In this document: piece by piece, positions 1 to 64,000 of the stretch | How positions within the stretch are numbered: position 1 is the first letter of the stretch | Layout: each line of letters starts with the position of its first letter | Assembly (NCBI RefSeq): GCF_023150235.1 | Contig: NZ_JAKLLH010000012.1 | Location: forward strand, 97,626 to 161,625 | Origin: Azonexus sp. | GTDB taxonomy: Bacteria > Pseudomonadota > Gammaproteobacteria > Burkholderiales > Rhodocyclaceae | DNA: 64,000 bases | Reading direction: 5' to 3' | The notes under the pieces: generated by a model | Told to the model about the DNA's origin: nothing | The model's database searches: none | What the model saw: the letters and a program-made list of their open reading frames with translations, nothing else | Program-made: the position numbers and the translations under genes

Positions 1-634
1 CTACCGGGTCGCCTTCCTGGTGATGTTCGAGCGCACCCTGACCCAGTTCATGAAGGCCGGCTTCCAGGCCCAGATCCTGCGCAACCCCAGGCTCGACCTG
101 CCGATCAAGCTGCTCGCCCTGCTCCTGGTTTTTGAATTCCTGCTCCCCGTCGCGTTGACCGTGATCCTCAGCCTGCTGCTGGCAACGCTGCTGCTGATCC
201 GCTTCTTTTTCTGGCATCCGGCCAAGGCCTTCACCCGCATCGACATCGGCATCATGTACGTCGGCTATCTCGCCATCGCCGGCCAGCTTCTACTCTCGGC
301 CTGGCAAGCACTGACCCCGCTGGCACTGACCGGCACCGTCGCCACCCACCTATTCACCTTTGGCGCCATGGGCTGCGTGATCCCGGCAATGATCGTCCGC
401 ATCGGCAACGGCCACACCGGGCGCAAGGTCGTCTTCGCCGCCGCCGACCGCGCCGTACTCTGGATCATGCTCCTGGCGCTGATCCTGCGCCTGCTCGGAC
501 CGCAGCTGGCCCCCGCCGCCTACCTGCACTGGCTGGATGCCGCCGCCGCCTGCTGGCTGCTGGCCTTCGCGCTGCTCGGCTGGCGCTGCATCCCGATGCT
601 GTGGCAGGCGCGGATCGACGGTCGCGAACACTGA
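1..634 (+). CDS. nnrS: NnrS family membrane protein, 3' part (cut by window edge)
   Basis: The reading frame is open from the first base and ends at a TGA at 632-634, so only the C-terminal ~210 residues are present. The protein is almost entirely hydrophobic, with about six membrane segments, and carries the GHTGR motif in a loop followed by a final helix and a short basic tail (RIDGREH), as in NnrS. NnrS proteins are heme- and copper-containing inner-membrane proteins linked to nitric oxide or nitrosative stress in denitrifiers. The GTG at position 20 is an internal codon, not a start. The next gene, rlmF, follows after 113 bp with no evident terminator between them. The family call is from motif recognition; the exact role here is inferred. 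Confidence 0.8.
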   Translation, partial: YRVAFLVMFERTLTQFMKAGFQAQILRNPRLDLPIKLLALLLVFEFLLPVALTVILSLLLATLLLIRFFFWHPAKAFTRIDIGIMYVGYLAIAGQLLLSAWQALTPLALTGTVATHLFTFGAMGCVIPAMIVRIGNGHTGRKVVFAAADRAVLWIMLLALILRLLGPQLAPAAYLHWLDAAAACWLLAFALLGWRCIPMLWQARIDGREH

Positions 635-747
635 CCCCTCACCGTCATCCGGCCCGAAGGCGGCGCAAGCCGGCTGGACGAGGTAGCGGTATCGCCACGG
701 CGGCGCCCGGCCGTGGGATACTGCCGCCCTGAAAACAGGATATCTCC

Positions 748-1731
748 ATGCACCCACGCAACAAGAATGCCGAAGGCTACGATCTCGCGGCGCTGACCGC
801 CACCTCCGCCGCCCTGGCCAAATACCTCACCACCACGCCGGCCGGCACCTCGAGCATCGACTTCGCCAACCCGGCGGCAGTCAAGGCGCTTAACCGCGCC
901 ATCCTGATGCACCACTACGGCGTCCAGGGCTGGGAACTGCCGACCGGCTACCTGTGCCCGCCGATTCCCGGCCGCGCCGACTACCTGCACGCCCTCGCCG
1001 ACCTGCTCGCCACCTGCAACCGCAAGACCGTTCCCAGCGGCCCCGGCGTCCGCCTGCTCGACATCGGCACCGGCGCCAACCTGGTCTATCCGTTGATCGG
1101 CCACGCCGAATACGGCTGGTCCTTCCTCGGTAGCGACATCGACGAAGCGGCGCTGGCCAACGCCGGCAAGATCATCGGCAAGAACCCTGGCCTCGGCGAA
1201 TTCATCGAACTGCGCCACCAGCCGGTCTGGGACAACATCTTCACCGGCCTGCTGCGCTCCGGCGAGAGCTTTGAAGCCACCCTGTGCAACCCGCCCTTCC
1301 ACAATTCGCCCGACGAAGTGCTGGCGGTCAGCCAGCGCAAGTGGAACAAGCTCGGCAAACCCGGCGCCAAGAAGGGCACGGTCCAGCCGCGCCTCAACTT
1401 CGGCGGCGGCGGTACCGAACTGTGGTGCAACGGCGGCGAACGCGCCTTCGTCAAGTCGATGATCGAACAGAGCGCGCAGATCCCCAAGCGGGTGCTGTGG
1501 TTCACCAGCCTGGTCTCCAAGGCCGACAACTTGGTGCACCTCGAAGCCGCGCTGAAAAAGGCCAAGGTCGTCGAATCGCGGATTCTCGAAATGAACCAGG
1601 GCCAGAAGAAGAGCCGTATCTTGGCCTGGACCTTCTGCGGCAACGGCGAGCGCGAAAAATGGCGGCGCGAACGCTGGGCGGCCCCGGCGCTGGCCGAATC
1701 GCCGACCACGCCGCAAGGCACAGGCGAGTAA
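748..1731 (+). CDS. rlmF: 23S rRNA (adenine(1618)-N6)-methyltransferase RlmF
   Basis: A 327-residue SAM-dependent methyltransferase that modifies A1618 of 23S rRNA. It opens with MHPRNKNAEGYDL, typical of RlmF, has the SAM-binding LLDIGTGANLVYPLIG segment near residue 105, an acidic D-I-D loop after it, and the N6-adenine methyltransferase motif CNPPFHNS near residue 180. Length is slightly above the ~308 residues of the E. coli enzyme because of a C-terminal extension. It stands alone between nnrS and a convergent block and is followed within 20 bp by a very strong hairpin terminator. The start ATG has a purine-rich stretch (aggata) upstream. Confidence 0.92.
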   Translation: MHPRNKNAEGYDLAALTATSAALAKYLTTTPAGTSSIDFANPAAVKALNRAILMHHYGVQGWELPTGYLCPPIPGRADYLHALADLLATCNRKTVPSGPGVRLLDIGTGANLVYPLIGHAEYGWSFLGSDIDEAALANAGKIIGKNPGLGEFIELRHQPVWDNIFTGLLRSGESFEATLCNPPFHNSPDEVLAVSQRKWNKLGKPGAKKGTVQPRLNFGGGGTELWCNGGERAFVKSMIEQSAQIPKRVLWFTSLVSKADNLVHLEAALKKAKVVESRILEMNQGQKKSRILAWTFCGNGEREKWRRERWAAPALAESPTTPQGTGE

Positions 1732-1749
1732 GCCACGAGGCAGCACGGC

Positions 1750-1793
1750 AAAAAGGCCCATTTTCACGGTCGACCGTGAAAATGGGCCTTTTT
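1750..1793. terminator. Perfect 44-bp palindromic terminator built on the CGGTCGACCG repeat
   Basis: Every base from 1750 to 1771 pairs with 1772 to 1793. The outer part is A-rich/GGCCCA on one side and TGGGCC/T-rich on the other, and the centre is TTTTCACGGTCGACCGTGAA. It sits between convergent genes (rlmF and the small secreted protein) and ends in a T run in both directions, so it can act as a bidirectional intrinsic terminator. It is also a copy of the dispersed palindrome family seen across the window. Confidence 0.9.
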
Positions 1794-1817
1794 TTGCCTG
1801 CCGGGCTGCTGGCGGGC

Positions 1818-2159
1818 TTACTGCGGCATTTCCTTGGTTCCCACCATCTCGTTACAGCTGGCACGGCCGAAGGTTTCGGCCTTTTTCGGGCTGGAGATGG
1901 ACGGCTCTTCGTAAATGCGCTTGACGATTGCGTTGGTGATGCGCGGGCCGAGGCTGCCATCTTCGGTGAACTGCTTCATGGGCCGGCCGCGTTCGCGGTC
2001 GTGAAAAGCCTGCAGAGCGAAATCGCGGACGCGCTCGCAGAAACGGATTTTCTGCACATCCGGCATATCGTCGGCGATCTGGCCGGCGTGGGCGTGCGCC
2101 CAGGCACCGCTGCTGGCCAGCAGCAAAGCAGCCAGGGTCAAGGGGTGTGAAATTTTCAT
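1818..2159 (-). CDS. Small secreted protein of unknown function, last gene of TonB/cytochrome operon
   Basis: A 113-residue protein with a clear signal peptide (MKISHPLTLAALLLASSGAWAHA, cleavage near residue 21-23). The mature part has two cysteines (FCERVRDFA and GRASCNEMV), which could form a periplasmic disulfide. I do not recognise a family. Its ATG overlaps the stop of the diheme cytochrome by four bases (ATGA), so the two are very likely co-translated. Context suggests a periplasmic role alongside the cytochrome and the upstream TonB receptor. Confidence 0.75.
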   Translation of the reverse strand: MKISHPLTLAALLLASSGAWAHAHAGQIADDMPDVQKIRFCERVRDFALQAFHDRERGRPMKQFTEDGSLGPRITNAIVKRIYEEPSISSPKKAETFGRASCNEMVGTKEMPQ

Positions 2160-2836
2160 TCCTTCGGTTCCTGCAAGGTAGTGAGATAAGCCAGGATGTC
2201 GTTGATATCCTTTTCCTGCAGCGTGTTGAGCACGCCGGTCGTTCCTTCGTCGTCGTGCGGGCGATCACCCTTCAGGTACAGATCGGCCTGGCGCTTGAGG
2301 TAATTGGTGTATTGCCCGGCCAGCATCGGGAACATGCCGCGTCCCTTGCCGGTCTTGCCGTGACAGCCGGCACACTTCTTCTGGTAAATCACGCCGCCGG
2401 CCTCGACATCGCCTTCGGCGCGCGGCACGATCATCACCTTTTCGACCATCTGCAGCCGGGTCAGCGCGTCCTCGTCGCCGGTGAAAGTCGGCATCTTGGT
2501 CGGCAGTTCGATCGCATTCAGATATTTGGCGATTTCCTTGATGTCCTCGTCCGGCAGCTCGCGCTCCTGGGTATAGGGGAACATCGGGATATTCACCCGC
2601 ATCCGGGCGCGGAAGTTGCGCAGCTGGGTTTCGATGTACTTCACCTGCTGGCCGGCAATACGCGGATACTCACCCTTCTTGCCACCGGCGCCGAACTCGC
2701 CGTGGCAGGCGGCGCAGGTGCCGTTGATATCCTTGCCGGCGGCCTTGCCGCCTTCCATTTCGACGGCACCGAGCGGCATCGCCACCAGGCCGGCCACCGC
2801 GCCCCACCACCACCATTTACCCAAAGCCATGCGCAT
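2156..2836 (-). CDS. Diheme c-type cytochrome (cytochrome c4-like)
   Basis: A 226-residue exported protein with an N-terminal hydrophobic signal (WWWWGAVAGLVAMPLGAV) and two CxxCH heme c sites: CAACH near residue 40 and CAGCH near residue 150. Methionines in MFPYT and MFPMLAG are candidate sixth ligands. The two-domain layout fits the cytochrome c4 class of periplasmic electron carriers. Its ATG overlaps the stop codon of the TonB receptor by one base (TAATG) and its own stop overlaps the next start (ATGA), making a tight three-gene unit. A second ATG two codons in is an alternative start. The electron-transfer partner cannot be read from the sequence; linkage to metal uptake is inferred. Confidence 0.85.
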   Translation of the reverse strand: MRMALGKWWWWGAVAGLVAMPLGAVEMEGGKAAGKDINGTCAACHGEFGAGGKKGEYPRIAGQQVKYIETQLRNFRARMRVNIPMFPYTQERELPDEDIKEIAKYLNAIELPTKMPTFTGDEDALTRLQMVEKVMIVPRAEGDVEAGGVIYQKKCAGCHGKTGKGRGMFPMLAGQYTNYLKRQADLYLKGDRPHDDEGTTGVLNTLQEKDINDILAYLTTLQEPKE

Positions 2837-5070
2837 TACTCCAATGATCCGTTTGCGGCGGATTGTCGCAGTTTGTGGCGGGAGAAAAATTGATTTACGT
2901 CGGCGCCGTCCGACTGCGGCGGTTTTGCGGGAAATTCACGGTCGACCGTGAATTTCCCGAGGGTCACGAAGTAGCTGGCGACGCCCTTGATCCGGTCGTC
3001 TTCCTGGCGCAACGGGGTGCCGCTGCCGTCGATCTGGTAGAGGCTGCCGGTGCGCGCCTCGCGGGTCACGTTCTGTGCCGAGAAGCGCAGGTTCATCTGG
3101 CGGTCGAGCTTGTACAGCGCATAGAGGTCGAGCTGGCGGCGGGCGCCTTGGACTTGGCGAATCAGCGCGCTGCTTTCGCGGTCGAGCGCCGAGACGTAGG
3201 TAAAGGTACCGCCCAGGGTCAGGCGCTGTTCGCTCCACTCGTAGTCCCAGCCGAAATTGGCGCTCTTGCGCGGGCCTTCGCCCGCGCCCAGGCCGGGCAC
3301 CTTGTCGAGCATCTGCGTCCGGGTATAGGCCAGATTGCCGCGCAGCGTCAGCTGCGGCAGCCCCCAGGCCTGCAGCCGTGCCTTGTAGTCGAACAGAGCA
3401 CCGCGCAGTTCGGCGCGGCCAACGTTATAGGGGCGCTCGATCCAGCGGCCACCCTCGTCGGCAATCAGGCGCTGGATGTAGTTGTCGATTTCGCGGTCGA
3501 AGACCGAGAAACCCAGCGTGCCGGCACGCTCGGGCAGGAAATGCTCGACCCCGAGTTCGATGCTGCGCAGACGCTCGGCTTCGAGATTGCCGTTACCGCC
3601 GCGATCCGGATTGCTCGCCGAATTGCTGCCGCTGGCCGGCCGCACCAGCGGCGTCAGGTCGCGCGAAAACGGCGCCTTGGTATTGCGCGCAATGCTGGCG
3701 CGCAGGTTCCACTCGTCGGAAACCTGCCACAAATAATGCAGCGAAGGATCGACGCTGTGCTGGCGATGCTCGACATGGCCGGCGCTGGCGCTTTCGACCC
3801 GGGTATCGAGGAACTGGTAGCGCAAGCCCGGCGTCAGTACCTGGCGTTCGCTCATTTGCCACTCGTCCTGGATCCACGCCACCCGGCGCTGCTCGGTCAT
3901 CTGCGCGCTGTTGTCGGCACCGCCGCCCTGGCGGCGCTGCTCGTCGTCGGTCGTCTTGTGCCGCCATTCGAGCGCGCCGGTAATCAGGTGGCTGTCGCCG
4001 AACAATTGCTTGCGCCGGGCTTCAAGCATCTGCTCGCGCTCCTCGCGCAGCGTGTTTTCTTTCTGGAATGCAGTCTGCCCGCCGCTGCCGTCGTATTTGC
4101 CGGTGCGCCGCTCGCTTTCGTCGCGTTCGGCCTGGAGCATGCCGCGCACGGTGGTTTCGGTCCCGCCCGGGGCGCTCTTGCGCCACTCGCCGCTCAGCCG
4201 GCCGCTGGTCCGGCGACCGTCCTCGGCGATCAGGTCGCGGCTGGAAATGCCATTGCTCAGCCGGTCGACCGTGGCCGAGCGGTCGGTTTCGGTATGGGTC
4301 AGGAAAGGCGTCAGCGTGAAGCGCTCGCCGTTGCCGAGATTCCACGAAAAGCGCGGGCTCAGCGTCAGGTTGCGGTCCTCGCCGCGCTGCGTCGCCTTCT
4401 CCTGCAAGCTGCCGCCGGCAAACAGGTTGGCGTTCATCGTCTGCTCGCCGACCATCGGCCGGCTGTTGTAGGCACCGGAGAGCAGGTAGCCGAAGTCGTT
4501 GCGGTCGGGTTCACCGTACTGACCTTCGAGGCGTAGCGCCGGGCGGCCGTCAATGGCACCGACCCCGAGCTTGGCGCCGGCAGTCTGCTGCCTGGGCACG
4601 TCGCGCAGAATCAGGTTGATCACCCCGCCCGGCCCAAGCACCGGGAATTCGGGCGTGCTGTTGCGGATGATCTCGACCCGCTCGATCAGATCCACCGGCA
4701 GGCGCAGCGCGGCCATCGGGTTGCGACCGCCGCCGGGCAGCGGCTGGCCGTCGACCAGGATCTGCGGCATGAAGCGGTCGGGAGCGCGCATCCGCCCACG
4801 CGGACCGCCATCCATATCGGCACTCATGCCGGTACCGGGCAGTTTGGAAAGTAGCTCGCCGGTACTCATTGCATCCAGGACGTCGATTTCCTCGCGGTCG
4901 TAAACGATTTTTCCGGCGCTGGCATTGCGGCGTATTTCCTGGCTCTGCGAACGCTTGGCCTCGACCTTGACCTCGCCAAGCACGACCTCCCCGGCCGCAA
5001 GCCAGGGCGAGGCGGAGAGCAGCGAACAAAACAGGGGCGTAGCCAGCAAGGCGGGGTTTCTTTTTTTCAT
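2836..5070 (-). CDS. TonB-dependent outer-membrane receptor with C-terminal read-through tail
   Basis: A 744-residue TonB-dependent receptor. I chose the ATG at 5070 because it is followed by a good signal peptide (KKRNPALLATPLFCSLLSASPWLAAG); an in-frame ATG at 5154 would add 28 residues with no signal features. After the signal comes a plug domain (about residues 30-170, with FMPQILVDGQPLPGG and GPGGVINLILRD), then a beta-barrel. Barrels of this class end in an aromatic residue, and SYFVTLGKF near the end looks like that natural terminus. The frame continues about 35 residues through a 32-bp palindrome to the TAATG shared with the cytochrome gene. Substrate is unknown; iron or another metal chelate is likely. 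A GATAATCAT Fur-like half-site lies about 130 bp upstream. Confidence 0.88.
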   Translation of the reverse strand: MKKRNPALLATPLFCSLLSASPWLAAGEVVLGEVKVEAKRSQSQEIRRNASAGKIVYDREEIDVLDAMSTGELLSKLPGTGMSADMDGGPRGRMRAPDRFMPQILVDGQPLPGGGRNPMAALRLPVDLIERVEIIRNSTPEFPVLGPGGVINLILRDVPRQQTAGAKLGVGAIDGRPALRLEGQYGEPDRNDFGYLLSGAYNSRPMVGEQTMNANLFAGGSLQEKATQRGEDRNLTLSPRFSWNLGNGERFTLTPFLTHTETDRSATVDRLSNGISSRDLIAEDGRRTSGRLSGEWRKSAPGGTETTVRGMLQAERDESERRTGKYDGSGGQTAFQKENTLREEREQMLEARRKQLFGDSHLITGALEWRHKTTDDEQRRQGGGADNSAQMTEQRRVAWIQDEWQMSERQVLTPGLRYQFLDTRVESASAGHVEHRQHSVDPSLHYLWQVSDEWNLRASIARNTKAPFSRDLTPLVRPASGSNSASNPDRGGNGNLEAERLRSIELGVEHFLPERAGTLGFSVFDREIDNYIQRLIADEGGRWIERPYNVGRAELRGALFDYKARLQAWGLPQLTLRGNLAYTRTQMLDKVPGLGAGEGPRKSANFGWDYEWSEQRLTLGGTFTYVSALDRESSALIRQVQGARRQLDLYALYKLDRQMNLRFSAQNVTREARTGSLYQIDGSGTPLRQEDDRIKGVASYFVTLGKFTVDREFPAKPPQSDGADVNQFFSRHKLRQSAANGSLE
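2928..2959. repeat. 32-bp perfect palindrome, CGGTCGACCG family, inside 3' end of TonB receptor gene
   Basis: Arms 2928-2943 and 2944-2959 are exact reverse complements, with the core TTCACGGTCGACCGTGAA. It is read in the receptor frame as K-F-T-V-D-R-E-F. In position and strength it resembles the terminator copy at 1750-1793, but it lacks a T tract and is translated through. Confidence 0.9.
4262..4271. repeat. CGGTCGACCG core, in-frame copy in TonB receptor
   Basis: A minimal copy of the dispersed palindrome, flanked by CAGC and TGGCC, so only the 10-bp core is symmetric. It lies in the barrel-coding part of the receptor gene. Confidence 0.6.
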
Positions 5071-5187
5071 CGTCACAATGCGCGCGGAAACTGCGGGTTG
5101 GAAAAGCCGGCAAGTAGCGGCCAAAGAAGGCGCATCGTAACAAGGCGGGCGCAATTTGCGAGCGCCCTTTACAAAGCCTTAATCTTT

Positions 5188-5212
5188 TTACAAATGTTTG
5201 ATAATCATGAAC
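5188..5212. promoter_or_regulatory. Weak candidate Fur site upstream of first TonB receptor
   Basis: The stretch around TTTGATAATCATGAAC has one good Fur half (GATAATCAT) and a poor second half. It lies about 120-140 bp upstream of the receptor start at 5070. The call rests on one half-site plus the expected control of such receptors. Confidence 0.35.
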
Positions 5213-5279
5213 TTGAGCGCAAACACCCCGGCGCCGCACCAGCAGCCGGGGTGTTTGCGTCAAGCGCGTCGCGGACCGG

Positions 5280-7385
5280 TCAGAATGCCGTCGACAAGGT
5301 CAGGCGGGCATTCACCGGCGCACCCGGCGAGATATTGTTGTCGCTATGCGCGGTCGGCGTGTACTTCTGATTGGTCAGGTTCTCGACATTGAGCGCCAGG
5401 CGGGTCTTGCCGTCGGCGAAGCGGTAGTACACCGCGCCATCGACCCGGGCAAACTCGGGCAACTTGACGGTGTTGGAGAACGAGGTATAGCTCTCGGACT
5501 GGTAGATCACGCCGAGACCGAGACCCCAGCCACCGGCCAGGTCGAACTTGTTCCACACCGACAGGGTGTTACGCGGCACCAGGCCAACGCGCCGGCCGGC
5601 CGGCGCGTCGCTGGTGCCTTTCTCGATCAGCGCGTCGAGATGGGCGTAACCGGCGTAGACCTTCCAGTGGCTGGTCACTTCGCCCTGCAGGCCAACCTCA
5701 ACCCCTTCGGTACGCTGCAGGCCACCGAGAACCAGGCGCTGACCGGTCGGGTCGCTCGGGTCCTTGGTCTTGACGTCGTCGCGGTCGGTGCGGAAGACCG
5801 CCGCCGACAGGGTCATCTTGGGCAGCACGTCCCAACGCGCGCCAAGCTCGTAGTTGAGCGCGCTTTCCGGCTTCAACTGGGCGTTGGTGGTGGCCAGCGA
5901 CAGTTGTTCGCCCTGCGGCAGGAAGGAGTAGCTATAGCTGGCGTAGTAGGTCGACACGGCGTTCGGCTGCCAGATCAGGCCGAGGCGCGGGCTGACCTCC
6001 TTGTCGGTGCGACCGAGATCGGTCGGCGCCGCGCGGCGGTCGTCGAGCTTGAGCTTGTAGTAGTCGTAACGCAAACCGGCCAGCAGCTTCCATTCCTGGC
6101 TCAATGCGATCTGGTCCTGCAGGTACACGGCGGCGGTATCGGCGGTGACCTGGTTGTTGGCATCGGAGGCGGTGGCGGCGAAGCGGGTGGCGCGGCCATA
6201 GGGCGAAGCAGCGGCGACGCTCAGGCTGGTGGCATTGCCGAAGTAGCCGGTCTGACGGGTATTGCGGCTGTCCTGGTGGCCAAGTTCGAGACCGACCAGC
6301 ATCTGGTGTTCGATGGCGCCGGTCTTGAACTTGAAGCTCAGGTCGGTCTGGTTGAAGTAATTGGTGCGGTCGTTGCCGCTGTTGTAGGCCGCGAGATTGA
6401 GCGTGCCGGCGTTCTGTACCGCACTGCTGGCAAAGACGTTCTGGTAGAACTTGTCGTAGTGGCTGACGCGGAAGCTGTTCTTCAACTTGACGTCGTTGCT
6501 GAAGGCGTGATCGAGCACGGCGGCCAGGCTGTTGACCTCGACCCGCGCCACACTTTGCTCGGCATTGCCGAAAAAGCGGCTGCGCGCCGTGTCGTAGGGG
6601 CGCCCGGCAAAAGACGGCTGGCCACGGTCGGCGGTGCGCTCGTCGAAGAAGTACTCGTAGGACAGCGAGAGCAGGGTACGGTCGCTCAACTTGAACGCCG
6701 CCGTCGGGTTGAAGCCGTAGCGCTTGAGATCGACGCCGTCGCGGAAACTCTCGGCCTGCTCGCCCATCAGGTTCATGCGCCAGGAAGCACCTTCCGACAA
6801 GCGGCCACCAAGGTCGCCGCTGGCCCGCACCTGGCCGTAGCTGCCAAGGGTCAGGCTGGCATCGGCATGACGGGTGAAATCAGCACGCTTGGTCACGCGA
6901 TTAACCACGCCGCCGGCGCCGCCACGACCGAAAGCCATGCCCGCCGGACCCTTGATCGCCTCGACCCGCTCGACGTTGTAGAGATCGCGGAAATACTGGG
7001 TATCGTCGCGCACACCATTGACGAAGAAATCGGCGGTGGAATTGATACCGCGAATCACCATCTGGTCGCGATTACCCTCGCCCTGCGCCATGCTGGCGCC
7101 GGGAACGTAACGCAGCACGTCGCCCATGCCACGCATCGCCTGGTCCTTGACCATTTCCTCGCCAACCACGGCGACCGAAGCCGGCACATCCTTGAGCGCG
7201 GTATCGGTCTTGGTGAAGGAAGCAGAACGGGTGGCGCGGTAACCGGCAACCGGACCGTCGGCGATTTCGCCACGGTCCTTGACCACCACCGGGGCCAGCG
7301 ATTGTTCTTGCGCCTGGGCCACAGCAACGGTGGCCAGGCCGGCAACGACGGCAAGCAATGAAGGCTTGATCTGGAACGGCAACAT
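5280..7385 (-). CDS. TonB-dependent siderophore receptor
   Basis: A 701-residue outer-membrane receptor. A signal peptide (KPSLLAVVAGLATVAVAQAQ, cleaved near residue 25) is followed by a TonB-box-like stretch and a plug with DVPASVAVVGEEMVKDQ, MVIRGINSTADFFVNG and the conserved VEAIKGPAGMAFGRGG. The barrel then runs to a terminal phenylalanine (RLTLSTAF), as expected for BAM recognition. The plug style matches the hydroxamate/catecholate siderophore receptor class (FhuE, Fiu, BfrD types); the ligand cannot be assigned. The gene is alone on its strand, and a Fur-like site sits about 190 bp upstream. It precedes the restriction island, which is transcribed the other way. Confidence 0.9.
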   Translation of the reverse strand: MLPFQIKPSLLAVVAGLATVAVAQAQEQSLAPVVVKDRGEIADGPVAGYRATRSASFTKTDTALKDVPASVAVVGEEMVKDQAMRGMGDVLRYVPGASMAQGEGNRDQMVIRGINSTADFFVNGVRDDTQYFRDLYNVERVEAIKGPAGMAFGRGGAGGVVNRVTKRADFTRHADASLTLGSYGQVRASGDLGGRLSEGASWRMNLMGEQAESFRDGVDLKRYGFNPTAAFKLSDRTLLSLSYEYFFDERTADRGQPSFAGRPYDTARSRFFGNAEQSVARVEVNSLAAVLDHAFSNDVKLKNSFRVSHYDKFYQNVFASSAVQNAGTLNLAAYNSGNDRTNYFNQTDLSFKFKTGAIEHQMLVGLELGHQDSRNTRQTGYFGNATSLSVAAASPYGRATRFAATASDANNQVTADTAAVYLQDQIALSQEWKLLAGLRYDYYKLKLDDRRAAPTDLGRTDKEVSPRLGLIWQPNAVSTYYASYSYSFLPQGEQLSLATTNAQLKPESALNYELGARWDVLPKMTLSAAVFRTDRDDVKTKDPSDPTGQRLVLGGLQRTEGVEVGLQGEVTSHWKVYAGYAHLDALIEKGTSDAPAGRRVGLVPRNTLSVWNKFDLAGGWGLGLGVIYQSESYTSFSNTVKLPEFARVDGAVYYRFADGKTRLALNVENLTNQKYTPTAHSDNNISPGAPVNARLTLSTAF

Positions 7386-7568
7386 GAAACTCTCTCGTCA
7401 GTAATGATTGAAGTCCGCCCGGAAGGGCGACCAGAAGGCAGAAAACCGTCCGCGAGAGAGTGCTTGCCAACAAAGTGCCTCAGCGCAAAGCGGCAACGCT
7501 CCCTCGACGGGGCGCAATCGGTTTGGCTGGCATGGGCAGCGCGGAAAACCCGCGCCACACCGGCTGGC

Positions 7569-7592
7569 TAATTGAGATCAATTATCATTGTA
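7569..7592. promoter_or_regulatory. Candidate Fur box upstream of siderophore receptor
   Basis: On the minus strand the sequence AATGATAATTGATCTCAATT carries one near-perfect Fur half (TGATAAT) and a degenerate second half. It lies about 190 bp before the receptor start at 7385. The remaining intergenic stretch to hsdM (7593-7870) holds an 8-bp inverted pair (GATAGTCA near 7687, TGACTATC near 7770) and nothing else I can name. Confidence 0.5.
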
Positions 7593-7903
7593 ACAAAACC
7601 TTGCCGGCACGACCAGCCGCCAGCAAGGTTGATGCAGAGAGAGAAAGGCTGCTGCCGTCGATGATGGAAAAATCTGCGCGAGGAAGATAGTCAGTTTTTT
7701 GGCCTTACCCGACATTCGACTAGTCTGAAAACTCCGGCTGCCTTGGCGAGGAAAGCAGTCCTCTGTGGTGACTATCAAAAAGGGGCGATTCACCCCGCTG
7801 AGCAAGCTTTCCCCTGAATTGCAGTTCTGACTCAGTGTAAGCTACCGGTTTTGCAATCAACGCGAATGGCATGAAAGCCGTTTGCCCCCAAGCCTGCAAC
7901 CCC

Positions 7904-9452
<1,549 letters not shown>

Positions 9453-9463
<11 letters not shown>

Positions 9464-9902
9464 ATTGACACAAGCCTCTGCCGACTATCGTGCCTGGCTG
9501 GGAGAGCTGAAAGCCCGTTTCCGCCAGGTCCAGCTCAAGGCGGCGGTTGCGGTCAACACCGCTTTATTGCAGTTTTACTGGGACCTGGGCGCTGATATGG
9601 TCACTCGGCAGGTGCAGTGGGATTGGGGCTCAGGGTTCCTCAAACAACTCAGTGCCGACCTGATGCTCGAATTTCCCGAGATGAAAGGATTTTCAGCCAG
9701 TAATCTCAAGTACATTCGCCAGTGGCATCTGTTCTGGGTAGCAGATGCAATTGGCCAACAGCCTGTTGGCCGAATGGGGCAGCAGCCTGTTGCCCAATTT
9801 GCGAAACAGCCTGTTTCGCAAATTTTCGCCATTCCCTGGGGCCACAACCTCGCCGGTTTGAGCGGGAATGGGGGGCGATGCAGACAAAGACGAGGGGACT
9901 AG
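9453..9902 (+). pseudogene. Truncated DUF1016 (YhcG-type) gene, N-terminal domain only
   Basis: The 149-residue product starts MSSELTQ on the repeat shared with hsdM and matches the DUF1016 N-terminal domain: AVAVNTALLQFYWDLG, WGSGFLKQLSADL, FPEMKGFSASNLKYIRQW, and the end signature IPWGHN near residue 130. Full YhcG-type proteins continue with a PD-(D/E)xK nuclease domain. Here the similarity stops right after PWGHN and is followed by a short basic tail. In another frame the tail region ends in GLGYEF-stop, which is the HsdM end sequence. The gene therefore looks broken by a recombination event. Three short palindromes encode repeated QQPV/KQPV motifs just before the break. DUF1016 genes are frequent companions of type I systems. 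Confidence 0.7.
9753..9824. repeat. Three adjacent palindromes with a common CAG-C-CTG centre
   Basis: Arms: GGCCAACAG-C-CTGTTGGCC (9753-9771), GGGCAGCAG-C-CTGTTGCCC (9777-9795, one mismatch), and 14-bp arms around C9810 (9796-9824, including TTTGCGAAACAG). Each is read in frame as a (Q/K)QPV motif of the DUF1016 fragment. Confidence 0.85.
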
Positions 9903-9916
9903 GCTATGAGTTCTGA
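9894..9916 (+). repeat. Diverged copy B of the hsdM 3'-end repeat
   Basis: GGGGACTAGGCTATGAGTTC plus TGA. It is the same as copies A and C over TATGAGTTCTGA and differs by an inserted base and substitutions before that. Read in the right frame it still encodes GLGYEF-stop with different codons (CTA GGC instead of CTG GGG), so it looks like the end of another hsdM allele. Confidence 0.7.
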
Positions 9917-10733
9917 AAGCCCAAAAGAAGAAACCTCGGCTCCAATCACCGCCGCAAAGAGCGGGAGAGGGAGTTCCGAGGCTTACGGGACCATTTTACC
10001 GCAAATGAACACAATGGATTGCTCAGATTTCTGCCGCCAACTTGAGGCGCACATGTCCACTGAGCGATTGAGCGCTTACGCTGCGTCACCTGAAGAAATC
10101 GAAACCACGCCCAAACTGGTGTTGTCACGCTACCTATTGAACATGGCCTTGTGCGAAAGTCTTTACCCAGCCCTGCAAACCTGCGAGATCGCGCTCCGAA
10201 ACGCCATTCATACCTATTTGACGACAACCTTGAGGCGTGAAGACTGGTTTGACGCTCCAAGCTTTCAGTTGACACCGTGGGCGCAACTCGAAGTGCGCAA
10301 GGCCAAAGACAAAATTGCAAAATCGGGGAAAGTCGTAACCGCTGGCCGCGTGGTGGCTGAACTGCAATTTGGGTTCTGGACCAGCCTGTTTGAAGCCCAT
10401 TACGAACAAAAAACCGCATTTCTGCCGCGTGGCATCAAAGCTGTATTCCCACACTTGCCGAAGAGCTTGCACAAACGCAAGGAACGAAAAGGCGATCTGG
10501 AGCGGGTGCGAACTTTACGCAACCGCGTGTTTCACCATGAGCGCATCGTGCATTGGACAGACTTGGAAGCACAGCATGACCTGATTGTTCAAATCATCGG
10601 CTGGATCAGCCCGCCTTTGCAGCACATAACAGCGGCGCTGGATCGATTTCATGCGGTGCGGAAAGCGGGGCTCACCCCGTTTCTGAATAACCCGATGTGG
10701 CATGTGGGCGAAGCTGGGGGGGCTGGGGTATGA
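9906..10733 (+). CDS. Abi-like protein with HEPN-type motif, inserted between hsdM and hsdS
   Basis: A 275-residue soluble protein. Residues ~60-110 contain LSRYLLNMALCESLYPALQ then CEIALRNAI, and residues ~205-220 contain LRNRVFHHERI. That R-N-x3-H arrangement is typical of Abi-family/HEPN-fold proteins, many of which are RNases in abortive-infection or toxin systems. The start is the ATG inside repeat copy B, giving MSSESPK. Its end runs into copy C (GEAGGAGV, stop overlapping the hsdS start). Base composition is lower in GC than the flanking chromosome (many AA/TT codons), consistent with transfer. Family assignment is from motif shape, so moderate confidence. A role in phage defence is inferred from family and location. 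Confidence 0.65.
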   Translation: MSSESPKEETSAPITAAKSGRGSSEAYGTILPQMNTMDCSDFCRQLEAHMSTERLSAYAASPEEIETTPKLVLSRYLLNMALCESLYPALQTCEIALRNAIHTYLTTTLRREDWFDAPSFQLTPWAQLEVRKAKDKIAKSGKVVTAGRVVAELQFGFWTSLFEAHYEQKTAFLPRGIKAVFPHLPKSLHKRKERKGDLERVRTLRNRVFHHERIVHWTDLEAQHDLIVQIIGWISPPLQHITAALDRFHAVRKAGLTPFLNNPMWHVGEAGGAGV

Positions 10734-10740
10734 GTTCTGA
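10714..10740 (+). repeat. 27-bp direct repeat, copy C (before hsdS)
   Basis: Identical to 9437-9463. In the hsdM frame it would again read KLGGLGYEF-stop, although the upstream frame here belongs to the Abi-like gene. It supplies the start codon of hsdS. Confidence 0.9.
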
Positions 10741-12121
10741 GTCGCAGGAGTTCCAACTCGATGAAATTTGCGATTTCGTGAACGGGTTTGCCTTCAAGCC
10801 TGAAAACTACATCGAGAAATCCGCGGAAACCTATGAAGTATTTCGTATGGGATACATCGGTCGTGGTGGTGGATTCAAAGAGGACAGCTCGCCTGTTTTC
10901 GTCTCTCGATCAAACCCCAAGTTAGATAAATACCGTTTGCGTCGTGGAGACATCGTTATCGCGATGACCGACATGAAGGACAAAGTTGCAATTCTTGGCA
11001 ACACAGCAAGAGTTCCGCAAGATGATCGCTTTGTCTTGAACCAGCGAGCTGGCTTGATACGAGTTTCGAAGCCGGACATTGTTTGCCCGATTTTTCTTTA
11101 TTACTACTCTAACTGGAAACCACACGTCGATTACTTGCGAGCCAGAGCGAACAGTGGCGTGCAAGTAAATCTTTCTACCGGGGCAATCAAAGAAGCCAAA
11201 CTTTTGTTGCCTCCGCTAGCAGAACAGAGACAGATAGGGTCTTTGTTGTCGTCACTAGACGACCGCATCACCCTCCTGCGCGAAACCAATGCCACGCTCG
11301 AAGCCATCGCGCAGGCGCTGTTCAAGTCGTGGTTTGTCGATTTCGACCCCGTCCGCGCCAAGCAGGCAGGCCGCGCCCCGGAAGGCATGAGTGACGCCAC
11401 CGCCGCCCTCTTTCCCGACAGCTTCGAGGAATCGGAATTGGGCTTGGTGCCGAAGGGGTGGCGTTTGGTTCCATTTGGACAGTTGCTTTCCCACACCATT
11501 GGCGGTGATTGGGGCAGTGAGGCGCCCGACGACAAGAACGATGTCCGTGTTGCCATTATTCGCGGCACCGATATTCCTGATTTGCAGTCAGGCGCAAATA
11601 GCCGTGTCCCCGTTCGTTACACCTCACAAAAGAAACTGGCCACTCGGAAGTTGGAGGATGGCGATATTGTTTTGGAGGTGTCTGGTGGCAGCAAAGACCA
11701 GCCCACCGGCAGGGCACTGTATCTGACCGACGGTCTGCTCGGACAATTCGACTGCCCAGTAGAGCCCGCCAGCTTTTGCCGATTGTTGAGGCCGAATACA
11801 AAAGATATAGGACTGCTTCTTGGACAGCATCTGACGTACATCTATGCCCAAGGGAAAACATGGGAATACCAGAACCAAAGCACAGGCATTGCCAACTTCC
11901 AAACGACACATTTTCTCGAAACGGAGTTGGTGGCTGTTCCCGATGATGAGGTGTTGGCAGAGTTTGCCAAAGTGATTCGACCCATAGTTGATCGGGCGCA
12001 CTTAACCCAAGTTCAAGAACTTGCCACCCTTCGCGACACCCTGCTGCCCCGCCTGATCTCCGGCCAACTGCGGCTACCGGAGGCCGAGACTCTGGTCAAA
12101 GAAGCCTCATCGACCTGCTGA
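10730..12121 (+). CDS. hsdS: Type I restriction-modification specificity subunit HsdS
   Basis: The 463-residue DNA-recognition subunit. Two target-recognition domains (about residues 5-150 and 225-400) each end in a conserved helical region: PPLAEQRQIGSLLSSLDDRI near residue 160-180 and VQELATLRDTLLPRLISGQL near the C-terminus. The start is the ATG in repeat copy C; a GTG/ATG-type extension to 10697 reads into the preceding gene's frame and is not supported. TRD regions are clearly lower in GC than hsdM/hsdR, as is common for shuffled specificity domains. The gene is followed by a small membrane protein, not by hsdR, so the hsd operon is split by accessory genes. Confidence 0.92.
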   Translation: MSSESQEFQLDEICDFVNGFAFKPENYIEKSAETYEVFRMGYIGRGGGFKEDSSPVFVSRSNPKLDKYRLRRGDIVIAMTDMKDKVAILGNTARVPQDDRFVLNQRAGLIRVSKPDIVCPIFLYYYSNWKPHVDYLRARANSGVQVNLSTGAIKEAKLLLPPLAEQRQIGSLLSSLDDRITLLRETNATLEAIAQALFKSWFVDFDPVRAKQAGRAPEGMSDATAALFPDSFEESELGLVPKGWRLVPFGQLLSHTIGGDWGSEAPDDKNDVRVAIIRGTDIPDLQSGANSRVPVRYTSQKKLATRKLEDGDIVLEVSGGSKDQPTGRALYLTDGLLGQFDCPVEPASFCRLLRPNTKDIGLLLGQHLTYIYAQGKTWEYQNQSTGIANFQTTHFLETELVAVPDDEVLAEFAKVIRPIVDRAHLTQVQELATLRDTLLPRLISGQLRLPEAETLVKEASSTC

Positions 12122-12134
12122 CCGGAAAATCCAG

Positions 12135-12671
12135 ATGACCCCACACGAAGTGCTGAGCTTGGCTAACGACTACGGAATCACTGCAGCGGCAGTTGCTTTT
12201 CTGTTGATCGTGCTCGGGAACATGGCTGCTGCATGGTTGACCCAGGCATTCCTGCCCATGCGCCTCAAAAAGCATTCGTGGAAGTGGGAGAAGGAACAGT
12301 GGGCTACGGAACAGTTCCTCGAATCCTTGTCGCGGGTTGAGTTCATGGGAAAGCATCTCGTCCGCTCAGAGGCGGGTGAGAAAGTGTCACTTTCAAGGCT
12401 GAGCTTCAATGAAACTGAGGCAGAAATCGTCAAGGTCATCTCCGATCTGCACAGCGGTGGGCATCGCATCCGTCCATATCTGAATCAGCGCAACCAGGCG
12501 CTTTTTGATGATTACCTGCAGCAATCCTCTGCTGCTTTTGATGCGTCAAAAGCAAGCCATGGCGAGTGGATGCAGGATGACTACGCAGCAGAAGAGGATC
12601 ACAGGCTCAGTTTCATCCATGAACAAAGTCTGATCGCCGGAAGGTTGATCGGAAAGGTGGAGATAGCTTGA
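12135..12671 (+). CDS. Small single-span membrane protein of unknown function in the hsd operon
   Basis: A 178-residue protein with one strong N-terminal membrane helix (about residues 15-38, ITAAAVAFLLIVLGNMAAAWL) followed by a basic patch (RLKKHSWKWEKEQW) and a soluble, mainly helical domain. No recognised motif. It starts 13 bp after hsdS and precedes the DUF2971 gene by about 37 bp, all on one strand. Membrane-anchored helical proteins are a known feature of several defence modules, so a sensor or effector role is possible, but nothing in the sequence shows it. Confidence 0.7.
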   Translation: MTPHEVLSLANDYGITAAAVAFLLIVLGNMAAAWLTQAFLPMRLKKHSWKWEKEQWATEQFLESLSRVEFMGKHLVRSEAGEKVSLSRLSFNETEAEIVKVISDLHSGGHRIRPYLNQRNQALFDDYLQQSSAAFDASKASHGEWMQDDYAAEEDHRLSFIHEQSLIAGRLIGKVEIA

Positions 12672-12708
12672 TGGCAGCTAAAGCATGTAAGTCAGGAGCC
12701 GGTTTGAG

Positions 12709-13518
12709 ATGAGAAAACTCTACCGCTACCAGCCCATCCCCGTCCCTGGCGATGACCGCCTGAGCCAGTTGCAGAAGGATGAAGTCTGGTTTTCCGACCC
12801 TGCCGGCTTCAACGATCCCTTCGATCTGAAGCCGCGCATCAGCAATCTGATGCCGGATCGTTGGTGCGACGCCCCCGAATTCGATACCGCCACGCGCCGG
12901 GCGTTGGCCGCTTTGCTGGCCGACCCGGCCATGTATCAAGGTGCGCTGTTCATCGACCAGGCGCTGATCGACGAATTCCGGGCATGGACGGCTGGGGATG
13001 CGGGATACGAGCAGCTTTGGGATGAACGCCTGTGTAACGCCATCAAGAAACGAATCGCCCAGTTCGGCGTGGTCTGTCTGACGCCGCAATGGGATAGCCG
13101 CTTGATGTGGGCGCACTACGCCAGCAATGGACAAGGGTTCTGCATTGAATATGAGGTTGATGGTTTCAGGAATAATCAGGATGTCCGCTACGTGCCGGTG
13201 CAATACGCCTCAGAAATTCCCGAGCTTTGCCTCTCCGAGGCGATGTTCACCCCGCATCAGTTTCTGTATCGGGTGCTGGCGACCAAACATGCCGATTGGG
13301 CCTATGAACAGGAGGTCAGGCTGGTTTGCCTGACCGGCAAGGCAAAGAATGTGAAGCTCGACCAGGACTTTGTGCGCATGACCGGGCTGATTGCCGGCCA
13401 TGCGATGCCGGAGCCGTTGCAGTCACACCTGAAGGAAACGGCGGCACGACTGGGGGTTAAGGCTTGGAAGGTGAGGACAGGAATTCTCGGCAGTTTCGAC
13501 GTGGAGCGGTTGGCATGA
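12709..13518 (+). CDS. DUF2971 domain protein
   Basis: A 269-residue protein with the DUF2971 layout: an N-terminal KLYRYQPI segment, VWFSDPAGFNDPFDLKP near residue 25-42, VVCLTPQWDSRLMWAHYA near residues 115-135, GFCIEYEVDGF, and an EQEVRLVC segment near residue 200. DUF2971 proteins are of unknown biochemical function and are often found in defence islands and mobile regions. Its stop overlaps the next start by four bases (ATGA), so it is translationally coupled with the DUF3800 gene. Confidence 0.8.
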   Translation: MRKLYRYQPIPVPGDDRLSQLQKDEVWFSDPAGFNDPFDLKPRISNLMPDRWCDAPEFDTATRRALAALLADPAMYQGALFIDQALIDEFRAWTAGDAGYEQLWDERLCNAIKKRIAQFGVVCLTPQWDSRLMWAHYASNGQGFCIEYEVDGFRNNQDVRYVPVQYASEIPELCLSEAMFTPHQFLYRVLATKHADWAYEQEVRLVCLTGKAKNVKLDQDFVRMTGLIAGHAMPEPLQSHLKETAARLGVKAWKVRTGILGSFDVERLA

Positions 13519-14420
13519 GCCGCCCCGGCACCCAATATTCCCTGTTCGAATCCGTCGAGCCGATTCCGGTTGAACAATCTCCACAGGAGCCAGCTGCCAA
13601 GCGCTTCAGTGACTACATCGTCTATGTCGATGAAAGTGGCGACCACTCCCTGGCCAGCATCGACCAGGACTACCCGGTATTCGTCCTGGCCCTGTGCGTC
13701 TTCCATAAGCGGCACTATGCCGAAAAGATCGTCCCGGCCATCCAGAAGCTGAAGTTCAACTACTTCGGCCACGATAGCGTGGTGCTGCATGAACACGAGA
13801 TACGCAAGCAGAAAGGCGATTTCGCCTTCCTCAGCCACCGACCGACACGCGATGCTTTCATCGACCATCTGTCATCGGTGATGGATGCCAGCAACTTCAT
13901 CCTGATTGCCGGCGTTGTCGACAAGGCCCGTCTGGGCCGGGGCGAAGGGACGAGTTCGAACCCTTATCACATTGCGTTGGGCGTCTGCCTGGAAGCCCTA
14001 CGCGAGTTCCTGGCCGAGAAGCAGCAGGACCAACTCAAGACGCATGTCCTGGTGGAGTGTCGCGGCAAGAAAGAAGATGCCGAGCTTGAACTGGAATTTC
14101 GGCGAATTTGCGATGGGGACAACCCTGGCGGCAGGTCCCTGCCCTTCGACATCGTCTTTGCTGACAAGAAAACCAACCTGGCCGGCCTGCAACTGGCCGA
14201 TCTGGTGGCCCGCCCGGTGGGTATCAGCTACATCCGCCCGCAACAGGAAAACAAAGCGTTCGAGATGCTGAAGAAAAAGTTTTTCTGCGATGGCGGCAGA
14301 AGTAACGCGGGATGTGGGTACGAAGATGTGGGGCTGATGATTTACCCGCCCAGAAAAGCGAAAGGCCCCGGTGAACCCACCGAGACCATAGCGCCGACCG
14401 GGAACCCCCAATCCACTTAG
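13515..14420 (+). CDS. DUF3800 domain protein (RNase H-like fold)
   Basis: A 301-residue protein with the DUF3800 signature YIVYVDESGDHS near residues 35-47, a histidine/glutamate segment (VVLHEHEIRK), a glycine/arginine segment (ECRGKKEDAELE) and an FADKKTNLAGLQLADLVA stretch near residue 220 whose acidic residues resemble the family's metal site. DUF3800 proteins are predicted RNase H-like nucleases, frequent in mobile and defence regions. I take the ATG at 13515, which overlaps the DUF2971 stop; an upstream ATG at 13464 lies inside that gene. The pair DUF2971-DUF3800 looks like one unit placed between hsdS and hsdR. Confidence 0.8.
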   Translation: MSRPGTQYSLFESVEPIPVEQSPQEPAAKRFSDYIVYVDESGDHSLASIDQDYPVFVLALCVFHKRHYAEKIVPAIQKLKFNYFGHDSVVLHEHEIRKQKGDFAFLSHRPTRDAFIDHLSSVMDASNFILIAGVVDKARLGRGEGTSSNPYHIALGVCLEALREFLAEKQQDQLKTHVLVECRGKKEDAELELEFRRICDGDNPGGRSLPFDIVFADKKTNLAGLQLADLVARPVGISYIRPQQENKAFEMLKKKFFCDGGRSNAGCGYEDVGLMIYPPRKAKGPGEPTETIAPTGNPQST

Positions 14421-14478
14421 GCCTTAATTTTAGTGCAAAAAAACTGACAGTGCTTGAAAAGTTGAGGAAATCACGGGC

Positions 14479-17400
14479 ATGACCGAAGACCAACTCGAAC
14501 AGGAAACCCTAGTCTGGCTGGCGGAAGTCGGTTACACCCACCTGTACGGTCCGGACATTGCCCCGGATGGAGATTCGCCCGAACGCGCCAATTACCTGCA
14601 GGTGGTGCTGCCCTTCCGCCTGCGCGAGGCTGTCCACCGCCTGAATCCTGACATCCCCACTGCCGCCAAGGAGGATGCTTTCAAGCAGGTGATGGACTTG
14701 GGCATCCCGTCGCTACTGGCCGCCAACCGCCACTTTCACAAGCTGCTGGTCGGCGGCGTGCCGGTGCAGTATCAGAAGGACGGCGAAACCCGGGGCGATT
14801 TCGTCCGCCTGATCGACTGGGCCAACCCCAAGAAAAACGAATGGCTGGCAATCAACCAGTTCTCGATCAAGGGCCATGCGGGGAAAAATGCCTACACCCG
14901 CCGCCCCGACATCATCCTGTTCGTCAATGGCCTGCCGCTGGTGCTGATCGAGCTGAAGAACCCGGCAGACCTGAATGCCGATATCTGGAAGGCTTTTGAC
15001 CAGCTGCAGACCTACAAGGAACAGATTCCCGACGTCTTCCAGTACAACGAGTTGCTGGTGATTGCCGATGGCAGCGAGGCGCGGCTGGGTTCGCTTTCCG
15101 CCAATGCCGAGCGTTTCATGCAATGGCGCACCATCGACGGCGTGACGCTCGACCCGCTGGGTCAGTTCAACGAGCTGGAAACCCTGGTGCGCGGCCTGCT
15201 GGCGCCGGCCATGCTGCTCGATTATCTGCGCTACTTCGTGCTTTTTGAGGACGACGGCACCCTGATCAAGAAGGTGGCCGGCTACCACCAGTTCCATGCG
15301 GTGCGGGCGGCGATCAATCAGGTGGTGGCTGCTTCCCGCCCGGGCGGCTCGCACAAGGGCGGCGTGGTCTGGCATACCCAGGGCAGCGGCAAGAGCATCA
15401 CCATGACCTGCTTTGCCGCGCGGGTGATGCGCGAAGCGGCGATGGAGAACCCGACCATTGTCGTCATCACCGACCGCAACGACCTGGACGGCCAGTTGTT
15501 TGGGGTGTTTTCGCTGGCGCAGGACTTGTTGCGTGAGCAGCCGGTGCAGGCCAACACACGGCAGGATTTACGCGCCAAACTGGGCAACCGCCCATCCGGC
15601 GGCATCGTCTTTGCCACGATCCAGAAGTTCATGCCCGGCGAGGACGAGGATACGTTCCCGATCTTGTCCGAGCGTAGCAACATCGTGGTGATTGCCGACG
15701 AGGCGCACCGCACCCAGTACGGCTTCGAGGCGAAGCTGAAAATGGGCAAAGTTTTGCGGTCGACCGCAGAATTTGGGCAAAAAGCGGCCAATGATATTCA
15801 GGTTTTGCAGGCCGCCGAACCCGTCGCCCGTTACCAGGTCGGCTACGCCCAGCATCTGCGCGATGCGCTGCCCAACGCCACCTTTGTCGCCTTCACCGGC
15901 ACCCCGGTGTCCAGCGAAGACCGCGACACCCGCGCCGTGTTCGGCGATTACATCCACGTCTACGACATGCAGCAGGCCAAGGAGGATGGCGCCACGGTGG
16001 CTATCTACTTCGAATCCCGCCTGGCCAAACTGTCGCTGAAGCAGGACGAGTTACCGGCCATCGACGACGAAGTCGATGAACTCGCCGAAGATGAGGAAGA
16101 GGACCAGCAGGCCAAGCTGAAGAGCAAATGGGCGGCGCTGGAAAAGGTGGTCGGCGCCGAGCCGCGCATTGCCAGTGTGGCCGCCGATCTGGTGGCGCAT
16201 TTTGAAGCCCGCAGCCAAACCCAGTCCGGCAAGGCGATGGTGGTGGCCATGAGCCGGGAAATCTGCGTGCATCTCTACAACGAAATCGTCAAGCTGCGCC
16301 CCGACTGGCACGACGCGGACCCAGAGCTAGGCGCCATCAAGATCGTGATGACCGGCTCAGCCAGCGATAAGGCTCTGCTCCGCCCCCATATCTACAGTGC
16401 CCAGGTGAAGAAGCGGCTGGAAAAGCGCTTCAAGGACCCCGCCGATCCGCTGCGCCTAGTCATCGTGCGCGACATGTGGCTGACTGGCTTCGACGCCCCC
16501 TGCGTCCATACGCTGTATGTGGACAAGCCGATGAAGGGCCACAACCTGATGCAGGCCATCGCCCGGGTGAATCGGGTGTTCAAGGATAAACAAGGCGGGC
16601 TGGTGGTCGATTACATCGGCATCGCCAATGAACTCAAAAGCGCGCTGAAGGAATACACCGCCAGCCATGGCCGTGGCCGGCCGACGGTGGATGCCGCCGA
16701 GGCCTACGCGGTGCTGGAAGAAAAGCTCGACATCCTGCGCGCCCTGCTGCACGGCTACGATTACAGCGATTTCCTCACCGCCAGCCACCAGCGCCTGGCG
16801 GGGGCGGCCAACCATGTGCTCGGCCAGAAGGATGGCAAGAAGCGTTTTGCCGATAACGCGCTGGCGATGAGCAAGGCCTTCACGCTGTGCTGCACCCTGG
16901 ACGAAGCCAAGGCCGTGCGCGAGGAAGTGGCCTTCCTGCAGGCGGTGAAGGTGATCCTGACCAAGCGCGACCTCAGCCTGAAGAAAAAGACCGACGAAGG
17001 GCGCGAACTGGCCATCCGCCAGATCATCGGCGCCGCCGTGGTCTCCGAAGACGTGGTCGATGTCTTCGATGCGGTGGGGCTGGACAAACCCAATATCGGC
17101 ATCCTCGACGATGCCTTCCTGGCCGAGGTGAAGAATCTGCCCGAGCGCAATCTTGCGGTGGAACTACTGGAACGCCTGCTGGAGGGCGAGATCAAGAGCC
17201 GATTTGCCAGCAATCTGGTGCAGGAAAAGAAGTTCTCCGAACTGCTGGCTAACGTGATCAAGCGCTACCAGAACCGCGCCATCGAAACTGCCCAGGTCAT
17301 CGAAGAGCTGATCGAGATGGCGAAGAAATTCCGCGCCGCAGCCCATCGTGGCGAGGCGCTGGGCCTGACCGAGGACGAAGTGCGCTTCTACGATGCGCTG

Positions 17401-17652
17401 GCGGACAACGAATCGGCGGTGCGCGAACTATCGGACGAAACGCTGAAGAAAATCGCCCACGAACTGACCGAAAACCTGCGCCAGAACATCACCGTCGACT
17501 GGTCGGCCCGGGAAAGCGTGCGCGCCCGGCTTCGGCTGATGGTCAAGCGCATCCTGCGCAAATACAAATATCCGCCGGATCAGCAGGAAGCCGCCGTTAC
17601 CCTGGTACTGCAGCAGGCTGAGGCGCTGGGTGGATCGTGGATGACAACGTAG
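14479..17652 (+). CDS. hsdR: Type I restriction enzyme subunit HsdR
   Basis: The 1057-residue motor and nuclease subunit. A PD-(D/E)xK nuclease lies at the N-terminus (D144 in RRPDI, then E158-L-K160 in IELKN). The superfamily 2 translocase follows, with Walker A TQGSGKS (G302-K305), the DEAH box (D407, [10 protein letters not shown]), FTGTPV motif III and helicase C-terminal motifs ([25 protein letters not shown]), then a helical C-terminal domain. The gene appears complete, so the system should be able to cut. It begins 58 bp after DUF3800. A TGCGGTCGACCGCA palindrome lies in frame between the DEAH box and motif III ([10 protein letters not shown]). hsdM, hsdS and hsdR lie in the same orientation with accessory genes between them. 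Confidence 0.94.
15755..15768. repeat. TGCGGTCGACCGCA, in-frame copy of the palindrome in hsdR
   Basis: A 14-bp perfect palindrome with the family core CGGTCGACCG; the flanks change from CA..TG to GC..GC. It encodes R-S-T-A in HsdR. Confidence 0.7.
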
Positions 17653-17736
17653 ATGCGTTCCAGCTCAAAATAAATTTATTTCCCCCGCCCAGATTTGTCA
17701 GGAGTTTTGTGTAAAGCGGACCGAGCTAATCGCCTT

Positions 17737-17786
17737 GAGCAAGAAATCAGCGACAGGCATGAATGCCTGTCGCTGATTTCTTGCTC
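17737..17786. repeat. 50-nt perfect hairpin (24-bp arms, 2-nt centre)
   Basis: The left arm runs from GAGCAAGAAATCAGCGACAG to GCAT (17737-17760). The centre is GA, and the right arm 17763-17786 is the exact reverse complement. No T tract follows on either strand, so it is not a standard terminator. It lies about 85 bp after hsdR and cuts into the piuC remnant. Bases 17653-17736 before it hold no gene. Confidence 0.9.
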
Positions 17787-17902
17787 GTCGCGGCCTGCGC
17801 ACCAGCGGTTTACAAACCGTCCACCCAACCGGCGGCGTCGAGCCGCTGGCGGATGTCGGCGACCTCGGCCCGGCTCAGGACCTGCGGAATGTGCAACAGC
17901 AT
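17787..17902 (-). pseudogene. piuC: piuC remnant (PKHD-type hydroxylase N-terminus)
   Basis: From ATG 17902 the minus strand reads [20 protein letters not shown], then [10 protein letters not shown] and a stop (TAA at 17812-17810). This is the start of Fe(II)/2-oxoglutarate PKHD-type hydroxylases of the PiuC family, which normally continue with a TAGAQ segment; TAGAQAA does follow, in the same frame, just past the stop codon. So the fragment has both a nonsense codon and a truncation where the 50-nt hairpin begins. PiuC genes typically lie next to Fiu-like siderophore receptors, and a receptor remnant lies immediately upstream. Only about 40 codons of an expected ~226 remain. Confidence 0.75.
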
Positions 17903-17921
17903 CGGATTATCCCAAGCATGC

Positions 17922-17952
17922 AAAAAACCCCGCCGGGGCACGGCGGGCGGGG
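17922..17952 (-). terminator. Intrinsic terminator after the receptor remnant
   Basis: On the minus strand CCCCGCC and GGCGGGG arms (17952-17946 and 17934-17928) enclose an 11-nt loop and are followed by six T. It lies between the receptor remnant and the piuC remnant and now probably ends the flavodoxin reductase operon. Confidence 0.75.
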
Positions 17953-17965
17953 TCTGGCGGCGGAC

Positions 17966-18130
17966 TTAGAACTGCATTTCGGCGGTCAGCATCGCCGAAC
18001 GCAGGGTGCCCAGGGTCATCCGGGTGCCACCGTTGTTGAGCGTGCCGATGTATTCCTTGTCGAACAGGTTGTACAAGTTCAGTTGCAGGTACAGGCTCTT
18101 GTTCACCCGGTACGCGACACGAGCGTCAGC
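17966..18130 (-). pseudogene. C-terminal remnant of a Fiu-like TonB siderophore receptor
   Basis: The last ~54 codons read ADARVAYRVNKSLYLQLNLY, NLFDKEYIGTLNNGGTRMTL and finally AMLTAEMQF-stop. This is the final beta-strands and terminal phenylalanine typical of Fiu-class receptors. There is no signal peptide, plug or most of the barrel: just upstream the minus strand runs straight into the end of the flavodoxin reductase gene (stop at 18144). The fragment has no plausible start and should not make a receptor. Its end differs from that of the intact receptor at 5280-7385, so it is a different gene, not a copy. A deletion removed roughly 2 kb. Confidence 0.8.
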
Positions 18131-18143
18131 AATTTCCTCCAAC

Positions 18144-19472
18144 TCAAAACACGTCGCGGCGGTAACGTCCACTTTCCGCCAGGCCGGCAAGCCCGGCTTC
18201 GCCCAAGAGTTCGCGCAGAGTTTGCTCGACGCCCTCGCCCATGCCTCGGCGACTGCCGCAGACGTAGATAGCGGCACCGTGCTCGACCCAGGCACGTAGC
18301 TCGACCGCGCATTGCTGCAAGCGGTGCTGGACGTAGCCGGGCTGATCCGGGCAGCGGGAAAAAACCTGCTCGAGCCGCAGACCCGCGTCCAGCAGCAGAC
18401 GCGAGGCGTACCCGTCGCTGCGCGGGCAGCGTTCGCCGTAAAACAGCCAATGCTGATCGCCGCCGGCAGCCCGCGCAGCCTTGAGATGCGCCATCAAGCC
18501 GGCCAGGCCGACGCCGCCGCCAATCAGGATCAAGGGGCGGCGGGCATTGTCGTCCAGCGCGAAAGCCGCATGCGGGCGAATCCGCCAGTCGACACTTTCG
18601 CCCACGCGCAATTCGCGGCAGAGAAAATTCGAGGCCAATCCCGGTCGACCGTGTGCGTCAACCTGCCGCCGGACCAGCAGTTGCAGGCAGCCGTCCGCCG
18701 GCAGCGAGGCGATGGAATAGTCGCGGGCAGCATCCCAGCCCTCGAGCCGGATACTGGCCAGATCGCCGGATTGCCAGCTCGGCGGCGGGCCGTCGTGCGG
18801 CGCGAAGACCAGGCGATGAATTTCGCCGCCGGGGCTGCCGGGGTTGAGGTACTCACGTTCGCGCAGGCACCAGCGCACGGGCCTTGCCGGCGGGCAGGCC
18901 GGGGTCGTATCAACGGCCACGGCGGGGAGCGCGGCAAACCAGGCCTCGACAACGTCCGCATCGCCACGGTTAACGTAGTGCGCCGCCTGCCAGGCAGTGG
19001 CGCCCGCCATCGTCAGGACGCCATCGAGTTGCCGCCCAAAGGCGCAGAACGCCGGATAGCGGTCGTCGCCCAGGGCCAGTAGGGAATAACGACAGGCGCG
19101 CAGCGGGGAGTCGCCGGCCGTGCGCCGAAAATCGGCCAGACGGGCCACGAAATGCCGGGCATTATCCGGCGCCTCGCCATCGCCCGCCGTGGCGACGATG
19201 AACAGGAAGCGGCCACCGGCAGCCAGGGCCTGCGGCGAGAGGTGATCGAGCGGCAGCACGCCAGCCACGCCGAGTCGTGCCGCGCTTTCCTCCGCCAGGG
19301 TTTGCGCTGTCCCGGTCTGGCTGGCATAGACCACGGTCCACTCGCCGGCCGGCGACAAAACCGGCCGCGTCCGGCGCCAGGCGTGCCAGCAAAGGCCAAG
19401 CCAGGCCAGCAGCAGGAAGGCGGCCAAGGCCAGACGCGCCGGCGGCAGCATGGCCCACGCTTCCGGGATCAC
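18144..19472 (-). CDS. Membrane-anchored flavodoxin/NADPH-flavin oxidoreductase (CysJ/P450-reductase type)
   Basis: 442 residues: one N-terminal membrane helix (about residues 10-30), a flavodoxin domain (about 43-185, with VVYASQTGTAQTLAEESA for FMN phosphate and ALGDDRYPAFCAFG), then an FAD/NADPH reductase domain (RDYSIASLPADG for FAD, LILIGGGVGLAGLMAHL for nucleotide, and a terminal aromatic in GRYRRDVF). Such diflavin reductases pass electrons from NADPH to a partner; beside PepSY and siderophore genes the likely role is reducing ferric iron or a ferrisiderophore. Its ATG overlaps the DUF4198 stop by four bases. The C-terminus is intact and abuts the receptor remnant. Confidence 0.85.
   Translation of the reverse strand: MIPEAWAMLPPARLALAAFLLLAWLGLCWHAWRRTRPVLSPAGEWTVVYASQTGTAQTLAEESAARLGVAGVLPLDHLSPQALAAGGRFLFIVATAGDGEAPDNARHFVARLADFRRTAGDSPLRACRYSLLALGDDRYPAFCAFGRQLDGVLTMAGATAWQAAHYVNRGDADVVEAWFAALPAVAVDTTPACPPARPVRWCLREREYLNPGSPGGEIHRLVFAPHDGPPPSWQSGDLASIRLEGWDAARDYSIASLPADGCLQLLVRRQVDAHGRPGLASNFLCRELRVGESVDWRIRPHAAFALDDNARRPLILIGGGVGLAGLMAHLKAARAAGGDQHWLFYGERCPRSDGYASRLLLDAGLRLEQVFSRCPDQPGYVQHRLQQCAVELRAWVEHGAAIYVCGSRRGMGEGVEQTLRELLGEAGLAGLAESGRYRRDVF
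18642..18651. repeat. CGGTCGACCG core in the flavodoxin reductase gene
   Basis: In-frame 10-bp core, extended on one side only (CCGTGTG). It encodes part of a V-D-R motif. Confidence 0.6.
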
Positions 19473-20320
19473 TGCGCCTGCACTTCCACCGTGCCGGCAT
19501 AGGTCCAGCGCCGGGCCGGCATGGCCGGGCGCGGCTGACCTTCGGCGACGACCGGTGCCGGCGGATAGCTGGCGCTGATCCAGTACATCTCGGCAAAGGG
19601 CCAGGTCACGCTGAATTCGCCCTTGGCATCGGAAACGGCCGTGACCTCGCGCAAGACGCCGCGATAGCGGACATTGCCCGGCGCGAGCGCGACCTTGAGA
19701 TCGGGAAGCGGCTTGCCGTCGAGCAGGACGCGGAAACGCGCTGTTTCGCCGGCGTGATACTCGTCCGGCGCGCTCAGGGGCAAGACTTCAAGGCCGATGC
19801 CTGCCGGCTTCAAGGCCTCGCCCCCGGAACGAGCGGACGAAACGACGGTTTCGATCCGCGTGTGAATGCGGGTCACCTGCAATTCGCTGGCGCCAGCCGG
19901 AATTTCCTTCTCCAGCGCCTCGACGCTGCCGCGCCAGCGCTTGGCCTCGCCGTTGAGCTTGTAACTGGCCATTGCGTTTTCGCCGACCAACGCAATGCGG
20001 TAGCTGCCGGGCTTGGGCAGTTGCACGTCGAAAACGCTGCGCCGCTTGCCGGTAAAGGTTTGCGCCGGCGCCAGGGCTTCTCCGTCGGGACCGACAATCG
20101 ACAAGCGGTCGAGCCAGAGCGGACTGGTATCGAATTCAAAGGCGTTTTCACCGACGGCGGCATCGACGGTCACCCAGGCATCCCGCGCCTCGACCACCGT
20201 GGTCGACGGCAGCAGAAAAGGGCGGTGCGCCTCGGCGGCCAGGGGAAGCAGCGCCAGCAACAGCGCGCAGGCCGGGGCGGTCAGCATGGGATTTTTCACG
20301 GTCAACCGGTGTTTTTGCAT
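19469..20320 (-). CDS. DUF4198 periplasmic protein
   Basis: A 283-residue exported protein. The ATG at 20320 has GGAG at a suitable distance and is followed by a signal peptide (LTAPACALLLALLPLAAEAHRP); 30 upstream in-frame codons lack these features. The mature part has the DUF4198 pattern: HRPFLLPSTTVV at the start, YHAGETARFRVLLDGKPL, and the GEFSVTWPFAEMYWI segment. DUF4198 proteins are periplasmic, Ig-like, and found with TonB receptors and nickel/cobalt/iron uptake genes. It is coupled to the downstream reductase by an ATGA overlap. A degenerate palindrome (TTCACGGTCAACCGG) lies near the start codon. Between it and DUF2271 lie 224 bp with no gene I can support. Confidence 0.8.
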   Translation of the reverse strand: MQKHRLTVKNPMLTAPACALLLALLPLAAEAHRPFLLPSTTVVEARDAWVTVDAAVGENAFEFDTSPLWLDRLSIVGPDGEALAPAQTFTGKRRSVFDVQLPKPGSYRIALVGENAMASYKLNGEAKRWRGSVEALEKEIPAGASELQVTRIHTRIETVVSSARSGGEALKPAGIGLEVLPLSAPDEYHAGETARFRVLLDGKPLPDLKVALAPGNVRYRGVLREVTAVSDAKGEFSVTWPFAEMYWISASYPPAPVVAEGQPRPAMPARRWTYAGTVEVQAQ

Positions 20321-20544
20321 GATTTCGTTCTCCAGGGGCAATACGGAAGGGGTGTGCGCGAGCGAAGCGGGTGCGACGCGGCTCAGCGCCGCTGAATTAT
20401 TCGGGCCCACCCGAGCAAGGGGTCCAGGCGGACACGATCAAGGCGCAAAGCGCTGCCGTAGCTCGGGGCATGGCGAGGATTGGCAAGGCCGAGCGGGTTC
20501 GTCTGGGCGCGGGGAGCAGCGATGAAGCAATAGTTCACGGGCGC

Positions 20545-21057
20545 TCAGGGCTTGGCCTGCAGGCTGACCGCGCCCAACTCTTCCTGCCCGCGCACGCTGG
20601 CGTTTTGCGCGCTCTTCGGCGGCCAGGCCAGCGGCAGGCGGACCACTTCGCGGCCGCCGCCCTCGCGCGCCGCTTCGACGAACAGCGTGTAGTTGCCCGG
20701 TGCCAGCTTGTCGAGCGGGGCCTTGCCGGCGACGAAATTGAGGGTGTGCACGCCGGGCGCGCGGGTGGCGCTGCTCACCGCGTCGAGCGGCAATTCGACG
20801 TCACGGCCGCCCTTGCGCCACCACTGGCGCAGATCCTTGATCCACTTGAGGCCGGCGTTGTCCTTCTTTTTCTGGTCGTACCAGACCGCCAGGTGCGTCG
20901 TCTGCGCCGGCTCGCCACCCTCCAGCCAGACGGCCAGGTAGGGCCGGTGGTACTCGGCGACCGGCAGCGGCGGCAGCTCGACCTTCAAGGACAATTCGGC
21001 GGCGGCAGCCGGCAGCGCCAGCAGCAAGGCGGAAGCAAGGAGGACGGTTTTTTTCAT
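20545..21057 (-). CDS. DUF2271 periplasmic protein
   Basis: A 170-residue exported protein starting MKKTVLLASALLLALPAAAA, a textbook signal peptide. The mature domain has YHRPYLAVWLEG and THLAVWYDQ, then WIKDLRQWWRKGG and APGNYTLFVEAAREGG, matching the DUF2271 family found beside PepSY and TonB siderophore genes. The start is set by the signal peptide; a longer frame to 21240 is antisense-like filler. It lies 21 bp after the PepSY gene on the same strand, so they share a transcript. Its function is unknown; binding of ferric chelates or assisting the PepSY protein is a guess from context. Confidence 0.82.
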   Translation of the reverse strand: MKKTVLLASALLLALPAAAAELSLKVELPPLPVAEYHRPYLAVWLEGGEPAQTTHLAVWYDQKKKDNAGLKWIKDLRQWWRKGGRDVELPLDAVSSATRAPGVHTLNFVAGKAPLDKLAPGNYTLFVEAAREGGGREVVRLPLAWPPKSAQNASVRGQEELGAVSLQAKP

Positions 21058-21077
21058 CGGTGAGGACTTTCTCGGGG

Positions 21078-21752
21078 TCAATGGAAGCAGAGCAGGATGA
21101 TCAGCAAGGGCAGCACCGCGCCGCCGGCGACCAGCGGCCAGGTCGCGGCCCGCTGCGCCGCATGGCGCTGCAGGATCCACAAGCCGCTGAGCGAAAACAC
21201 CAGGCTGCCGACCGCGATCAGGTCGATGAACCAGGCCCACGCGGCCCCGGTGTGGCGGCCTTTGTGCAGGTCGTTGGCCCAGGCGATCCAGCCGCGGTCG
21301 CTGTGTTCGTATTCGATCTCGCCGCTTTCCGGGTCGATGCGCAGCCAGGCATCGCCGCCAGGGCGCGGCAGCGGCAGGTAGATTTCATCGGCCGACCACT
21401 CGGCGGCCACCGCAGTCAGCCCGCGCAATTGCCACTCGCCGGCCAGCCAGGCGCGCACGCCAGGCGGCAAGGCGGTCTGCCGCGTCGCCGTCAGTTGCGC
21501 GGCGCGCAGCTCGGTAAGCAGTTCGGGCGGCAAGGCCGCCTGCCGCCGCTGCACCTGTGCCTTGGCCTCGATCGTCCCGGCATGGTTGAGCGTGATCCCG
21601 GTCGCCGCGAACAGCAGCATGCCAACCAGGCACAAGGCCGAGCTGACCCAGTGGATGGTCAGGAGCAGGCGCAAGGACGCCGAACGCCCGGCCAGCGCGG
21701 CATGAGCGGAAGTTTGGGGAGCCTGGGAAGAAGAGGAAACGGGGGAATTCAC
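21078..21752 (-). CDS. PepSY-associated membrane protein
   Basis: About 224 residues with an N-terminal membrane helix (IHWVSSALCLVGMLLFAATG), a periplasmic PepSY-type region (DEIYLPLPRPGGDAWLRIDP and YEHSDRGWIAWANDLHKGRH), and two C-terminal helices (FIDLIAVGSLVFSLSGLW, LVAGGAVLPLLIILL). PepSY-TM proteins beside TonB receptors are thought to take part in ferrisiderophore reduction. The start is uncertain: there is no ATG early in frame. I prefer the GTG at 21752 (MNSPVSSSS), which lies inside a palindrome copy; a TTG at 21833 is the alternative. It heads the four-gene operon, with a Fur-like site about 180 bp upstream. Confidence 0.78.
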   Translation of the reverse strand: MNSPVSSSSQAPQTSAHAALAGRSASLRLLLTIHWVSSALCLVGMLLFAATGITLNHAGTIEAKAQVQRRQAALPPELLTELRAAQLTATRQTALPPGVRAWLAGEWQLRGLTAVAAEWSADEIYLPLPRPGGDAWLRIDPESGEIEYEHSDRGWIAWANDLHKGRHTGAAWAWFIDLIAVGSLVFSLSGLWILQRHAAQRAATWPLVAGGAVLPLLIILLCFH

Positions 21753-21761
21753 GGTCGACCG
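21752..21761. repeat. CGGTCGACCG copy at the PepSY gene start
   Basis: The family core sits at the proposed GTG start of the PepSY gene; TTCA precedes it on the plus strand, so the left half of the longer palindrome is kept and the right half is lost. Confidence 0.65.
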
Positions 21762-21928
21762 GCCAAAAGCAGAAAAATCCCGGCCCTGCGCGGTCAGGCA
21801 GTAAGCATTACTGCCGCCGGCAACCCACTGCAAAATGGGGGTGGATCAGGACGGGTCAGGCGATGGCTGGCGACGCGGCGGTTCCGGCGCGATGCCGGAA
21901 GCGAAGCCGGATTGGCTGGCTGGGCCGG

Positions 21929-21956
21929 ATATTATTTGATAATGGTTCGCAATAGC
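21929..21956. promoter_or_regulatory. Candidate Fur box upstream of the PepSY operon
   Basis: The A/T-rich stretch ATATTATTTGATAATGGTTC stands out in a GC-rich region and holds ATTAT-TTG-ATAAT plus a GATAATGG Fur half. It lies between the PepSY operon (minus) and trmJ. The rest of 21834-22154 holds one palindrome core (22047-22056) and no gene. Confidence 0.5.
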
Positions 21957-22046
21957 AAGAAGACCGGGGAAATTCGCGAGGGCGAGCATGCGCCCCCGTC
22001 AGGCGCAGCGCGAGCCTGAGGGGCGCGCTCGCTGTCGCCGCTGCCA

Positions 22047-22056
22047 CGGTCGACCG
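22047..22056. repeat. Intergenic CGGTCGACCG copy
   Basis: The core is preceded by CA and followed by CC, so the inner 10 bp are symmetric. It lies between the PepSY operon and trmJ. Confidence 0.6.
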
Positions 22057-22154
22057 CCGCTACGGGCGGAAATGCCTCGCCTGCTGCCCCGCCCCCATCA
22101 TCGCAGCACAACGCAGCCAAGCCGCAGCGACCGGGCAAACTTGCGGGCGACGAC

Positions 22155-22919
22155 TCAGCCCGACTTGCGCCCGTGCCCGGTCGGCTTTTGCGTCGCGGCG
22201 AGCAGGCCGCGCAGGATGTTGACCTCGTCGGCCTCCAGCCGGGCGCGGGCAAACAGGCGCTGCAGCTTGGGCAACAGGCGCCCCGGCTGCTCGGGGTTGT
22301 AGAAGCCGGTGTCGGTCATCACCTGTTCGAGATGCTGCAGCAGCCCGTCGATTTCGCGATGGGTCGCGGCCGGAGCGGCGAACGGCGTGGCGCCCTGGCT
22401 GGCCAGCGGCGGCTGTTCGGCAAAGGCGCTCATCCGGCATTCGTAGCACAGTACCTGCACCGCCGAGCCGAGGTTCAGTGAACTGAACTCAGGATTGGTC
22501 GGAATCGTTGCCGCCGCCTGGCATTCGCGAACTTCCTCGTTGCTCAGGCCCATCGTTTCGTTACCGAAGACCAGCGCCACCGGAGCGTGCGCCGCCTCGG
22601 CGAGCAGGCGGGCGATGCTGGCGCGCGGCGCCCCGACCGCCGGGCCGAGATCGCGCTGGCGCGCCGACAGGGCGATGGCGAAAGACGTATCGGCCAGTGC
22701 CGCGCTCAGGTTCGGCACGACGCGCGCCGCCTGCAGCACGTCGACCGCGCCGGTCGCCCGCGTATCGGCCTCGGGATCAGGAAATTGCCGCGGTTCGACC
22801 AGCCACAGATCGTGCAGCCCCATCGTCTTCATCGCCCGCGCCACAGCACCGATATTGCCGGGATGACTGGGGCGGCAGAGAACAACCCGGATACGGGCGA
22901 GCAGGTCTTCCGGTTTCAT
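22155..22919 (-). CDS. trmJ: tRNA (cytidine/uridine-2'-O-)-methyltransferase TrmJ
   Basis: A 254-residue SPOUT-class methyltransferase that 2'-O-methylates position 32 of tRNA. It opens IRVVLCRPSHPGNIGAVARA with the conserved N-x-G-A-x-A-R pattern, has VALVFGNETMGLSNEE (SPOUT motif 2) near residue 125 and FSSLNLGSAVQVLCYE (motif 3) near residue 160, forming the trefoil-knot SAM site. I use the ATG at 22919, as the 16 extra codons to 22967 are not family-like. It is divergent from suhB with 66 bp between; this pairing is common in beta- and gammaproteobacteria. Confidence 0.9.
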   Translation of the reverse strand: MKPEDLLARIRVVLCRPSHPGNIGAVARAMKTMGLHDLWLVEPRQFPDPEADTRATGAVDVLQAARVVPNLSAALADTSFAIALSARQRDLGPAVGAPRASIARLLAEAAHAPVALVFGNETMGLSNEEVRECQAAATIPTNPEFSSLNLGSAVQVLCYECRMSAFAEQPPLASQGATPFAAPAATHREIDGLLQHLEQVMTDTGFYNPEQPGRLLPKLQRLFARARLEADEVNILRGLLAATQKPTGHGRKSG

Positions 22920-22985
22920 GGTGTAAAATCCTGTTTTTCCAAAATGAAGCGGGTGACTCCTGGTCACCCGTCAGCTCTTTAAGTC

Positions 22986-23804
22986 ATGCATCCAGCCCTG
23001 AATATCGCCATCAAGGCGGCGCGTCGCGCCGGCCAGATCATCAATCGTGCCTCCAACGACCTCGATTCGCTCAAGGTCGCCAGCAAGCAGCCCAACGATT
23101 TCGTCACCGAAGTCGACCGCGCCGCCGAAGCCACGATCATCGAAACGCTGCAAGAGGCGTATCCGCACTATGCGATTCTAGCAGAGGAGTCCGGCCACAC
23201 CGCCGCCCGCTCCGGCCAGGAATCCGAGTACCAGTGGATCATCGACCCGCTCGACGGCACCACCAACTTCATCCACGGTCTGCCGCAGTACGCGATCTCG
23301 ATTGCGCTGGCCAAGGGCAATGTGATTGAGCAGGCGGTGGTCTACGACCCCAACCGCAACGAGCTGTTCACCGCCTCCAAGGGCGCCGGCGCCTTCCTCA
23401 ACGAGCGCCGCATCCGGGTTTCGCGCCGCCTCAAGCTGGGCGATGCACTGATCGGTACCGGTTTCCCCTACCGCGAACTCGGCCATCTCGATACCTACCT
23501 GGCGATCTTCCGCGAACTGGTCGAAAAGACCGCCGGCCAGCGCCGTCCCGGCGCCGCCTCGCTCGATCTCGCCTACGTTGCCTGCGGCCGTTACGATGGT
23601 TTCTGGGAATTCGGCCTGGCCCCGTGGGACATGGCGGCCGGCGCGCTGCTGATTTCCGAAGCCGGCGGCCTGGTCAGCGACCTGCGCGGCGATGCCAATT
23701 ACCTCGACACCGGCAACGTCGTCGCCGGCACGCCGAAGGTCTTCGCCCCGATGCTCAAGCTGATCCAGGACCGTCTGCCCGACTCCCTGCTCAACCGCGG
23801 CTGA
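22986..23804 (+). CDS. suhB: Inositol-1-monophosphatase family protein SuhB
   Basis: 272 residues with the Mg-dependent phosphatase signatures EVDRAAE near residue 43, LAEESG near residue 67, and [20 protein letters not shown] near residues 84-103, plus the C-terminal [17 protein letters not shown] near residue 215. SuhB hydrolyses inositol phosphates in vitro; in E. coli it also works in rRNA transcription antitermination. It is a single-gene unit ended by a strong intrinsic terminator. Confidence 0.93.
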
Positions 23805-23850
23805 CCTCGGCGTCGCCAGCCCTGCCCGGCCTTTCCTCCATTGAGCGCCC

Positions 23851-23884
23851 AAGCCGCCCTGAAATTCTTCGGGCGGCTTTTTTC
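23851..23884 (+). terminator. Intrinsic terminator after suhB
   Basis: AAGCCGCCC (23851-23859) pairs with GGGCGGCTT (23871-23879) around an 11-nt loop, followed by a T run. Confidence 0.9.
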
Positions 23885-24002
23885 TTTCCGCCTCCCGGCC
23901 ATTTATTTCAAAATCGAATAACAAGATAAAAACACGTTCTTAATTGAATATTAAGACCGCGCTACAATTCGCCTCATTCGACAATCCCTGCGGATTACCC
24001 AG

Positions 24003-24938
24003 ATGACTCAAAGCAACAGCTCCACGCTCTCCCATCTCGACTGGCTCGAAGCCGAAGCCATCCACATCATGCGCGAAGTGGCCGGCCAGTGTTCCAACCC
24101 GGTGCTGCTCTTCTCCGGCGGCAAGGACTCGATCTGCATGCTGCGCATCGCCGAAAAGGCCTTCCGCCCCGGCAAGTTCCCCTTCCCGCTGATGCACATC
24201 GACACCGGCCACAACTACCAGGAAGTCGTTGCCTTCCGCGACCAGCGCGCCGCCGAACTCGGCGAGCGGCTGATTGTCCGTTCGGTGGAGGATTCGATGC
24301 AGCGCGGCACGGTCGTCCTCAAGCACGAAGGCGAATCGCGCAACAAGCACCAGTCGGTGACGCTGCTCGAAGCCATCGAGGAATTCGGCTTCGACGCCTG
24401 CATCGGCGGCGCCCGCCGCGACGAGGAAAAGGCCCGCGCCAAGGAACGGATCATGAGCTTCCGTGACGAATTCGGCCAATGGGACCCGAAGAACCAGCGT
24501 CCGGAACTGTGGAACCTCTACAACGCCCGCAGCCATAAAGGCGAGAACATCCGCGCCTTCCCGATCTCGAACTGGACCGAAATGGACGTCTGGCAATACA
24601 TCGAGCGCGAAGGCCTCGAACTGCCGAGCATTTATTTCGCCCACACCCGCCCGGTGGTGATCCGCCAGGGCGCCATCGTCCCGGTCAACGTGCCGCTGAT
24701 GAATGGCGAGCTGACCAACCTGCCGAAAGCCGGTGAAGAAATCGTCGATCTGCAGGTGCGCTTCCGCACCGTCGGCGACATCTCCTGCACGGCGCCGGTC
24801 GAATCGGATGCCGATACGGTCGAGAAGATCGTCGTCGAAACCGCGACCACCACGATTACCGAGCGCGGCGCCACCCGCCTGGACGACCAGACCAGTGAAG
24901 CCTCGATGGAACAGCGCAAGAAGGAAGGCTATTTTTAA
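24003..24938 (+). CDS. cysD: Sulfate adenylyltransferase small subunit CysD
   Basis: 311 residues. CysD with CysN makes APS from ATP and sulfate, the first step of assimilatory sulfate reduction. It has the PP-loop SGGKDSICML near residue 38, DTGHNYQEV near residue 66, the GGARRDEEKARAKER segment near residue 138, and the FPISNWTEMDVWQYI segment near residue 182. Its stop overlaps an in-frame ATG (TAATG) that opens a short leader into the toxin-antitoxin pair. In most genomes cysN follows directly; here it is displaced by about 740 bp. Confidence 0.95.
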   Translation: MTQSNSSTLSHLDWLEAEAIHIMREVAGQCSNPVLLFSGGKDSICMLRIAEKAFRPGKFPFPLMHIDTGHNYQEVVAFRDQRAAELGERLIVRSVEDSMQRGTVVLKHEGESRNKHQSVTLLEAIEEFGFDACIGGARRDEEKARAKERIMSFRDEFGQWDPKNQRPELWNLYNARSHKGENIRAFPISNWTEMDVWQYIEREGLELPSIYFAHTRPVVIRQGAIVPVNVPLMNGELTNLPKAGEEIVDLQVRFRTVGDISCTAPVESDADTVEKIVVETATTTITERGATRLDDQTSEASMEQRKKEGYF

Positions 24939-24994
24939 TGGCCGTGGAGAAGGCGCCTACAGAAAAATCGCTCCTTGCGGAAGAGGCCAGGGCG

Positions 24995-25024
24995 TTGTAC
25001 ATTGAAAACGAAAACAATGTACAA
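24995..25024. promoter_or_regulatory. Perfect inverted-repeat operator in front of the antitoxin
   Basis: TTGTACATTG (24995-25004) and CAATGTACAA (25015-25024) are exact reverse complements separated by AAAACGAAAA. It ends just before a CAGGAG ribosome site and the antitoxin ATG at 25037. Placement and symmetry fit autoregulation by the antitoxin, as in other Phd/YefM systems. Confidence 0.8.
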
Positions 25025-25036
25025 CAGGAGCCCGCC

Positions 25037-25285
25037 ATGCTTGCCAGCCAGACGATCTACGGCCTTTCCGCCCTGCGCGCCAATCTCTTCCAGATTGCCG
25101 ATGCGGCCCTGCAAAGCGGCGAACCGGTGCCGCTCGAACGTAACGGCCAGCGTTTGTGGCTGGTACCCGAGCGCACGGAAAGCCGCATCGAGCGCCTGCC
25201 GATACTCGATCTCATCGTTGGCGACGCCGACGATCTCGCCACCCTGAATGTCAGCGAATGGAACGAAACCCGAAACCTCGCCTGA
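25037..25285 (+). CDS. Phd/YefM-type antitoxin
   Basis: 82 residues: MLASQTIYGLSALRANLFQI is the N-terminal DNA-binding/dimer part seen in Phd/YefM-type antitoxins, followed by a charged C-terminal half that would bind the toxin. A CAGGAG ribosome site sits 6-7 bp before the ATG at 25037. An in-frame ATG at 24938, overlapping the cysD stop, would add 33 residues encoded partly by the operator, so I reject it. It overlaps the toxin gene by 28 bp. Confidence 0.75.
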   Translation: MLASQTIYGLSALRANLFQIADAALQSGEPVPLERNGQRLWLVPERTESRIERLPILDLIVGDADDLATLNVSEWNETRNLA

Positions 25286-25656
25286 CCTTCATCGACACCC
25301 ACATTGCCGTCTGGCTGTGCGCAGAAAAGCGCCGCAGCTTTCCGGCCAAGGCGGTGACGGCGATTGAGGACGGCTGGCTGGCCATCTCGCCCATGGTCGT
25401 GCTGGAACTCGATTTCCTGCACGAAATCGGCCGTATCAAGGTCGGGAGTGCCGGCATCCTGAATGCCCTGGCCGGCCTGCCCATCCACATCGACCAGACG
25501 CCATTCCAGGCGGTGAGTCAGGCTGCGGCCACACAGACCTGGACACGCGATCCCTTTGACCGGCTGATCGTCGGACAGGCGATTGCCGCCGGCGGCTGGC
25601 TGGTCACGGCCGACGAATGCATCCGCCAACATTTTCCCCAGACCCTCTGGGATTGA
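25258..25656 (+). CDS. VapC-type PIN-domain toxin
   Basis: 132 residues with the PIN-domain acidic pattern: D in FIDTHIAVWL near residue 12, E in VVLELDFL near residue 47, D in WTRDPFDRLIVGQA near residue 100, and D in LVTADECI near residue 118. PIN toxins are Mg-dependent RNases that act on tRNA or rRNA. The start ATG at 25258 lies within the antitoxin gene, giving overlap and coupling. The pair sits between cysD and cysN, on the same strand, so it may be transcribed with the cys operon as well as from its own operator-promoter. Confidence 0.82.
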   Translation: MERNPKPRLTFIDTHIAVWLCAEKRRSFPAKAVTAIEDGWLAISPMVVLELDFLHEIGRIKVGSAGILNALAGLPIHIDQTPFQAVSQAAATQTWTRDPFDRLIVGQAIAAGGWLVTADECIRQHFPQTLWD

Positions 25657-25682
25657 ATTCTCTCTTTCTGACGAAAACCACT

Positions 25683-26957
25683 ATGTCCGCCTCTGAACAC
25701 ATCGAAGACCACGGCCTGCTGCGCTTTCTCACCTGCGGCAGCGTCGACGACGGCAAGAGCACGCTGATCGGCCGCCTGCTGTTCGACACCAAGACCATCC
25801 TCGCCGACACCCTGAACGCGATTGAAAAAACCTCGCAGAAGCGCGGCATGAGCGCGGTCGACCTGTCGCTGCTGACCGACGGCCTGCAAGCCGAGCGCGA
25901 GCAAGGCATCACCATCGACGTCGCCTATCGCTACTTCTCCACCGGCACGCGCAAGTACATCATCGCCGACGCGCCGGGCCACGAGCAGTACACCCGCAAC
26001 ATGGTCACCGCCGCCTCGACCGCCAACCTGGCGATCATCCTGATCGACGCGCGCAAGGGCGTGCTGACCCAGACCCGCCGCCATTCCAAGCTGGCGGCGC
26101 TGGTCGGCATCCCGCACCTGGTGGTCGCGATCAACAAGATGGACCTGGTCGATTACTCGCAGGAAACCTACGAGAAGATCAAGGCCGAGTACCTCGAATT
26201 CGCTGCCAAGGTCGGGATTCAGGACATCCGCTTCATTCCGCTGTCGGCGCTAAACGGCGACATGATCGTCGACCGGGGCGACAGCCTGAACTGGTATGAC
26301 GGCCCAACCCTGCTCGACATCCTCGAAGCCGCGCCGGCTGCGCACACCGAGCACACCGAGAAGTTTCGCTTCCCGGTCCAGTTCGTCTGCCGCCCGCAGG
26401 ACTCAGCCAACCCCGAACTGCACGACTACCGTGGCTTCATGGGCCGCGTCGAGTCCGGTGCTATCAAGGTCGGCGATGCCGTCACCGTTTTGCCCAATGG
26501 CTTCACGTCGACCGTGAAAGCGGTGCAACTCGGCGGCGTCGACATCAACGAAGGCGTCACCGAGCAATCGGTGACCCTGCTGCTGGCCGACGAAATCGAC
26601 TGTTCGCGCGGCGACATGATCGTCAAGAGCGACGAGGCCCCGGCGGCGGTCAAGGAAATCCGCGCCACCGTCTGCTGGCTCTCGGAAACCCCGCTCGACC
26701 GCGCCCGCACCTACCTGATCCGCCACACGACACGCGACAGCAAGGCCAAGCTGACCGGCATCGACCACCGCCTCGACGTTAACACGCTGGAAAAGGTCGC
26801 CGCCGACAAGCTGGCGATGAACGACATCGCCGAAGTCAGCTTCAAGCTGGCGCAACCGCTGTTCGTCGACGCCTACACCGACAACCGTGCCACCGGTGCT
26901 TTCATCGTCATCGACGAGAGCAACAACAACACCGTTGGCGCCGGGATGATTATTTAA
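25683..26957 (+). CDS. cysN: Sulfate adenylyltransferase large subunit CysN
   Basis: A 424-residue EF-Tu-like GTPase partner of CysD. Motifs: G1 GSVDDGKSTLIGRLL near residue 20, G3 DAPGHEQYTRNM near residue 98, and G4 NKMD near residue 152, then beta-barrel domains. There is no C-terminal CysC kinase domain. The ATG at 25683 gives the standard length; 22 upstream codons to 25617 lie within the toxin gene. A near-palindrome (TTCACGTCGACCGTGAA) lies in frame near residue 275. A terminator follows at 27008. Confidence 0.95.
   Translation: MSASEHIEDHGLLRFLTCGSVDDGKSTLIGRLLFDTKTILADTLNAIEKTSQKRGMSAVDLSLLTDGLQAEREQGITIDVAYRYFSTGTRKYIIADAPGHEQYTRNMVTAASTANLAIILIDARKGVLTQTRRHSKLAALVGIPHLVVAINKMDLVDYSQETYEKIKAEYLEFAAKVGIQDIRFIPLSALNGDMIVDRGDSLNWYDGPTLLDILEAAPAAHTEHTEKFRFPVQFVCRPQDSANPELHDYRGFMGRVESGAIKVGDAVTVLPNGFTSTVKAVQLGGVDINEGVTEQSVTLLLADEIDCSRGDMIVKSDEAPAAVKEIRATVCWLSETPLDRARTYLIRHTTRDSKAKLTGIDHRLDVNTLEKVAADKLAMNDIAEVSFKLAQPLFVDAYTDNRATGAFIVIDESNNNTVGAGMII
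26502..26518. repeat. One-base-deleted copy of the palindrome in cysN
   Basis: TTCACGTCGACCGTGAA: identical to the long family form except that one G is missing left of the centre. It encodes F-T-S-T-V-K in CysN. Confidence 0.65.
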
Positions 26958-27007
26958 CAAAATCACGGAAATTCAACAAAAACACGGTCAACCAGCAAAA
27001 TCGCCAA

Positions 27008-27035
27008 AAACCTCCGCTTGCCGGAGGTTTTTTTT
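27008..27035 (+). terminator. Intrinsic terminator after cysN
   Basis: ACCTCCG and CGGAGGT arms around CTTGC, followed by a run of T, and preceded by A residues. Half a palindrome copy (ACACGGTCAACC) lies just before it. From here to the next start at 27305 I see no other feature. Confidence 0.88.
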
Positions 27036-27304
27036 ACCCGAAAAGGCATATACCGATTACCTATTATTGCTGTATTACCCGCGTGTTACCATGACGCGAC
27101 GGGTATTCCGTTCATTTTTTCCACCAGGCCGGCCAACACCATCCTGCCCGCGAGTCGATGAGCGAATCCCTGCTGACAGCACATACCGGGACAACATTGA
27201 GGCATGCCGAAAAGATCGAATTCAAGCACCGGCGGCATGACTTCGACAAAGTGCCTTCCCGGCTGACTGTCTCGCATCGAAGTCTTTATTTTCAGGGGGA
27301 TAAC

Positions 27305-28933
27305 ATGCTGTTGAACAATCTTTCCATTCGTTTGCGCCTCTTCGGGAGCTTCTTTTTCATTGTTCTGCTGCTCGTGATGCTTGGCGGCTTTTCATGGCAA
27401 AAAATCAGTATCACGGCGCATGAAACCAGCTCGATGTACGAATACAACACCAAGCCCCTGCCCGAGTTGGCCAAGGTCACCAATGCCTTTTTGCGGAAAC
27501 GGGTGGAATTGCGTAATCCGATAATTTTCCCCGAAGACCGGGAAGATGCCTTCAGAAGCCTGCAAGAACTTGACAAGGAAATCGAAACGGCACTCGCCGC
27601 TTTCGAGCGTTCGATTCACAACGACAAGATCCGCGAGCAATTTGCCACCCTGAAAAAGGAACTTGCCACATTCAGGACTGTCCAGGACGCGATTGTTTCC
27701 TTCATCAATCAGGGAAATACCGAGCAAGCGAAAAAATTGATGCACGAGCAGTGCAAGCCGGCCGCCCTCAAGGTATTGCAGGCAAGCCACGAGCTGGAAA
27801 AAACCAAGCTCGCGCTTGCCGAAGCCAAGCATCTGGACGCGGATAAAAATGCGACCGCCGTGTCCTATACGGTACTGATCATCATGGCCATCGGCATTGT
27901 CGTCGCCCTGTTGCTTGCCGGCTACCTTTCCAGAATCATCCTCGGCCCCCTGCGTGAAATGGAAAACATGTTCCGCACCATGGCCAACGGCGAGGGCGAC
28001 CTGACCCGGCGCTTCCACATTCACGGGCAGAACGAAGTTTCCGCCACCACCTCGGCCTTCAATCTCTTCCTGGAAAAACTCAATTCGATCATCAAGGAAA
28101 TTGTTTCCTCTTCCAGCGAGATCGGCCAGATCTCGTCCAGCAACATCCAGCTGGCAAGTCGCATGAACAGCGACATGACCGAAATCTCCTCGACCGTCGA
28201 AAACATTGCCGCCACCTTCGAGGAAATGACGACTTCGATTGCCCACGTTTCCGACAACTGCAATGTCACGGCCTCGGCGGCAACGACCGCCGACGAACAT
28301 ACCAGCCGTGGCTACCAGATCGTGCACGACACCATTTCCCAGATGAGCACAACGTCGAGCCGCGTCTCGGAAACCGCCGTGAGTATCGAAGCGCTTGGCG
28401 ATTCGGCCAAGCAAATCGGCGGCATCGTCACCGTGATCAAGGAAATTGCCGAACAAACCAATCTCCTGGCCCTGAATGCCGCCATCGAGGCAGCTCGCGC
28501 CGGCGAGCAGGGACGCGGCTTTGCCGTGGTTGCCGACGAAGTCAGGAAACTGGCGGAGCGCACCGGCAATTCGACAGCCGAAATCGCCAAGGTGATCGAG
28601 GAAATATCAACCAAGACCATCCAGTCGGTGAATATGATGCAGGAAGGTCTGAAATACGTCGAAGGCGGGAAACAGGCCACCATGTCTTCGGGTAACGCCA
28701 TCGAGGAAATCCAGTCGAGCATCAGGACCGTGGGCGAAATGACCGGCGATATCTCGCGCGCACTGAACGAGCAGTCGCGCGCGGTGGAAGCAACTGCCCA
28801 GAATGTGGCGCAAATTACCGACCGCATCCACAAGACCTCGGCCTCTTCCGAAGATGTCGTCCTCAATTCGCAGCAACTCGGGAACAAGATCGAAAGCCTG
28901 CTGCGCCTGGTCGGCAGTTTCAAGACGGCATGA
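27305..28933 (+). CDS. Methyl-accepting chemotaxis protein
   Basis: 542 residues. The ATG at 27305 has AGGGGG a few bases upstream and is followed at once by a membrane helix ([20 protein letters not shown]); the longer frame from 27158 is poorly supported. Layout: membrane helix 1 (8-30), a four-helix-bundle-like periplasmic sensor (35-185), helix 2 (188-210), HAMP (210-262), then the cytoplasmic signalling domain with the hairpin tip [20 protein letters not shown] and [18 protein letters not shown]. The ligand is unknown. It stands alone, away from the che genes at 58-64 kb. Confidence 0.92.
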
Positions 28934-29093
28934 CCCGCTGGCGGCGCCGGGGCGCGCCGCCACTCGCGGCCACCGCGGATCGGCACGCCCCATTCGCAAC
29001 GGAGCATCCGCCGCGTGTGCCTCCCGGCGGAAGACCGCCACGCCGGGCAAAGCATGCAATACTGCTGGCTTCCGCCACTCCAGGAGAATTCCG

Positions 29094-30062
29094 ATGCCTA
29101 CCCCCCTGAAGCGACTGCTTGCCAGCCTCATGTTCGCCTCGCTGCTCGGTGGCTCGGCCCCGCTATGGGCCGAAGCACCGCAGCAGAAAACGCAGGTACC
29201 CGGTTATTACCGCTTGCAACTGGGTCAGTTCGAGATCACCGCTCTCTACGATGGCGCCATCGAACTCGACAGCAAGCTCCTGAAGCACATCGGCGAACGC
29301 GAAAAACAGCAGTTGCTCTCCCGCCAGTTCCTGAAAGGTCCGAAAGTACAGACCGCGGTCAACGCCTATCTGGTAAACACCGGTAGCCGCCTGATCCTGG
29401 TCGATACCGGCGCGGCCAAACTCTTCGGACCGGGACTGGGCAATATCGTGGACAATCTCAAGGCCGCCGGCCATACGCCGGAGCAGGTCGATGCGGTCCT
29501 GCTGACCCACCTGCACGGAGACCACGTCAACGGCCTGATAACGGCGGATGGTCAGGCCGCCTTTCCCAATGCCGAAGTCTGGTCGAGCAAGGCCGACAGC
29601 GATTACTGGCTGAGCGAGGAAACCGCAGCCAGCGCACCCAAGGAGATGCAGCCCCTGTTCAAGATGTCGCGCGATGCCGCTGCGCCCTATCTCGCCGCAG
29701 AAAAATGGCACACCTACATCAACGAGCGCGAGTTGCTGCCCGGCGTCTTCAGCGTCGATACGCGCGGCCATACGCCGGGGCACGCCAGCTACCGTTTCGT
29801 CAGCGCCGGTCAACGCCTGCTGGTGCTCGGCGATCTGGTGCACAACCACGCGGTACAGTTTCCGCGTCCGGATGTCGCCATCGAATTCGATACCGACCCA
29901 CAGCAGGCGGTACTGGCCCGCAAGCGCATCTTCGACATGGCCGCACGGCAGAAGTTGATGGTCGCCGGCATGCACCTGCCCTTCCCCGGTATCGGCCACA
30001 TCCGACGCGAAGGCAACGCCTACGCCTGGGTGCCGCTGGAATTCGCACCGGCAACGAAATAG
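29094..30062 (+). CDS. Secreted metallo-beta-lactamase-fold hydrolase
   Basis: 322 residues with a signal peptide (LKRLLASLMFASLLGGSAPL, cleaved after AEA) and the MBL zinc motif THLHGDHVNGL near residue 145, a further D in LVDTGAAKLFG, H in TRGHTPGHASY near residue 225, and D/H in VLGDLVHNH and GMHLPFPGIGH. It belongs to the large group that includes quorum-quenching lactonase-like and other exported hydrolases; the substrate cannot be read. GGAG lies 9 bp before the start. Confidence 0.85.
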   Translation: MPTPLKRLLASLMFASLLGGSAPLWAEAPQQKTQVPGYYRLQLGQFEITALYDGAIELDSKLLKHIGEREKQQLLSRQFLKGPKVQTAVNAYLVNTGSRLILVDTGAAKLFGPGLGNIVDNLKAAGHTPEQVDAVLLTHLHGDHVNGLITADGQAAFPNAEVWSSKADSDYWLSEETAASAPKEMQPLFKMSRDAAAPYLAAEKWHTYINERELLPGVFSVDTRGHTPGHASYRFVSAGQRLLVLGDLVHNHAVQFPRPDVAIEFDTDPQQAVLARKRIFDMAARQKLMVAGMHLPFPGIGHIRREGNAYAWVPLEFAPATK

Positions 30063-30184
30063 CCCCGGGAGAGCTGCGCATCTTCCCGTCAGCGCCGCCG
30101 CCAAAGGGCGGCGCTGCGGTCTCTCCAGTGACCGTCGCGAAGCGGTGGATGAAAATGACGGATTGACAACGGCAATGCTACAAA

Positions 30185-30199
30185 TGATAATAATTATCA
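30185..30199. promoter_or_regulatory. Perfect 7-1-7 Fur box upstream of EAL gene
   Basis: TGATAATAATTATCA is an exact 7-1-7 inverted repeat of the Fur type. It lies 57 bp before the EAL ATG and after the stop of the MBL gene on the same strand, so the EAL gene is the natural target. Confidence 0.75.
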
Positions 30200-30256
30200 A
30201 ATGCACAGCCAGCCACGCCACGGTGTCAGCCAGCCACGCTTCATGAGACGACGCCA

Positions 30257-31045
30257 ATGCAGCCCCCTGCCTCCCGACCGCAGCCCCACCCTCACACCAT
30301 CCTCGAGTGTCTGACCGCCAGTCGCTTCGGGGTCGAATACCAGCCGCTGGTGTGTGCCGCCAGCGGCGACATTCTCTGCTACGAGGCACTGGCCCGCTTC
30401 ATCACCGCCGACGGCGCCTCGCTGGCACCGGACCTGGTTTTCGAGGCCCTGCACGACAACCCGCTGCTACTGCTGCACGCCGAGCTGGAAACCAAGCGCC
30501 TGCAGCTTGCCGAGGCGCCGATGCACGGCCAGCTCTTCGTCAATCTCGACCCCGACAGCTATGCCCAGGGGCTCGACGACGACGGCAACAATCTCTTTCT
30601 CCCCATTCTCGGTGCTCAGCGCAGCCGGCTGGTGGTCGAGGTCATCGAAAACCTGCATCTGCAGGATGTGGCACTGGCGCATCGGATGATGGAAGAACTG
30701 GAGCGGGAGAAAATCCGCATGGCCATTGACGACCTTTCCTCTTCGCGCGGGCTGGTCTCCTATGCCTCCTTGCTCAATGCCGCCTACCTCAAATTCGATC
30801 GCGGCTGGCTGGCCGGGGAACTGAGCAGCCGGCAGCGCACGATCCTGACCTGGGCCTTGGCGCAGGCGCACGATCTGGAGTTGAAGACGGTGCTCGAAGG
30901 GGTGGAAACGCTCGAACACCTGGCCATGGCAAAGCAGATGGGCTTCGACCTGGTACAGGGTTTCCTTTTCCGCGACCGCTTCGTCCGACGTGGCTGCCAG
31001 CCAAAACGAGCCGGCCCACCCAGAGTTCTCGCCGAAGCCGCCTGA
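30257..31045 (+). CDS. EAL-domain protein, probable c-di-GMP phosphodiesterase
   Basis: A 262-residue stand-alone EAL domain with no sensor. Catalytic pattern: EAL in CYEALARF near residue 43, N in FVNLDPDS, E in VVEVIENLHL, DD in RMAIDDLSSSRG near residue 160, K in YLKFDRG, E in VLEGVETLEHL and Q in LVQGFLF. The usual DDFGTG loop reads DDLSSSRG, but both Asp are kept, so activity is plausible. No other domain. The Fur box suggests iron control of c-di-GMP breakdown. The 262 bp after it (31046-31307) hold only a half palindrome copy (CCACGGTCAACC). Confidence 0.85.
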   Translation: MQPPASRPQPHPHTILECLTASRFGVEYQPLVCAASGDILCYEALARFITADGASLAPDLVFEALHDNPLLLLHAELETKRLQLAEAPMHGQLFVNLDPDSYAQGLDDDGNNLFLPILGAQRSRLVVEVIENLHLQDVALAHRMMEELEREKIRMAIDDLSSSRGLVSYASLLNAAYLKFDRGWLAGELSSRQRTILTWALAQAHDLELKTVLEGVETLEHLAMAKQMGFDLVQGFLFRDRFVRRGCQPKRAGPPRVLAEAA

Positions 31046-31307
31046 CGACCTCGGCACAAACGCGGATCGCACCGTAAGCCACCGCACGGGTCCTTGGACT
31101 TGCCCCCACGCCCTTGAGAAACCTTCGTCTATCTGCGTCCGAAATGCGGCCTCCAGGACGCGCCCCCCCTTTTTTTGCCACTGCCGGATCAAATTTGACG
31201 GGCACTCGGGCACCCAGGGGGCTTTACCACGGTCAACCCCCGTAATTCCCGATTTTCTGCTTTTCCTCCCGCCCATCAACTGCGGCTAGAATGCAGTTCC
31301 TGCCTCT

Positions 31308-33974
31308 ATGATCGACGGGGCGCAGCCCCCTGCCATGACCTCCGTTTCCGAACTCCGCATCGGCGATATCGCCAGTAATCAGGTTCTGACCACGACGCCA
31401 GAGACCTCCCTGCGCGAGCTGATCCGGCTGTTTGCCGAAAGCCGGGTTTCGTCGATCGTGGTCATCGAGGACGAATTCCCTGTCGGCATCGTGACCGAGC
31501 GCGATCTACTGCGCCTGGCATGCAGCGGTTACAGCGAGGACAAACCGGTGCGGGCGGTCATGAGCGCCCCTCTGACCACCGCGCGCAACGATCTCGATTT
31601 CTCATCGGCGCACGCCCTGCTTTCCAGTCACGGCATCCGCCACCTGGTGCTGGTCGATGCCCACGGACATCTGGCCGGAGTCGCCAGCGAGACGGATTTC
31701 CGCCGCCACATCGGCAACGATCTGTTCGCCTCGATCCAGACCCTGCACGCCGTCATGGAGCCGACGGCCGAAATGCTGTCGCCCGAGCATTCGCTGGCCA
31801 AGGTACTGGAAACCATGGCGGCGCATCGCCTGGACCATGTCCTGCTCGGTGAAGACCAGTACGCCCTCGGCATCATCACCGAACGCGACGTTCCACGCCT
31901 GCTTGCCGCCCACCTCGATCCAGAGCGGGTTCGTGCCGGCGAGGTCATGTCACGGCCGCTGCACACGGTCCGGGGCGAGATTCCGGCGGCCGAAGTCGCC
32001 CGCCGCATGGCGCAGGCCGGCTTGCGCCATCTGGTGGTGGAAGATGCTTCCGGGCGCGCCGTCGGCGTTGTCAGCCAGCACCGGATGCTCGAGCGCCTGA
32101 GCAGCACGCTGATGGAACAAGGGCGCAACCGCCTGGCCAGCCAGCTTGATCTGCTACTGGAAATGACCGGCATCGGCACCTGGGAATACGATCACCGCCA
32201 GGACCGCCTGCTGCGTAGCCCGGCCTTGAACAAGATGCTCGGCTTTCCCGCAGATCATGGGCCGGAATCGCTGGATGCCCTCGTCGGACGCAGCAGCGCC
32301 AGCGAACAACGCCGGATGAGCGCCCTCTTTCGCGAATTCCACAGCGGCAGGCAGCGTGAATTGAATACGGAATATCTGGCCCGCGATGCCCGGAAGCAGC
32401 CTCGCTGGATCGGCATTCGCGGTCGTGTCGTCGAGAGCGCCGACGAAGGCGGGCCGCTGCGCTCGGCGGGCGTGGCCATCGACATCAATGAGCAGAAAGA
32501 GGCCGAACAGAGACTGCTGGCAACGGAAAGGCGCTTCCGTTTCCTGCTCGAAAACCTTCCCCTGGCCATAGCCCACCTCAACATCGAAGGCGAGATCGTT
32601 TTTCTCAACCGGCGCTTCGTCGCCGATTTCGGCTACACCCGGCAGGAAATTCCGCACCTGGCCTCCTGGTGGCAGAAAGTCTGCCCCGACCGGGAACGCC
32701 GGCAACATGCCATCGACCGCTGGAACATCGCCTTTGCCCAGGCAACGAACGACGATACCCTGATCCGCGCCGGCGATTTCGACCTGGTCTGCCAGGACGG
32801 AAGTCAATGCACGGTCGAGATATCCGGCATGGTCTTCGACGAGGAAATCCTGGTCAGCTTCATCGATGTCAGCGAGCGGCGGGAGCAGCAGCGCCTGCTC
32901 GAGTTCGGCAACGCCATCCTGAAGATGATCTCGGTCGGGGGCGAACTTCCCCTGGTGCTCGACCACATCTGCCGCGACATCGAGGCCCGCTACCCCGAGC
33001 TGCGCTGCTCCATCCTGCTACTCGACGAAGACTCTCGCCGCCTCCGCTACGGCGCGGCCCCCAGCCTGCCCGATTCCTGGCGGGTGCCGACCGAGAGCAT
33101 CGCCATCGGCCCCGAGGTCGGCGCCTGCGGCAGTGCCGCCTTCCACGGCTGGGAAGTTTTCTCCACCGACATCGCCAGCGACCCGCTCTGGCGCGATTTC
33201 CGCGATGCCGCCGGTCGCCACGGCCTGGCTGCCTGCTGGTCGACCCCCATCGTCTCGGCCGAGGGCAAGGTTCTCGGCACCTTCGCCATCTACTGGTTCC
33301 AGTCTCACCCGACCCTGACGCAGGCCACCCGCCGCCATGTGGCCACCGCCACCTCGCTGGCCGCCATCGCCATTCAGAAACAGCGGCGCGACGCGGCATT
33401 GCAGCGCCTGCATCAAAGCCTGACTCGCGCCGAATCGATCGGTCAGATGGGTAGCTGGCGCTGGGATATCGTCCAGCACAGAGCGCAGTGGTCGCCGCAG
33501 ATGTTCCTGCTTTTTGCCCTCGATCCTCACGAGATGCCGCCGGATTTCGAGCACTTCATCGCCCTGGTCCACCCGGACGAGCAAGGGCAGGTCAGACAGG
33601 CTCTCGAGCGGATGCTCGCGGGTGGCGAACCGGAAATCGGCATCTATCGCCGCCACCCCGAGCGAGGCCCGCTGCGATACCTGCAACCCAGCTATACGCT
33701 GGTACGCGATGCCGACGGCCAGCCACTCGCCTACGAAGGCACGCTGCTCGATGTCACCGCCGCGGTCCTGAACGAGGAAAAACTGCACCGCCAGATCGAG
33801 GAATTGCGCCGCTGGCAAAAAGTGATGCTGGGGCGGGAGAGTCGGGTCCTCGAACTCAAGCGCGAAGTCAACGCCCTGCTCCTGCAGCATGGACAAGCGC
33901 CTCGCTACGGCAGCGTGATTGCTGGCGGCGACGAACGGCACCGGGAAGATGGCGAAGACGAGGGGACGGCATGA
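31308..33974 (+). CDS. CBS-PAS-GAF-PAS sensor protein lacking an output domain
   Basis: 888 residues. Two CBS pairs (about 15-275; e.g. [32 protein letters not shown]), PAS (about 285-400), PAS (about 405-530), GAF (about 545-695; [20 protein letters not shown]) and a further PAS (about 700-815), ending in a short coiled region. It has no HisKA, HATPase, GGDEF or EAL domain and no membrane segment, so it is cytoplasmic and cannot signal alone by known means. Its stop overlaps the start of the hybrid kinase (ATGA), so the kinase is the probable partner. An in-frame ATG at 31335 is an equally plausible start. Confidence 0.83.
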
Positions 33975-36688
33975 AAAAGCAGCACGGAGTGAAACGTTTA
34001 CTTGGTACCTGCCTTCCCATCAGCCTCTTGTGCGGCACGCCCCAGGCCGTAGCGCAGCAGGCCCCCTCGACCTTGAGCAGCCATCTCCCATCCACCCTGG
34101 CCGGCCTGGCCCTGCTCGGCACGGGTCTTCTGCTATGGAATTACAGCCTGCGCCGGCGGGTACGGGCCCGCACCCGCGAGCTGCACGAAGAACGCCAGCG
34201 GCTGGCCGACATCATGGACAAGATCGACGCGCTGGTCTTTCAGAAAGATGTCGACGGGCGCTACACCTATGTCAATCCGGCTTTTTGCCGCCTCCTGCAA
34301 CGCCGTGAAGAAGAAATTCTCGGCCGCGACGACGCTGGCTTGCTGCCGCTTGCCAGCGCGCGGGCCATTGCCGCTTCCGACCGCCGTATCCTCGATGCCG
34401 GCGAGCCCTGGCAACGCCACGCAGAAAAGCTGCTTCTGCCCAATGGCGAGGAACGCAGCTACCTGACGACCAAGACGCCCCTGCGCGACAATGCTGGACG
34501 CATCATCGGCCTGCAAGGCATCGCCACGGACATTACCGAGCACAGCAGTGCCACGGAGGCCTTGCAGGCGGAAAAAGGACGCACCGACGAATTGCTGGCC
34601 GAAGCCGAACACATGCGCCAGATTCTGCTCAGCACGCTGGAAGACCAGCAACTGGCCGAGATCCAGCTACGCAAGCTGTCGCAAGCGGTGGAGCAGAGCC
34701 CCGAGGCCATCGTCATCACCAACCTCAAGGCCGAGATCGAATACGTCAACGAGGCCTTCCTGCAAATCAGCGGCTACCGGCGGGAAGAAGTTCTGGGGCG
34801 CAATCCGCGCATTCTGCAATCATCCCGCACGCCAGACGAACGCTATACGGAAATGTGGTCCTGCCTGATTGAAGGGCGAACCTGGTGCGGTGAACTGATC
34901 AACCGGCGTAAAAATGGCGCGCTTTACCACGAGCGGGCGCTGATATCCCCCATCCGCTCGGCCGAGGGCGAAATCACCCACTACGTCGCGGTCAAGCAGG
35001 ATATCAGCGAGCAACGGCGGCTGGCCCAGGAGCTGGAGCGCCACCGTCATCATCTCGAGGAACTGGTCGATCTCCGTACCGCCGAACTGGCAACGGCAAA
35101 ACGGGCGGCGGAAGTAGCCAACCAGGCCAAAAGTGCCTTCCTGGCCAATATGAGCCACGAAATCCGTACCCCGATGAATGCCATCATCGGGCTCACCCAC
35201 CTGTTGCGCAAGAACGTACAAGACCCGGAGCAACGTGACCGGCTCGACAAGGTCCGTAATGCGGGCGAGCATCTGCTGGCGGTGATCAACGACATTCTCG
35301 ACCTTTCCAAGATCGAGGCCGGCAAGGTCGAACTCGAGGCCATTCCCTTCACCCTCGACCGGCTGCTGCCCCAGGTCGGCATGCTGGTCCGCGACCGGGC
35401 GCAGGACAAAGGGCTGAGCTTGCTCGTTGAACCCGCACCGGTACTGGAGGGCAGCCTGCTGGGCGACCCGACACGCCTGACCCAGGCGCTGCTCAACTAT
35501 ATTGGCAATGCGATCAAATTCACCGAGCGGGGAACGATAGGCCTGCGCTGCCAGCTGCAGGAGGTTTCGGCCGAGGAAGCCACGCTGCGTTTCGAGGTCA
35601 GCGACACCGGGATCGGGATCGAGGCCGAAGCCCTGGAACGCCTTTTCAACGCCTTCGAGCAGGCCGACAACTCAACCACGCGCCACTATGGCGGTACCGG
35701 CCTTGGCCTCGCCATCACCCGCCGCCTGGCGCTGCAGATGGGCGGGCAAACCGGGGTCGATAGCCGCCCCGGCAGCGGCAGCACCTTCTGGTTCACCGCC
35801 CGCCTTCGGCGCAGCCAGGTCGCCGCGCCGCCGCTCTCCGCCGCACTCTCCAGCGCGCATTCCGCCGAATTCCCGTTGCACGACGAGCGGAGCCCTCCCG
35901 TCTGTTGCGACCGCCGGGTTCTGCTCTGCGAAGACAATCCGGTCAATCAGGACGTCGCCCTCGCCCTGCTCGCCGACATCGGCCTGGAGGTCGACGTGGC
36001 CGGCAACGGGCGCGAAGCGGTGGCACGGGCCGCAGCCACGGACTACGACCTGATCCTGATGGACATGCAGATGCCATTGATGGACGGCCTGGAGGCCAGC
36101 CGCGCTATTCGCGCCCTGCCGCAATGCCGCGAACTTCCCATCGTCGCCATGACCGCCAATGCCTTTGCCGAGGATCGCGAACGCTGCCTGGCCGCCGGCA
36201 TGAATGATTTTCTTCCCAAACCGGTGAACCCGACGGCACTCTATCGCTGCCTGCAACACTGGCTGGCCTTGCCGAAATCGCTGCCGCCGCCCTCTCCCGC
36301 CCAGGACGACGGCAGCCGGCTGGCACTCACCGCAGCCGGCAAGCTGGACCTGGAACAGGCCCTTGCCATCACCCGCAATCGCCCGGAACGCCTGGTGAAA
36401 CTACTGACGATGTTTGCCGAAAACCATGCCGGCGATATCGACCGCCTGCGGCACGAATGGCAACAAGGCGAAGGCACGGCCGCCGAAAGAACCGCCCATT
36501 CGCTCAAAGGCACAGCCGCGACGCTAGGCATCCAGCCGCTCGGCCGCCTTGCCACCGAACTCGACCAAGCCCTGCGCACGGCAGAACCGGACGCACGCAT
36601 TGTCGAGCTGATCACGACGGTCGAACACGAACTACACAGCGTCTGCCAGTTGATCCGGGGCGAGGCGGAGGATAAGCAAGGGGATTGA
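33971..36688 (+). CDS. Membrane hybrid histidine kinase (PAS-PAS-HK-REC-HPt)
   Basis: 905 residues. Signal/anchor at the N-terminus plus one membrane helix ([20 protein letters not shown], about 38-57), a PAS domain (about 75-190), a second PAS (about 235-350), HisKA with [20 protein letters not shown] (phospho-His near residue 395), HATPase with VSDTGIGI and GGTGLGLAI, a REC domain (about 652-765, [17 protein letters not shown]) and a C-terminal HPt ([13 protein letters not shown], near residue 840). All catalytic motifs are present, so a full phosphorelay can run inside one protein. No response regulator is adjacent; the output is unknown. The start at 33971 overlaps the stop of the CBS/PAS protein. 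Confidence 0.9.
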
Positions 36689-36718
36689 AAAAACCGCGCT
36701 TCCTGGCGCCGGTTTTTT
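36688..36718 (+). terminator. Intrinsic terminator after the hybrid kinase
   Basis: AAAAAACCG-CGC and GCG-C-CGGTTTTTT arms around TTCCTG, overlapping the stop codon and ending in T residues. Confidence 0.8.
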
Positions 36719-36748
36719 GCTTTTTTCACGGTCGACCGTGAAAAAAGC
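36719..36748. repeat. 30-bp perfect palindrome, CGGTCGACCG family
   Basis: GCTTTTTTCACGGTCGACCG with its exact reverse complement. It lies between the convergent kinase and dctM genes, sandwiched by one terminator for each strand. Confidence 0.9.
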
Positions 36749-36750
36749 TG

Positions 36751-36779
36751 AAAAAGCCCCCCGCACATGGCGGGAGGCT
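36751..36779 (-). terminator. Intrinsic terminator after dctM
   Basis: On the minus strand AGCCTCCCGC and GCGGGGGGCT arms around a short CATGT-type loop, followed by TTTT. Confidence 0.75.
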
Positions 36780-36836
36780 TGCTCGGGAAAGTACCCGGGA
36801 GTGAAAAACCCCAGGCACCTCGGCCTTGTCCGGCGA

Positions 36837-38120
36837 TCAGAGCATTCCCAATTGACGCGGCAGCCAGAGGGACATATCGGGCCAGTAGGTGACGATGCCA
36901 AGGAAGACCAGCATCGAGAGCAGCCACGGCCAGACGGCGATGGTCAGCTCGGTAATCCCCATCTTGGTGATCCCGGAGGCGACGTAAAGGTTGAGGCCAA
37001 CCGGCGGATGGCACATCCCGACTTCCATATTGACCACCATCAGGATGCCGAAGTGCACCGGATGAATGCCCAGTGCCGTTGCCACCGGGAAGAGGATCGG
37101 CGCGAAGATCAGGACGATCGACGACGGTTCCATGAAGTTACCGGCGAGCAGCAGGATGACGTTGACCGCCAGCAGGAAGGTAATCATGCCCAGGCCGTTG
37201 CCCAGCATCCAGTCGGCCAGCGCCTGCGGAATGTTCTCGTTGGTCATGATGAACGAGAAGAGCACGGCGTTGGTGATGATGTAGAGCAGCATCGCCGACA
37301 TGTTGGCCGAGTTGAGCAGCACTTTCGGCACGTCCTTCAGGCCCATGTCCTTGTAGATGAACACGGCGACGATGAAGGCATAGACGGCGGACATCGCAGC
37401 GGCTTCGGTCGGGGTGAAGATGCCGGAGTAAATCCCGCCCATCACCACCACGATCAGGAACAGGCCCCAGATCGACTCGCGGAAGGTGCGCAGGCGCTCG
37501 GCCCACGACGCCTTGGGCTGACGCGGGTAATCGAACTTCTTGGCGCGGTACCAGGTCACGCCGCCCAAGGTGGCCGCCAGGGCCAGACCCGGAATCACGC
37601 CGGCCATGAACAGGGCGCCGACCGAGGTATTGGTCGCCACCGAGTACATCACCATCACGATCGACGGCGGAATCAGGATCCCGAGCGCGCCCGAGGTCGA
37701 GATCACGCCGGCACCGAAGCGGTTCGGGAAACCAGCCTTGACCATCGCCGGCAGCAGGATCGAGCCGATCGCCACCACCGTTGCCGGACTGGAGCCGGAA
37801 ACGGCCGCGAACAACGCGCAGGCAACCACCCCGGCCAGACCGAGACCGCCGTACCAGTGGCCGACCATCGAGGTCGCGAAGTTGATCATCCGTTTCGCCA
37901 CCCCGCCGTGGGTGAGGAAATTACCGGCGAGGATGAAGAACGGAATCGCCATGATTTCAAACTTCTCGATGCCGGTGAACAGCTTCAGCGCCACCGATTC
38001 GAGCGGCACCTGGGTCATGGTGAACAGGAAGGTCAGTACCGTGAGGCCGAGCGAAATCGAGATCGGCATGCCGGTCAGCATCAGCACGGCCAGGAGGCCG
38101 AAAATCACCAGGGCGTTCAT
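36837..38120 (-). CDS. dctM: TRAP dicarboxylate transporter large permease DctM
   Basis: A 427-residue integral membrane protein with about 12 segments, starting MNALVIFGLLAVLMLTGMPI, and with the family features AAVSGSSPATVVAIGSILLP, GALGILIPPSIVMVMY and FTPTEAAAMSAVYAF. It forms the Na+-driven translocation part of a C4-dicarboxylate TRAP system with DctQ and DctP. Its start overlaps the dctQ stop by four bases. Confidence 0.94.
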   Translation of the reverse strand: MNALVIFGLLAVLMLTGMPISISLGLTVLTFLFTMTQVPLESVALKLFTGIEKFEIMAIPFFILAGNFLTHGGVAKRMINFATSMVGHWYGGLGLAGVVACALFAAVSGSSPATVVAIGSILLPAMVKAGFPNRFGAGVISTSGALGILIPPSIVMVMYSVATNTSVGALFMAGVIPGLALAATLGGVTWYRAKKFDYPRQPKASWAERLRTFRESIWGLFLIVVVMGGIYSGIFTPTEAAAMSAVYAFIVAVFIYKDMGLKDVPKVLLNSANMSAMLLYIITNAVLFSFIMTNENIPQALADWMLGNGLGMITFLLAVNVILLLAGNFMEPSSIVLIFAPILFPVATALGIHPVHFGILMVVNMEVGMCHPPVGLNLYVASGITKMGITELTIAVWPWLLSMLVFLGIVTYWPDMSLWLPRQLGML

Positions 38121-38818
38121 TGCTGGCCTCCCTTCTTGTCATCAGCGCCAAGCGGCTTGTGCTTGAGGTCGTGCATGTGCAGGTTGTCGTCCATGTTGTA
38201 CGGGTTGGCCTCGACGTGCGCCATTTCTTCTTCCAGACCATCGACGTGGCCGTGGTCGTGATGCGGCAGTTCGCCGGTCTTGACGAAGCCCCAGGTGACC
38301 TGGAGGAAGCGGAAGCACATCAGCGAGGAGCCGAAGGGAATGGCGCAATAGACGATCCAGGTCGGCCATTCGAGGTCGGGCGTGATCGGCCCTTCGTACA
38401 ATTCCTCGCCGGCAATGCCGAGTGCGTTGAAGACCGCGTAGTGGGCGCCGTTTTCCCAGACGAAATGCGCCCCCAGCATGGCGACGATGCCGGTAAACGT
38501 GGCACCGGCGAGCAGGCCGAAAACGATGAACTTGCCGCGCATCCTGTCGTCCAGGCGGTTGATCAGGACGTCGACGCCGACGTGGATGCCGGTGCGCACA
38601 CCATAGGCAGCACCGAACTTGGCCATCCACACGAACATGATGATGCACAGTTCCTGCGCCCAGCCGACGTTGAGGCTGAGCAGCCAGTCCTGCAGGCCGG
38701 GAATGTCGTAACCCGACAGGTAACGGTGCATCACCGAAATGAAGATGATGATGGTCGCAGCGCCCATCAGGAAGGTGACCAGCAACTCTTCAAGGTGATT
38801 GAGTATGCGGTTGAACAT
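38117..38818 (-). CDS. dctQ: TRAP transporter small permease DctQ with His/Asp-rich tail
   Basis: 233 residues with four membrane helices (TFLMGAATIIIFISVMH; WAQELCIIMFVWMAKFGAA; FIVFGLLAGATFTGIVAML; a fourth near residue 160) as in DctQ. The cytoplasmic C-terminal ~45 residues (HHDHGHVDGLEEEM, then NLHMHDLKHK) are rich in His and acidic residues, unlike the short tails of most DctQ proteins. This could bind a metal. It lies 81 bp after dctP with a strong GC palindrome between. Confidence 0.9.
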   Translation of the reverse strand: MFNRILNHLEELLVTFLMGAATIIIFISVMHRYLSGYDIPGLQDWLLSLNVGWAQELCIIMFVWMAKFGAAYGVRTGIHVGVDVLINRLDDRMRGKFIVFGLLAGATFTGIVAMLGAHFVWENGAHYAVFNALGIAGEELYEGPITPDLEWPTWIVYCAIPFGSSLMCFRFLQVTWGFVKTGELPHHDHGHVDGLEEEMAHVEANPYNMDDNLHMHDLKHKPLGADDKKGGQQ

Positions 38819-38851
38819 TGGATTGATCCCCCATATTGTTTTTCAGGGAAG

Positions 38852-38873
38852 TCCGGGGGCCGCGGCCCCCGGA
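38852..38873. promoter_or_regulatory. GC-rich 22-bp palindrome between dctP and dctQ
   Basis: TCCGGGGGCCG followed by its exact reverse complement. No T tract follows, so it is more likely an mRNA-stabilising or partial attenuator hairpin that raises DctP over the membrane subunits, as in other TRAP and ABC operons. Confidence 0.65.
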
Positions 38874-38899
38874 TCGGCATTGCCCTGAACGGCGACGGC

Positions 38900-39904
38900 T
38901 TAGAGGCTGTCCGGCTTGAAACCGGTATCCTTATAGACGGCCTGGATCACATCCTTGCCAACGCGCCCTTCCATCTTCTGGTGCACCGGCACCAGTGCCT
39001 TCTTGAAGGCCAGACGCTCTTCCTTGGTCGGCGCATAGACGGTGGTCTTGCCGCTCTTCTTCACCGCTTCCAGCGCACTCTCGTTCTCGACCTTGGCGAT
39101 CTGGTTGGCGTAACGGGTAGACTCTTCCATCGCCTGCTCGAGCTGCTGACGGATGTCGGCCGGCAAGCCGTCCCAGAACTTCTTGTTGACGATGACGGCA
39201 TAGCCGAGATAACCATGATCGGTCAGCGTCAGGTGCTTTTGCACTTCATGCATCTTCTGGGTGTAGAGGTTGGAGATCGGGTTTTCGGTCCCGTCCACCA
39301 CGCCGGTCTGCAGCGCCTGGTAGACCTCGGAGAAGGCCATCTGCTGCGGCAGCGAACCGAGGGCGCGCATCTGCTCCTCAAGCACCTTGGACGACTGGAT
39401 ACGCATCTTCTTGCCCTTCAGGTCGGTCGGAACCTTGATCGGGTTGTTCGCGGAGAAGGACTTGAAACCGTTATCCCAGTAAGCCAGGCCGCGGATGCCC
39501 TTGGGTTCGAGCTTGGTCAGCAACTGCTTGCCGACGGCGCCGTTGGTGACTTTACGCAGGGCATCGTAGTCGCTGAAGATGAAGGGCAGGTCGAAGACTT
39601 CGAATTCCTTGACGCCGAGGGGGCCGAACTTGGCCAGCGACGGGGCCAGCATCTGGACGGCGCCCAATTGCAGCGCTTCCATTTCTTCCTTGTCCTTGTA
39701 CAGCGTCGAGTTGGCATAAACCTCGACCTTGACCTTGCCCTTGGTCAGTTCGCCCGCCTTCTTGGCGAACATGTCGGCGGCCTTGCCCTTGGGCGTATCG
39801 ACGGCGACGACGTGGCTGAACTTGATCACGATCGGCTGCTGGGCATAGGCACCCAGCGAAGCGGCACAGAAAAACAGGCCGGCCAGCAGCTTGGATACTT
39901 TCAT
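38900..39904 (-). CDS. dctP: TRAP transporter substrate-binding protein DctP
   Basis: A 334-residue periplasmic binding protein with signal peptide KLLAGLFFCAASLGAYAQQ. It has the TRAP-P pattern: VIKFSHVVAVDTPKGKAADM at the start, MRIQSSKVLEEQMRALGSLP with the conserved Arg that binds the substrate carboxylate, and QTGVVDGTENPISNLYTQKM. It delivers C4-dicarboxylates (succinate, fumarate, malate) to DctQM. A candidate DctR site (40002-40015) lies about 100 bp upstream. Strong GGAGGA-type ribosome site before ATG. Confidence 0.94.
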   Translation of the reverse strand: MKVSKLLAGLFFCAASLGAYAQQPIVIKFSHVVAVDTPKGKAADMFAKKAGELTKGKVKVEVYANSTLYKDKEEMEALQLGAVQMLAPSLAKFGPLGVKEFEVFDLPFIFSDYDALRKVTNGAVGKQLLTKLEPKGIRGLAYWDNGFKSFSANNPIKVPTDLKGKKMRIQSSKVLEEQMRALGSLPQQMAFSEVYQALQTGVVDGTENPISNLYTQKMHEVQKHLTLTDHGYLGYAVIVNKKFWDGLPADIRQQLEQAMEESTRYANQIAKVENESALEAVKKSGKTTVYAPTKEERLAFKKALVPVHQKMEGRVGKDVIQAVYKDTGFKPDSL

Positions 39905-40001
39905 GGTGTTCCTCCGGGAAAATGGACTTTGTTATTGCGTTACTAAACGTAATCGATTTACACGCGGGGCCAGTATCACCAAAGTAAGAGGCGAGGCGTA
40001 T

Positions 40002-40015
40002 TGTGGAAATCCACA
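40002..40015. promoter_or_regulatory. TGTGG-AAAT-CCACA site upstream of dctP (putative DctR operator)
   Basis: A perfect inverted repeat, TGTGGAAATCCACA, about 100 bp before the dctP start. The same motif occurs twice in the dctA/dctS intergenic region. The binding protein is inferred to be DctR. Confidence 0.65.
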
Positions 40016-40025
40016 GGTCGCGGCG

Positions 40026-40052
40026 AAAAAAAACCGCCGGACTGGCCGGCGG
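40026..40052 (-). terminator. Intrinsic terminator after dctA
   Basis: On the minus strand CCGCCGG (40052-40046) and CCGGCGG (40040-40034) arms are followed by eight T. A further perfect 18-bp palindrome GGCCCCCGATCGGGGGCC lies between it and dctA (40061-40078). Confidence 0.88.
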
Positions 40053-40101
40053 CGAAAAGCGGCCCCCGATCGGGGGCCACGGGGAGAACGCAAACTGTTT
40101 A

Positions 40102-41451
40102 TCAGTGGTGCTGCACCAGCGGACGCGGTGCATGCGGAATCGGCAGTTCCGGCGCATCGTCGAGCACCAGCTCGGGCCGCTCGGCTTCATCGGCGGTCTC
40201 GTCATTGAGGACGGCCTCGAGTTTTTCGCTATCCAGCGCCTTGCACCACTTGGCAACCACCAGCGTGGCGACACTGTTGCCGATGAAATTGGTCAGCGCC
40301 CGCGCTTCGGACATGAAGCGGTCGATACCGAGAATCAGCGCCAGGCCGGCAACCGGAACAGTACCGACGGCCGAGAGTGTCGCCGCCAGCACGATGAAGC
40401 CGGAACCGGTCACGCCAGCAGCGCCCTTCGAGGTGAGGAGGAGGATGAGCAGCAGGGTGATCTGCTGGCCGATATCCATCGGCGTATTGGTGGCCTGGGC
40501 GATGAAGACGGCAGCCATGGTCAGATAGATCGAGGTTCCGTCAAGATTGAACGAGTAACCGGTTGGCACCACCAGGCCGACCACCGACTTCTGGGCACCG
40601 GCATTTTCCATCTTGGCCATCAGGCGCGGCAGCGCCGATTCGGACGACGAAGTACCGAGCACCAGGAACAGCTCTTCCTTGATGTACTTGATCAGCTTGA
40701 CGATCGAGAAGCCGTGAATCCTGGCAATCAAACCAAGCACGCCAAAGATGAAAATCAGGCAGGTCAGGTAGAACGCCCCCATCAGGCTCGCCAGCTGCGC
40801 CAGGCTGCCGACACCATGCTTGCCGATGGTATAGGCCATGGCGCCGAAGGCACCGATCGGAGCGACTTTCATGATCACGCCGACGATACCGAACAGCACG
40901 TGCGACAGTTTTTCGATCAGCTCGAACACCGGCTTGCCGCGCTCGCCGAAGGCATTCATCGCATAGCCGAAGAGGATCGAGAAGAAGAGCACCTGCAGCA
41001 TGTCGCCCTTGGCAAAGGCATCGACGACGCTGGTCGGAATCACGTTCATCAGGAAGTCGACCGTGGTTTGCATCTTGCCGGTACCGACGTACTTGTCGAT
41101 ACCCTTGGTGTCGAGCGTGCTGGCATCGACATTCATGCCCGCTCCCGGCTGCCAGACGTTGACCACGATCAGGCCGATCACCAGGGCGATGGAACTGACG
41201 ACCTCGAAGTAGAGCACGGCATAGCCCCCCGTCTTGCCGACCTTCTTCATGTCTTCCATGCCGGCGATGCCGACGACGATGGTGCAGAAGATGATCGGGG
41301 CGATGATCATCTTGATCAGCTTGATGAAGGCATCACCCAGCGGCTTCATCGCCGCGCCGGTCTCGGGGTGGAAATGACCGAGAAGAACGCCGACGGCAAT
41401 TGCCACCAGCACCTGTACGTACAAACTGCCAAATATCGATTTCCTGCTCAT
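40102..41451 (-). CDS. dctA: C4-dicarboxylate/proton symporter DctA
   Basis: A 449-residue member of the dicarboxylate/amino acid:cation symporter family. [20 protein letters not shown] is the usual DctA start; a long upstream frame to 41646 passes through the regulatory region and is rejected. Features: [20 protein letters not shown] near residue 45, [17 protein letters not shown] (serine-rich re-entrant loop), and [15 protein letters not shown] plus [19 protein letters not shown] in the substrate site. It imports succinate, fumarate and malate aerobically. It is divergent from dctS and shares its upstream region with two DctR-like sites. Confidence 0.95.
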
Positions 41452-41544
41452 GTGTCCCGCTCCGTGGTTCATTGTCATGCTCGGGATCGCAGACGATCCC
41501 CTCCGCGGGGGCGCAGTATCGGCCGATGCCAGGGGGCGGGCCAT

Positions 41545-41558
41545 TGTGGATTTCCGCA
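41545..41558. promoter_or_regulatory. TGTGG-ATTT-CCGCA site in dctA/dctS region
   Basis: A near-perfect copy of the motif seen before dctP (one mismatch in the arms), about 100 bp before the dctA start and about 60 bp before dctS. Confidence 0.6.
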
Positions 41559-41559
41559 T

Positions 41560-41573
41560 TGTGGCTATCCACA
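41560..41573. promoter_or_regulatory. TGTGG-CTAT-CCACA site in dctA/dctS region
   Basis: A second copy 15 bp from the first. The symmetry extends to CATTGTGG-CTAT-CCACAATG (8-bp arms, 41557-41576). Confidence 0.65.
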
Positions 41574-41615
41574 ATGGCCCCCGGAGGCATTTCCTGTTGT
41601 TGTACCATCCGTCGC

Positions 41616-43628
41616 ATGCCTCCCCTCGCCCCCTTGCCACCGACACTCGAACAAACCCTGGGCGGACTCCAGACCCGCCGGATGCGCTGGTTGCTGGCGG
41701 TACCCAAGCTCGGCATCGTCCTGCTGCTGCTGGCGCTCTTCTCCCTGCTCTGGCTGCTGCATCACAACGAGATCGAGGAAGAACGCAACGCCCTGATCAA
41801 GGATGTGCTTTGGCTGGAGCAGAATCTCCGCTTTCACTTCGATGGCGCCGAGGAGCAGTTACAGCAACTGGCGAGCGACATTGCCGGGGGACATGCCGGC
41901 AAACCCCAGTTCCGCTTGCGTGCCGCCCATCTGCTCAAGAACATGCCGGAAGTGGGCCAGCTACTCTGGCTCGACGACCGCCAGTCGATCGTCGCCGCCG
42001 AGCCCACCGCCCGACTGCCGGACGAGGAACTCGCCCCGCTCGGCCCAACGGCGACCAGCCGGGGCATCGATACCGCGCGACGCTTCGGGAAACCGGTCTA
42101 TGGCGAATTCTTCCTCAACAGCGCCCAGCAGGCACTGAACGAGCTGCTGGTGCCGATCCACAAACAGGGCCAACCGCAGGGCATGCTGATTGCCGTCTTC
42201 AACCTCGAACAATTGCTGTCCAGCCAGGTTCCGTGGTGGTTCACCGAAAAGTACAAGGTGGACATCATCGATGGCGACGACAAGGTACTGGCGGTCAAGA
42301 CCCGCATCGAGCAAACCGGGGGACAAAGCTACGAAATTCCGCTCGAACCCCCCGGCCACGGCCTGAAATTGCGCGTTACCGGCTATCGCAGCCAGGAAAA
42401 CACCTTGCAGCGCCTGCTGGTGGTGGCGATCATCATTCTTGCCATTGGCGTTTTCTGGAGCCTGTGGCTGGTCCGCGAACTGATGCAGAAACGCAGCCAG
42501 GCCGAAGAGGCACTGCGCGCCGAACATGCGTTCCGCACTTCGATGGAAGACTCGCTGACCGTTGGCATGCGCGCCCGCGACCTGGAAGGCAAGGTCATCT
42601 ACGTCAATCCCGCCTTCTGCAAGATGACCGGTTTTGCCAGCGAGGAGCTGGTCGGGCAACAGCCACCGATGCCCTACTGGGTTCCCGAACAGATCGACGA
42701 AACCTTCGCCATGCACCAGGCGGTCCTCGCCGGCAGGGCGCCGCCGGACGGCTTTGAAATGATGTTCCGGCGAAAGAACGAGGAGCGCTTCCATGCCCTG
42801 GTCTATGAAGCCCGCTTGATCGACGGCCATGGCCAGCACATCGGCTGGATGGCCTCGGTCCTCGACATCACCGAGCGCAAACATGCCGAAGACCTGGCGC
42901 GTCAGCAGCAGGAACAGCTCCAGTTCACCGCCCGCCTGGTGACCATGGGTGAAATGGCCTCGACGCTGGCGCACGAGCTGAACCAGCCCCTGGCCGCGAT
43001 TGCCAGCTACAACTCCGGCTGCCTCAATCTGCTGACCCATGCCAGTGCCGACCCGAGGGAACTCAAGCCGGTATTGGAAAAAATCGGCCTCCAGGCCCAG
43101 CGGGCCGGCAAGATCATCCGCCGTGTCCATGATTTCGTGCGCAAGAGCGAACCGCGCCGCGCACCCTGCGACCTGCGCGAGGTCGTCGAGGATTGTCTCG
43201 GTTTCGTCGAGGCCGAGGCACGCAAGCGCCGCATCCGCCTCTCCTGCCGGCAACCGGAAACCCTGCCCCTGATTCCAGCCGACCGCCTGATGCTGGAACA
43301 GGTGCTGCTCAACCTGTTGCGCAATGGCATGGAGGCCATGAGCGACACCCCGGAGGCCTTGCGCCGCCTGGAAATCACGGTCGACTGCGGAAAAAGCGAA
43401 ATTTGCCTGGGCGTTGCCGACCAGGGCAGTGGCATCGCGCCGGAAATCCGCGAGCGCATGTTCACCGCCTTTTTCACCACCAAGGCGGAAGGCATGGGCA
43501 TCGGCCTGTCGATCTGCCGCTCGATTATCGAATTCCACCGTGGGCGCCTCTGGGCCGAAGACAATCCCCGTTCCGAAAGCGGAACGGGTACGATATTCAC
43601 CTTCTCGCTCCCTCTCGCTGCCGACTGA
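41616..43628 (+). CDS. dctS: C4-dicarboxylate sensor histidine kinase DctS
   Basis: 670 residues. Membrane helix 1 (about 28-48, [18 protein letters not shown]), a periplasmic sensor (about 50-265), helix 2 (about 270-287), a PAS domain (about 305-425), then a DHp region with [19 protein letters not shown] (phospho-His near residue 455) and HATPase with [26 protein letters not shown] and [13 protein letters not shown]. This matches DctS/FixL-like kinases. I use the ATG at 41616, after the operator region; the longer frame to 41400 overlaps dctA. It lies 9 bp before dctR. Confidence 0.9.
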
Positions 43629-43637
43629 TCTCCGCCC

Positions 43638-44240
43638 ATGAGTTCCGCCTGTGTTCATATTGTCGACGACGACGAAGCCATCCGCGATGCCTTGGCCTGG
43701 ATGCTCAAGTCGCACGCCCTCCCCAGCCGCAGCTACGAATCGGCCGAATATTTCCTGGCTTCCTGGTCACCCGAACTCGCCGGTTGCGCCGTGATGGACA
43801 TGCGCATGTCGGGAATGACCGGTTTCGACTGCTTCGAGGAACTCCTGGTACGCGACTCGACCCTGCCGGTGATTTTCCTGACCGGGCACGGCGATGTCCC
43901 CCTGGCCGTCGCCACCCTGAAGAAAGGTGCTTTCGATTTCTTTGAAAAACCCTTCGACGACGCGGCCCTGATTACGCGCATCCAGGAAGCGCTCGCTGCC
44001 GATGCCAGCCGGCGGGCCGCCGAGGCCAGCGTGGATTCGGTCCGCTGCCGCCTGGCCAATCTCACCGCGCGCGAACGCCAGATCATGGAGCTGGTCCTCG
44101 CTGGCAAGTTCAACAAGGTGATTGCCGACGAGTTGAAGATCAGTATGCGCACGGTCGAGGTTCACCGCGCCAACCTGTTCGACAAGATGCAGGTAAAGAC
44201 GGCTGTCGAACTAGCCAATCTGCTCAAGGGCAAGGCCTGA
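43638..44240 (+). CDS. dctR: FixJ/LuxR-type response regulator DctR
   Basis: 200 residues: receiver domain with HIVDDDEAI, phospho-Asp at D54-55 (VMDMRMSGMTG), LTGHGDVPLAV and FEKPF; then a LuxR-type helix-turn-helix (LTARERQIMELVLAG and ISMRTVEVHRANLF). It belongs to the FixJ class that pairs with DctS-like kinases to activate dctPQM/dctA. The TGTGG-N4-CCACA motifs are its likely targets. Its stop overlaps the siaA start by one base (TGATG). Confidence 0.92.
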   Translation: MSSACVHIVDDDEAIRDALAWMLKSHALPSRSYESAEYFLASWSPELAGCAVMDMRMSGMTGFDCFEELLVRDSTLPVIFLTGHGDVPLAVATLKKGAFDFFEKPFDDAALITRIQEALAADASRRAAEASVDSVRCRLANLTARERQIMELVLAGKFNKVIADELKISMRTVEVHRANLFDKMQVKTAVELANLLKGKA

Positions 44241-46207
44241 TGACCAGCGGTCTGCGCCTTCGGACGGCCTTGCTCCTGCTGTCGATCACCCTGCTGCTGG
44301 CCGGCATTGCAAGCCAGATCGGGAAACAGTCGCTCGATACCCTGCGCCACGACCTGGGGTCGGCGCTGGTCCGCGATCACGCCCGCGTCGTACAGCAGAG
44401 GATACAAAGCCGTATCGGCCTCGAACTCGCTCTGGCGCAACGCCTCGCGGCCTCCTCGACCCTGCGCGCATGGTTGCAGGACGAGGACGATCGCCAACGC
44501 CGGGCGTCCTTCACGGCCGAAGCCGAGGGCTTCCGCCAGGCTTTCACCGGCCGCGGCTATTTCGTCGCCAGCGAGCGTCGGCGCGACTTCCATTACGCCG
44601 ACGAAAAAACAGCCGGCCGCCTGGTTCACGGCTATCGCCTGCAGGAAGACAAACCGGATAACGCCTGGTATTTCACCACCGTGCGCCAGCCGCACGGCTA
44701 CTGGATCAACGTGGACTTCGACCAGGCCCTCAAGGTAACGAATGTCTGGATCAACGCCGTCGCACGAACCGGCGACGACCGGGTTCTCGGCGTCGTCGGA
44801 ACCGGGATCGATCTCGCCACCTTTCTCAAGGAAATGCTGAGCAGCCAGGAAGCGGGCATCACGACCATGATCGTCGACCGTGAGGGAAACATCGTCGCCC
44901 ACCCCGACACCTCGCGCATGCAGTTCGACCTCGCTTCGGCCAAGGACAGCGAAAAGAATATCCACGCCCTCCTCGATGCCTCCGGCAGCGTGCTCCTGCG
45001 CGATCTTTTCAGCCGCAGCGAACTGCAGGAGACCGCATCGACCTTTGCCCTGAATTTCGAGGGAGAGACGCGCCTGCTGGCTCATGCCGGCATTCCCGGC
45101 CTGGGCTGGAACGTGATTACCGTGCTCGACACCGAGCACAGCAGCCTGCTGGCGCCGGAGCGCATCAGCGAGATACTGCTCGCGGCCGGTTTGCTGCTGG
45201 CCGTGCTGCTGATCGCCAGTACCCTGGGGGTGGACAGCCTGATCATCCGCCCCCTGCTCCACCTGACCGAGTCTGCCCGCAGCATTGCCGCCGGCAGCTA
45301 TGACATCCGCCTTGAATCGCAACGCAGCGACGAACTCGGCGAACTGACCCGCGCTTTCGATCACATGGCGGCACAGGTACGCGCCCACGCGCTCAGGCTG
45401 GAACAGCAGGTCGCCGAAAGAACGGCGGCGCTGAGCGCGGCCCACGGCAAGCTGACCGATAGCGTCCGCTACGCCAGCCTGATCCAGAGCGCGATCCTGC
45501 CGGATGCTTCCCTGAACGAACGATTCCCCGAACGGCATTTCGTGCTGTGGCAGCCGCGCGACATGGTCGGTGGCGACCTCTACTTTCACCGCAGCGGCGC
45601 GCAAGGCGAATTACTCGGCGTCATCGACTGCGCCGGACATGGCGTTCCCGGCGCCTGCATGACGATGATCGCCCACGCCGCCCTGGAAACAGCCCTGGCG
45701 GACACGCCCTGGGAGGCCCCGGAAAAGATATTGCAACGCATGGATGCCATCGTTCGCCGCGTACTGCCGCAGGAAGCGACACGACAGCAACTGGCGACCA
45801 GCATCGAGATCGGCCTCTGCCACCTCGCCCCCGGCGGTGACTGCCTGAGCTTTTCGGGCGCAAGAATCCCGCTGCTCTGGCGCGACAGCGAGGGCATTCA
45901 TCGCGTTCGCGGCGACAGACGGGCACTCAACGACCGCAAGCCTGGGAATTTCAGCCGCCAGCAGCTGCCGCTCCAGCCCGGGCAGACCTTTTACCTGAGC
46001 ACGGACGGGCTGCTCGATCAGACCGGGGGCGAAAAGGGATACGCTTTCGGACAATCGCGTCTCGAAGCCTGGATCGTCGAACAGGGCGAGCACGAGCTGG
46101 CCGAACAGCGCCAGAGCCTGCTCGACACTCTGGAAACCTATCGCGCGGGCCAGGTGCAGCGGGACGACATCGTCGTGCTCGCCTTCCGTCCAACCCGCCC
46201 TGCTTAG
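44240..46207 (+). CDS. siaA: SiaA-type membrane PP2C phosphatase
   Basis: 655 residues. Membrane helix 1 (about 7-25), a large periplasmic dCache-like sensor (about 30-305; YWINVDFDQALKVTNVWINA, TMIVDREGNIVAHP), helix 2 (about 313-335), HAMP (about 337-390), and a SpoIIE/PP2C phosphatase domain (about 425-655) with RDMVGGDLYF, GVIDCAGHGVPGAC, YLSTDGLLDQTGG and RDDIVVLAF carrying the metal-binding acids. In P. aeruginosa SiaA dephosphorylates SiaC to switch on SiaD. It is translationally coupled to dctR, an unusual link. Confidence 0.88.
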   Translation: MTSGLRLRTALLLLSITLLLAGIASQIGKQSLDTLRHDLGSALVRDHARVVQQRIQSRIGLELALAQRLAASSTLRAWLQDEDDRQRRASFTAEAEGFRQAFTGRGYFVASERRRDFHYADEKTAGRLVHGYRLQEDKPDNAWYFTTVRQPHGYWINVDFDQALKVTNVWINAVARTGDDRVLGVVGTGIDLATFLKEMLSSQEAGITTMIVDREGNIVAHPDTSRMQFDLASAKDSEKNIHALLDASGSVLLRDLFSRSELQETASTFALNFEGETRLLAHAGIPGLGWNVITVLDTEHSSLLAPERISEILLAAGLLLAVLLIASTLGVDSLIIRPLLHLTESARSIAAGSYDIRLESQRSDELGELTRAFDHMAAQVRAHALRLEQQVAERTAALSAAHGKLTDSVRYASLIQSAILPDASLNERFPERHFVLWQPRDMVGGDLYFHRSGAQGELLGVIDCAGHGVPGACMTMIAHAALETALADTPWEAPEKILQRMDAIVRRVLPQEATRQQLATSIEIGLCHLAPGGDCLSFSGARIPLLWRDSEGIHRVRGDRRALNDRKPGNFSRQQLPLQPGQTFYLSTDGLLDQTGGEKGYAFGQSRLEAWIVEQGEHELAEQRQSLLDTLETYRAGQVQRDDIVVLAFRPTRPA

Positions 46208-46228
46208 CATTCATCATCGGAGGCCAAC

Positions 46229-46783
46229 GTGCCGCATCCTTCCCCCGCCCCGCTTGAACCCGATCTGGACCAGTTGCGGACAAGCCTCAGCCGCCAGAAC
46301 ATCCTGCTGTGTTTCAATGGCCCGATCACGGCACCGCTGATCGAGGAAATCGGCACGGCGCTGCGCAAGCACATGGAAAGCATCGATGAATCGCCCTCGG
46401 CGGTCTCGGATGTTTTTTCGGTTTACATCGAAATGGCACAGAACATCCGCCGCTATGCCCATGTCCGCGGCTACGAAAGCGAGGCGGCGACGATGCTCAT
46501 TTCGCGCAATAGCGAAGGCCGCTATGTCATTTGTGCAGCGAATATCGTTGACGATGGCGACGGAAAAGCACTGGTCAAACGTATTGACGCTCTGGGAGAA
46601 TTGGACAAAGTGGCGCTGAAAGCGGCTTTCAAGGCTCAGTTGCGGATGCCGCGCGAATCCTTGAACGCCAGTGCCGGACTTGGCCTGATCGACATGGCGC
46701 GCAAGGCCGGCGAGGCTTTGCAGTGCAGCCTGTTGCCGCAACCCTGCGGCCGCTTCCTCTTCAGCCTGCGGGTGGTGCTCTGA
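46229..46783 (+). CDS. siaB: SiaB-type kinase of the SiaABCD module
   Basis: 184 residues in the SiaB family: an HATPase-like fold with DVFSVYIEMAQNIRRYA (N-box-like E/N) near residue 65-80 and a Gly-rich ASAGLGLIDMARKAGEA segment near residue 145. SiaB phosphorylates SiaC and so opposes SiaA. It lies 21 bp after siaA and 9 bp before siaC. Confidence 0.85.
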   Translation: MPHPSPAPLEPDLDQLRTSLSRQNILLCFNGPITAPLIEEIGTALRKHMESIDESPSAVSDVFSVYIEMAQNIRRYAHVRGYESEAATMLISRNSEGRYVICAANIVDDGDGKALVKRIDALGELDKVALKAAFKAQLRMPRESLNASAGLGLIDMARKAGEALQCSLLPQPCGRFLFSLRVVL

Positions 46784-46792
46784 GTCAAAAAA

Positions 46793-47176
46793 ATGAAAAA
46801 CCTGGAAATTGCACGTACAAACTCGTCCCCGGCGATCAGCGCCGACTGGAATACCGGCATGGTCCGCATGGAGGGCGATTCCTATCCCGAAAATTCGTTC
46901 GAACTCTTCCAGCCGCTGATCGACTGGGTCGAGCATTACCTGCGCGATGCCGGACGCCCTCTGCAGCTCGAACTTGAACTGCTCTACCTCAATACCAGCA
47001 GCATCCGCGCGATGATGGACATCCTCGACCTGATGGAGCGGGCGCATGCCGAGGGCAGGACCGTTACGGCGCGCTGGCTCTACGACGCCGCCAACGAACG
47101 AGTGGGCGAGCTGGCGGACGAATTCAAGGAAGACTGCAGCTTCCCCTTTGCCATCCTCGACAAAAGATCGGCATGA
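46793..47176 (+). CDS. siaC: SiaC regulatory protein (DUF1987)
   Basis: 127 residues of the DUF1987 family. The conserved LNTSS segment places a threonine at residue 68, the position phosphorylated in P. aeruginosa SiaC. Unphosphorylated SiaC binds and stimulates the SiaD diguanylate cyclase. Its stop overlaps the siaD start (ATGA). Confidence 0.87.
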   Translation: MKNLEIARTNSSPAISADWNTGMVRMEGDSYPENSFELFQPLIDWVEHYLRDAGRPLQLELELLYLNTSSIRAMMDILDLMERAHAEGRTVTARWLYDAANERVGELADEFKEDCSFPFAILDKRSA

Positions 47177-47973
47177 AAGACCCGACCTCGCTTGAAGAGC
47201 GCGTCGAGGCGCTGCTGCTGACGGCAACGGCATCCACCGCCGAGTGGCAGCCCCTGCTTGGCGAGTTGTATCAGCGCTACCGCACCCAGGAGCGACTGCT
47301 CGACCGCATCACCCACATTTCCGATCAGTTTCAGCGGGCAGAAAGGGATCGTGGGCGCAACCATGCCGAAGAGCTGGAGCGCAAGATCCGTCAGATCGAG
47401 AAAATCGTGCGCATCAGCGACCGCTACCAGTCGATGCTTTACGACCTCAACGAACGCCTGACCGCCATTTCCTCGCACGACGAGCTGACAGCCCTGCCCA
47501 ATCGCCGCTTCATGCAGGAAAGCTTGCAGCGGGAAATTGCCAAGATCGCGCGCCACGGCGGTACTTTTTCGATTGCCCTGGCCGATGTCGACCATTTCAA
47601 GCAAATCAACGACAGCGCCGGCCACGCCTGTGGCGACGCCGTGCTGGCCCGACTTGCCGCCTGCCTGCGTGCCAATCTGCGCGAATACGACTGCTGCGCC
47701 CGCTGGGGCGGCGAAGAATTCCTCCTTCTTTTTCCCGCCTGCTCCGCCAAGCAGGCCCTCCTTCTTGCCGAGCGCATGCGGCTGGCCGTCGCGAACATCG
47801 ACACCGCCACCTTTGCCCCCGATATCTCTTTAAGCATCAGCCTGGGCGTTGCCGAATACGATGCCGAGACCGGACTCGACGCCACCCTGCGCATGGCCGA
47901 CGAGGCGCTTTACCAGGCCAAAGCCGAGGGGCGCAACCGCAGTGTGATGCATGCCGGGAAAAATGCAGCCTGA
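47173..47973 (+). CDS. siaD: SiaD-type diguanylate cyclase
   Basis: 266 residues: an N-terminal helical/coiled-coil region (about 1-110, with the SiaC-binding part in homologues) and a GGDEF domain (about 112-262) with the active motif RWGGEEFLLLF and DVDHFKQINDSAGHACGD. GGEEF is an active variant. It makes c-di-GMP in response to SiaC and so promotes aggregation or biofilm in P. aeruginosa. It ends the dctSR-siaABCD run. Confidence 0.9.
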   Translation: MKDPTSLEERVEALLLTATASTAEWQPLLGELYQRYRTQERLLDRITHISDQFQRAERDRGRNHAEELERKIRQIEKIVRISDRYQSMLYDLNERLTAISSHDELTALPNRRFMQESLQREIAKIARHGGTFSIALADVDHFKQINDSAGHACGDAVLARLAACLRANLREYDCCARWGGEEFLLLFPACSAKQALLLAERMRLAVANIDTATFAPDISLSISLGVAEYDAETGLDATLRMADEALYQAKAEGRNRSVMHAGKNAA

Positions 47974-48120
47974 GATCGGCTTCCGTACGCCTTCCCTAAG
48001 CAGCGGTTTTTCGCTAGCATCTCGCCACTGTCCATCCCCGCTGCCCCACTCCCGTGGCGCTCCGGGCCGCATCCACCGACATTCCTTCCGGAACACACCA
48101 CCAAACTCACGAGGACATCC

Positions 48121-48447
48121 ATGAGCGAGCACATCCTTTACGTCACCGACGATTCCTTCGAGGCCGAAGTGCTGCAGGCGCAGCAGCCGGTTCTCGTCGA
48201 TTACTGGGCAGAATGGTGCGGCCCTTGCAAGATGATCGCCCCCATCCTCGACGAAATCGCCAACGAATACGCCGGCAAGCTCAAGGTGGCCAAGGTCAAC
48301 ATCGACGAAAACCAGGGTACACCGGCCAAGTACGGCATCCGTGGCATCCCGACCCTGATGATCTTCAAGAACGGCAATATCGAAGCCACCAAGGTTGGCG
48401 CGATGTCCAAGTCGCAGCTCGCCGCCTTCATTGACAGCAATCTGTAA
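48121..48447 (+). CDS. trxA: Thioredoxin TrxA
   Basis: A 108-residue classic thioredoxin with the WCGPC active site near residue 35 ([20 protein letters not shown]) and the cis-Pro segment [14 protein letters not shown]. It is the general cytoplasmic disulfide reductant. trxA-rho-rpmE is a conserved order in betaproteobacteria. Confidence 0.96.
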
Positions 48448-48463
48448 TCGCCGTACCCTGCGC

Positions 48464-48492
48464 GCCTGAAAACGCTGACTGCGTTTTCAGGC
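48464..48492 (+). promoter_or_regulatory. 12-bp perfect stem-loop between trxA and rho
   Basis: GCCTGAAAACGC and GCGTTTTCAGGC arms around TGACT, with no T tract. It may be a weak terminator or an RNA element in the rho leader; rho genes are often autoregulated by attenuation in the leader. The rho leader otherwise (48493-48629) is C-rich and unstructured by eye, which would suit Rho binding. Confidence 0.6.
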
Positions 48493-48629
48493 CGACGCCG
48501 CCGAACTTCTCCTTTCCGGCCCGCGTCCCGTTTTTCCAGCACACCTTCCCCTCTTCCGAGCCCTGCGCTCGCCTCCACGCATTTTGCCCGGCATCCCGGC
48601 ATTGCTGCCTTTCCGGCGCACACACATCC

Positions 48630-49889
<1,260 letters not shown>

Positions 49890-49894
49890 ACCCG

Positions 49895-49949
49895 GGGTGA
49901 TTTTTTGCCTTTTTCACGGTCGACCGTGGTCAATGGCAAAAAATCGCCC
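49895..49949 (+). terminator. Terminator after rho with palindrome core
   Basis: GGGTGATTTTTTGCC and GGCAAAAAATCGCCC arms (one wobble) enclose a region whose centre is CACGGTCGACCGTG (49915-49928). It works as an outer stem with the family palindrome inside. Confidence 0.75.
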
Positions 49950-50040
49950 GGCAATCATTGCCAGAAAGCAATGATTCGACGATAATCCCGAGCTTCCCAG
50001 ATCGGCCACATCCGCCGGTCGCTTGATTAAAGGACAAATG

Positions 50041-50262
50041 ATGCAAGCCGATATCCATCCGAATTACAAAGAAATCCAGGTGACCTGCTCTTGCGGCAAC
50101 ACCTTCGCCACCCAGTCCACGATGAGCAAGGACAACTTCCACATCGAAGTCTGCTCCGCCTGCCACCCGTTCTACACCGGCAAGCAGAAGATCGTCGATA
50201 CCGCTGGTCGCGTCGAGAAGTTCAACCAGAAGTTCGGCGCCCTGCGTCGCAAGTCTGCCTGA
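50041..50262 (+). CDS. rpmE: Ribosomal protein bL31
   Basis: 73 residues starting [19 protein letters not shown]; the zinc-type cysteines are CSC near residues 16-18 and CSAC near residues 37-40, so it is the zinc-binding (C+) form. Two adjacent ATGs (50038, 50041) follow AGGA; spacing favours 50041. Confidence 0.95.
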
Positions 50263-50286
50263 TCTTCAGGATCGCATTCATCCGCC

Positions 50287-50316
50287 AAAAAGGCAGCCCG
50301 TTGCGGCTGCCTTTTT
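50287..50316 (+). terminator. Intrinsic terminator after rpmE
   Basis: AAAAAGGCAGCC and GGCTGCCTTTTT arms around CGTTGC. Confidence 0.9.
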
Positions 50317-50332
50317 CATTTTCAGTCCTGCG

Positions 50333-51964
50333 ATGACCACCGTGCGCCCGCTTTCCGACCTGCTCCGTCGCGGCATGCGCCTGCCGCCAACCGGCTGGGC
50401 GCTGGCGGCGATGCTCGCTTTCTACGTCCTGGCCGGACTCTTCGGGCGCGACCCCTGGAAGGGCGAAGACGCACTCCATATCGGTGCCGCCTGGCAGATG
50501 CTGGCCCATGGAAACTGGCTGACCCCCGAAATTGCCGGCCGCGCTTTTCACGAGCCGCCACTCTATTACTGGACCGCCGCATTCACCGGCAAGCTGTTTG
50601 GCTGGCTGCTACCGGCCCACGAGGCAATGCGGCTGGCAAGCGGCGTCTGGATCGCCCTGGCCCTCGCCGGCCTGTATTATGCCGGCCGCGAACTCTATGG
50701 GCAGGAGAGTGCCGCCGCCAGCCCTTTGCTGCTTGCCGGCAGCGCCGGGCTGTTGGTACATGCTCACGACGCCCAGCCGATGTTGATCGCGCTTGCCGCC
50801 TACGGGGCGGCCATCGGCAGCCTGGCTGCGCTCGGGCGCCGCCCCCGTCTTACCGGCATGATCTACGGCGGTGCACTGGCCGCCTGCGTCCTCGGTGCCG
50901 GCATCGCCCCCAGCCTGCCTTTACTCCTGCTTGCGCCCCTTGCCTGGCTGCAATCGCCAGACCGGCGCAAGGCCTGGCACACCCTGCTTCTGGGGTTCAC
51001 CCTGACCCTGCTGCTGCTGGCTCCCTGGCCACTCGCCCTCTACGCCCTGGCACCGGCCCGTCTCGATGGCTGGCTGCAGGCCGAGCTGGCGCCTTTGCAA
51101 ACGCCGTTTTCCGCCGGAGGCCTGGGCCGTTTTGCCGCCTTGCTGCCGTGGTTCGCCTTTCCCGCCCTGCCGCTGGCGCTGTGGACCCTCTGGTCCCGCC
51201 GCCAGCAATGGAGCGCCCCGGCACAATCCCTGCCCTTGGCACTGTTTGCCGCCACCCTGCTGCTGCTGGCCCTGGCCTACCGCCCACGCGAAATTCCCGC
51301 GCTGCTCCTCCTGCCGCCGCTGGCCCTGCTCGCCACTCCGGGAGCGCTTTCCCTGCGCCGGGGGGCCGCCAATGCCTTCGACTGGTTTGCCATGCTCAGT
51401 TTCACGCTCTTTGCCAGCCTGCTCTGGCTGGCCTGGTCGGCAATGGCACTCGGCGTGCCGCCGCGCCTGGCACAGCGTGCCGTTGCCCTGCGCCCCGGTT
51501 TTTCCGGCCAGTTCGATCTCTCGGATTTCCTTGTCGGGATTGCGGCCACGCTCTGGTGGCTATGGCTGATTCTTACCGCGCCACGCTCCCCTTACCGCGG
51601 CCTGACCCACTGGACGCTGGGTTGCACCACCAGCTGGTTGCTGGCAACCACCCTGATCCTGCCCTGGTTCGACTACGGCAAAAGTTACCGCCCGGTGGCC
51701 GAAGCGATTGCGCGCACCCTGCCGGCGGACGGCAGTTGCCTGGCCGAACGCGGCCTGACCGACACGCAACGCGCCTCGCTCGCCTACTTTGTTGGCCTCG
51801 AAGCCCTGGAAGAAAAGAGTCGCGCCGGACGCCAATGTCGATGGCTGCTGCTTACCGGCCGCAACCCGAGGGATACAGCCGCACCCGGCGGTGAATGGAA
51901 ACTCGCCTGGGAGGGCAGCCGCCCGGGCGACCGCCGGGAAAAATTCCGTCTTTTCCGGCGTTGA
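50333..51964 (+). CDS. ArnT/GT39-like membrane glycosyltransferase
   Basis: 543 residues, about 11-12 membrane helices. The first periplasmic loop carries GRDPWKGEDALHIGAAWQML and FHEPPLYYW, the D-E/E-PP layout of GT39/ArnT-type transferases that use polyprenyl-phosphate sugars. A soluble C-terminal part follows (YRPVAEAIARTLPADGSCLA). Likely acts in envelope modification; the sugar and acceptor are unknown. The final codons lie at GGCGTTGACCGTG, a degenerate palindrome half. Confidence 0.78.
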   Translation: MTTVRPLSDLLRRGMRLPPTGWALAAMLAFYVLAGLFGRDPWKGEDALHIGAAWQMLAHGNWLTPEIAGRAFHEPPLYYWTAAFTGKLFGWLLPAHEAMRLASGVWIALALAGLYYAGRELYGQESAAASPLLLAGSAGLLVHAHDAQPMLIALAAYGAAIGSLAALGRRPRLTGMIYGGALAACVLGAGIAPSLPLLLLAPLAWLQSPDRRKAWHTLLLGFTLTLLLLAPWPLALYALAPARLDGWLQAELAPLQTPFSAGGLGRFAALLPWFAFPALPLALWTLWSRRQQWSAPAQSLPLALFAATLLLLALAYRPREIPALLLLPPLALLATPGALSLRRGAANAFDWFAMLSFTLFASLLWLAWSAMALGVPPRLAQRAVALRPGFSGQFDLSDFLVGIAATLWWLWLILTAPRSPYRGLTHWTLGCTTSWLLATTLILPWFDYGKSYRPVAEAIARTLPADGSCLAERGLTDTQRASLAYFVGLEALEEKSRAGRQCRWLLLTGRNPRDTAAPGGEWKLAWEGSRPGDRREKFRLFRR

Positions 51965-52012
51965 CCGTGAGCGAATGCCGTATCGCAGCCCGGCCTGCAC
52001 TGCCGCCTTTTC

Positions 52013-52558
52013 TCAAGCCCTCAGGAAATGCTGGCGGTAGTACTTCAGTTCGTCGATGGATTCGTAGATATCGGCCAGCGCCGTGTGCTTGCCTTTTTTC
52101 TTGAAGCCTTTGTAAATCTCCGGCTGCCAGCGCTTGCACAATTCCTTCAACGTACTGACGTCGAGGTTGCGGTAGTGAAAGAAGGCCTCGAGCACCGGCA
52201 TGTAGCGAGCCATGAAACGCCGATCCTGGCCGATGCTGTTGCCGCACATCGGCGAATAGCCCTTGCCGGAATACTTGTGCAGAAAGGCCAGCGCCTCCTG
52301 CTCGACCGTGGCCTCGTCCCGCTCCGAAGCGCGCACCCGTTCGATCAACCCCGAGCGCCCATGCGTTTTCTGATTCCACTCATCCATGCCGGCCAGCACC
52401 TCCGCCGACTGATGCACGACCCACACCGGCGATTCGGCGACCAGTTGCAGCTCGGAATCGGTGACCACGATCGCCAGTTCCAGAATGCGGTCGCTGTCGG
52501 GTTGCAAGCCGGTCATTTCCATATCCAGCCAGACGAGGTTGTTTGTGTTGCCTGCCAT
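52013..52558 (-). CDS. orn: Oligoribonuclease Orn
   Basis: A 181-residue DEDDh 3'-5' exonuclease. D and E in WLDMEMTGL near residue 12, D in [16 protein letters not shown] and the H/D in [16 protein letters not shown]. It degrades di- to pentanucleotides including pGpG, the product of c-di-GMP breakdown. [10 protein letters not shown] at 52558 is the family start; the upstream extension to 52768 is not. Divergent from the M48 gene. Confidence 0.94.
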
Positions 52559-52750
52559 ATAATTCGGTTTCCCTGAAGTTCGATCCGCGCCCGTCGTCGG
52601 GCGCAACAGCCGGGGAATTCGTCCCCGGACGCAATCATCCGTCTCCGGGAGGTGCTTTGCCCGCCACCCGTTTTCCAGATCAATACGCGAAAGCCGGCAT
52701 TTTCGCACAGCTTTCGCCCATCGCCCCGCCGCACCCCGTCTCCTCTCGCA

Positions 52751-54034
52751 ATGACCGACCCCACCCAACTGCTGAGCCGCCTGTTCCTGGCCGCCTTCGC
52801 GCTTTCCCTTGCCATCCGCCTATGGCTCAACTGGCGCCAGATTCGCCATGTTCGCCGCCACCGCGCCGCGGTGCCGGCGGCTTTCGCCGAGCGAATCGCC
52901 CTTGCCGACCACCAGAAAGCGGCCGATTACACGGTCGACCGTGCGCAAGCCGGATTCTTCGCCATATTCACCGATGCCGCGCTGCTGCTGGCACTCACCC
53001 TGGGCGGCGGCCTGGCCAGCCTCGCCACCTTTTGGCAAACGCAAAGCAGCGGCCTGACAGCAGGAACGGCGCTGATTTTCAGTCTTTTCCTGTTGTCGAC
53101 CGTGATCGATCTCCCTCTCGCCTGGTATCGGCAATTCGTGATCGAGGCCCGCCACGGCTTCAACCGGATGACGACATCGCTCTTCCTTGCCGACCTCGGC
53201 AAGCAATGCCTCCTCGCCCTCGCCCTCGGCCTGCCGCTGACCCTGGCCGTACTCTGGCTGATGCAGGCAATGGGCGAGGACTGGTGGTTATGGGTCTGGG
53301 CTTTCTGGAGCGCCTTCAACCTGCTCCTGCTCTTCATTTATCCAACCTGGATCGCCCCCCTCTTCAACCGCTTCAACCCCCTGCCCGCCGGCGAAACCCG
53401 GAGCCGGATCGAGGCCTTGCTCGCACGTTGCGGCTTTCAAGCCGACGGCCTCTTCGTGATGGATGGTTCAAAACGCTCCAGCCACGGCAACGCCTATTTC
53501 ACCGGCTTTGGCCGGCACAAGCGCATCGTTTTCTTCGACACCCTGCTCGAACGCCTGACACCGGCACAAATCGAAGCTGTGCTCGCCCACGAACTGGGCC
53601 ATTTCCACTGTCGCCACGTGCAAAAACGCATGCTTCTGATGTTTACCGGCTCGCTCGCCTTCCTCTGGCTGCTCGGCCAGTTGATCGATGCCCCCTGGTT
53701 CTATGCCGGACTCGGGGCCACGACCGGCGAGGCCCCGCCGCAGACAGCGCTGGCGCTGATCCTCTTCTTCCTCGCCCTGCCGGTCTTCCTGTTTCCCTTC
53801 AGCCCGATCGGCAGCTGGCTCTCCCGTCGCGACGAATTCGCCGCCGACGCCTTTGCCGCCCGCCACGCCTCGGCAAGCGCCCTCGAACAGGCGCTACTCA
53901 AGCTCTATCAAGACAACGCCTCCACCCTGACACCCGATCCCCTGCATTCGCTGTTCTACGACTCACACCCCAGCGCCGGCGAGCGCATCGCCCATCTACG
54001 CGCCCAGAAAGAAAAAACATGCCTGCCGACCTGA
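52751..54034 (+). CDS. M48-family (Ste24-like) membrane zinc metalloprotease
   Basis: A 427-residue multi-pass protease: N-terminal helices, the zinc motif [12 protein letters not shown] near residue 280 (HExxH), a third ligand Glu in [12 protein letters not shown], and the membrane segments typical of CAAX/Ste24 enzymes. A CACGGTCGACCGTG palindrome (52930-52943) lies in frame near residue 60 ([10 protein letters not shown]). The orn-M48-rsgA order is common in this group. It is 31 bp before rsgA. Confidence 0.87.
52930..52943. repeat. CACGGTCGACCGTG palindrome in the M48 protease gene
   Basis: A 14-bp in-frame copy of the family, read as Y-T-V-D-R-A. Confidence 0.75.
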
Positions 54035-54065
54035 CCCCTCTTTTCCGCCCCCGGAACCGCCGCGC

Positions 54066-54935
54066 ATGATGACCGGCCGCATCGTCGCCGCCCACGGGCG
54101 ACAGTATCTCGTCGAGCTTGCCGACGGCAGCCGCCTGCCCTGTTTTCCGCGTGGCAAGAAAAGCCAGCTTGCCGTCGGCGACCGGGTCGGTATCGCCCGC
54201 GCCTCCTCCGATCAGGGCGTGATCGAAACCGTCGAGCCCCGCCGCAGCCTGCTCTATCGCTCCAACGAAATCCGCCAGAAGCTGATTGCGGCCAATGTCG
54301 ATCAACTGATAGTTGTCGTCGCCACCGAACCTGCCTTCTCGGACGAACTGGTGACCCGCTCGCTCCTTGCCGCCGAGGATCAGGAAATCGCCAGCCTCAT
54401 CATCCTCAACAAATGCGACCTGGCCCCGCTCCTGCCTATCGCCCGCGAACGCCTGCACATTCTGGCCCGCCTTGGCTACCGCATCGTCGAAACCTGCGCC
54501 CGCGAGCACGCCGACGCGCTACGCCCCCTGCTCCAAGGCAAAACCAGCGTTCTTGTCGGCCAATCCGGGATGGGCAAATCGACCCTGGTCAATACCCTGA
54601 TTCCGGAAGCCCGGGCCGCCACCCGCGAAATTTCGCAGGCACTCGACTCAGGCAAGCACACGACGACGCATGCGACGCTCTATCACCTCGATGACGAAAG
54701 CCATTTGATCGACTCACCCGGATTGCAGGATTTTGGCCTCGGCCACCTCGACCGGCAGGCACTGGCCCTGGCCTTCCGCGAGTTTGCTCCATTTCTCGGC
54801 CAGTGCCGTTTCCGCGACTGCCGGCATGAACGCGAACCCGGCTGCGCCCTGGGCGCCGCCGTCGAAGCCGGAGAAATCGACAGCCGCCGGCTCGCCCTCT
54901 ATCGCCGCATCGCCGGGGTGCATCAACCGCGCTGA
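54066..54935 (+). CDS. rsgA: Ribosome small-subunit GTPase RsgA
   Basis: A 289-residue circularly permuted GTPase: OB fold at the N-terminus, then G4 LNKCDLAP near residue 117, G1 GQSGMGKSTLVNTL near residue 167, G3 IDSPGLQDF near residue 218, and a zinc-binding C-terminal segment with CRFRDCRHEREPGC. It helps 30S maturation. Start at the first of two ATGs (54066). Confidence 0.93.
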   Translation: MMTGRIVAAHGRQYLVELADGSRLPCFPRGKKSQLAVGDRVGIARASSDQGVIETVEPRRSLLYRSNEIRQKLIAANVDQLIVVVATEPAFSDELVTRSLLAAEDQEIASLIILNKCDLAPLLPIARERLHILARLGYRIVETCAREHADALRPLLQGKTSVLVGQSGMGKSTLVNTLIPEARAATREISQALDSGKHTTTHATLYHLDDESHLIDSPGLQDFGLGHLDRQALALAFREFAPFLGQCRFRDCRHEREPGCALGAAVEAGEIDSRRLALYRRIAGVHQPR

Positions 54936-55021
54936 GCAAATTGCGAAGAAGCCCGGCGGCGGTGGTAGTATTCACGGAAACAATCACAACACCAAGGCAT
55001 CGCCAACGGAACCCGGGGACC

Positions 55022-56104
55022 ATGGGCGCAACACAATCAACCATACTGGTGGTGGACGACACTCCCGAGAACCTCGCCGTTCTTGGCGAGTTGCTGCAGC
55101 CCAACTACCGCGTGCGCGCAGCCAACTCGGGGCAGCGAGCCCTGCAGATCGCCACCAGCCAGCAGCCGGACCTGATCCTGCTCGATGTCATGATGCCGGG
55201 GATGGACGGCTACGAAGTGCTTGCCCAGCTGCGCGCCAATGCCTCGACACGCGACATCCCGGTCATCTTCGTCACCGCCATGGATGGCATTGCCGACGAA
55301 GAACACGGTCTTGAGCAGGGAGCGGTCGATTACATCGCCAAGCCGATCCGTCCTTCCATCGTCCTCGCCCGCGTCCGCGCCCACCTTGAACTCAAGGCCG
55401 CCCGCGACATCCTGCGCGACCACAATCGCTACCTGGAAGCCGAAGTCGCCCGACGCATGAGCGAAAACCAGGAAATCCAGCGCATCACCATCCATGCCCT
55501 CGCCCGGCTGGCGGAGACCCGCGATCCGGAAACCGGCAACCATCTCCTGCGCACGCAGGAATACGTCCGTACCCTGGCCCTCGGACTGCGCGAGCACCCC
55601 CGCTTTGCCGCCGCACTCGACACGCGGACCATTTCTGCCCTCGCCGAATCGGCACCGCTTCACGATATCGGCAAGGTCGGCATCCCCGACAACATCCTGC
55701 TCAAGCCGGGCAAGCTGACGCCTGAAGAATGGGACGTGATGAAAACCCACGCCGTGCTCGGCAGCAAGGCCATTGAGCAAGCCGAAAAGGACGCCAGGAA
55801 GCCGGTTGAATTTCTCGCCATTGCCAAGCAGATCGCTCATTGGCACCACGAAAAATGGGACGGCAGCGGCTACCCTGATGGACTCGCCGGCGATGCCATA
55901 CCGCTCCCGGCCCGCCTGATGGCCCTGGCCGACGTCTTCGATGCACTGATTTCCAAGCGCGTCTACAAGGAAGCCTTCGATTTTGCCACCGCCAGCAGAA
56001 TCATTATCGAAGGACGGGGAAAGCACTTCGATCCCGATGTCGTCGATGTTTTCATCCGTGAGTTCGCCACCTTCCAGCGCATTGCCGAAACCTACGGCGA
56101 ATGA
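55022..56104 (+). CDS. REC-HD-GYP response regulator, probable c-di-GMP phosphodiesterase
   Basis: 360 residues: receiver (about 1-130, phospho-Asp in LILLDVMMPGMDGYEVL), a coiled linker, then HD-GYP (about 155-355) with APLHDIGKVGIPDNILLKPG, KTHAVLGSKAI and WHHEKWDGSGYPDGL. All metal and GYP residues are present. An ATG at 54941 would add 27 residues with no family match. It overlaps the next gene by ATGA. Confidence 0.9.
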   Translation: MGATQSTILVVDDTPENLAVLGELLQPNYRVRAANSGQRALQIATSQQPDLILLDVMMPGMDGYEVLAQLRANASTRDIPVIFVTAMDGIADEEHGLEQGAVDYIAKPIRPSIVLARVRAHLELKAARDILRDHNRYLEAEVARRMSENQEIQRITIHALARLAETRDPETGNHLLRTQEYVRTLALGLREHPRFAAALDTRTISALAESAPLHDIGKVGIPDNILLKPGKLTPEEWDVMKTHAVLGSKAIEQAEKDARKPVEFLAIAKQIAHWHHEKWDGSGYPDGLAGDAIPLPARLMALADVFDALISKRVYKEAFDFATASRIIIEGRGKHFDPDVVDVFIREFATFQRIAETYGE

Positions 56105-57978
56105 AGCCCCAAGGCTACGCTGGCGGCAGGAATTCGGGACAGTACCGCGCCACCCGCCGCCCCTCCTTCACTATTGCCTTGATCGCCCTCTGCATCTGCT
56201 TGCTCGGACAAAAGCTGGCGCAGGACGAACGCGAGGACTACCGCCAGCGGGCCGAGCAAAACCTGCTCGATGTCGCCACGCTCAAGGCCTGGCAATTTGC
56301 CGAATGGCGGCGCGAACGAATCGCCGATGCTCAAACCTTGGCCGACAACCCCTTCCTCGCGCGCGAGGTGGCGGAGCTGCTGGCTGAAGCCCCGGATGCT
56401 GCCAGCGTCGCGGACGATCTGCGGCGACACCTCCGCTCCCTGCAGGAAAATTACCGCTACGAAGACATCCTGATCCTCGACGCCCGGGGCAGAACGCGTT
56501 TCAGCCTGACCGGGCAGGACGGCACGCAACACCTTCCCCTGAATACGCTACTTGCGGCCAGCAGCATCGGTGGACACAGCGAGCTATCCGACTTCCACCC
56601 CGTTCCCGGTAGCGACGACCTGCGCCTGCTCAGCATCGCCCCCCTCTCGAACGGAAGCGACGAAACCACCCGTCATGCCGATGCCTATATCGTCTTGCAA
56701 TCATCGCTGGAAAAATCGCTGCTGCCGCTACTGACCGAGCCAGCACTGGCCAATGACCGCGGAGCAAATTTCATCGTCCGCCACGAAGGGGAGCATTTGC
56801 ACCTGCTGGGCAAGCCCGGCCGCTCGGCCAGCGAGCGCCTGCAGCACCGCCTGCCACTGCAGGGCAGCGAGCTGCGCACGATATTGAACAGCGCCGCCGC
56901 ACGCACCCTGCGTACCGAAGATGCCCCCCTCACCGGTGGCCCGGCGCTCGTCGCCATCGCCGCCCCACTGGGCAGCGAGTGGCGAATCATCAGCATCGGC
57001 CGAATAACCGACGGAGAGCGCGAGGGCGAGCTGCCGCTATTCGCCCTGATGGCAACGATGGCGCTACTCCTCGCCGCAGCCCTGAGTTTTGCGTACGAAA
57101 GAAGGCAATGCCGCCCTTCGGCCATGGACGAAGCTGACGGAGCCGGCCTGCTGCCGAACGAAGACCTCCTCCCTGCCGCGGAAGCCACCCGTACGCCTCC
57201 CCCACCCGCTCCCCCGGGCAGCATGCCTCCGCCCCCCCTCCCGCCTCACTCCGCGGCACCTGCGGCAAGCCCGTTGCCGCCCCACGCCGCCTCCCCTTCC
57301 ATTACCCCTCCCGCAGCCCCCCCTCCCGCCCTCTCCGCCTCCGCCTTCATGCTCGAGGATCAGGGGCTTTCTCCCCTCATCGCCGCCGGCATCGATGTTC
57401 AGGCCGGCTTGCGCGTTGTCGCCGGCCGAGAAAAGCGCTACATCGAGCTCCTGGGCAAATACTTGGAACACCACCGCGACCTGGCGACGGAAATCGCCAC
57501 CTCCTGGCAGGCCGGGGATGCATCGGCAGCCAGAAAACTGGCTCACACGCTCAAGGGAGCCGCCGGCACGCTAGGACTGCAGACAGCGCACCTGGCGGCA
57601 AGCATGCTCGAACAAGCCCTGCGCGGTGAGGGAAAACAGGCAGTTCCGGCGCTGATTGCCGAACTGGAAAGAACTCACCGGGAACAATGCGCTGCCGTCG
57701 AGCAGTTTCTTCAACAAAATGCGGACCGAATCGATCCGGAAACCACTTCCGATGCCCCCACGGCCGCGCTGGAGCAACTCGAAGCGCTGCTCGCCGAGGA
57801 CGACATCCGCAGCAATGAATGCGCACGCCGCCTGCGCGCGCCCCTGTCCGTGCTGCTCGAGGCCGATCACGAACACTTCTGCCGCCTGATCGACCGTTTC
57901 GACTATCCGGCGGCACTCAAGCTGCTGCGCCCGGCCCTGCGGCGAGACACCGCAACCAAGCCGGACGAGACTTCGTAA
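56101..57978 (+). CDS. Membrane sensor with C-terminal HPt domain, no kinase core
   Basis: 625 residues: membrane helix 1 (about 24-40, FTIALIALCICLLGQK), a Cache-like periplasmic part (about 45-310), helix 2 (about 313-333), a proline-rich stretch (about 350-410, with PPPPAPPGS and PPPPLPPHS), an HPt domain (about 420-530, phospho-His H482 in AHTLKGAAGTLG) and a C-terminal helical tail. It has no HisKA, HATPase or REC domain, so phosphate must come from another kinase, or the kinase core was lost and replaced by the linker. It is coupled to the HD-GYP regulator by ATGA overlap. The C-terminal arrangement resembles that of hybrid kinases. Confidence 0.82.
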   Translation: MKPQGYAGGRNSGQYRATRRPSFTIALIALCICLLGQKLAQDEREDYRQRAEQNLLDVATLKAWQFAEWRRERIADAQTLADNPFLAREVAELLAEAPDAASVADDLRRHLRSLQENYRYEDILILDARGRTRFSLTGQDGTQHLPLNTLLAASSIGGHSELSDFHPVPGSDDLRLLSIAPLSNGSDETTRHADAYIVLQSSLEKSLLPLLTEPALANDRGANFIVRHEGEHLHLLGKPGRSASERLQHRLPLQGSELRTILNSAAARTLRTEDAPLTGGPALVAIAAPLGSEWRIISIGRITDGEREGELPLFALMATMALLLAAALSFAYERRQCRPSAMDEADGAGLLPNEDLLPAAEATRTPPPPAPPGSMPPPPLPPHSAAPAASPLPPHAASPSITPPAAPPPALSASAFMLEDQGLSPLIAAGIDVQAGLRVVAGREKRYIELLGKYLEHHRDLATEIATSWQAGDASAARKLAHTLKGAAGTLGLQTAHLAASMLEQALRGEGKQAVPALIAELERTHREQCAAVEQFLQQNADRIDPETTSDAPTAALEQLEALLAEDDIRSNECARRLRAPLSVLLEADHEHFCRLIDRFDYPAALKLLRPALRRDTATKPDETS

Positions 57979-58231
57979 GCTCGGTTCGCCCCGGCAAGAA
58001 TGGCCACCGTAGCCTTTTTTCCGGCTGCTGTTCGCGGATTTCGCCAATTTGACCTTTTTCTGAAATATCGATGCTCCATCATCATTTTTAGGTAATATCT
58101 CGGCTGTTCCTCCGAAAAGACCGGAACTGACCGCAAAGGCAGCTACCGTCTGCGTTGCCAGCTCTTTTCGGAAATCTGCATACCGTATCTGCGAGCCACG
58201 TCCGCACGTTCTATCCCGGAGTTGATCCACA

Positions 58232-58597
58232 ATGAAAACCATTTTCCTCGTTGACGATTCAGCCACCATCCTGCTCAGCATCTCCAACATCCTCTCCAAG
58301 GCCGGATATGCCACGGAAAAAGCTGGAAACGCCGAAGAGGCGCTGAAAAAATTCCAGGCAGGTGTCAAGATCGACCTGCTGATCACCGATCTCAACATGC
58401 CGGGAATGAACGGGATAGAGTTGATCAAGGAAGTACGCAAGTTGCCAAACTACCGTTTTGTACCCATTCTCTTCCTGACCACCGAATCGCAGCAATCGCG
58501 CAAGATGGAAGCCAAGGCCGCCGGCGCATCGGGCTGGATCGTCAAACCCGCCACTGCCGACGAGTTGCTGAACACCATCAAACTCGTCCTGCGCTGA
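58232..58597 (+). CDS. CheY-like response regulator
   Basis: A 121-residue single-domain receiver: FLVDDSAT, phospho-Asp in [16 protein letters not shown] near residue 54, LTTES and the K in IVKPAT. It heads the chemosensory group 8 bp before the MCP-like gene. The 253 bp before it hold no gene I can support. Confidence 0.92.
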
Positions 58598-58604
58598 TCG
58601 CCTC

Positions 58605-59909
58605 ATGACTCCGCCCCTCACCACGCACTCCGAGCCTTTTCCGGCCGAATATTTCAAGCGCGCCCTGCTGGTGGCAGCGATCGTGGCAGCGGGTGCCGCC
58701 GTGACGATCTATTACTTCAACGGCTGGTTCCACGAATCCCTGCTACCGATATTGGGACTCTCCTCGCCGGCCGGCGACGGACTGGGCGCGGCCCTGCTGG
58801 TGATCATTTCCTATGTTTCCCAGCGCATGGTTTCCTACGCTTTTTACCGGGACATGCTCTGCGGCCTCGCCAACGACCAGAAGGAAGTCTTCAGCAAGGT
58901 CTACGACGTCGAGAGCGTCGGCCAGGAAGTGGCCGACGAACTGGAAAGCATCCACGCCTTCAACGAGGTGTTGCGCAAACAGCTGCAGAGCATCGTCGAG
59001 GAAACCGAGGGTGCGGCCTATGCCATTACTTCCCGCCTGCAAACCATCGATGGCGTCGTTACCGACCTTGAATCCTTCATCACCCAAAGCACCGATGCCG
59101 CCAAGGCGATCGCCGAAAACTCGGAAGTGCAGATCGAGGGCAACCAGCGCCTGATCGGGCGCATGGGCGCCTACATCCAGCGGCGGATCGAAGACGCGGA
59201 AACCGACCGTCAGCGGATCGAGACCATCGTCCGCGAAGCCGACGAGCTGGGCAAGCTGGTACAGCTGATCCGCGAGATTTCCGGCCAGACCAACCTGCTG
59301 GCGCTCAACGCTGCCATCGAAGCCGCCCGTGCCGGCGAAGCGGGACGCGGTTTTGCCGTGGTTGCCGACGAAGTGCGCAAGCTGTCGGGCGAAACCGATA
59401 CCGCGGTAGACAAGATCAATCACGGCATCCGCTCGGTCGCGGAAAGCATACGCGCCCAGTTCCAGGACAAGCTGGCACAAAGCAACACCAATGCGGAACG
59501 CGCGGCGCTGACCGAATTCTCGGATCAACTGAACAATCTCGGCCGGCACTACCGGGAACTGCTGGAACACGATCTGACCATGGTCGACAAGGTCAGATCC
59601 TCCAGCGAGGCGCTGGCACGCATGTTCATGGATACCCTGGCCAGCGTGCAATTCCAGGACATCACGCGGCAACAGATCGAACAGGTTCTCAAGGCGCTCG
59701 ACATTCTCGACCAGCACGCCGCCAATCTGGCACGGCGCATCCGCGCCTCGGAAGGCGAGAATTTCACCTACACACCGCTGACCGAGCACCTGGACCAGTT
59801 GTACAGCCATTACGTGATGGACAAGCAGCGCAGCGATCACCAGCAGGCGCTGAATCACGAATCGTCGGCACCGGCTGGCGGTGGTTCGCAGAAAATCGAA
59901 TTGTTCTGA
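58605..59909 (+). CDS. MCP-like signalling protein with two N-terminal membrane helices
   Basis: 434 residues. Two short N-terminal helices (about 20-45 and 58-75) without a periplasmic sensor, a helical region, the MCP tip segment [20 protein letters not shown] and [18 protein letters not shown] near residues 225-265, then a long C-terminal helical part ([19 protein letters not shown]) ending in KIELF. The QFQD segment is typical of CheA/Hpt-linked MCP-like proteins. Sensory input, if any, is within the membrane or cytoplasm. Confidence 0.87.
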
Positions 59910-59917
59910 GGAAAATC

Positions 59918-60223
59918 ATGAGCGACGTCAGCCATATCACCATCACCGAAGACCTGACCATCTACAACGCTCTTGAACTGAAACAACGCCTGATGGACGC
60001 GATCGAACAGGGTGGCGCGCTCGAGCTCGACCTGTCGCATGTTGCCGAGATCGATACCGCCGGCCTGCAGTTGCTGATCCTGGCCCAACGCGAGGCCAGC
60101 CGCCGCGACCGGACAATGAGTATCTGCGCCATGAGCGACAACGTCAGGCAGACCGTCGAGTTCTGCAACCTCTCCCGATTTCTTGGAAATGCAACGCTGA
60201 GCGGCACCCAGCCGACGGCATGA
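59918..60223 (+). CDS. STAS-domain protein
   Basis: A 101-residue stand-alone STAS (anti-sigma factor antagonist) domain with ALELDLSHVAEIDTAGLQLL; the serine usually phosphorylated in SpoIIAA is here D-T-A, so a Thr is available. It lies between the MCP-like gene and cheA; STAS proteins are seen in several alternative chemosensory clusters. Confidence 0.88.
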   Translation: MSDVSHITITEDLTIYNALELKQRLMDAIEQGGALELDLSHVAEIDTAGLQLLILAQREASRRDRTMSICAMSDNVRQTVEFCNLSRFLGNATLSGTQPTA

Positions 60224-60233
60224 GGCAAAGATC

Positions 60234-62408
60234 ATGGATGAACTTACCAGCGTCTTTATTCAGGAAGGCCGCGAGCAGTTGCAGGCCATGGAAAGTGGCC
60301 TGCTCGACCTGGAGCAGAACCCCGACAATCTCGATGGCATCAACAGCATCTTCCGGGCCGCGCATACGGTCAAGGGGGCTTCCGGCGTCATCGAGTGCCA
60401 CTTCATCGAAAGTTTCATGCACAAGGTCGAGAATGTGCTCGACCGTCTGCGCAATAACGAAATCGCCGTTTCCTCGGACCTGACCGGCATCCTGCTGCGC
60501 AGTTGCGATCAGCTCGGCGCCCTGATGGACGTGCTCGAAGCCGGGCAACCCGCCGCTCCAGCCGACATCCAGGCCAAGGGCGACGCCCTGCTGGTCGAAC
60601 TCGCGGTCTATACCAGCGGCGGACCAGCGGAGGCGGTGCTGGAAGTTGCCAGCGCGGACAATGCGGGCACTGCCGCGGTCAACACCGACAGCTGGCACAT
60701 TTCCGTCCGTTTTGGCCCGCATGTGCTGCGCGGCGGCATGGACCCGCTCTCCTTCATCCGCTACCTGGCCAGCCTGGGCGAGATTCTCGCGCTGGAAACC
60801 ATACCCGACGCCATGCCGGCAGTCGCCGAGATGGACCCCGAATCCTGCTATCTCGGCTTTGAAATCCGCCTCCAGACCCGCGCTTCCAAGGCCGACATCG
60901 AGCGTGTCTTCGATTTCTGCCGGGAGGATTGCGATCTGCGCATCCTGCCGCCGGACAGCAAGCTGGCCGAATACGTCAAGCTGATCCGCGAATTGCCGGA
61001 AGACGACATGCGCCTGGGCGAAATCCTTGTCCGCTGCGGCGCCCTGACGCAAGGCGAACTGGACGAAGGCCTGCAGTCGCAGCAGCACCCCGAAAGCGCC
61101 GGCCAGGCAATCGATACGCCACCGCACATCGGCGAAATCCTGGTCGACCAGAAGGTGGTCCACAAGGAACTCGTCGAGGCTGCCGTCAGCAAGCAGCAGC
61201 AGGTGAGCGAGAAAAAAGCCGTCGAAGCCCGCCTGATCCGGGTCCAGGCCGACAAGCTCGACCAGTTGATCGACCTCGTCGGCGAGCTGGTAATTGCCGG
61301 TGCCTCGGCCAACCTGCTGGCACAGCGCAGCGGCCAGAGCGACCTCGTCGAATCGACCTCGGTCCTGTCGCGGCTGGTCGAAAACATCCGCGACTCGGCC
61401 CTGCAGTTGCGCATGGTCCAGATTGGCGAAACCTTCACCCGCTTCAACCGCGTCGTGCGCGATGTTTCCAAGGAACTGGGCAAGGAAATCGACCTGGTGA
61501 TCAGCGGTGCCGAAACCGAGCTCGACAAGTCGGTGGTCGAGAAAATCGGCGACCCCCTGATGCACCTGGTGCGCAATTCGATGGATCACGGCATAGAAGC
61601 GCCCGATGCGCGTGTTGCCAAGGGCAAACCGCGCAACGGCACGCTGGCACTCAATGCCTACCACGATTCCGGCAGCATCGTCATCGAAGTCAGCGATGAC
61701 GGTGCCGGCCTGCCGCGCGACAAGATACTGAACAAAGCCATCGAAAAGGGGCTGGTGCAAGCAACGCAAACTCTGACCGACCAGGAAATCATCAACCTGA
61801 TCTGGGAGCCCGGTTTCTCCACCGCCGACAAGGTCACCAACCTCTCGGGGCGCGGCGTCGGCATGGATGTCGTCCGCCGCAACATCCAGGGCTTGCGCGG
61901 CAGTTGCGACGTTTCCAGCGTCGAGGGCGAAGGAGCCACCTTCACCATCCGCCTGCCGCTGACGCTGGCGATCATCGACGGATTCCTCGTCGGTGTCGGC
62001 CGCGCCGCCTACGTCATTCCGCTCGACATGGTGATCGAGTGCATCGAGCTGAAAACCAACACCGCCGACCGCGACTTCCTCAACCTGCGCGGCGAAGTCC
62101 TGCCCTTTGTCCGGCTGCGCGAGATGTTCGACATCCCTGGCGAGCGGCCGGCACGCGAGAACATCGTCGTCGTGCAATATGCCGGGATCGTCGTAGACCA
62201 GCTGATGGGCGAATTCCAGACCGTGATCAAGCCGCTGTCGAGCATTTTCCGCCACCTGCGCGGAATCGGCGGCTCGACCATCCTCGGCAGCGGTGAAGTC
62301 GCCTTGATCCTCGACGTACAAGCGCTGATCCAGCGCAATGCCCGTGCCGAAGAGCGCGAAATGAACGCCAGCAGCGGCCTGCTACGGTCAACCGCCGTCA
62401 ATCAGTGA
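60234..62408 (+). CDS. cheA: Chemotaxis histidine kinase CheA with MshEN-like motif pair
   Basis: 724 residues. P1/HPt with phospho-His H44 (IFRAAHTVKGASGV), a variable region (about 150-250, RFGPHVLRGGMDPLSFIRYL), two motifs of MshEN type at residues 260-283 (RLGEILVRCGALTQGE...) and 298-321 (HIGEILVDQKVV...), then P3 dimerisation, P4 HATPase (LVRNSMDHGIE, VSDDGAGLPRDKI, GRGVGMDVVRRNI) and a C-terminal CheW-like P5 domain (LAIIDGFLVGVGRAAYVIPL). All kinase motifs are intact. It lies 10 bp after the STAS gene and 24 bp before the MCP. Confidence 0.93.
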   Translation: MDELTSVFIQEGREQLQAMESGLLDLEQNPDNLDGINSIFRAAHTVKGASGVIECHFIESFMHKVENVLDRLRNNEIAVSSDLTGILLRSCDQLGALMDVLEAGQPAAPADIQAKGDALLVELAVYTSGGPAEAVLEVASADNAGTAAVNTDSWHISVRFGPHVLRGGMDPLSFIRYLASLGEILALETIPDAMPAVAEMDPESCYLGFEIRLQTRASKADIERVFDFCREDCDLRILPPDSKLAEYVKLIRELPEDDMRLGEILVRCGALTQGELDEGLQSQQHPESAGQAIDTPPHIGEILVDQKVVHKELVEAAVSKQQQVSEKKAVEARLIRVQADKLDQLIDLVGELVIAGASANLLAQRSGQSDLVESTSVLSRLVENIRDSALQLRMVQIGETFTRFNRVVRDVSKELGKEIDLVISGAETELDKSVVEKIGDPLMHLVRNSMDHGIEAPDARVAKGKPRNGTLALNAYHDSGSIVIEVSDDGAGLPRDKILNKAIEKGLVQATQTLTDQEIINLIWEPGFSTADKVTNLSGRGVGMDVVRRNIQGLRGSCDVSSVEGEGATFTIRLPLTLAIIDGFLVGVGRAAYVIPLDMVIECIELKTNTADRDFLNLRGEVLPFVRLREMFDIPGERPARENIVVVQYAGIVVDQLMGEFQTVIKPLSSIFRHLRGIGGSTILGSGEVALILDVQALIQRNARAEEREMNASSGLLRSTAVNQ

Positions 62409-62432
62409 TTTTCAGGAAGTTCGGGAGATAAC

Positions 62433-64000
62433 ATGCTCAATCACATGCGCATCGGCCAGCGACTGGCTGTCGGTTTCATTGTTCCCTTGCTCCTGATGGC
62501 GGCGATTGCCGCCGTCGGCACCTTGCGACTCAGCCAGCTGACCGACAACCTCGACCTGGTGATCAACGATCGCAATCAGAAAATCGCCCAGGCGAACGAT
62601 GTCGTCGACGCACTCAACGTCATTGCGCGGGCGATGCGCAATACCCTACTGGAAAGCGCGCCGGACAAGATCAAGCGCGAGCTCGACCGCATTGCCGAAC
62701 AGCGCAAGATCATCGGCGACCGGCTGGAAAAACTTGATGCCACCATCGCCACGCCACAAGGCAAGGAAGCCCTGAAAGCGATCAAGGAAATGCGCGCGGC
62801 CTACGTGCCACAACAAGACAGGTTCCTGGAACTGGTAAGCGCCGGCAAGCGTGACGAAGCCAGCAGCCTGATGCTCGGCACCATCCGCAAGCAGCAGGCC
62901 GATTACTTCAAGACCATCAACGACATGATCGCCCTGCTCAATGGCATTACCGCCAGCGAGGGCAAGGCCGCCATCGAAAATGCCCATGCCGCGCAAAAAC
63001 TGATGATCGGTCTGGCGATCCTGGCTGCCTTGCTCACCGTGATCTTTGCCGTGATCATCACCCGCAGCATTGCCCGCCCGGTAGCACAAGTGGCCGATGC
63101 CGCCAGCAAGATGGCCGAAGGCGATTTCAACTTCACCCTGAATTCCGACAACCGGGATGAAATCGGCGAGGTGGTACGCGCCGTCGCCGCCGTGCAGACC
63201 TCGGTCCAATCCATGTCGTCCGACGTCGGCGAACTGGTGCGCGCGGCCATTGCCGGCAAGCTCTCCACCCGCGCCGACACCAACCGGCACCAGGGTGATT
63301 TCAAGCAGATCGTGCAAGGCATCAACGCCACGCTCGACGCCGTGGTCGGTCCGCTGAATGTAGCCGCCGGCTACGTCGACCGTATCGCCCGGGGCGACGT
63401 GCCGCCAGCAATCACCGACAGCTACAACGGTGATTTCAATACCCTCAAGAACAATCTCAATACCTGCATCGCCGCCCTCAATACCCTGATTGCCGAAATG
63501 AACCGGATGTCGCAACAACACGACCTCGGCGACATCGACATCAGAATCGAAGAAGGCAACTTCCAGGGCGCCTACCGGGCAATGGCTCAAGGCGTCAATG
63601 AAATGGTCTTCGGCCACATTGCCGTCAAGAAAAAGGCCATGGCCTGCATCCGGGAATTCGGCGAAGGCAATATGGATGCAGCCTTGGAAACCTTCCCTGG
63701 CAAAAAGCGTTTCATCAACGAAACCATCGAACAGGTCAGGAAAAACATCAAGGCCTTGGTTGCCGATGCCAGGCTGCTCTCCGCTGCCGCTGTCGCCGGC
63801 AAGCTCGATACCCGTGCCGACGCCGCCCAGCACCAGGGCGATTTCCGCCGCATCGTCGAGGGCGTCAACGACACCCTCGACGCCGTCGTCTCCCCGATCC
63901 AGGACGTGCAGCGCGTGATGACCGCCATGGCCGCCGGCGACATGACCCAGACCATTTCCAAGTCCTACCAGGGCGATTTCGCCACCCTCAAGGATTCGAT
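62433..64000 (+). CDS. Methyl-accepting chemotaxis protein with repeated HAMP modules (cut by window edge)
   Basis: Open to the right edge; 522 codons present. Membrane helix 1 (about 10-30), a four-helix-bundle sensor (about 35-185), helix 2 (about 190-212), HAMP, then tandem HAMP-like modules: AGKLSTRADTNRHQGDFKQI and AGKLDTRADAAQHQGDFRRI are clear repeats about 175 residues apart. The C-terminal signalling domain lies beyond the window. GGGAG precedes the ATG. It probably belongs to the cheA cluster. Confidence 0.88.
   Translation, partial: MLNHMRIGQRLAVGFIVPLLLMAAIAAVGTLRLSQLTDNLDLVINDRNQKIAQANDVVDALNVIARAMRNTLLESAPDKIKRELDRIAEQRKIIGDRLEKLDATIATPQGKEALKAIKEMRAAYVPQQDRFLELVSAGKRDEASSLMLGTIRKQQADYFKTINDMIALLNGITASEGKAAIENAHAAQKLMIGLAILAALLTVIFAVIITRSIARPVAQVADAASKMAEGDFNFTLNSDNRDEIGEVVRAVAAVQTSVQSMSSDVGELVRAAIAGKLSTRADTNRHQGDFKQIVQGINATLDAVVGPLNVAAGYVDRIARGDVPPAITDSYNGDFNTLKNNLNTCIAALNTLIAEMNRMSQQHDLGDIDIRIEEGNFQGAYRAMAQGVNEMVFGHIAVKKKAMACIREFGEGNMDAALETFPGKKRFINETIEQVRKNIKALVADARLLSAAAVAGKLDTRADAAQHQGDFRRIVEGVNDTLDAVVSPIQDVQRVMTAMAAGDMTQTISKSYQGDFATLKDS

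Follow-up and report, generated by a model that had tools for sequence, protein, structure and literature searches.

hsdM 3' ends before displaced hsdS genes: a probable trace of gene insertion into an overlapping Type I restriction-modification junction

How can a defence gene enter a pair of overlapping genes without destroying the pair? The question is raised by a Type I restriction-modification operon in the window, the whole stretch of 64,000 nucleotides of Azonexus sp. DNA analysed here. Judged by family domains, the set of hsdM, hsdS and hsdR appears to be complete, on one strand and in one cluster, and two genes assigned to defence families, a PDC-S02 (DUF1016_N) remnant and a PD-T4-5-like Abi gene, are embedded between hsdM and hsdS. 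All of these genes lie on the plus strand. The methyltransferase gene hsdM (7871..9463; Pfam N6_Mtase 3.1e-109, HsdM_N 3.6e-23) has relatives of up to 92% identity and probably starts at 7904, because homology to them begins near residue 9-12. It is followed by the DUF1016/YhcG remnant (9453..9902; Pfam DUF1016_N 3.5e-22, PADLOC PDC-S02 2.9e-41), the Abi-like gene (9906..10733; PADLOC PD-T4-5 1.4e-14, Pfam Abi_2 2.9e-4 at 21.6 bits with a cut-off of 25.6) and the specificity gene hsdS (10730..12121; Pfam Methylase_S 1.5e-17). After further cargo at 12135..14420, consisting of a 178-aa ORF without a family match, a DUF2971 gene (PADLOC PDC-S31) and a DUF3800 gene, the operon ends with hsdR (14479..17652; HSDR_N, SWI2_SNF2, T1RH-like_C). 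Upstream of it, two large minus-strand ORFs of 772 and 701 aa (2836-7385) are, by eye, putative TonB-dependent receptors.

The embedded genes are bounded by copies of the hsdM 3' end, all on the plus strand. Copy A (9437..9463) is the genuine end of hsdM and contains the ribosome-binding site and the ATG (9453) of the DUF1016 remnant; copy B (9890..9916) is hsdM-like and contains the start of the Abi-like gene (ATG 9906); copy C (10706..10740, with its 27-mer at 10714-10740) is an hsdM-like stub that lies directly before hsdS and carries a ribosome-binding site and start codon. As the earlier note had described, A and C share an identical 27-bp sequence and lie 1277 bp apart, all three copies end in TATGAGTTCTGA, and the ORFs that begin there (9453, 9906, 10730) open with MSSE; over 31 nt A and C are 97% identical. 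In the hsdM frame A and C encode KLGGLGYEF-stop, and copy B, 74% identical over 31 nt, encodes RGLGYEF-stop by way of other codons. Inside copy C, the TGA of an ATGA overlap with hsdS terminates the Abi-like gene, whose C-terminal residues, GEAGGAGV, are copy C read in another frame. Each copy is also predicted to supply a start signal for the next gene, as had been proposed, with a strong putative ribosome-binding site on the next start codon: copies A and C score 50.0 bits against the weight matrix described below (C at the hsdS ATG) with an anti-SD duplex of -11.4 kcal/mol, and copy B scores 21.5 bits with a weaker duplex of -8.0 kcal/mol.

To place this junction in its family, we gathered HsdM relatives from related genomes, species-genome contigs (best 80 of 540), a tail-pattern scan, viral contigs, nine plasmids and two E. 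coli records. Once duplicates were removed the set comprised 124 loci; HsdM identity was 70% or more in 100, and 95 of these 100 were classed. The plasmids come from 184 matching records, 11 of which had HsdM at 80-90%, nine of the 11 being retrieved; the two E. coli loci, both with a plain junction, were retrieved from 1285 of 5426 genomes with a partial hsdM match. In 75 of the 95 loci the junction is direct, that is, hsdM and hsdS overlap by 11 bp and the hsdS ATG lies within the hsdM tail, mostly opening MSSE; a gene or remnant stands between hsdM and hsdS in the other 20. Given that the 11-bp overlap is the usual arrangement, the start signal of hsdS sits inside hsdM, and hsdM codons form its ribosome-binding site. 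The mean anti-SD duplex is -10.5 kcal/mol at direct junctions (n=75) versus -4.5 kcal/mol at ATGs inside hsdM (n=1579), which fits the overlapped start being the ordinary hsdS start in this HsdM family. Variation of the hsdM tail falls mostly at third codon positions, as in protein-coding DNA. The 24 loci with HsdM below 70% identity, in which inserts were not counted, showed no clear case of a tail copy. An hsdM end of the type found in locus L158 occurs in 7 of the 5426 E. coli genomes, at one place each, and all seven are listed as a subunit M gene beside a subunit S gene.

The same anatomy recurs where hsdS has been displaced. A 27-nt weight matrix was built from the 75 direct junctions, with a site threshold of 8 bits; among 1,035,933 other 27-mers of those loci, on the oriented strand only, the highest score was 1.7 bits. 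In 13 of the 20 insert loci a tail site falls exactly on the hsdS ATG, the scores being 50.0 (window and L108), 49.4 (L047), 46.3 (L151), 41.8 (L084), 41.0 (L059), 40.3 (L083), 32.9 (L149), 23.0 (L077), 18.3 (L067), 12.5 (L055), 10.3 (L052) and 8.8 bits (L006). Ten of the 13 thus reach at least 18 bits, and the three weak sites, L006, L052 and L055, may be convergent start signals; L006 moreover lies outside the argument from start signals, because its hsdS is fused to the upstream gene. At the stubs the anti-SD duplex averages -11.6 kcal/mol (n=12, L006 left out), from -6.9 (L077) to -16.0, so predicted ribosome binding is as good as at plain junctions, copy B being weaker. Starts of internal cargo genes may carry tail sites too, as copy B does and as do two sites of 33.4 and 22.2 bits in L047, which gives arrays of three tail sites in the window and four in L047. 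No tail site was found at the hsdS start of the remaining seven insert loci (L042, L049, L072, L076, L101, L103 and L105); a stub is therefore not obligatory and other solutions exist.

Scans made apart from the matrix point the same way. In 7 of 95 loci the hsdM tail is matched again, with no more than 6 mismatches in 27, in the 3 kb downstream, versus 6 of 2850 for 27-mers from the body of hsdM, and the reverse complement of the tail was found within 3 kb downstream in none of the 95, even at up to 8 mismatches. Across 399 genomes of the order a tail-like pattern with at most one mismatch was matched in 12, at three sites in the window genome and at one in each of 11 others, not all of these 11 matches being necessarily hsdM ends; with the reversed pattern as control, the 399 genomes gave no match. 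Different genes bounded by tail copies at this junction, which the earlier note had proposed to look for, are present in other genomes. Assembly error, which it had raised as a possible source of the repeats, is unlikely as a general cause, since two plasmids recorded as complete sequences show the same anatomy. In a quickly built tree with 96 HsdM rows (19 insert, 73 direct), 16 changes of the insert label are required, versus a mean of 17.5 in 200 shuffles, and inserts are therefore scattered over the tree; this count pools gains and losses, and support is low on 32 of the 93 inner branches.

What the copies retain of hsdM varies in length from 84 bp down to about 20 bp. In two Azotobacter plasmids (L149, L151) a Fic gene is followed by an hsdM 3' end of 82-84 bp directly before hsdS; the stub of L151 keeps 27 residues and the stop in the hsdM frame, and that of L149 has a one-base insertion. 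Aligned to their own hsdM, the stubs of L059, L047 and L083 keep 41-44 bp, a 13-residue hsdM end or close to it, and the others are shorter: 40 bp in L108, about 36 in L055, 34 in L084, 31 for window copy C (35 nt when aligned to the hsdM ends of other loci), 23 for window copy B and 22 in L077. The stub of L052 is shorter than 22 bp, and for L067 no alignment to the hsdM end of the same locus was obtained; the full hsdM frame is absent from the weaker cases L052, L055 and L067. We take the copies to be hsdM stubs.

We propose that insertions at this junction keep an hsdM stub on the displaced hsdS start and that each stub is a new slot, a reading to which we give roughly three chances in four. 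Under it, the window junction would have acquired the Abi-like gene and a DUF1016/YhcG nuclease gene that has since decayed. The hsdM-hsdS overlap would make a clean insertion between the two genes impossible, and after an insertion hsdS would most easily remain translatable if part of the hsdM 3' end stayed before it, since such a stub would preserve the ribosome-binding site and the ATG together with the MSSE start. Cargo inserted in this way would often take over the hsdM-coupled start on its left, would pass the coupling on to hsdS, and would often stop in the stub, mostly at the TGA of the ATGA. As each stub would be a new hsdM-like junction, a second gene could be inserted by the same rule. 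Selection for hsdS translation would presumably retain the stub, whose origin could lie in recombination within hsdM, either illegitimate or one-sided homologous, in some cases from a foreign hsdM allele. The observations that this reading brings together are the anatomy of the junction, the return of that anatomy with different cargo, stubs of variable length and the predicted ribosome binding.

Whose hsdM the stubs come from bears on two other explanations. When 100 hsdM sources were ranked by their fit to each stub, the hsdM of the same locus came first for L083 and L149, second for L059, 16th for L055 and window copy B, 24th for window copy C, 25th for L077, 36th for L108, 39th for L151, 47th for L052, 48th for L084, 60th for L067, and 88th, 96th and 95th for three sites of L047. 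These mixed ranks suggest that local duplication and an exchange of stub and hsdS as a block, or a later replacement of hsdM, are both likely to have taken place. As a rival to stub retention, such an exchange would mean that stub and hsdS moved together from another hsd locus, or that hsdM was replaced afterwards. The stubs of L047, L151, L084, L108 and window copy C do lie closer to the hsdM end of some other locus than to that of their own: 2 mismatches in 45 to the hsdM of L033 against 14 in 45 to the own hsdM for the last stub of L047, 7 against 13 in 82 for L151, 3 against 5 in 34 for L084, and 1 against 2 in 33 for L108. Against the hsdM ends of L051, L062 and L115 copy C is a perfect match for 35 nt, against its own hsdM for 27 (3 mismatches in 35), the eight extra bases being weak evidence as the best match was taken over many loci. 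However, most of these differences are small for a best of 100, L083 and L149 fit their own hsdM best, and the nearest relatives of the window hsdS are L032 and L106 (75% over about 0.8 kb), not the loci with the best matches to copy C, although one of the latter, L062, is fifth among the hsdS relatives. We regard block exchange as a tentative alternative, possible and on balance doubtful.

It is rather unlikely that the insertion of cargo simply copied the resident hsdM end, in the manner of a target site, so that recombination between A and C could delete the insert. The identity of A and C over 27 bp and the close fit of L083, L149 and L059 to their own hsdM speak for such a local duplication. 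The shared 27-mer is nevertheless the hsdM end that occurs most often in this family (in 15 of the 75 direct loci and in 17 of 100 loci, window included), so the identity is no proof of local duplication; copy C fits other loci better than its own hsdM, the last L047 stub stands far from its own, and stub lengths vary. Copy C is, as far as its sequence tells, not specially related to copy A. No hsdM end in the set of 100 loci matches copy B beyond 15 nt, and copy B possibly comes from a different hsdM allele. The stepwise capture put forward in the earlier note accordingly stands as to the arrays of tail sites, which exist in the window and in L047, but the identity of A and C does not mark a local duplication. 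A deletion between A and C was not seen, the nearest HsdM relatives, L031 and L002, having plain junctions followed by other hsdS starts, and no near-identical pair of empty and filled strains was found among the loci collected or in the E. coli check. A transposon with target-site duplication does not fit either: copy length varies, and several copies are nearer to other loci than to their own hsdM.

That downstream genes merely acquired a good ribosome-binding site and an MSSE-like opening by their own evolution, with no hsdM ancestry, is very improbable. The conserved part does include a strong SD and a start codon, and the full hsdM frame is missing from L052, L055 and L067, but in the stubs of 82-84 and 41-44 bp hsdM residues are still encoded, in a reading frame other than that of hsdS. 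Since these long stubs hold hsdM coding beyond the needs of a start, convergence is ruled out for them; as an account of all copies it is contradicted in L047, L059, L083, L149 and L151, and it is for the short or weak sites that it could hold. Least credible of all is an integron-like, site-specific cassette system with the hsdM tail as attachment site, which the roughly one gene per repeat and the arrays of three to four tail sites might suggest: stub ends vary, in place of the fixed boundary repeats of 20-27 bp anticipated earlier, so that no constant recombination core or site exists, the tail varies mostly at third codon positions, and among the insert proteins scanned no recombinase was found except the IS200-like gene of L047.

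Cargo families at the hsdM-hsdS junction include DUF1016/YhcG, Abi-like (in the window), Fic, a Gp49/HTH pair, Schlafen-AlbA_2, IS200-like Y1, NTase_sub_bind/NTase pairs and PIN. The last cargo frame ends at the TGA of the ATGA inside the stub in the window, L052, L067, L084, L108 (a frameshifted DUF1016 gene) and L083 (a remnant), and its last residues, such as GEAGGAGV, are therefore encoded by hsdM-like DNA read in a frame other than that of hsdM. The last cargo of L055 and L077 ends in the hsdM frame, and that of L059, L149 and L151 stops before the stub and not within it. The third frame yields a fusion of cargo and HsdS, as in L006, where one in-frame nucleotidyltransferase-HsdS ORF runs through a weak tail-like site; L072, L076 and L101 are fusions without a stub. 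We noticed in addition that a Polbeta/NTP_transf_2 nucleotidyltransferase and Methylase_S share one ORF at L006:3392-4579, L072:3850-5454, L076:10164-12062 and L101:7293-8315, with an NTase_sub_bind gene upstream of the fusion in L006, L072 and L101. In L047, the region from +1267 to +2166 relative to the hsdM stop holds the IS200-like (Y1_Tnp) gene and a second segment that by eye apparently repeats part of it, each flanked by hsdM-tail sites.

The history of the window cargo can be followed in part. The DUF1016 ORF, which had been taken for a captured fragment, looks instead like a decayed gene. It matches DUF1016_N only and lacks YhcG_C, both of which are matched by its relatives in L084, L055 and L067. 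Compared with four full-length relatives, it can be aligned to about 9853 with scores of 35-81 versus shuffled maxima of 25-27. Just before copy B, at about 9856-9874, a short stretch resembles the 3' end of the DUF1016 gene at the same gene position in all four relatives, its scores of 23-24 (shuffled maxima 25-28) being at chance level in each relative alone. The sequence thus looks like that of a deletion remnant with its break near 9853, in which the N-terminal domain was kept and the nuclease domain lost. A DUF1016 remnant is present in L083 as well and scores 60, 58, 30 and 102 against the four relatives (shuffled maxima 31, 29, 30 and 27), and L076 and L077 hold only N-terminal DUF1016 pieces. 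The Abi-like gene led nowhere as a clue to the source of the cargo: it matches 276 plasmid records, all below 60% identity and at best 44% among the 20 matches listed; it is matched in 4 of 60 related genomes, the window's own included; and its pattern was not matched in viral contigs.

The other junction of the operon is more roomy. The hsdS-hsdR gap exceeds 200 bp in 66 of 73 loci in which both ends were found (12122-14478 in the window), and is therefore the main cargo bay. L150, L152, L154, L155 and L156 have a DUF1016/PDDEXK gene between hsdS and hsdR, in an ATGA overlap with the hsdS stop; this cargo family is therefore found in both slots. In L033 the sequence some 40 nt ahead of hsdR resembles, by eye, the hsdS 3' end of L032, possibly a parallel stub at that junction.

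If stub retention is right, it offers a simple and testable account of how defence genes can get into the hsdM-hsdS overlap and yet not destroy the pair. As a sequence marker, a stub of hsdM on the start of hsdS may help to order captures, and odd C-termini of accessory proteins such as GGAGV would find their explanation in hsdM-like DNA read in another frame. It is conceivable, although we would not count on it, that a general "overlap lock" operates, whereby overlapping gene pairs accept insertions chiefly when a stub of the upstream gene is left on the downstream start, stubs serve as the next slot and as shared homology that exchanges cargo or hsdS blocks between hsd loci, and arrays of defence genes grow without a dedicated recombinase. 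If the rule holds for other overlapping pairs, stubs could reveal inserted defence genes there.

A guilt-by-embedding survey has reportedly been presented by Payne et al. in a 2024 preprint. PADLOC families PDC-S02 (DUF1016) and PDC-S31 (DUF2971) match genes of the window. Embedded defence genes in Type I operons and the coupling of hsdM and hsdS are known, and the stub is apparently undescribed: in the open-licence PMC literature searched, as far as its texts were available, we found no description of an hsdM stub at a displaced hsdS start. In EcoKI hsdM and hsdS overlap and are translationally coupled, and Type IB has been proposed to originate through entry of HsdM-tail DNA into hsdS (Roberts et al. 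2012, PMC3510504); the EcoKI overlap is 1 nt, in contrast to 11 bp in the window family, and that study of an M-S fusion, in the parts available, concerns no inserted gene. The Campylobacter jejuni mlo and rlo genes are variable ORFs between hsdS-hsdM and hsdR-hsdS (Miller et al. 2005, cited in PMC5183652), belonging to other Type I families; they share with the window the presence of intervening ORFs, and the accessible account does not mention a stub. In the portions available of the reports on PrrC in EcoprrI and on DarTG2 between hsdS and hsdR of the EPEC RRDM island (PMC3874165, PMC12707154, PMC12255303), no hsdM 3'-end stub is described before the displaced gene, and the EPEC insert, unlike that of the window, lies between hsdS and hsdR. 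What these cases share with the window is that accessory defence genes lie inside an hsd operon.
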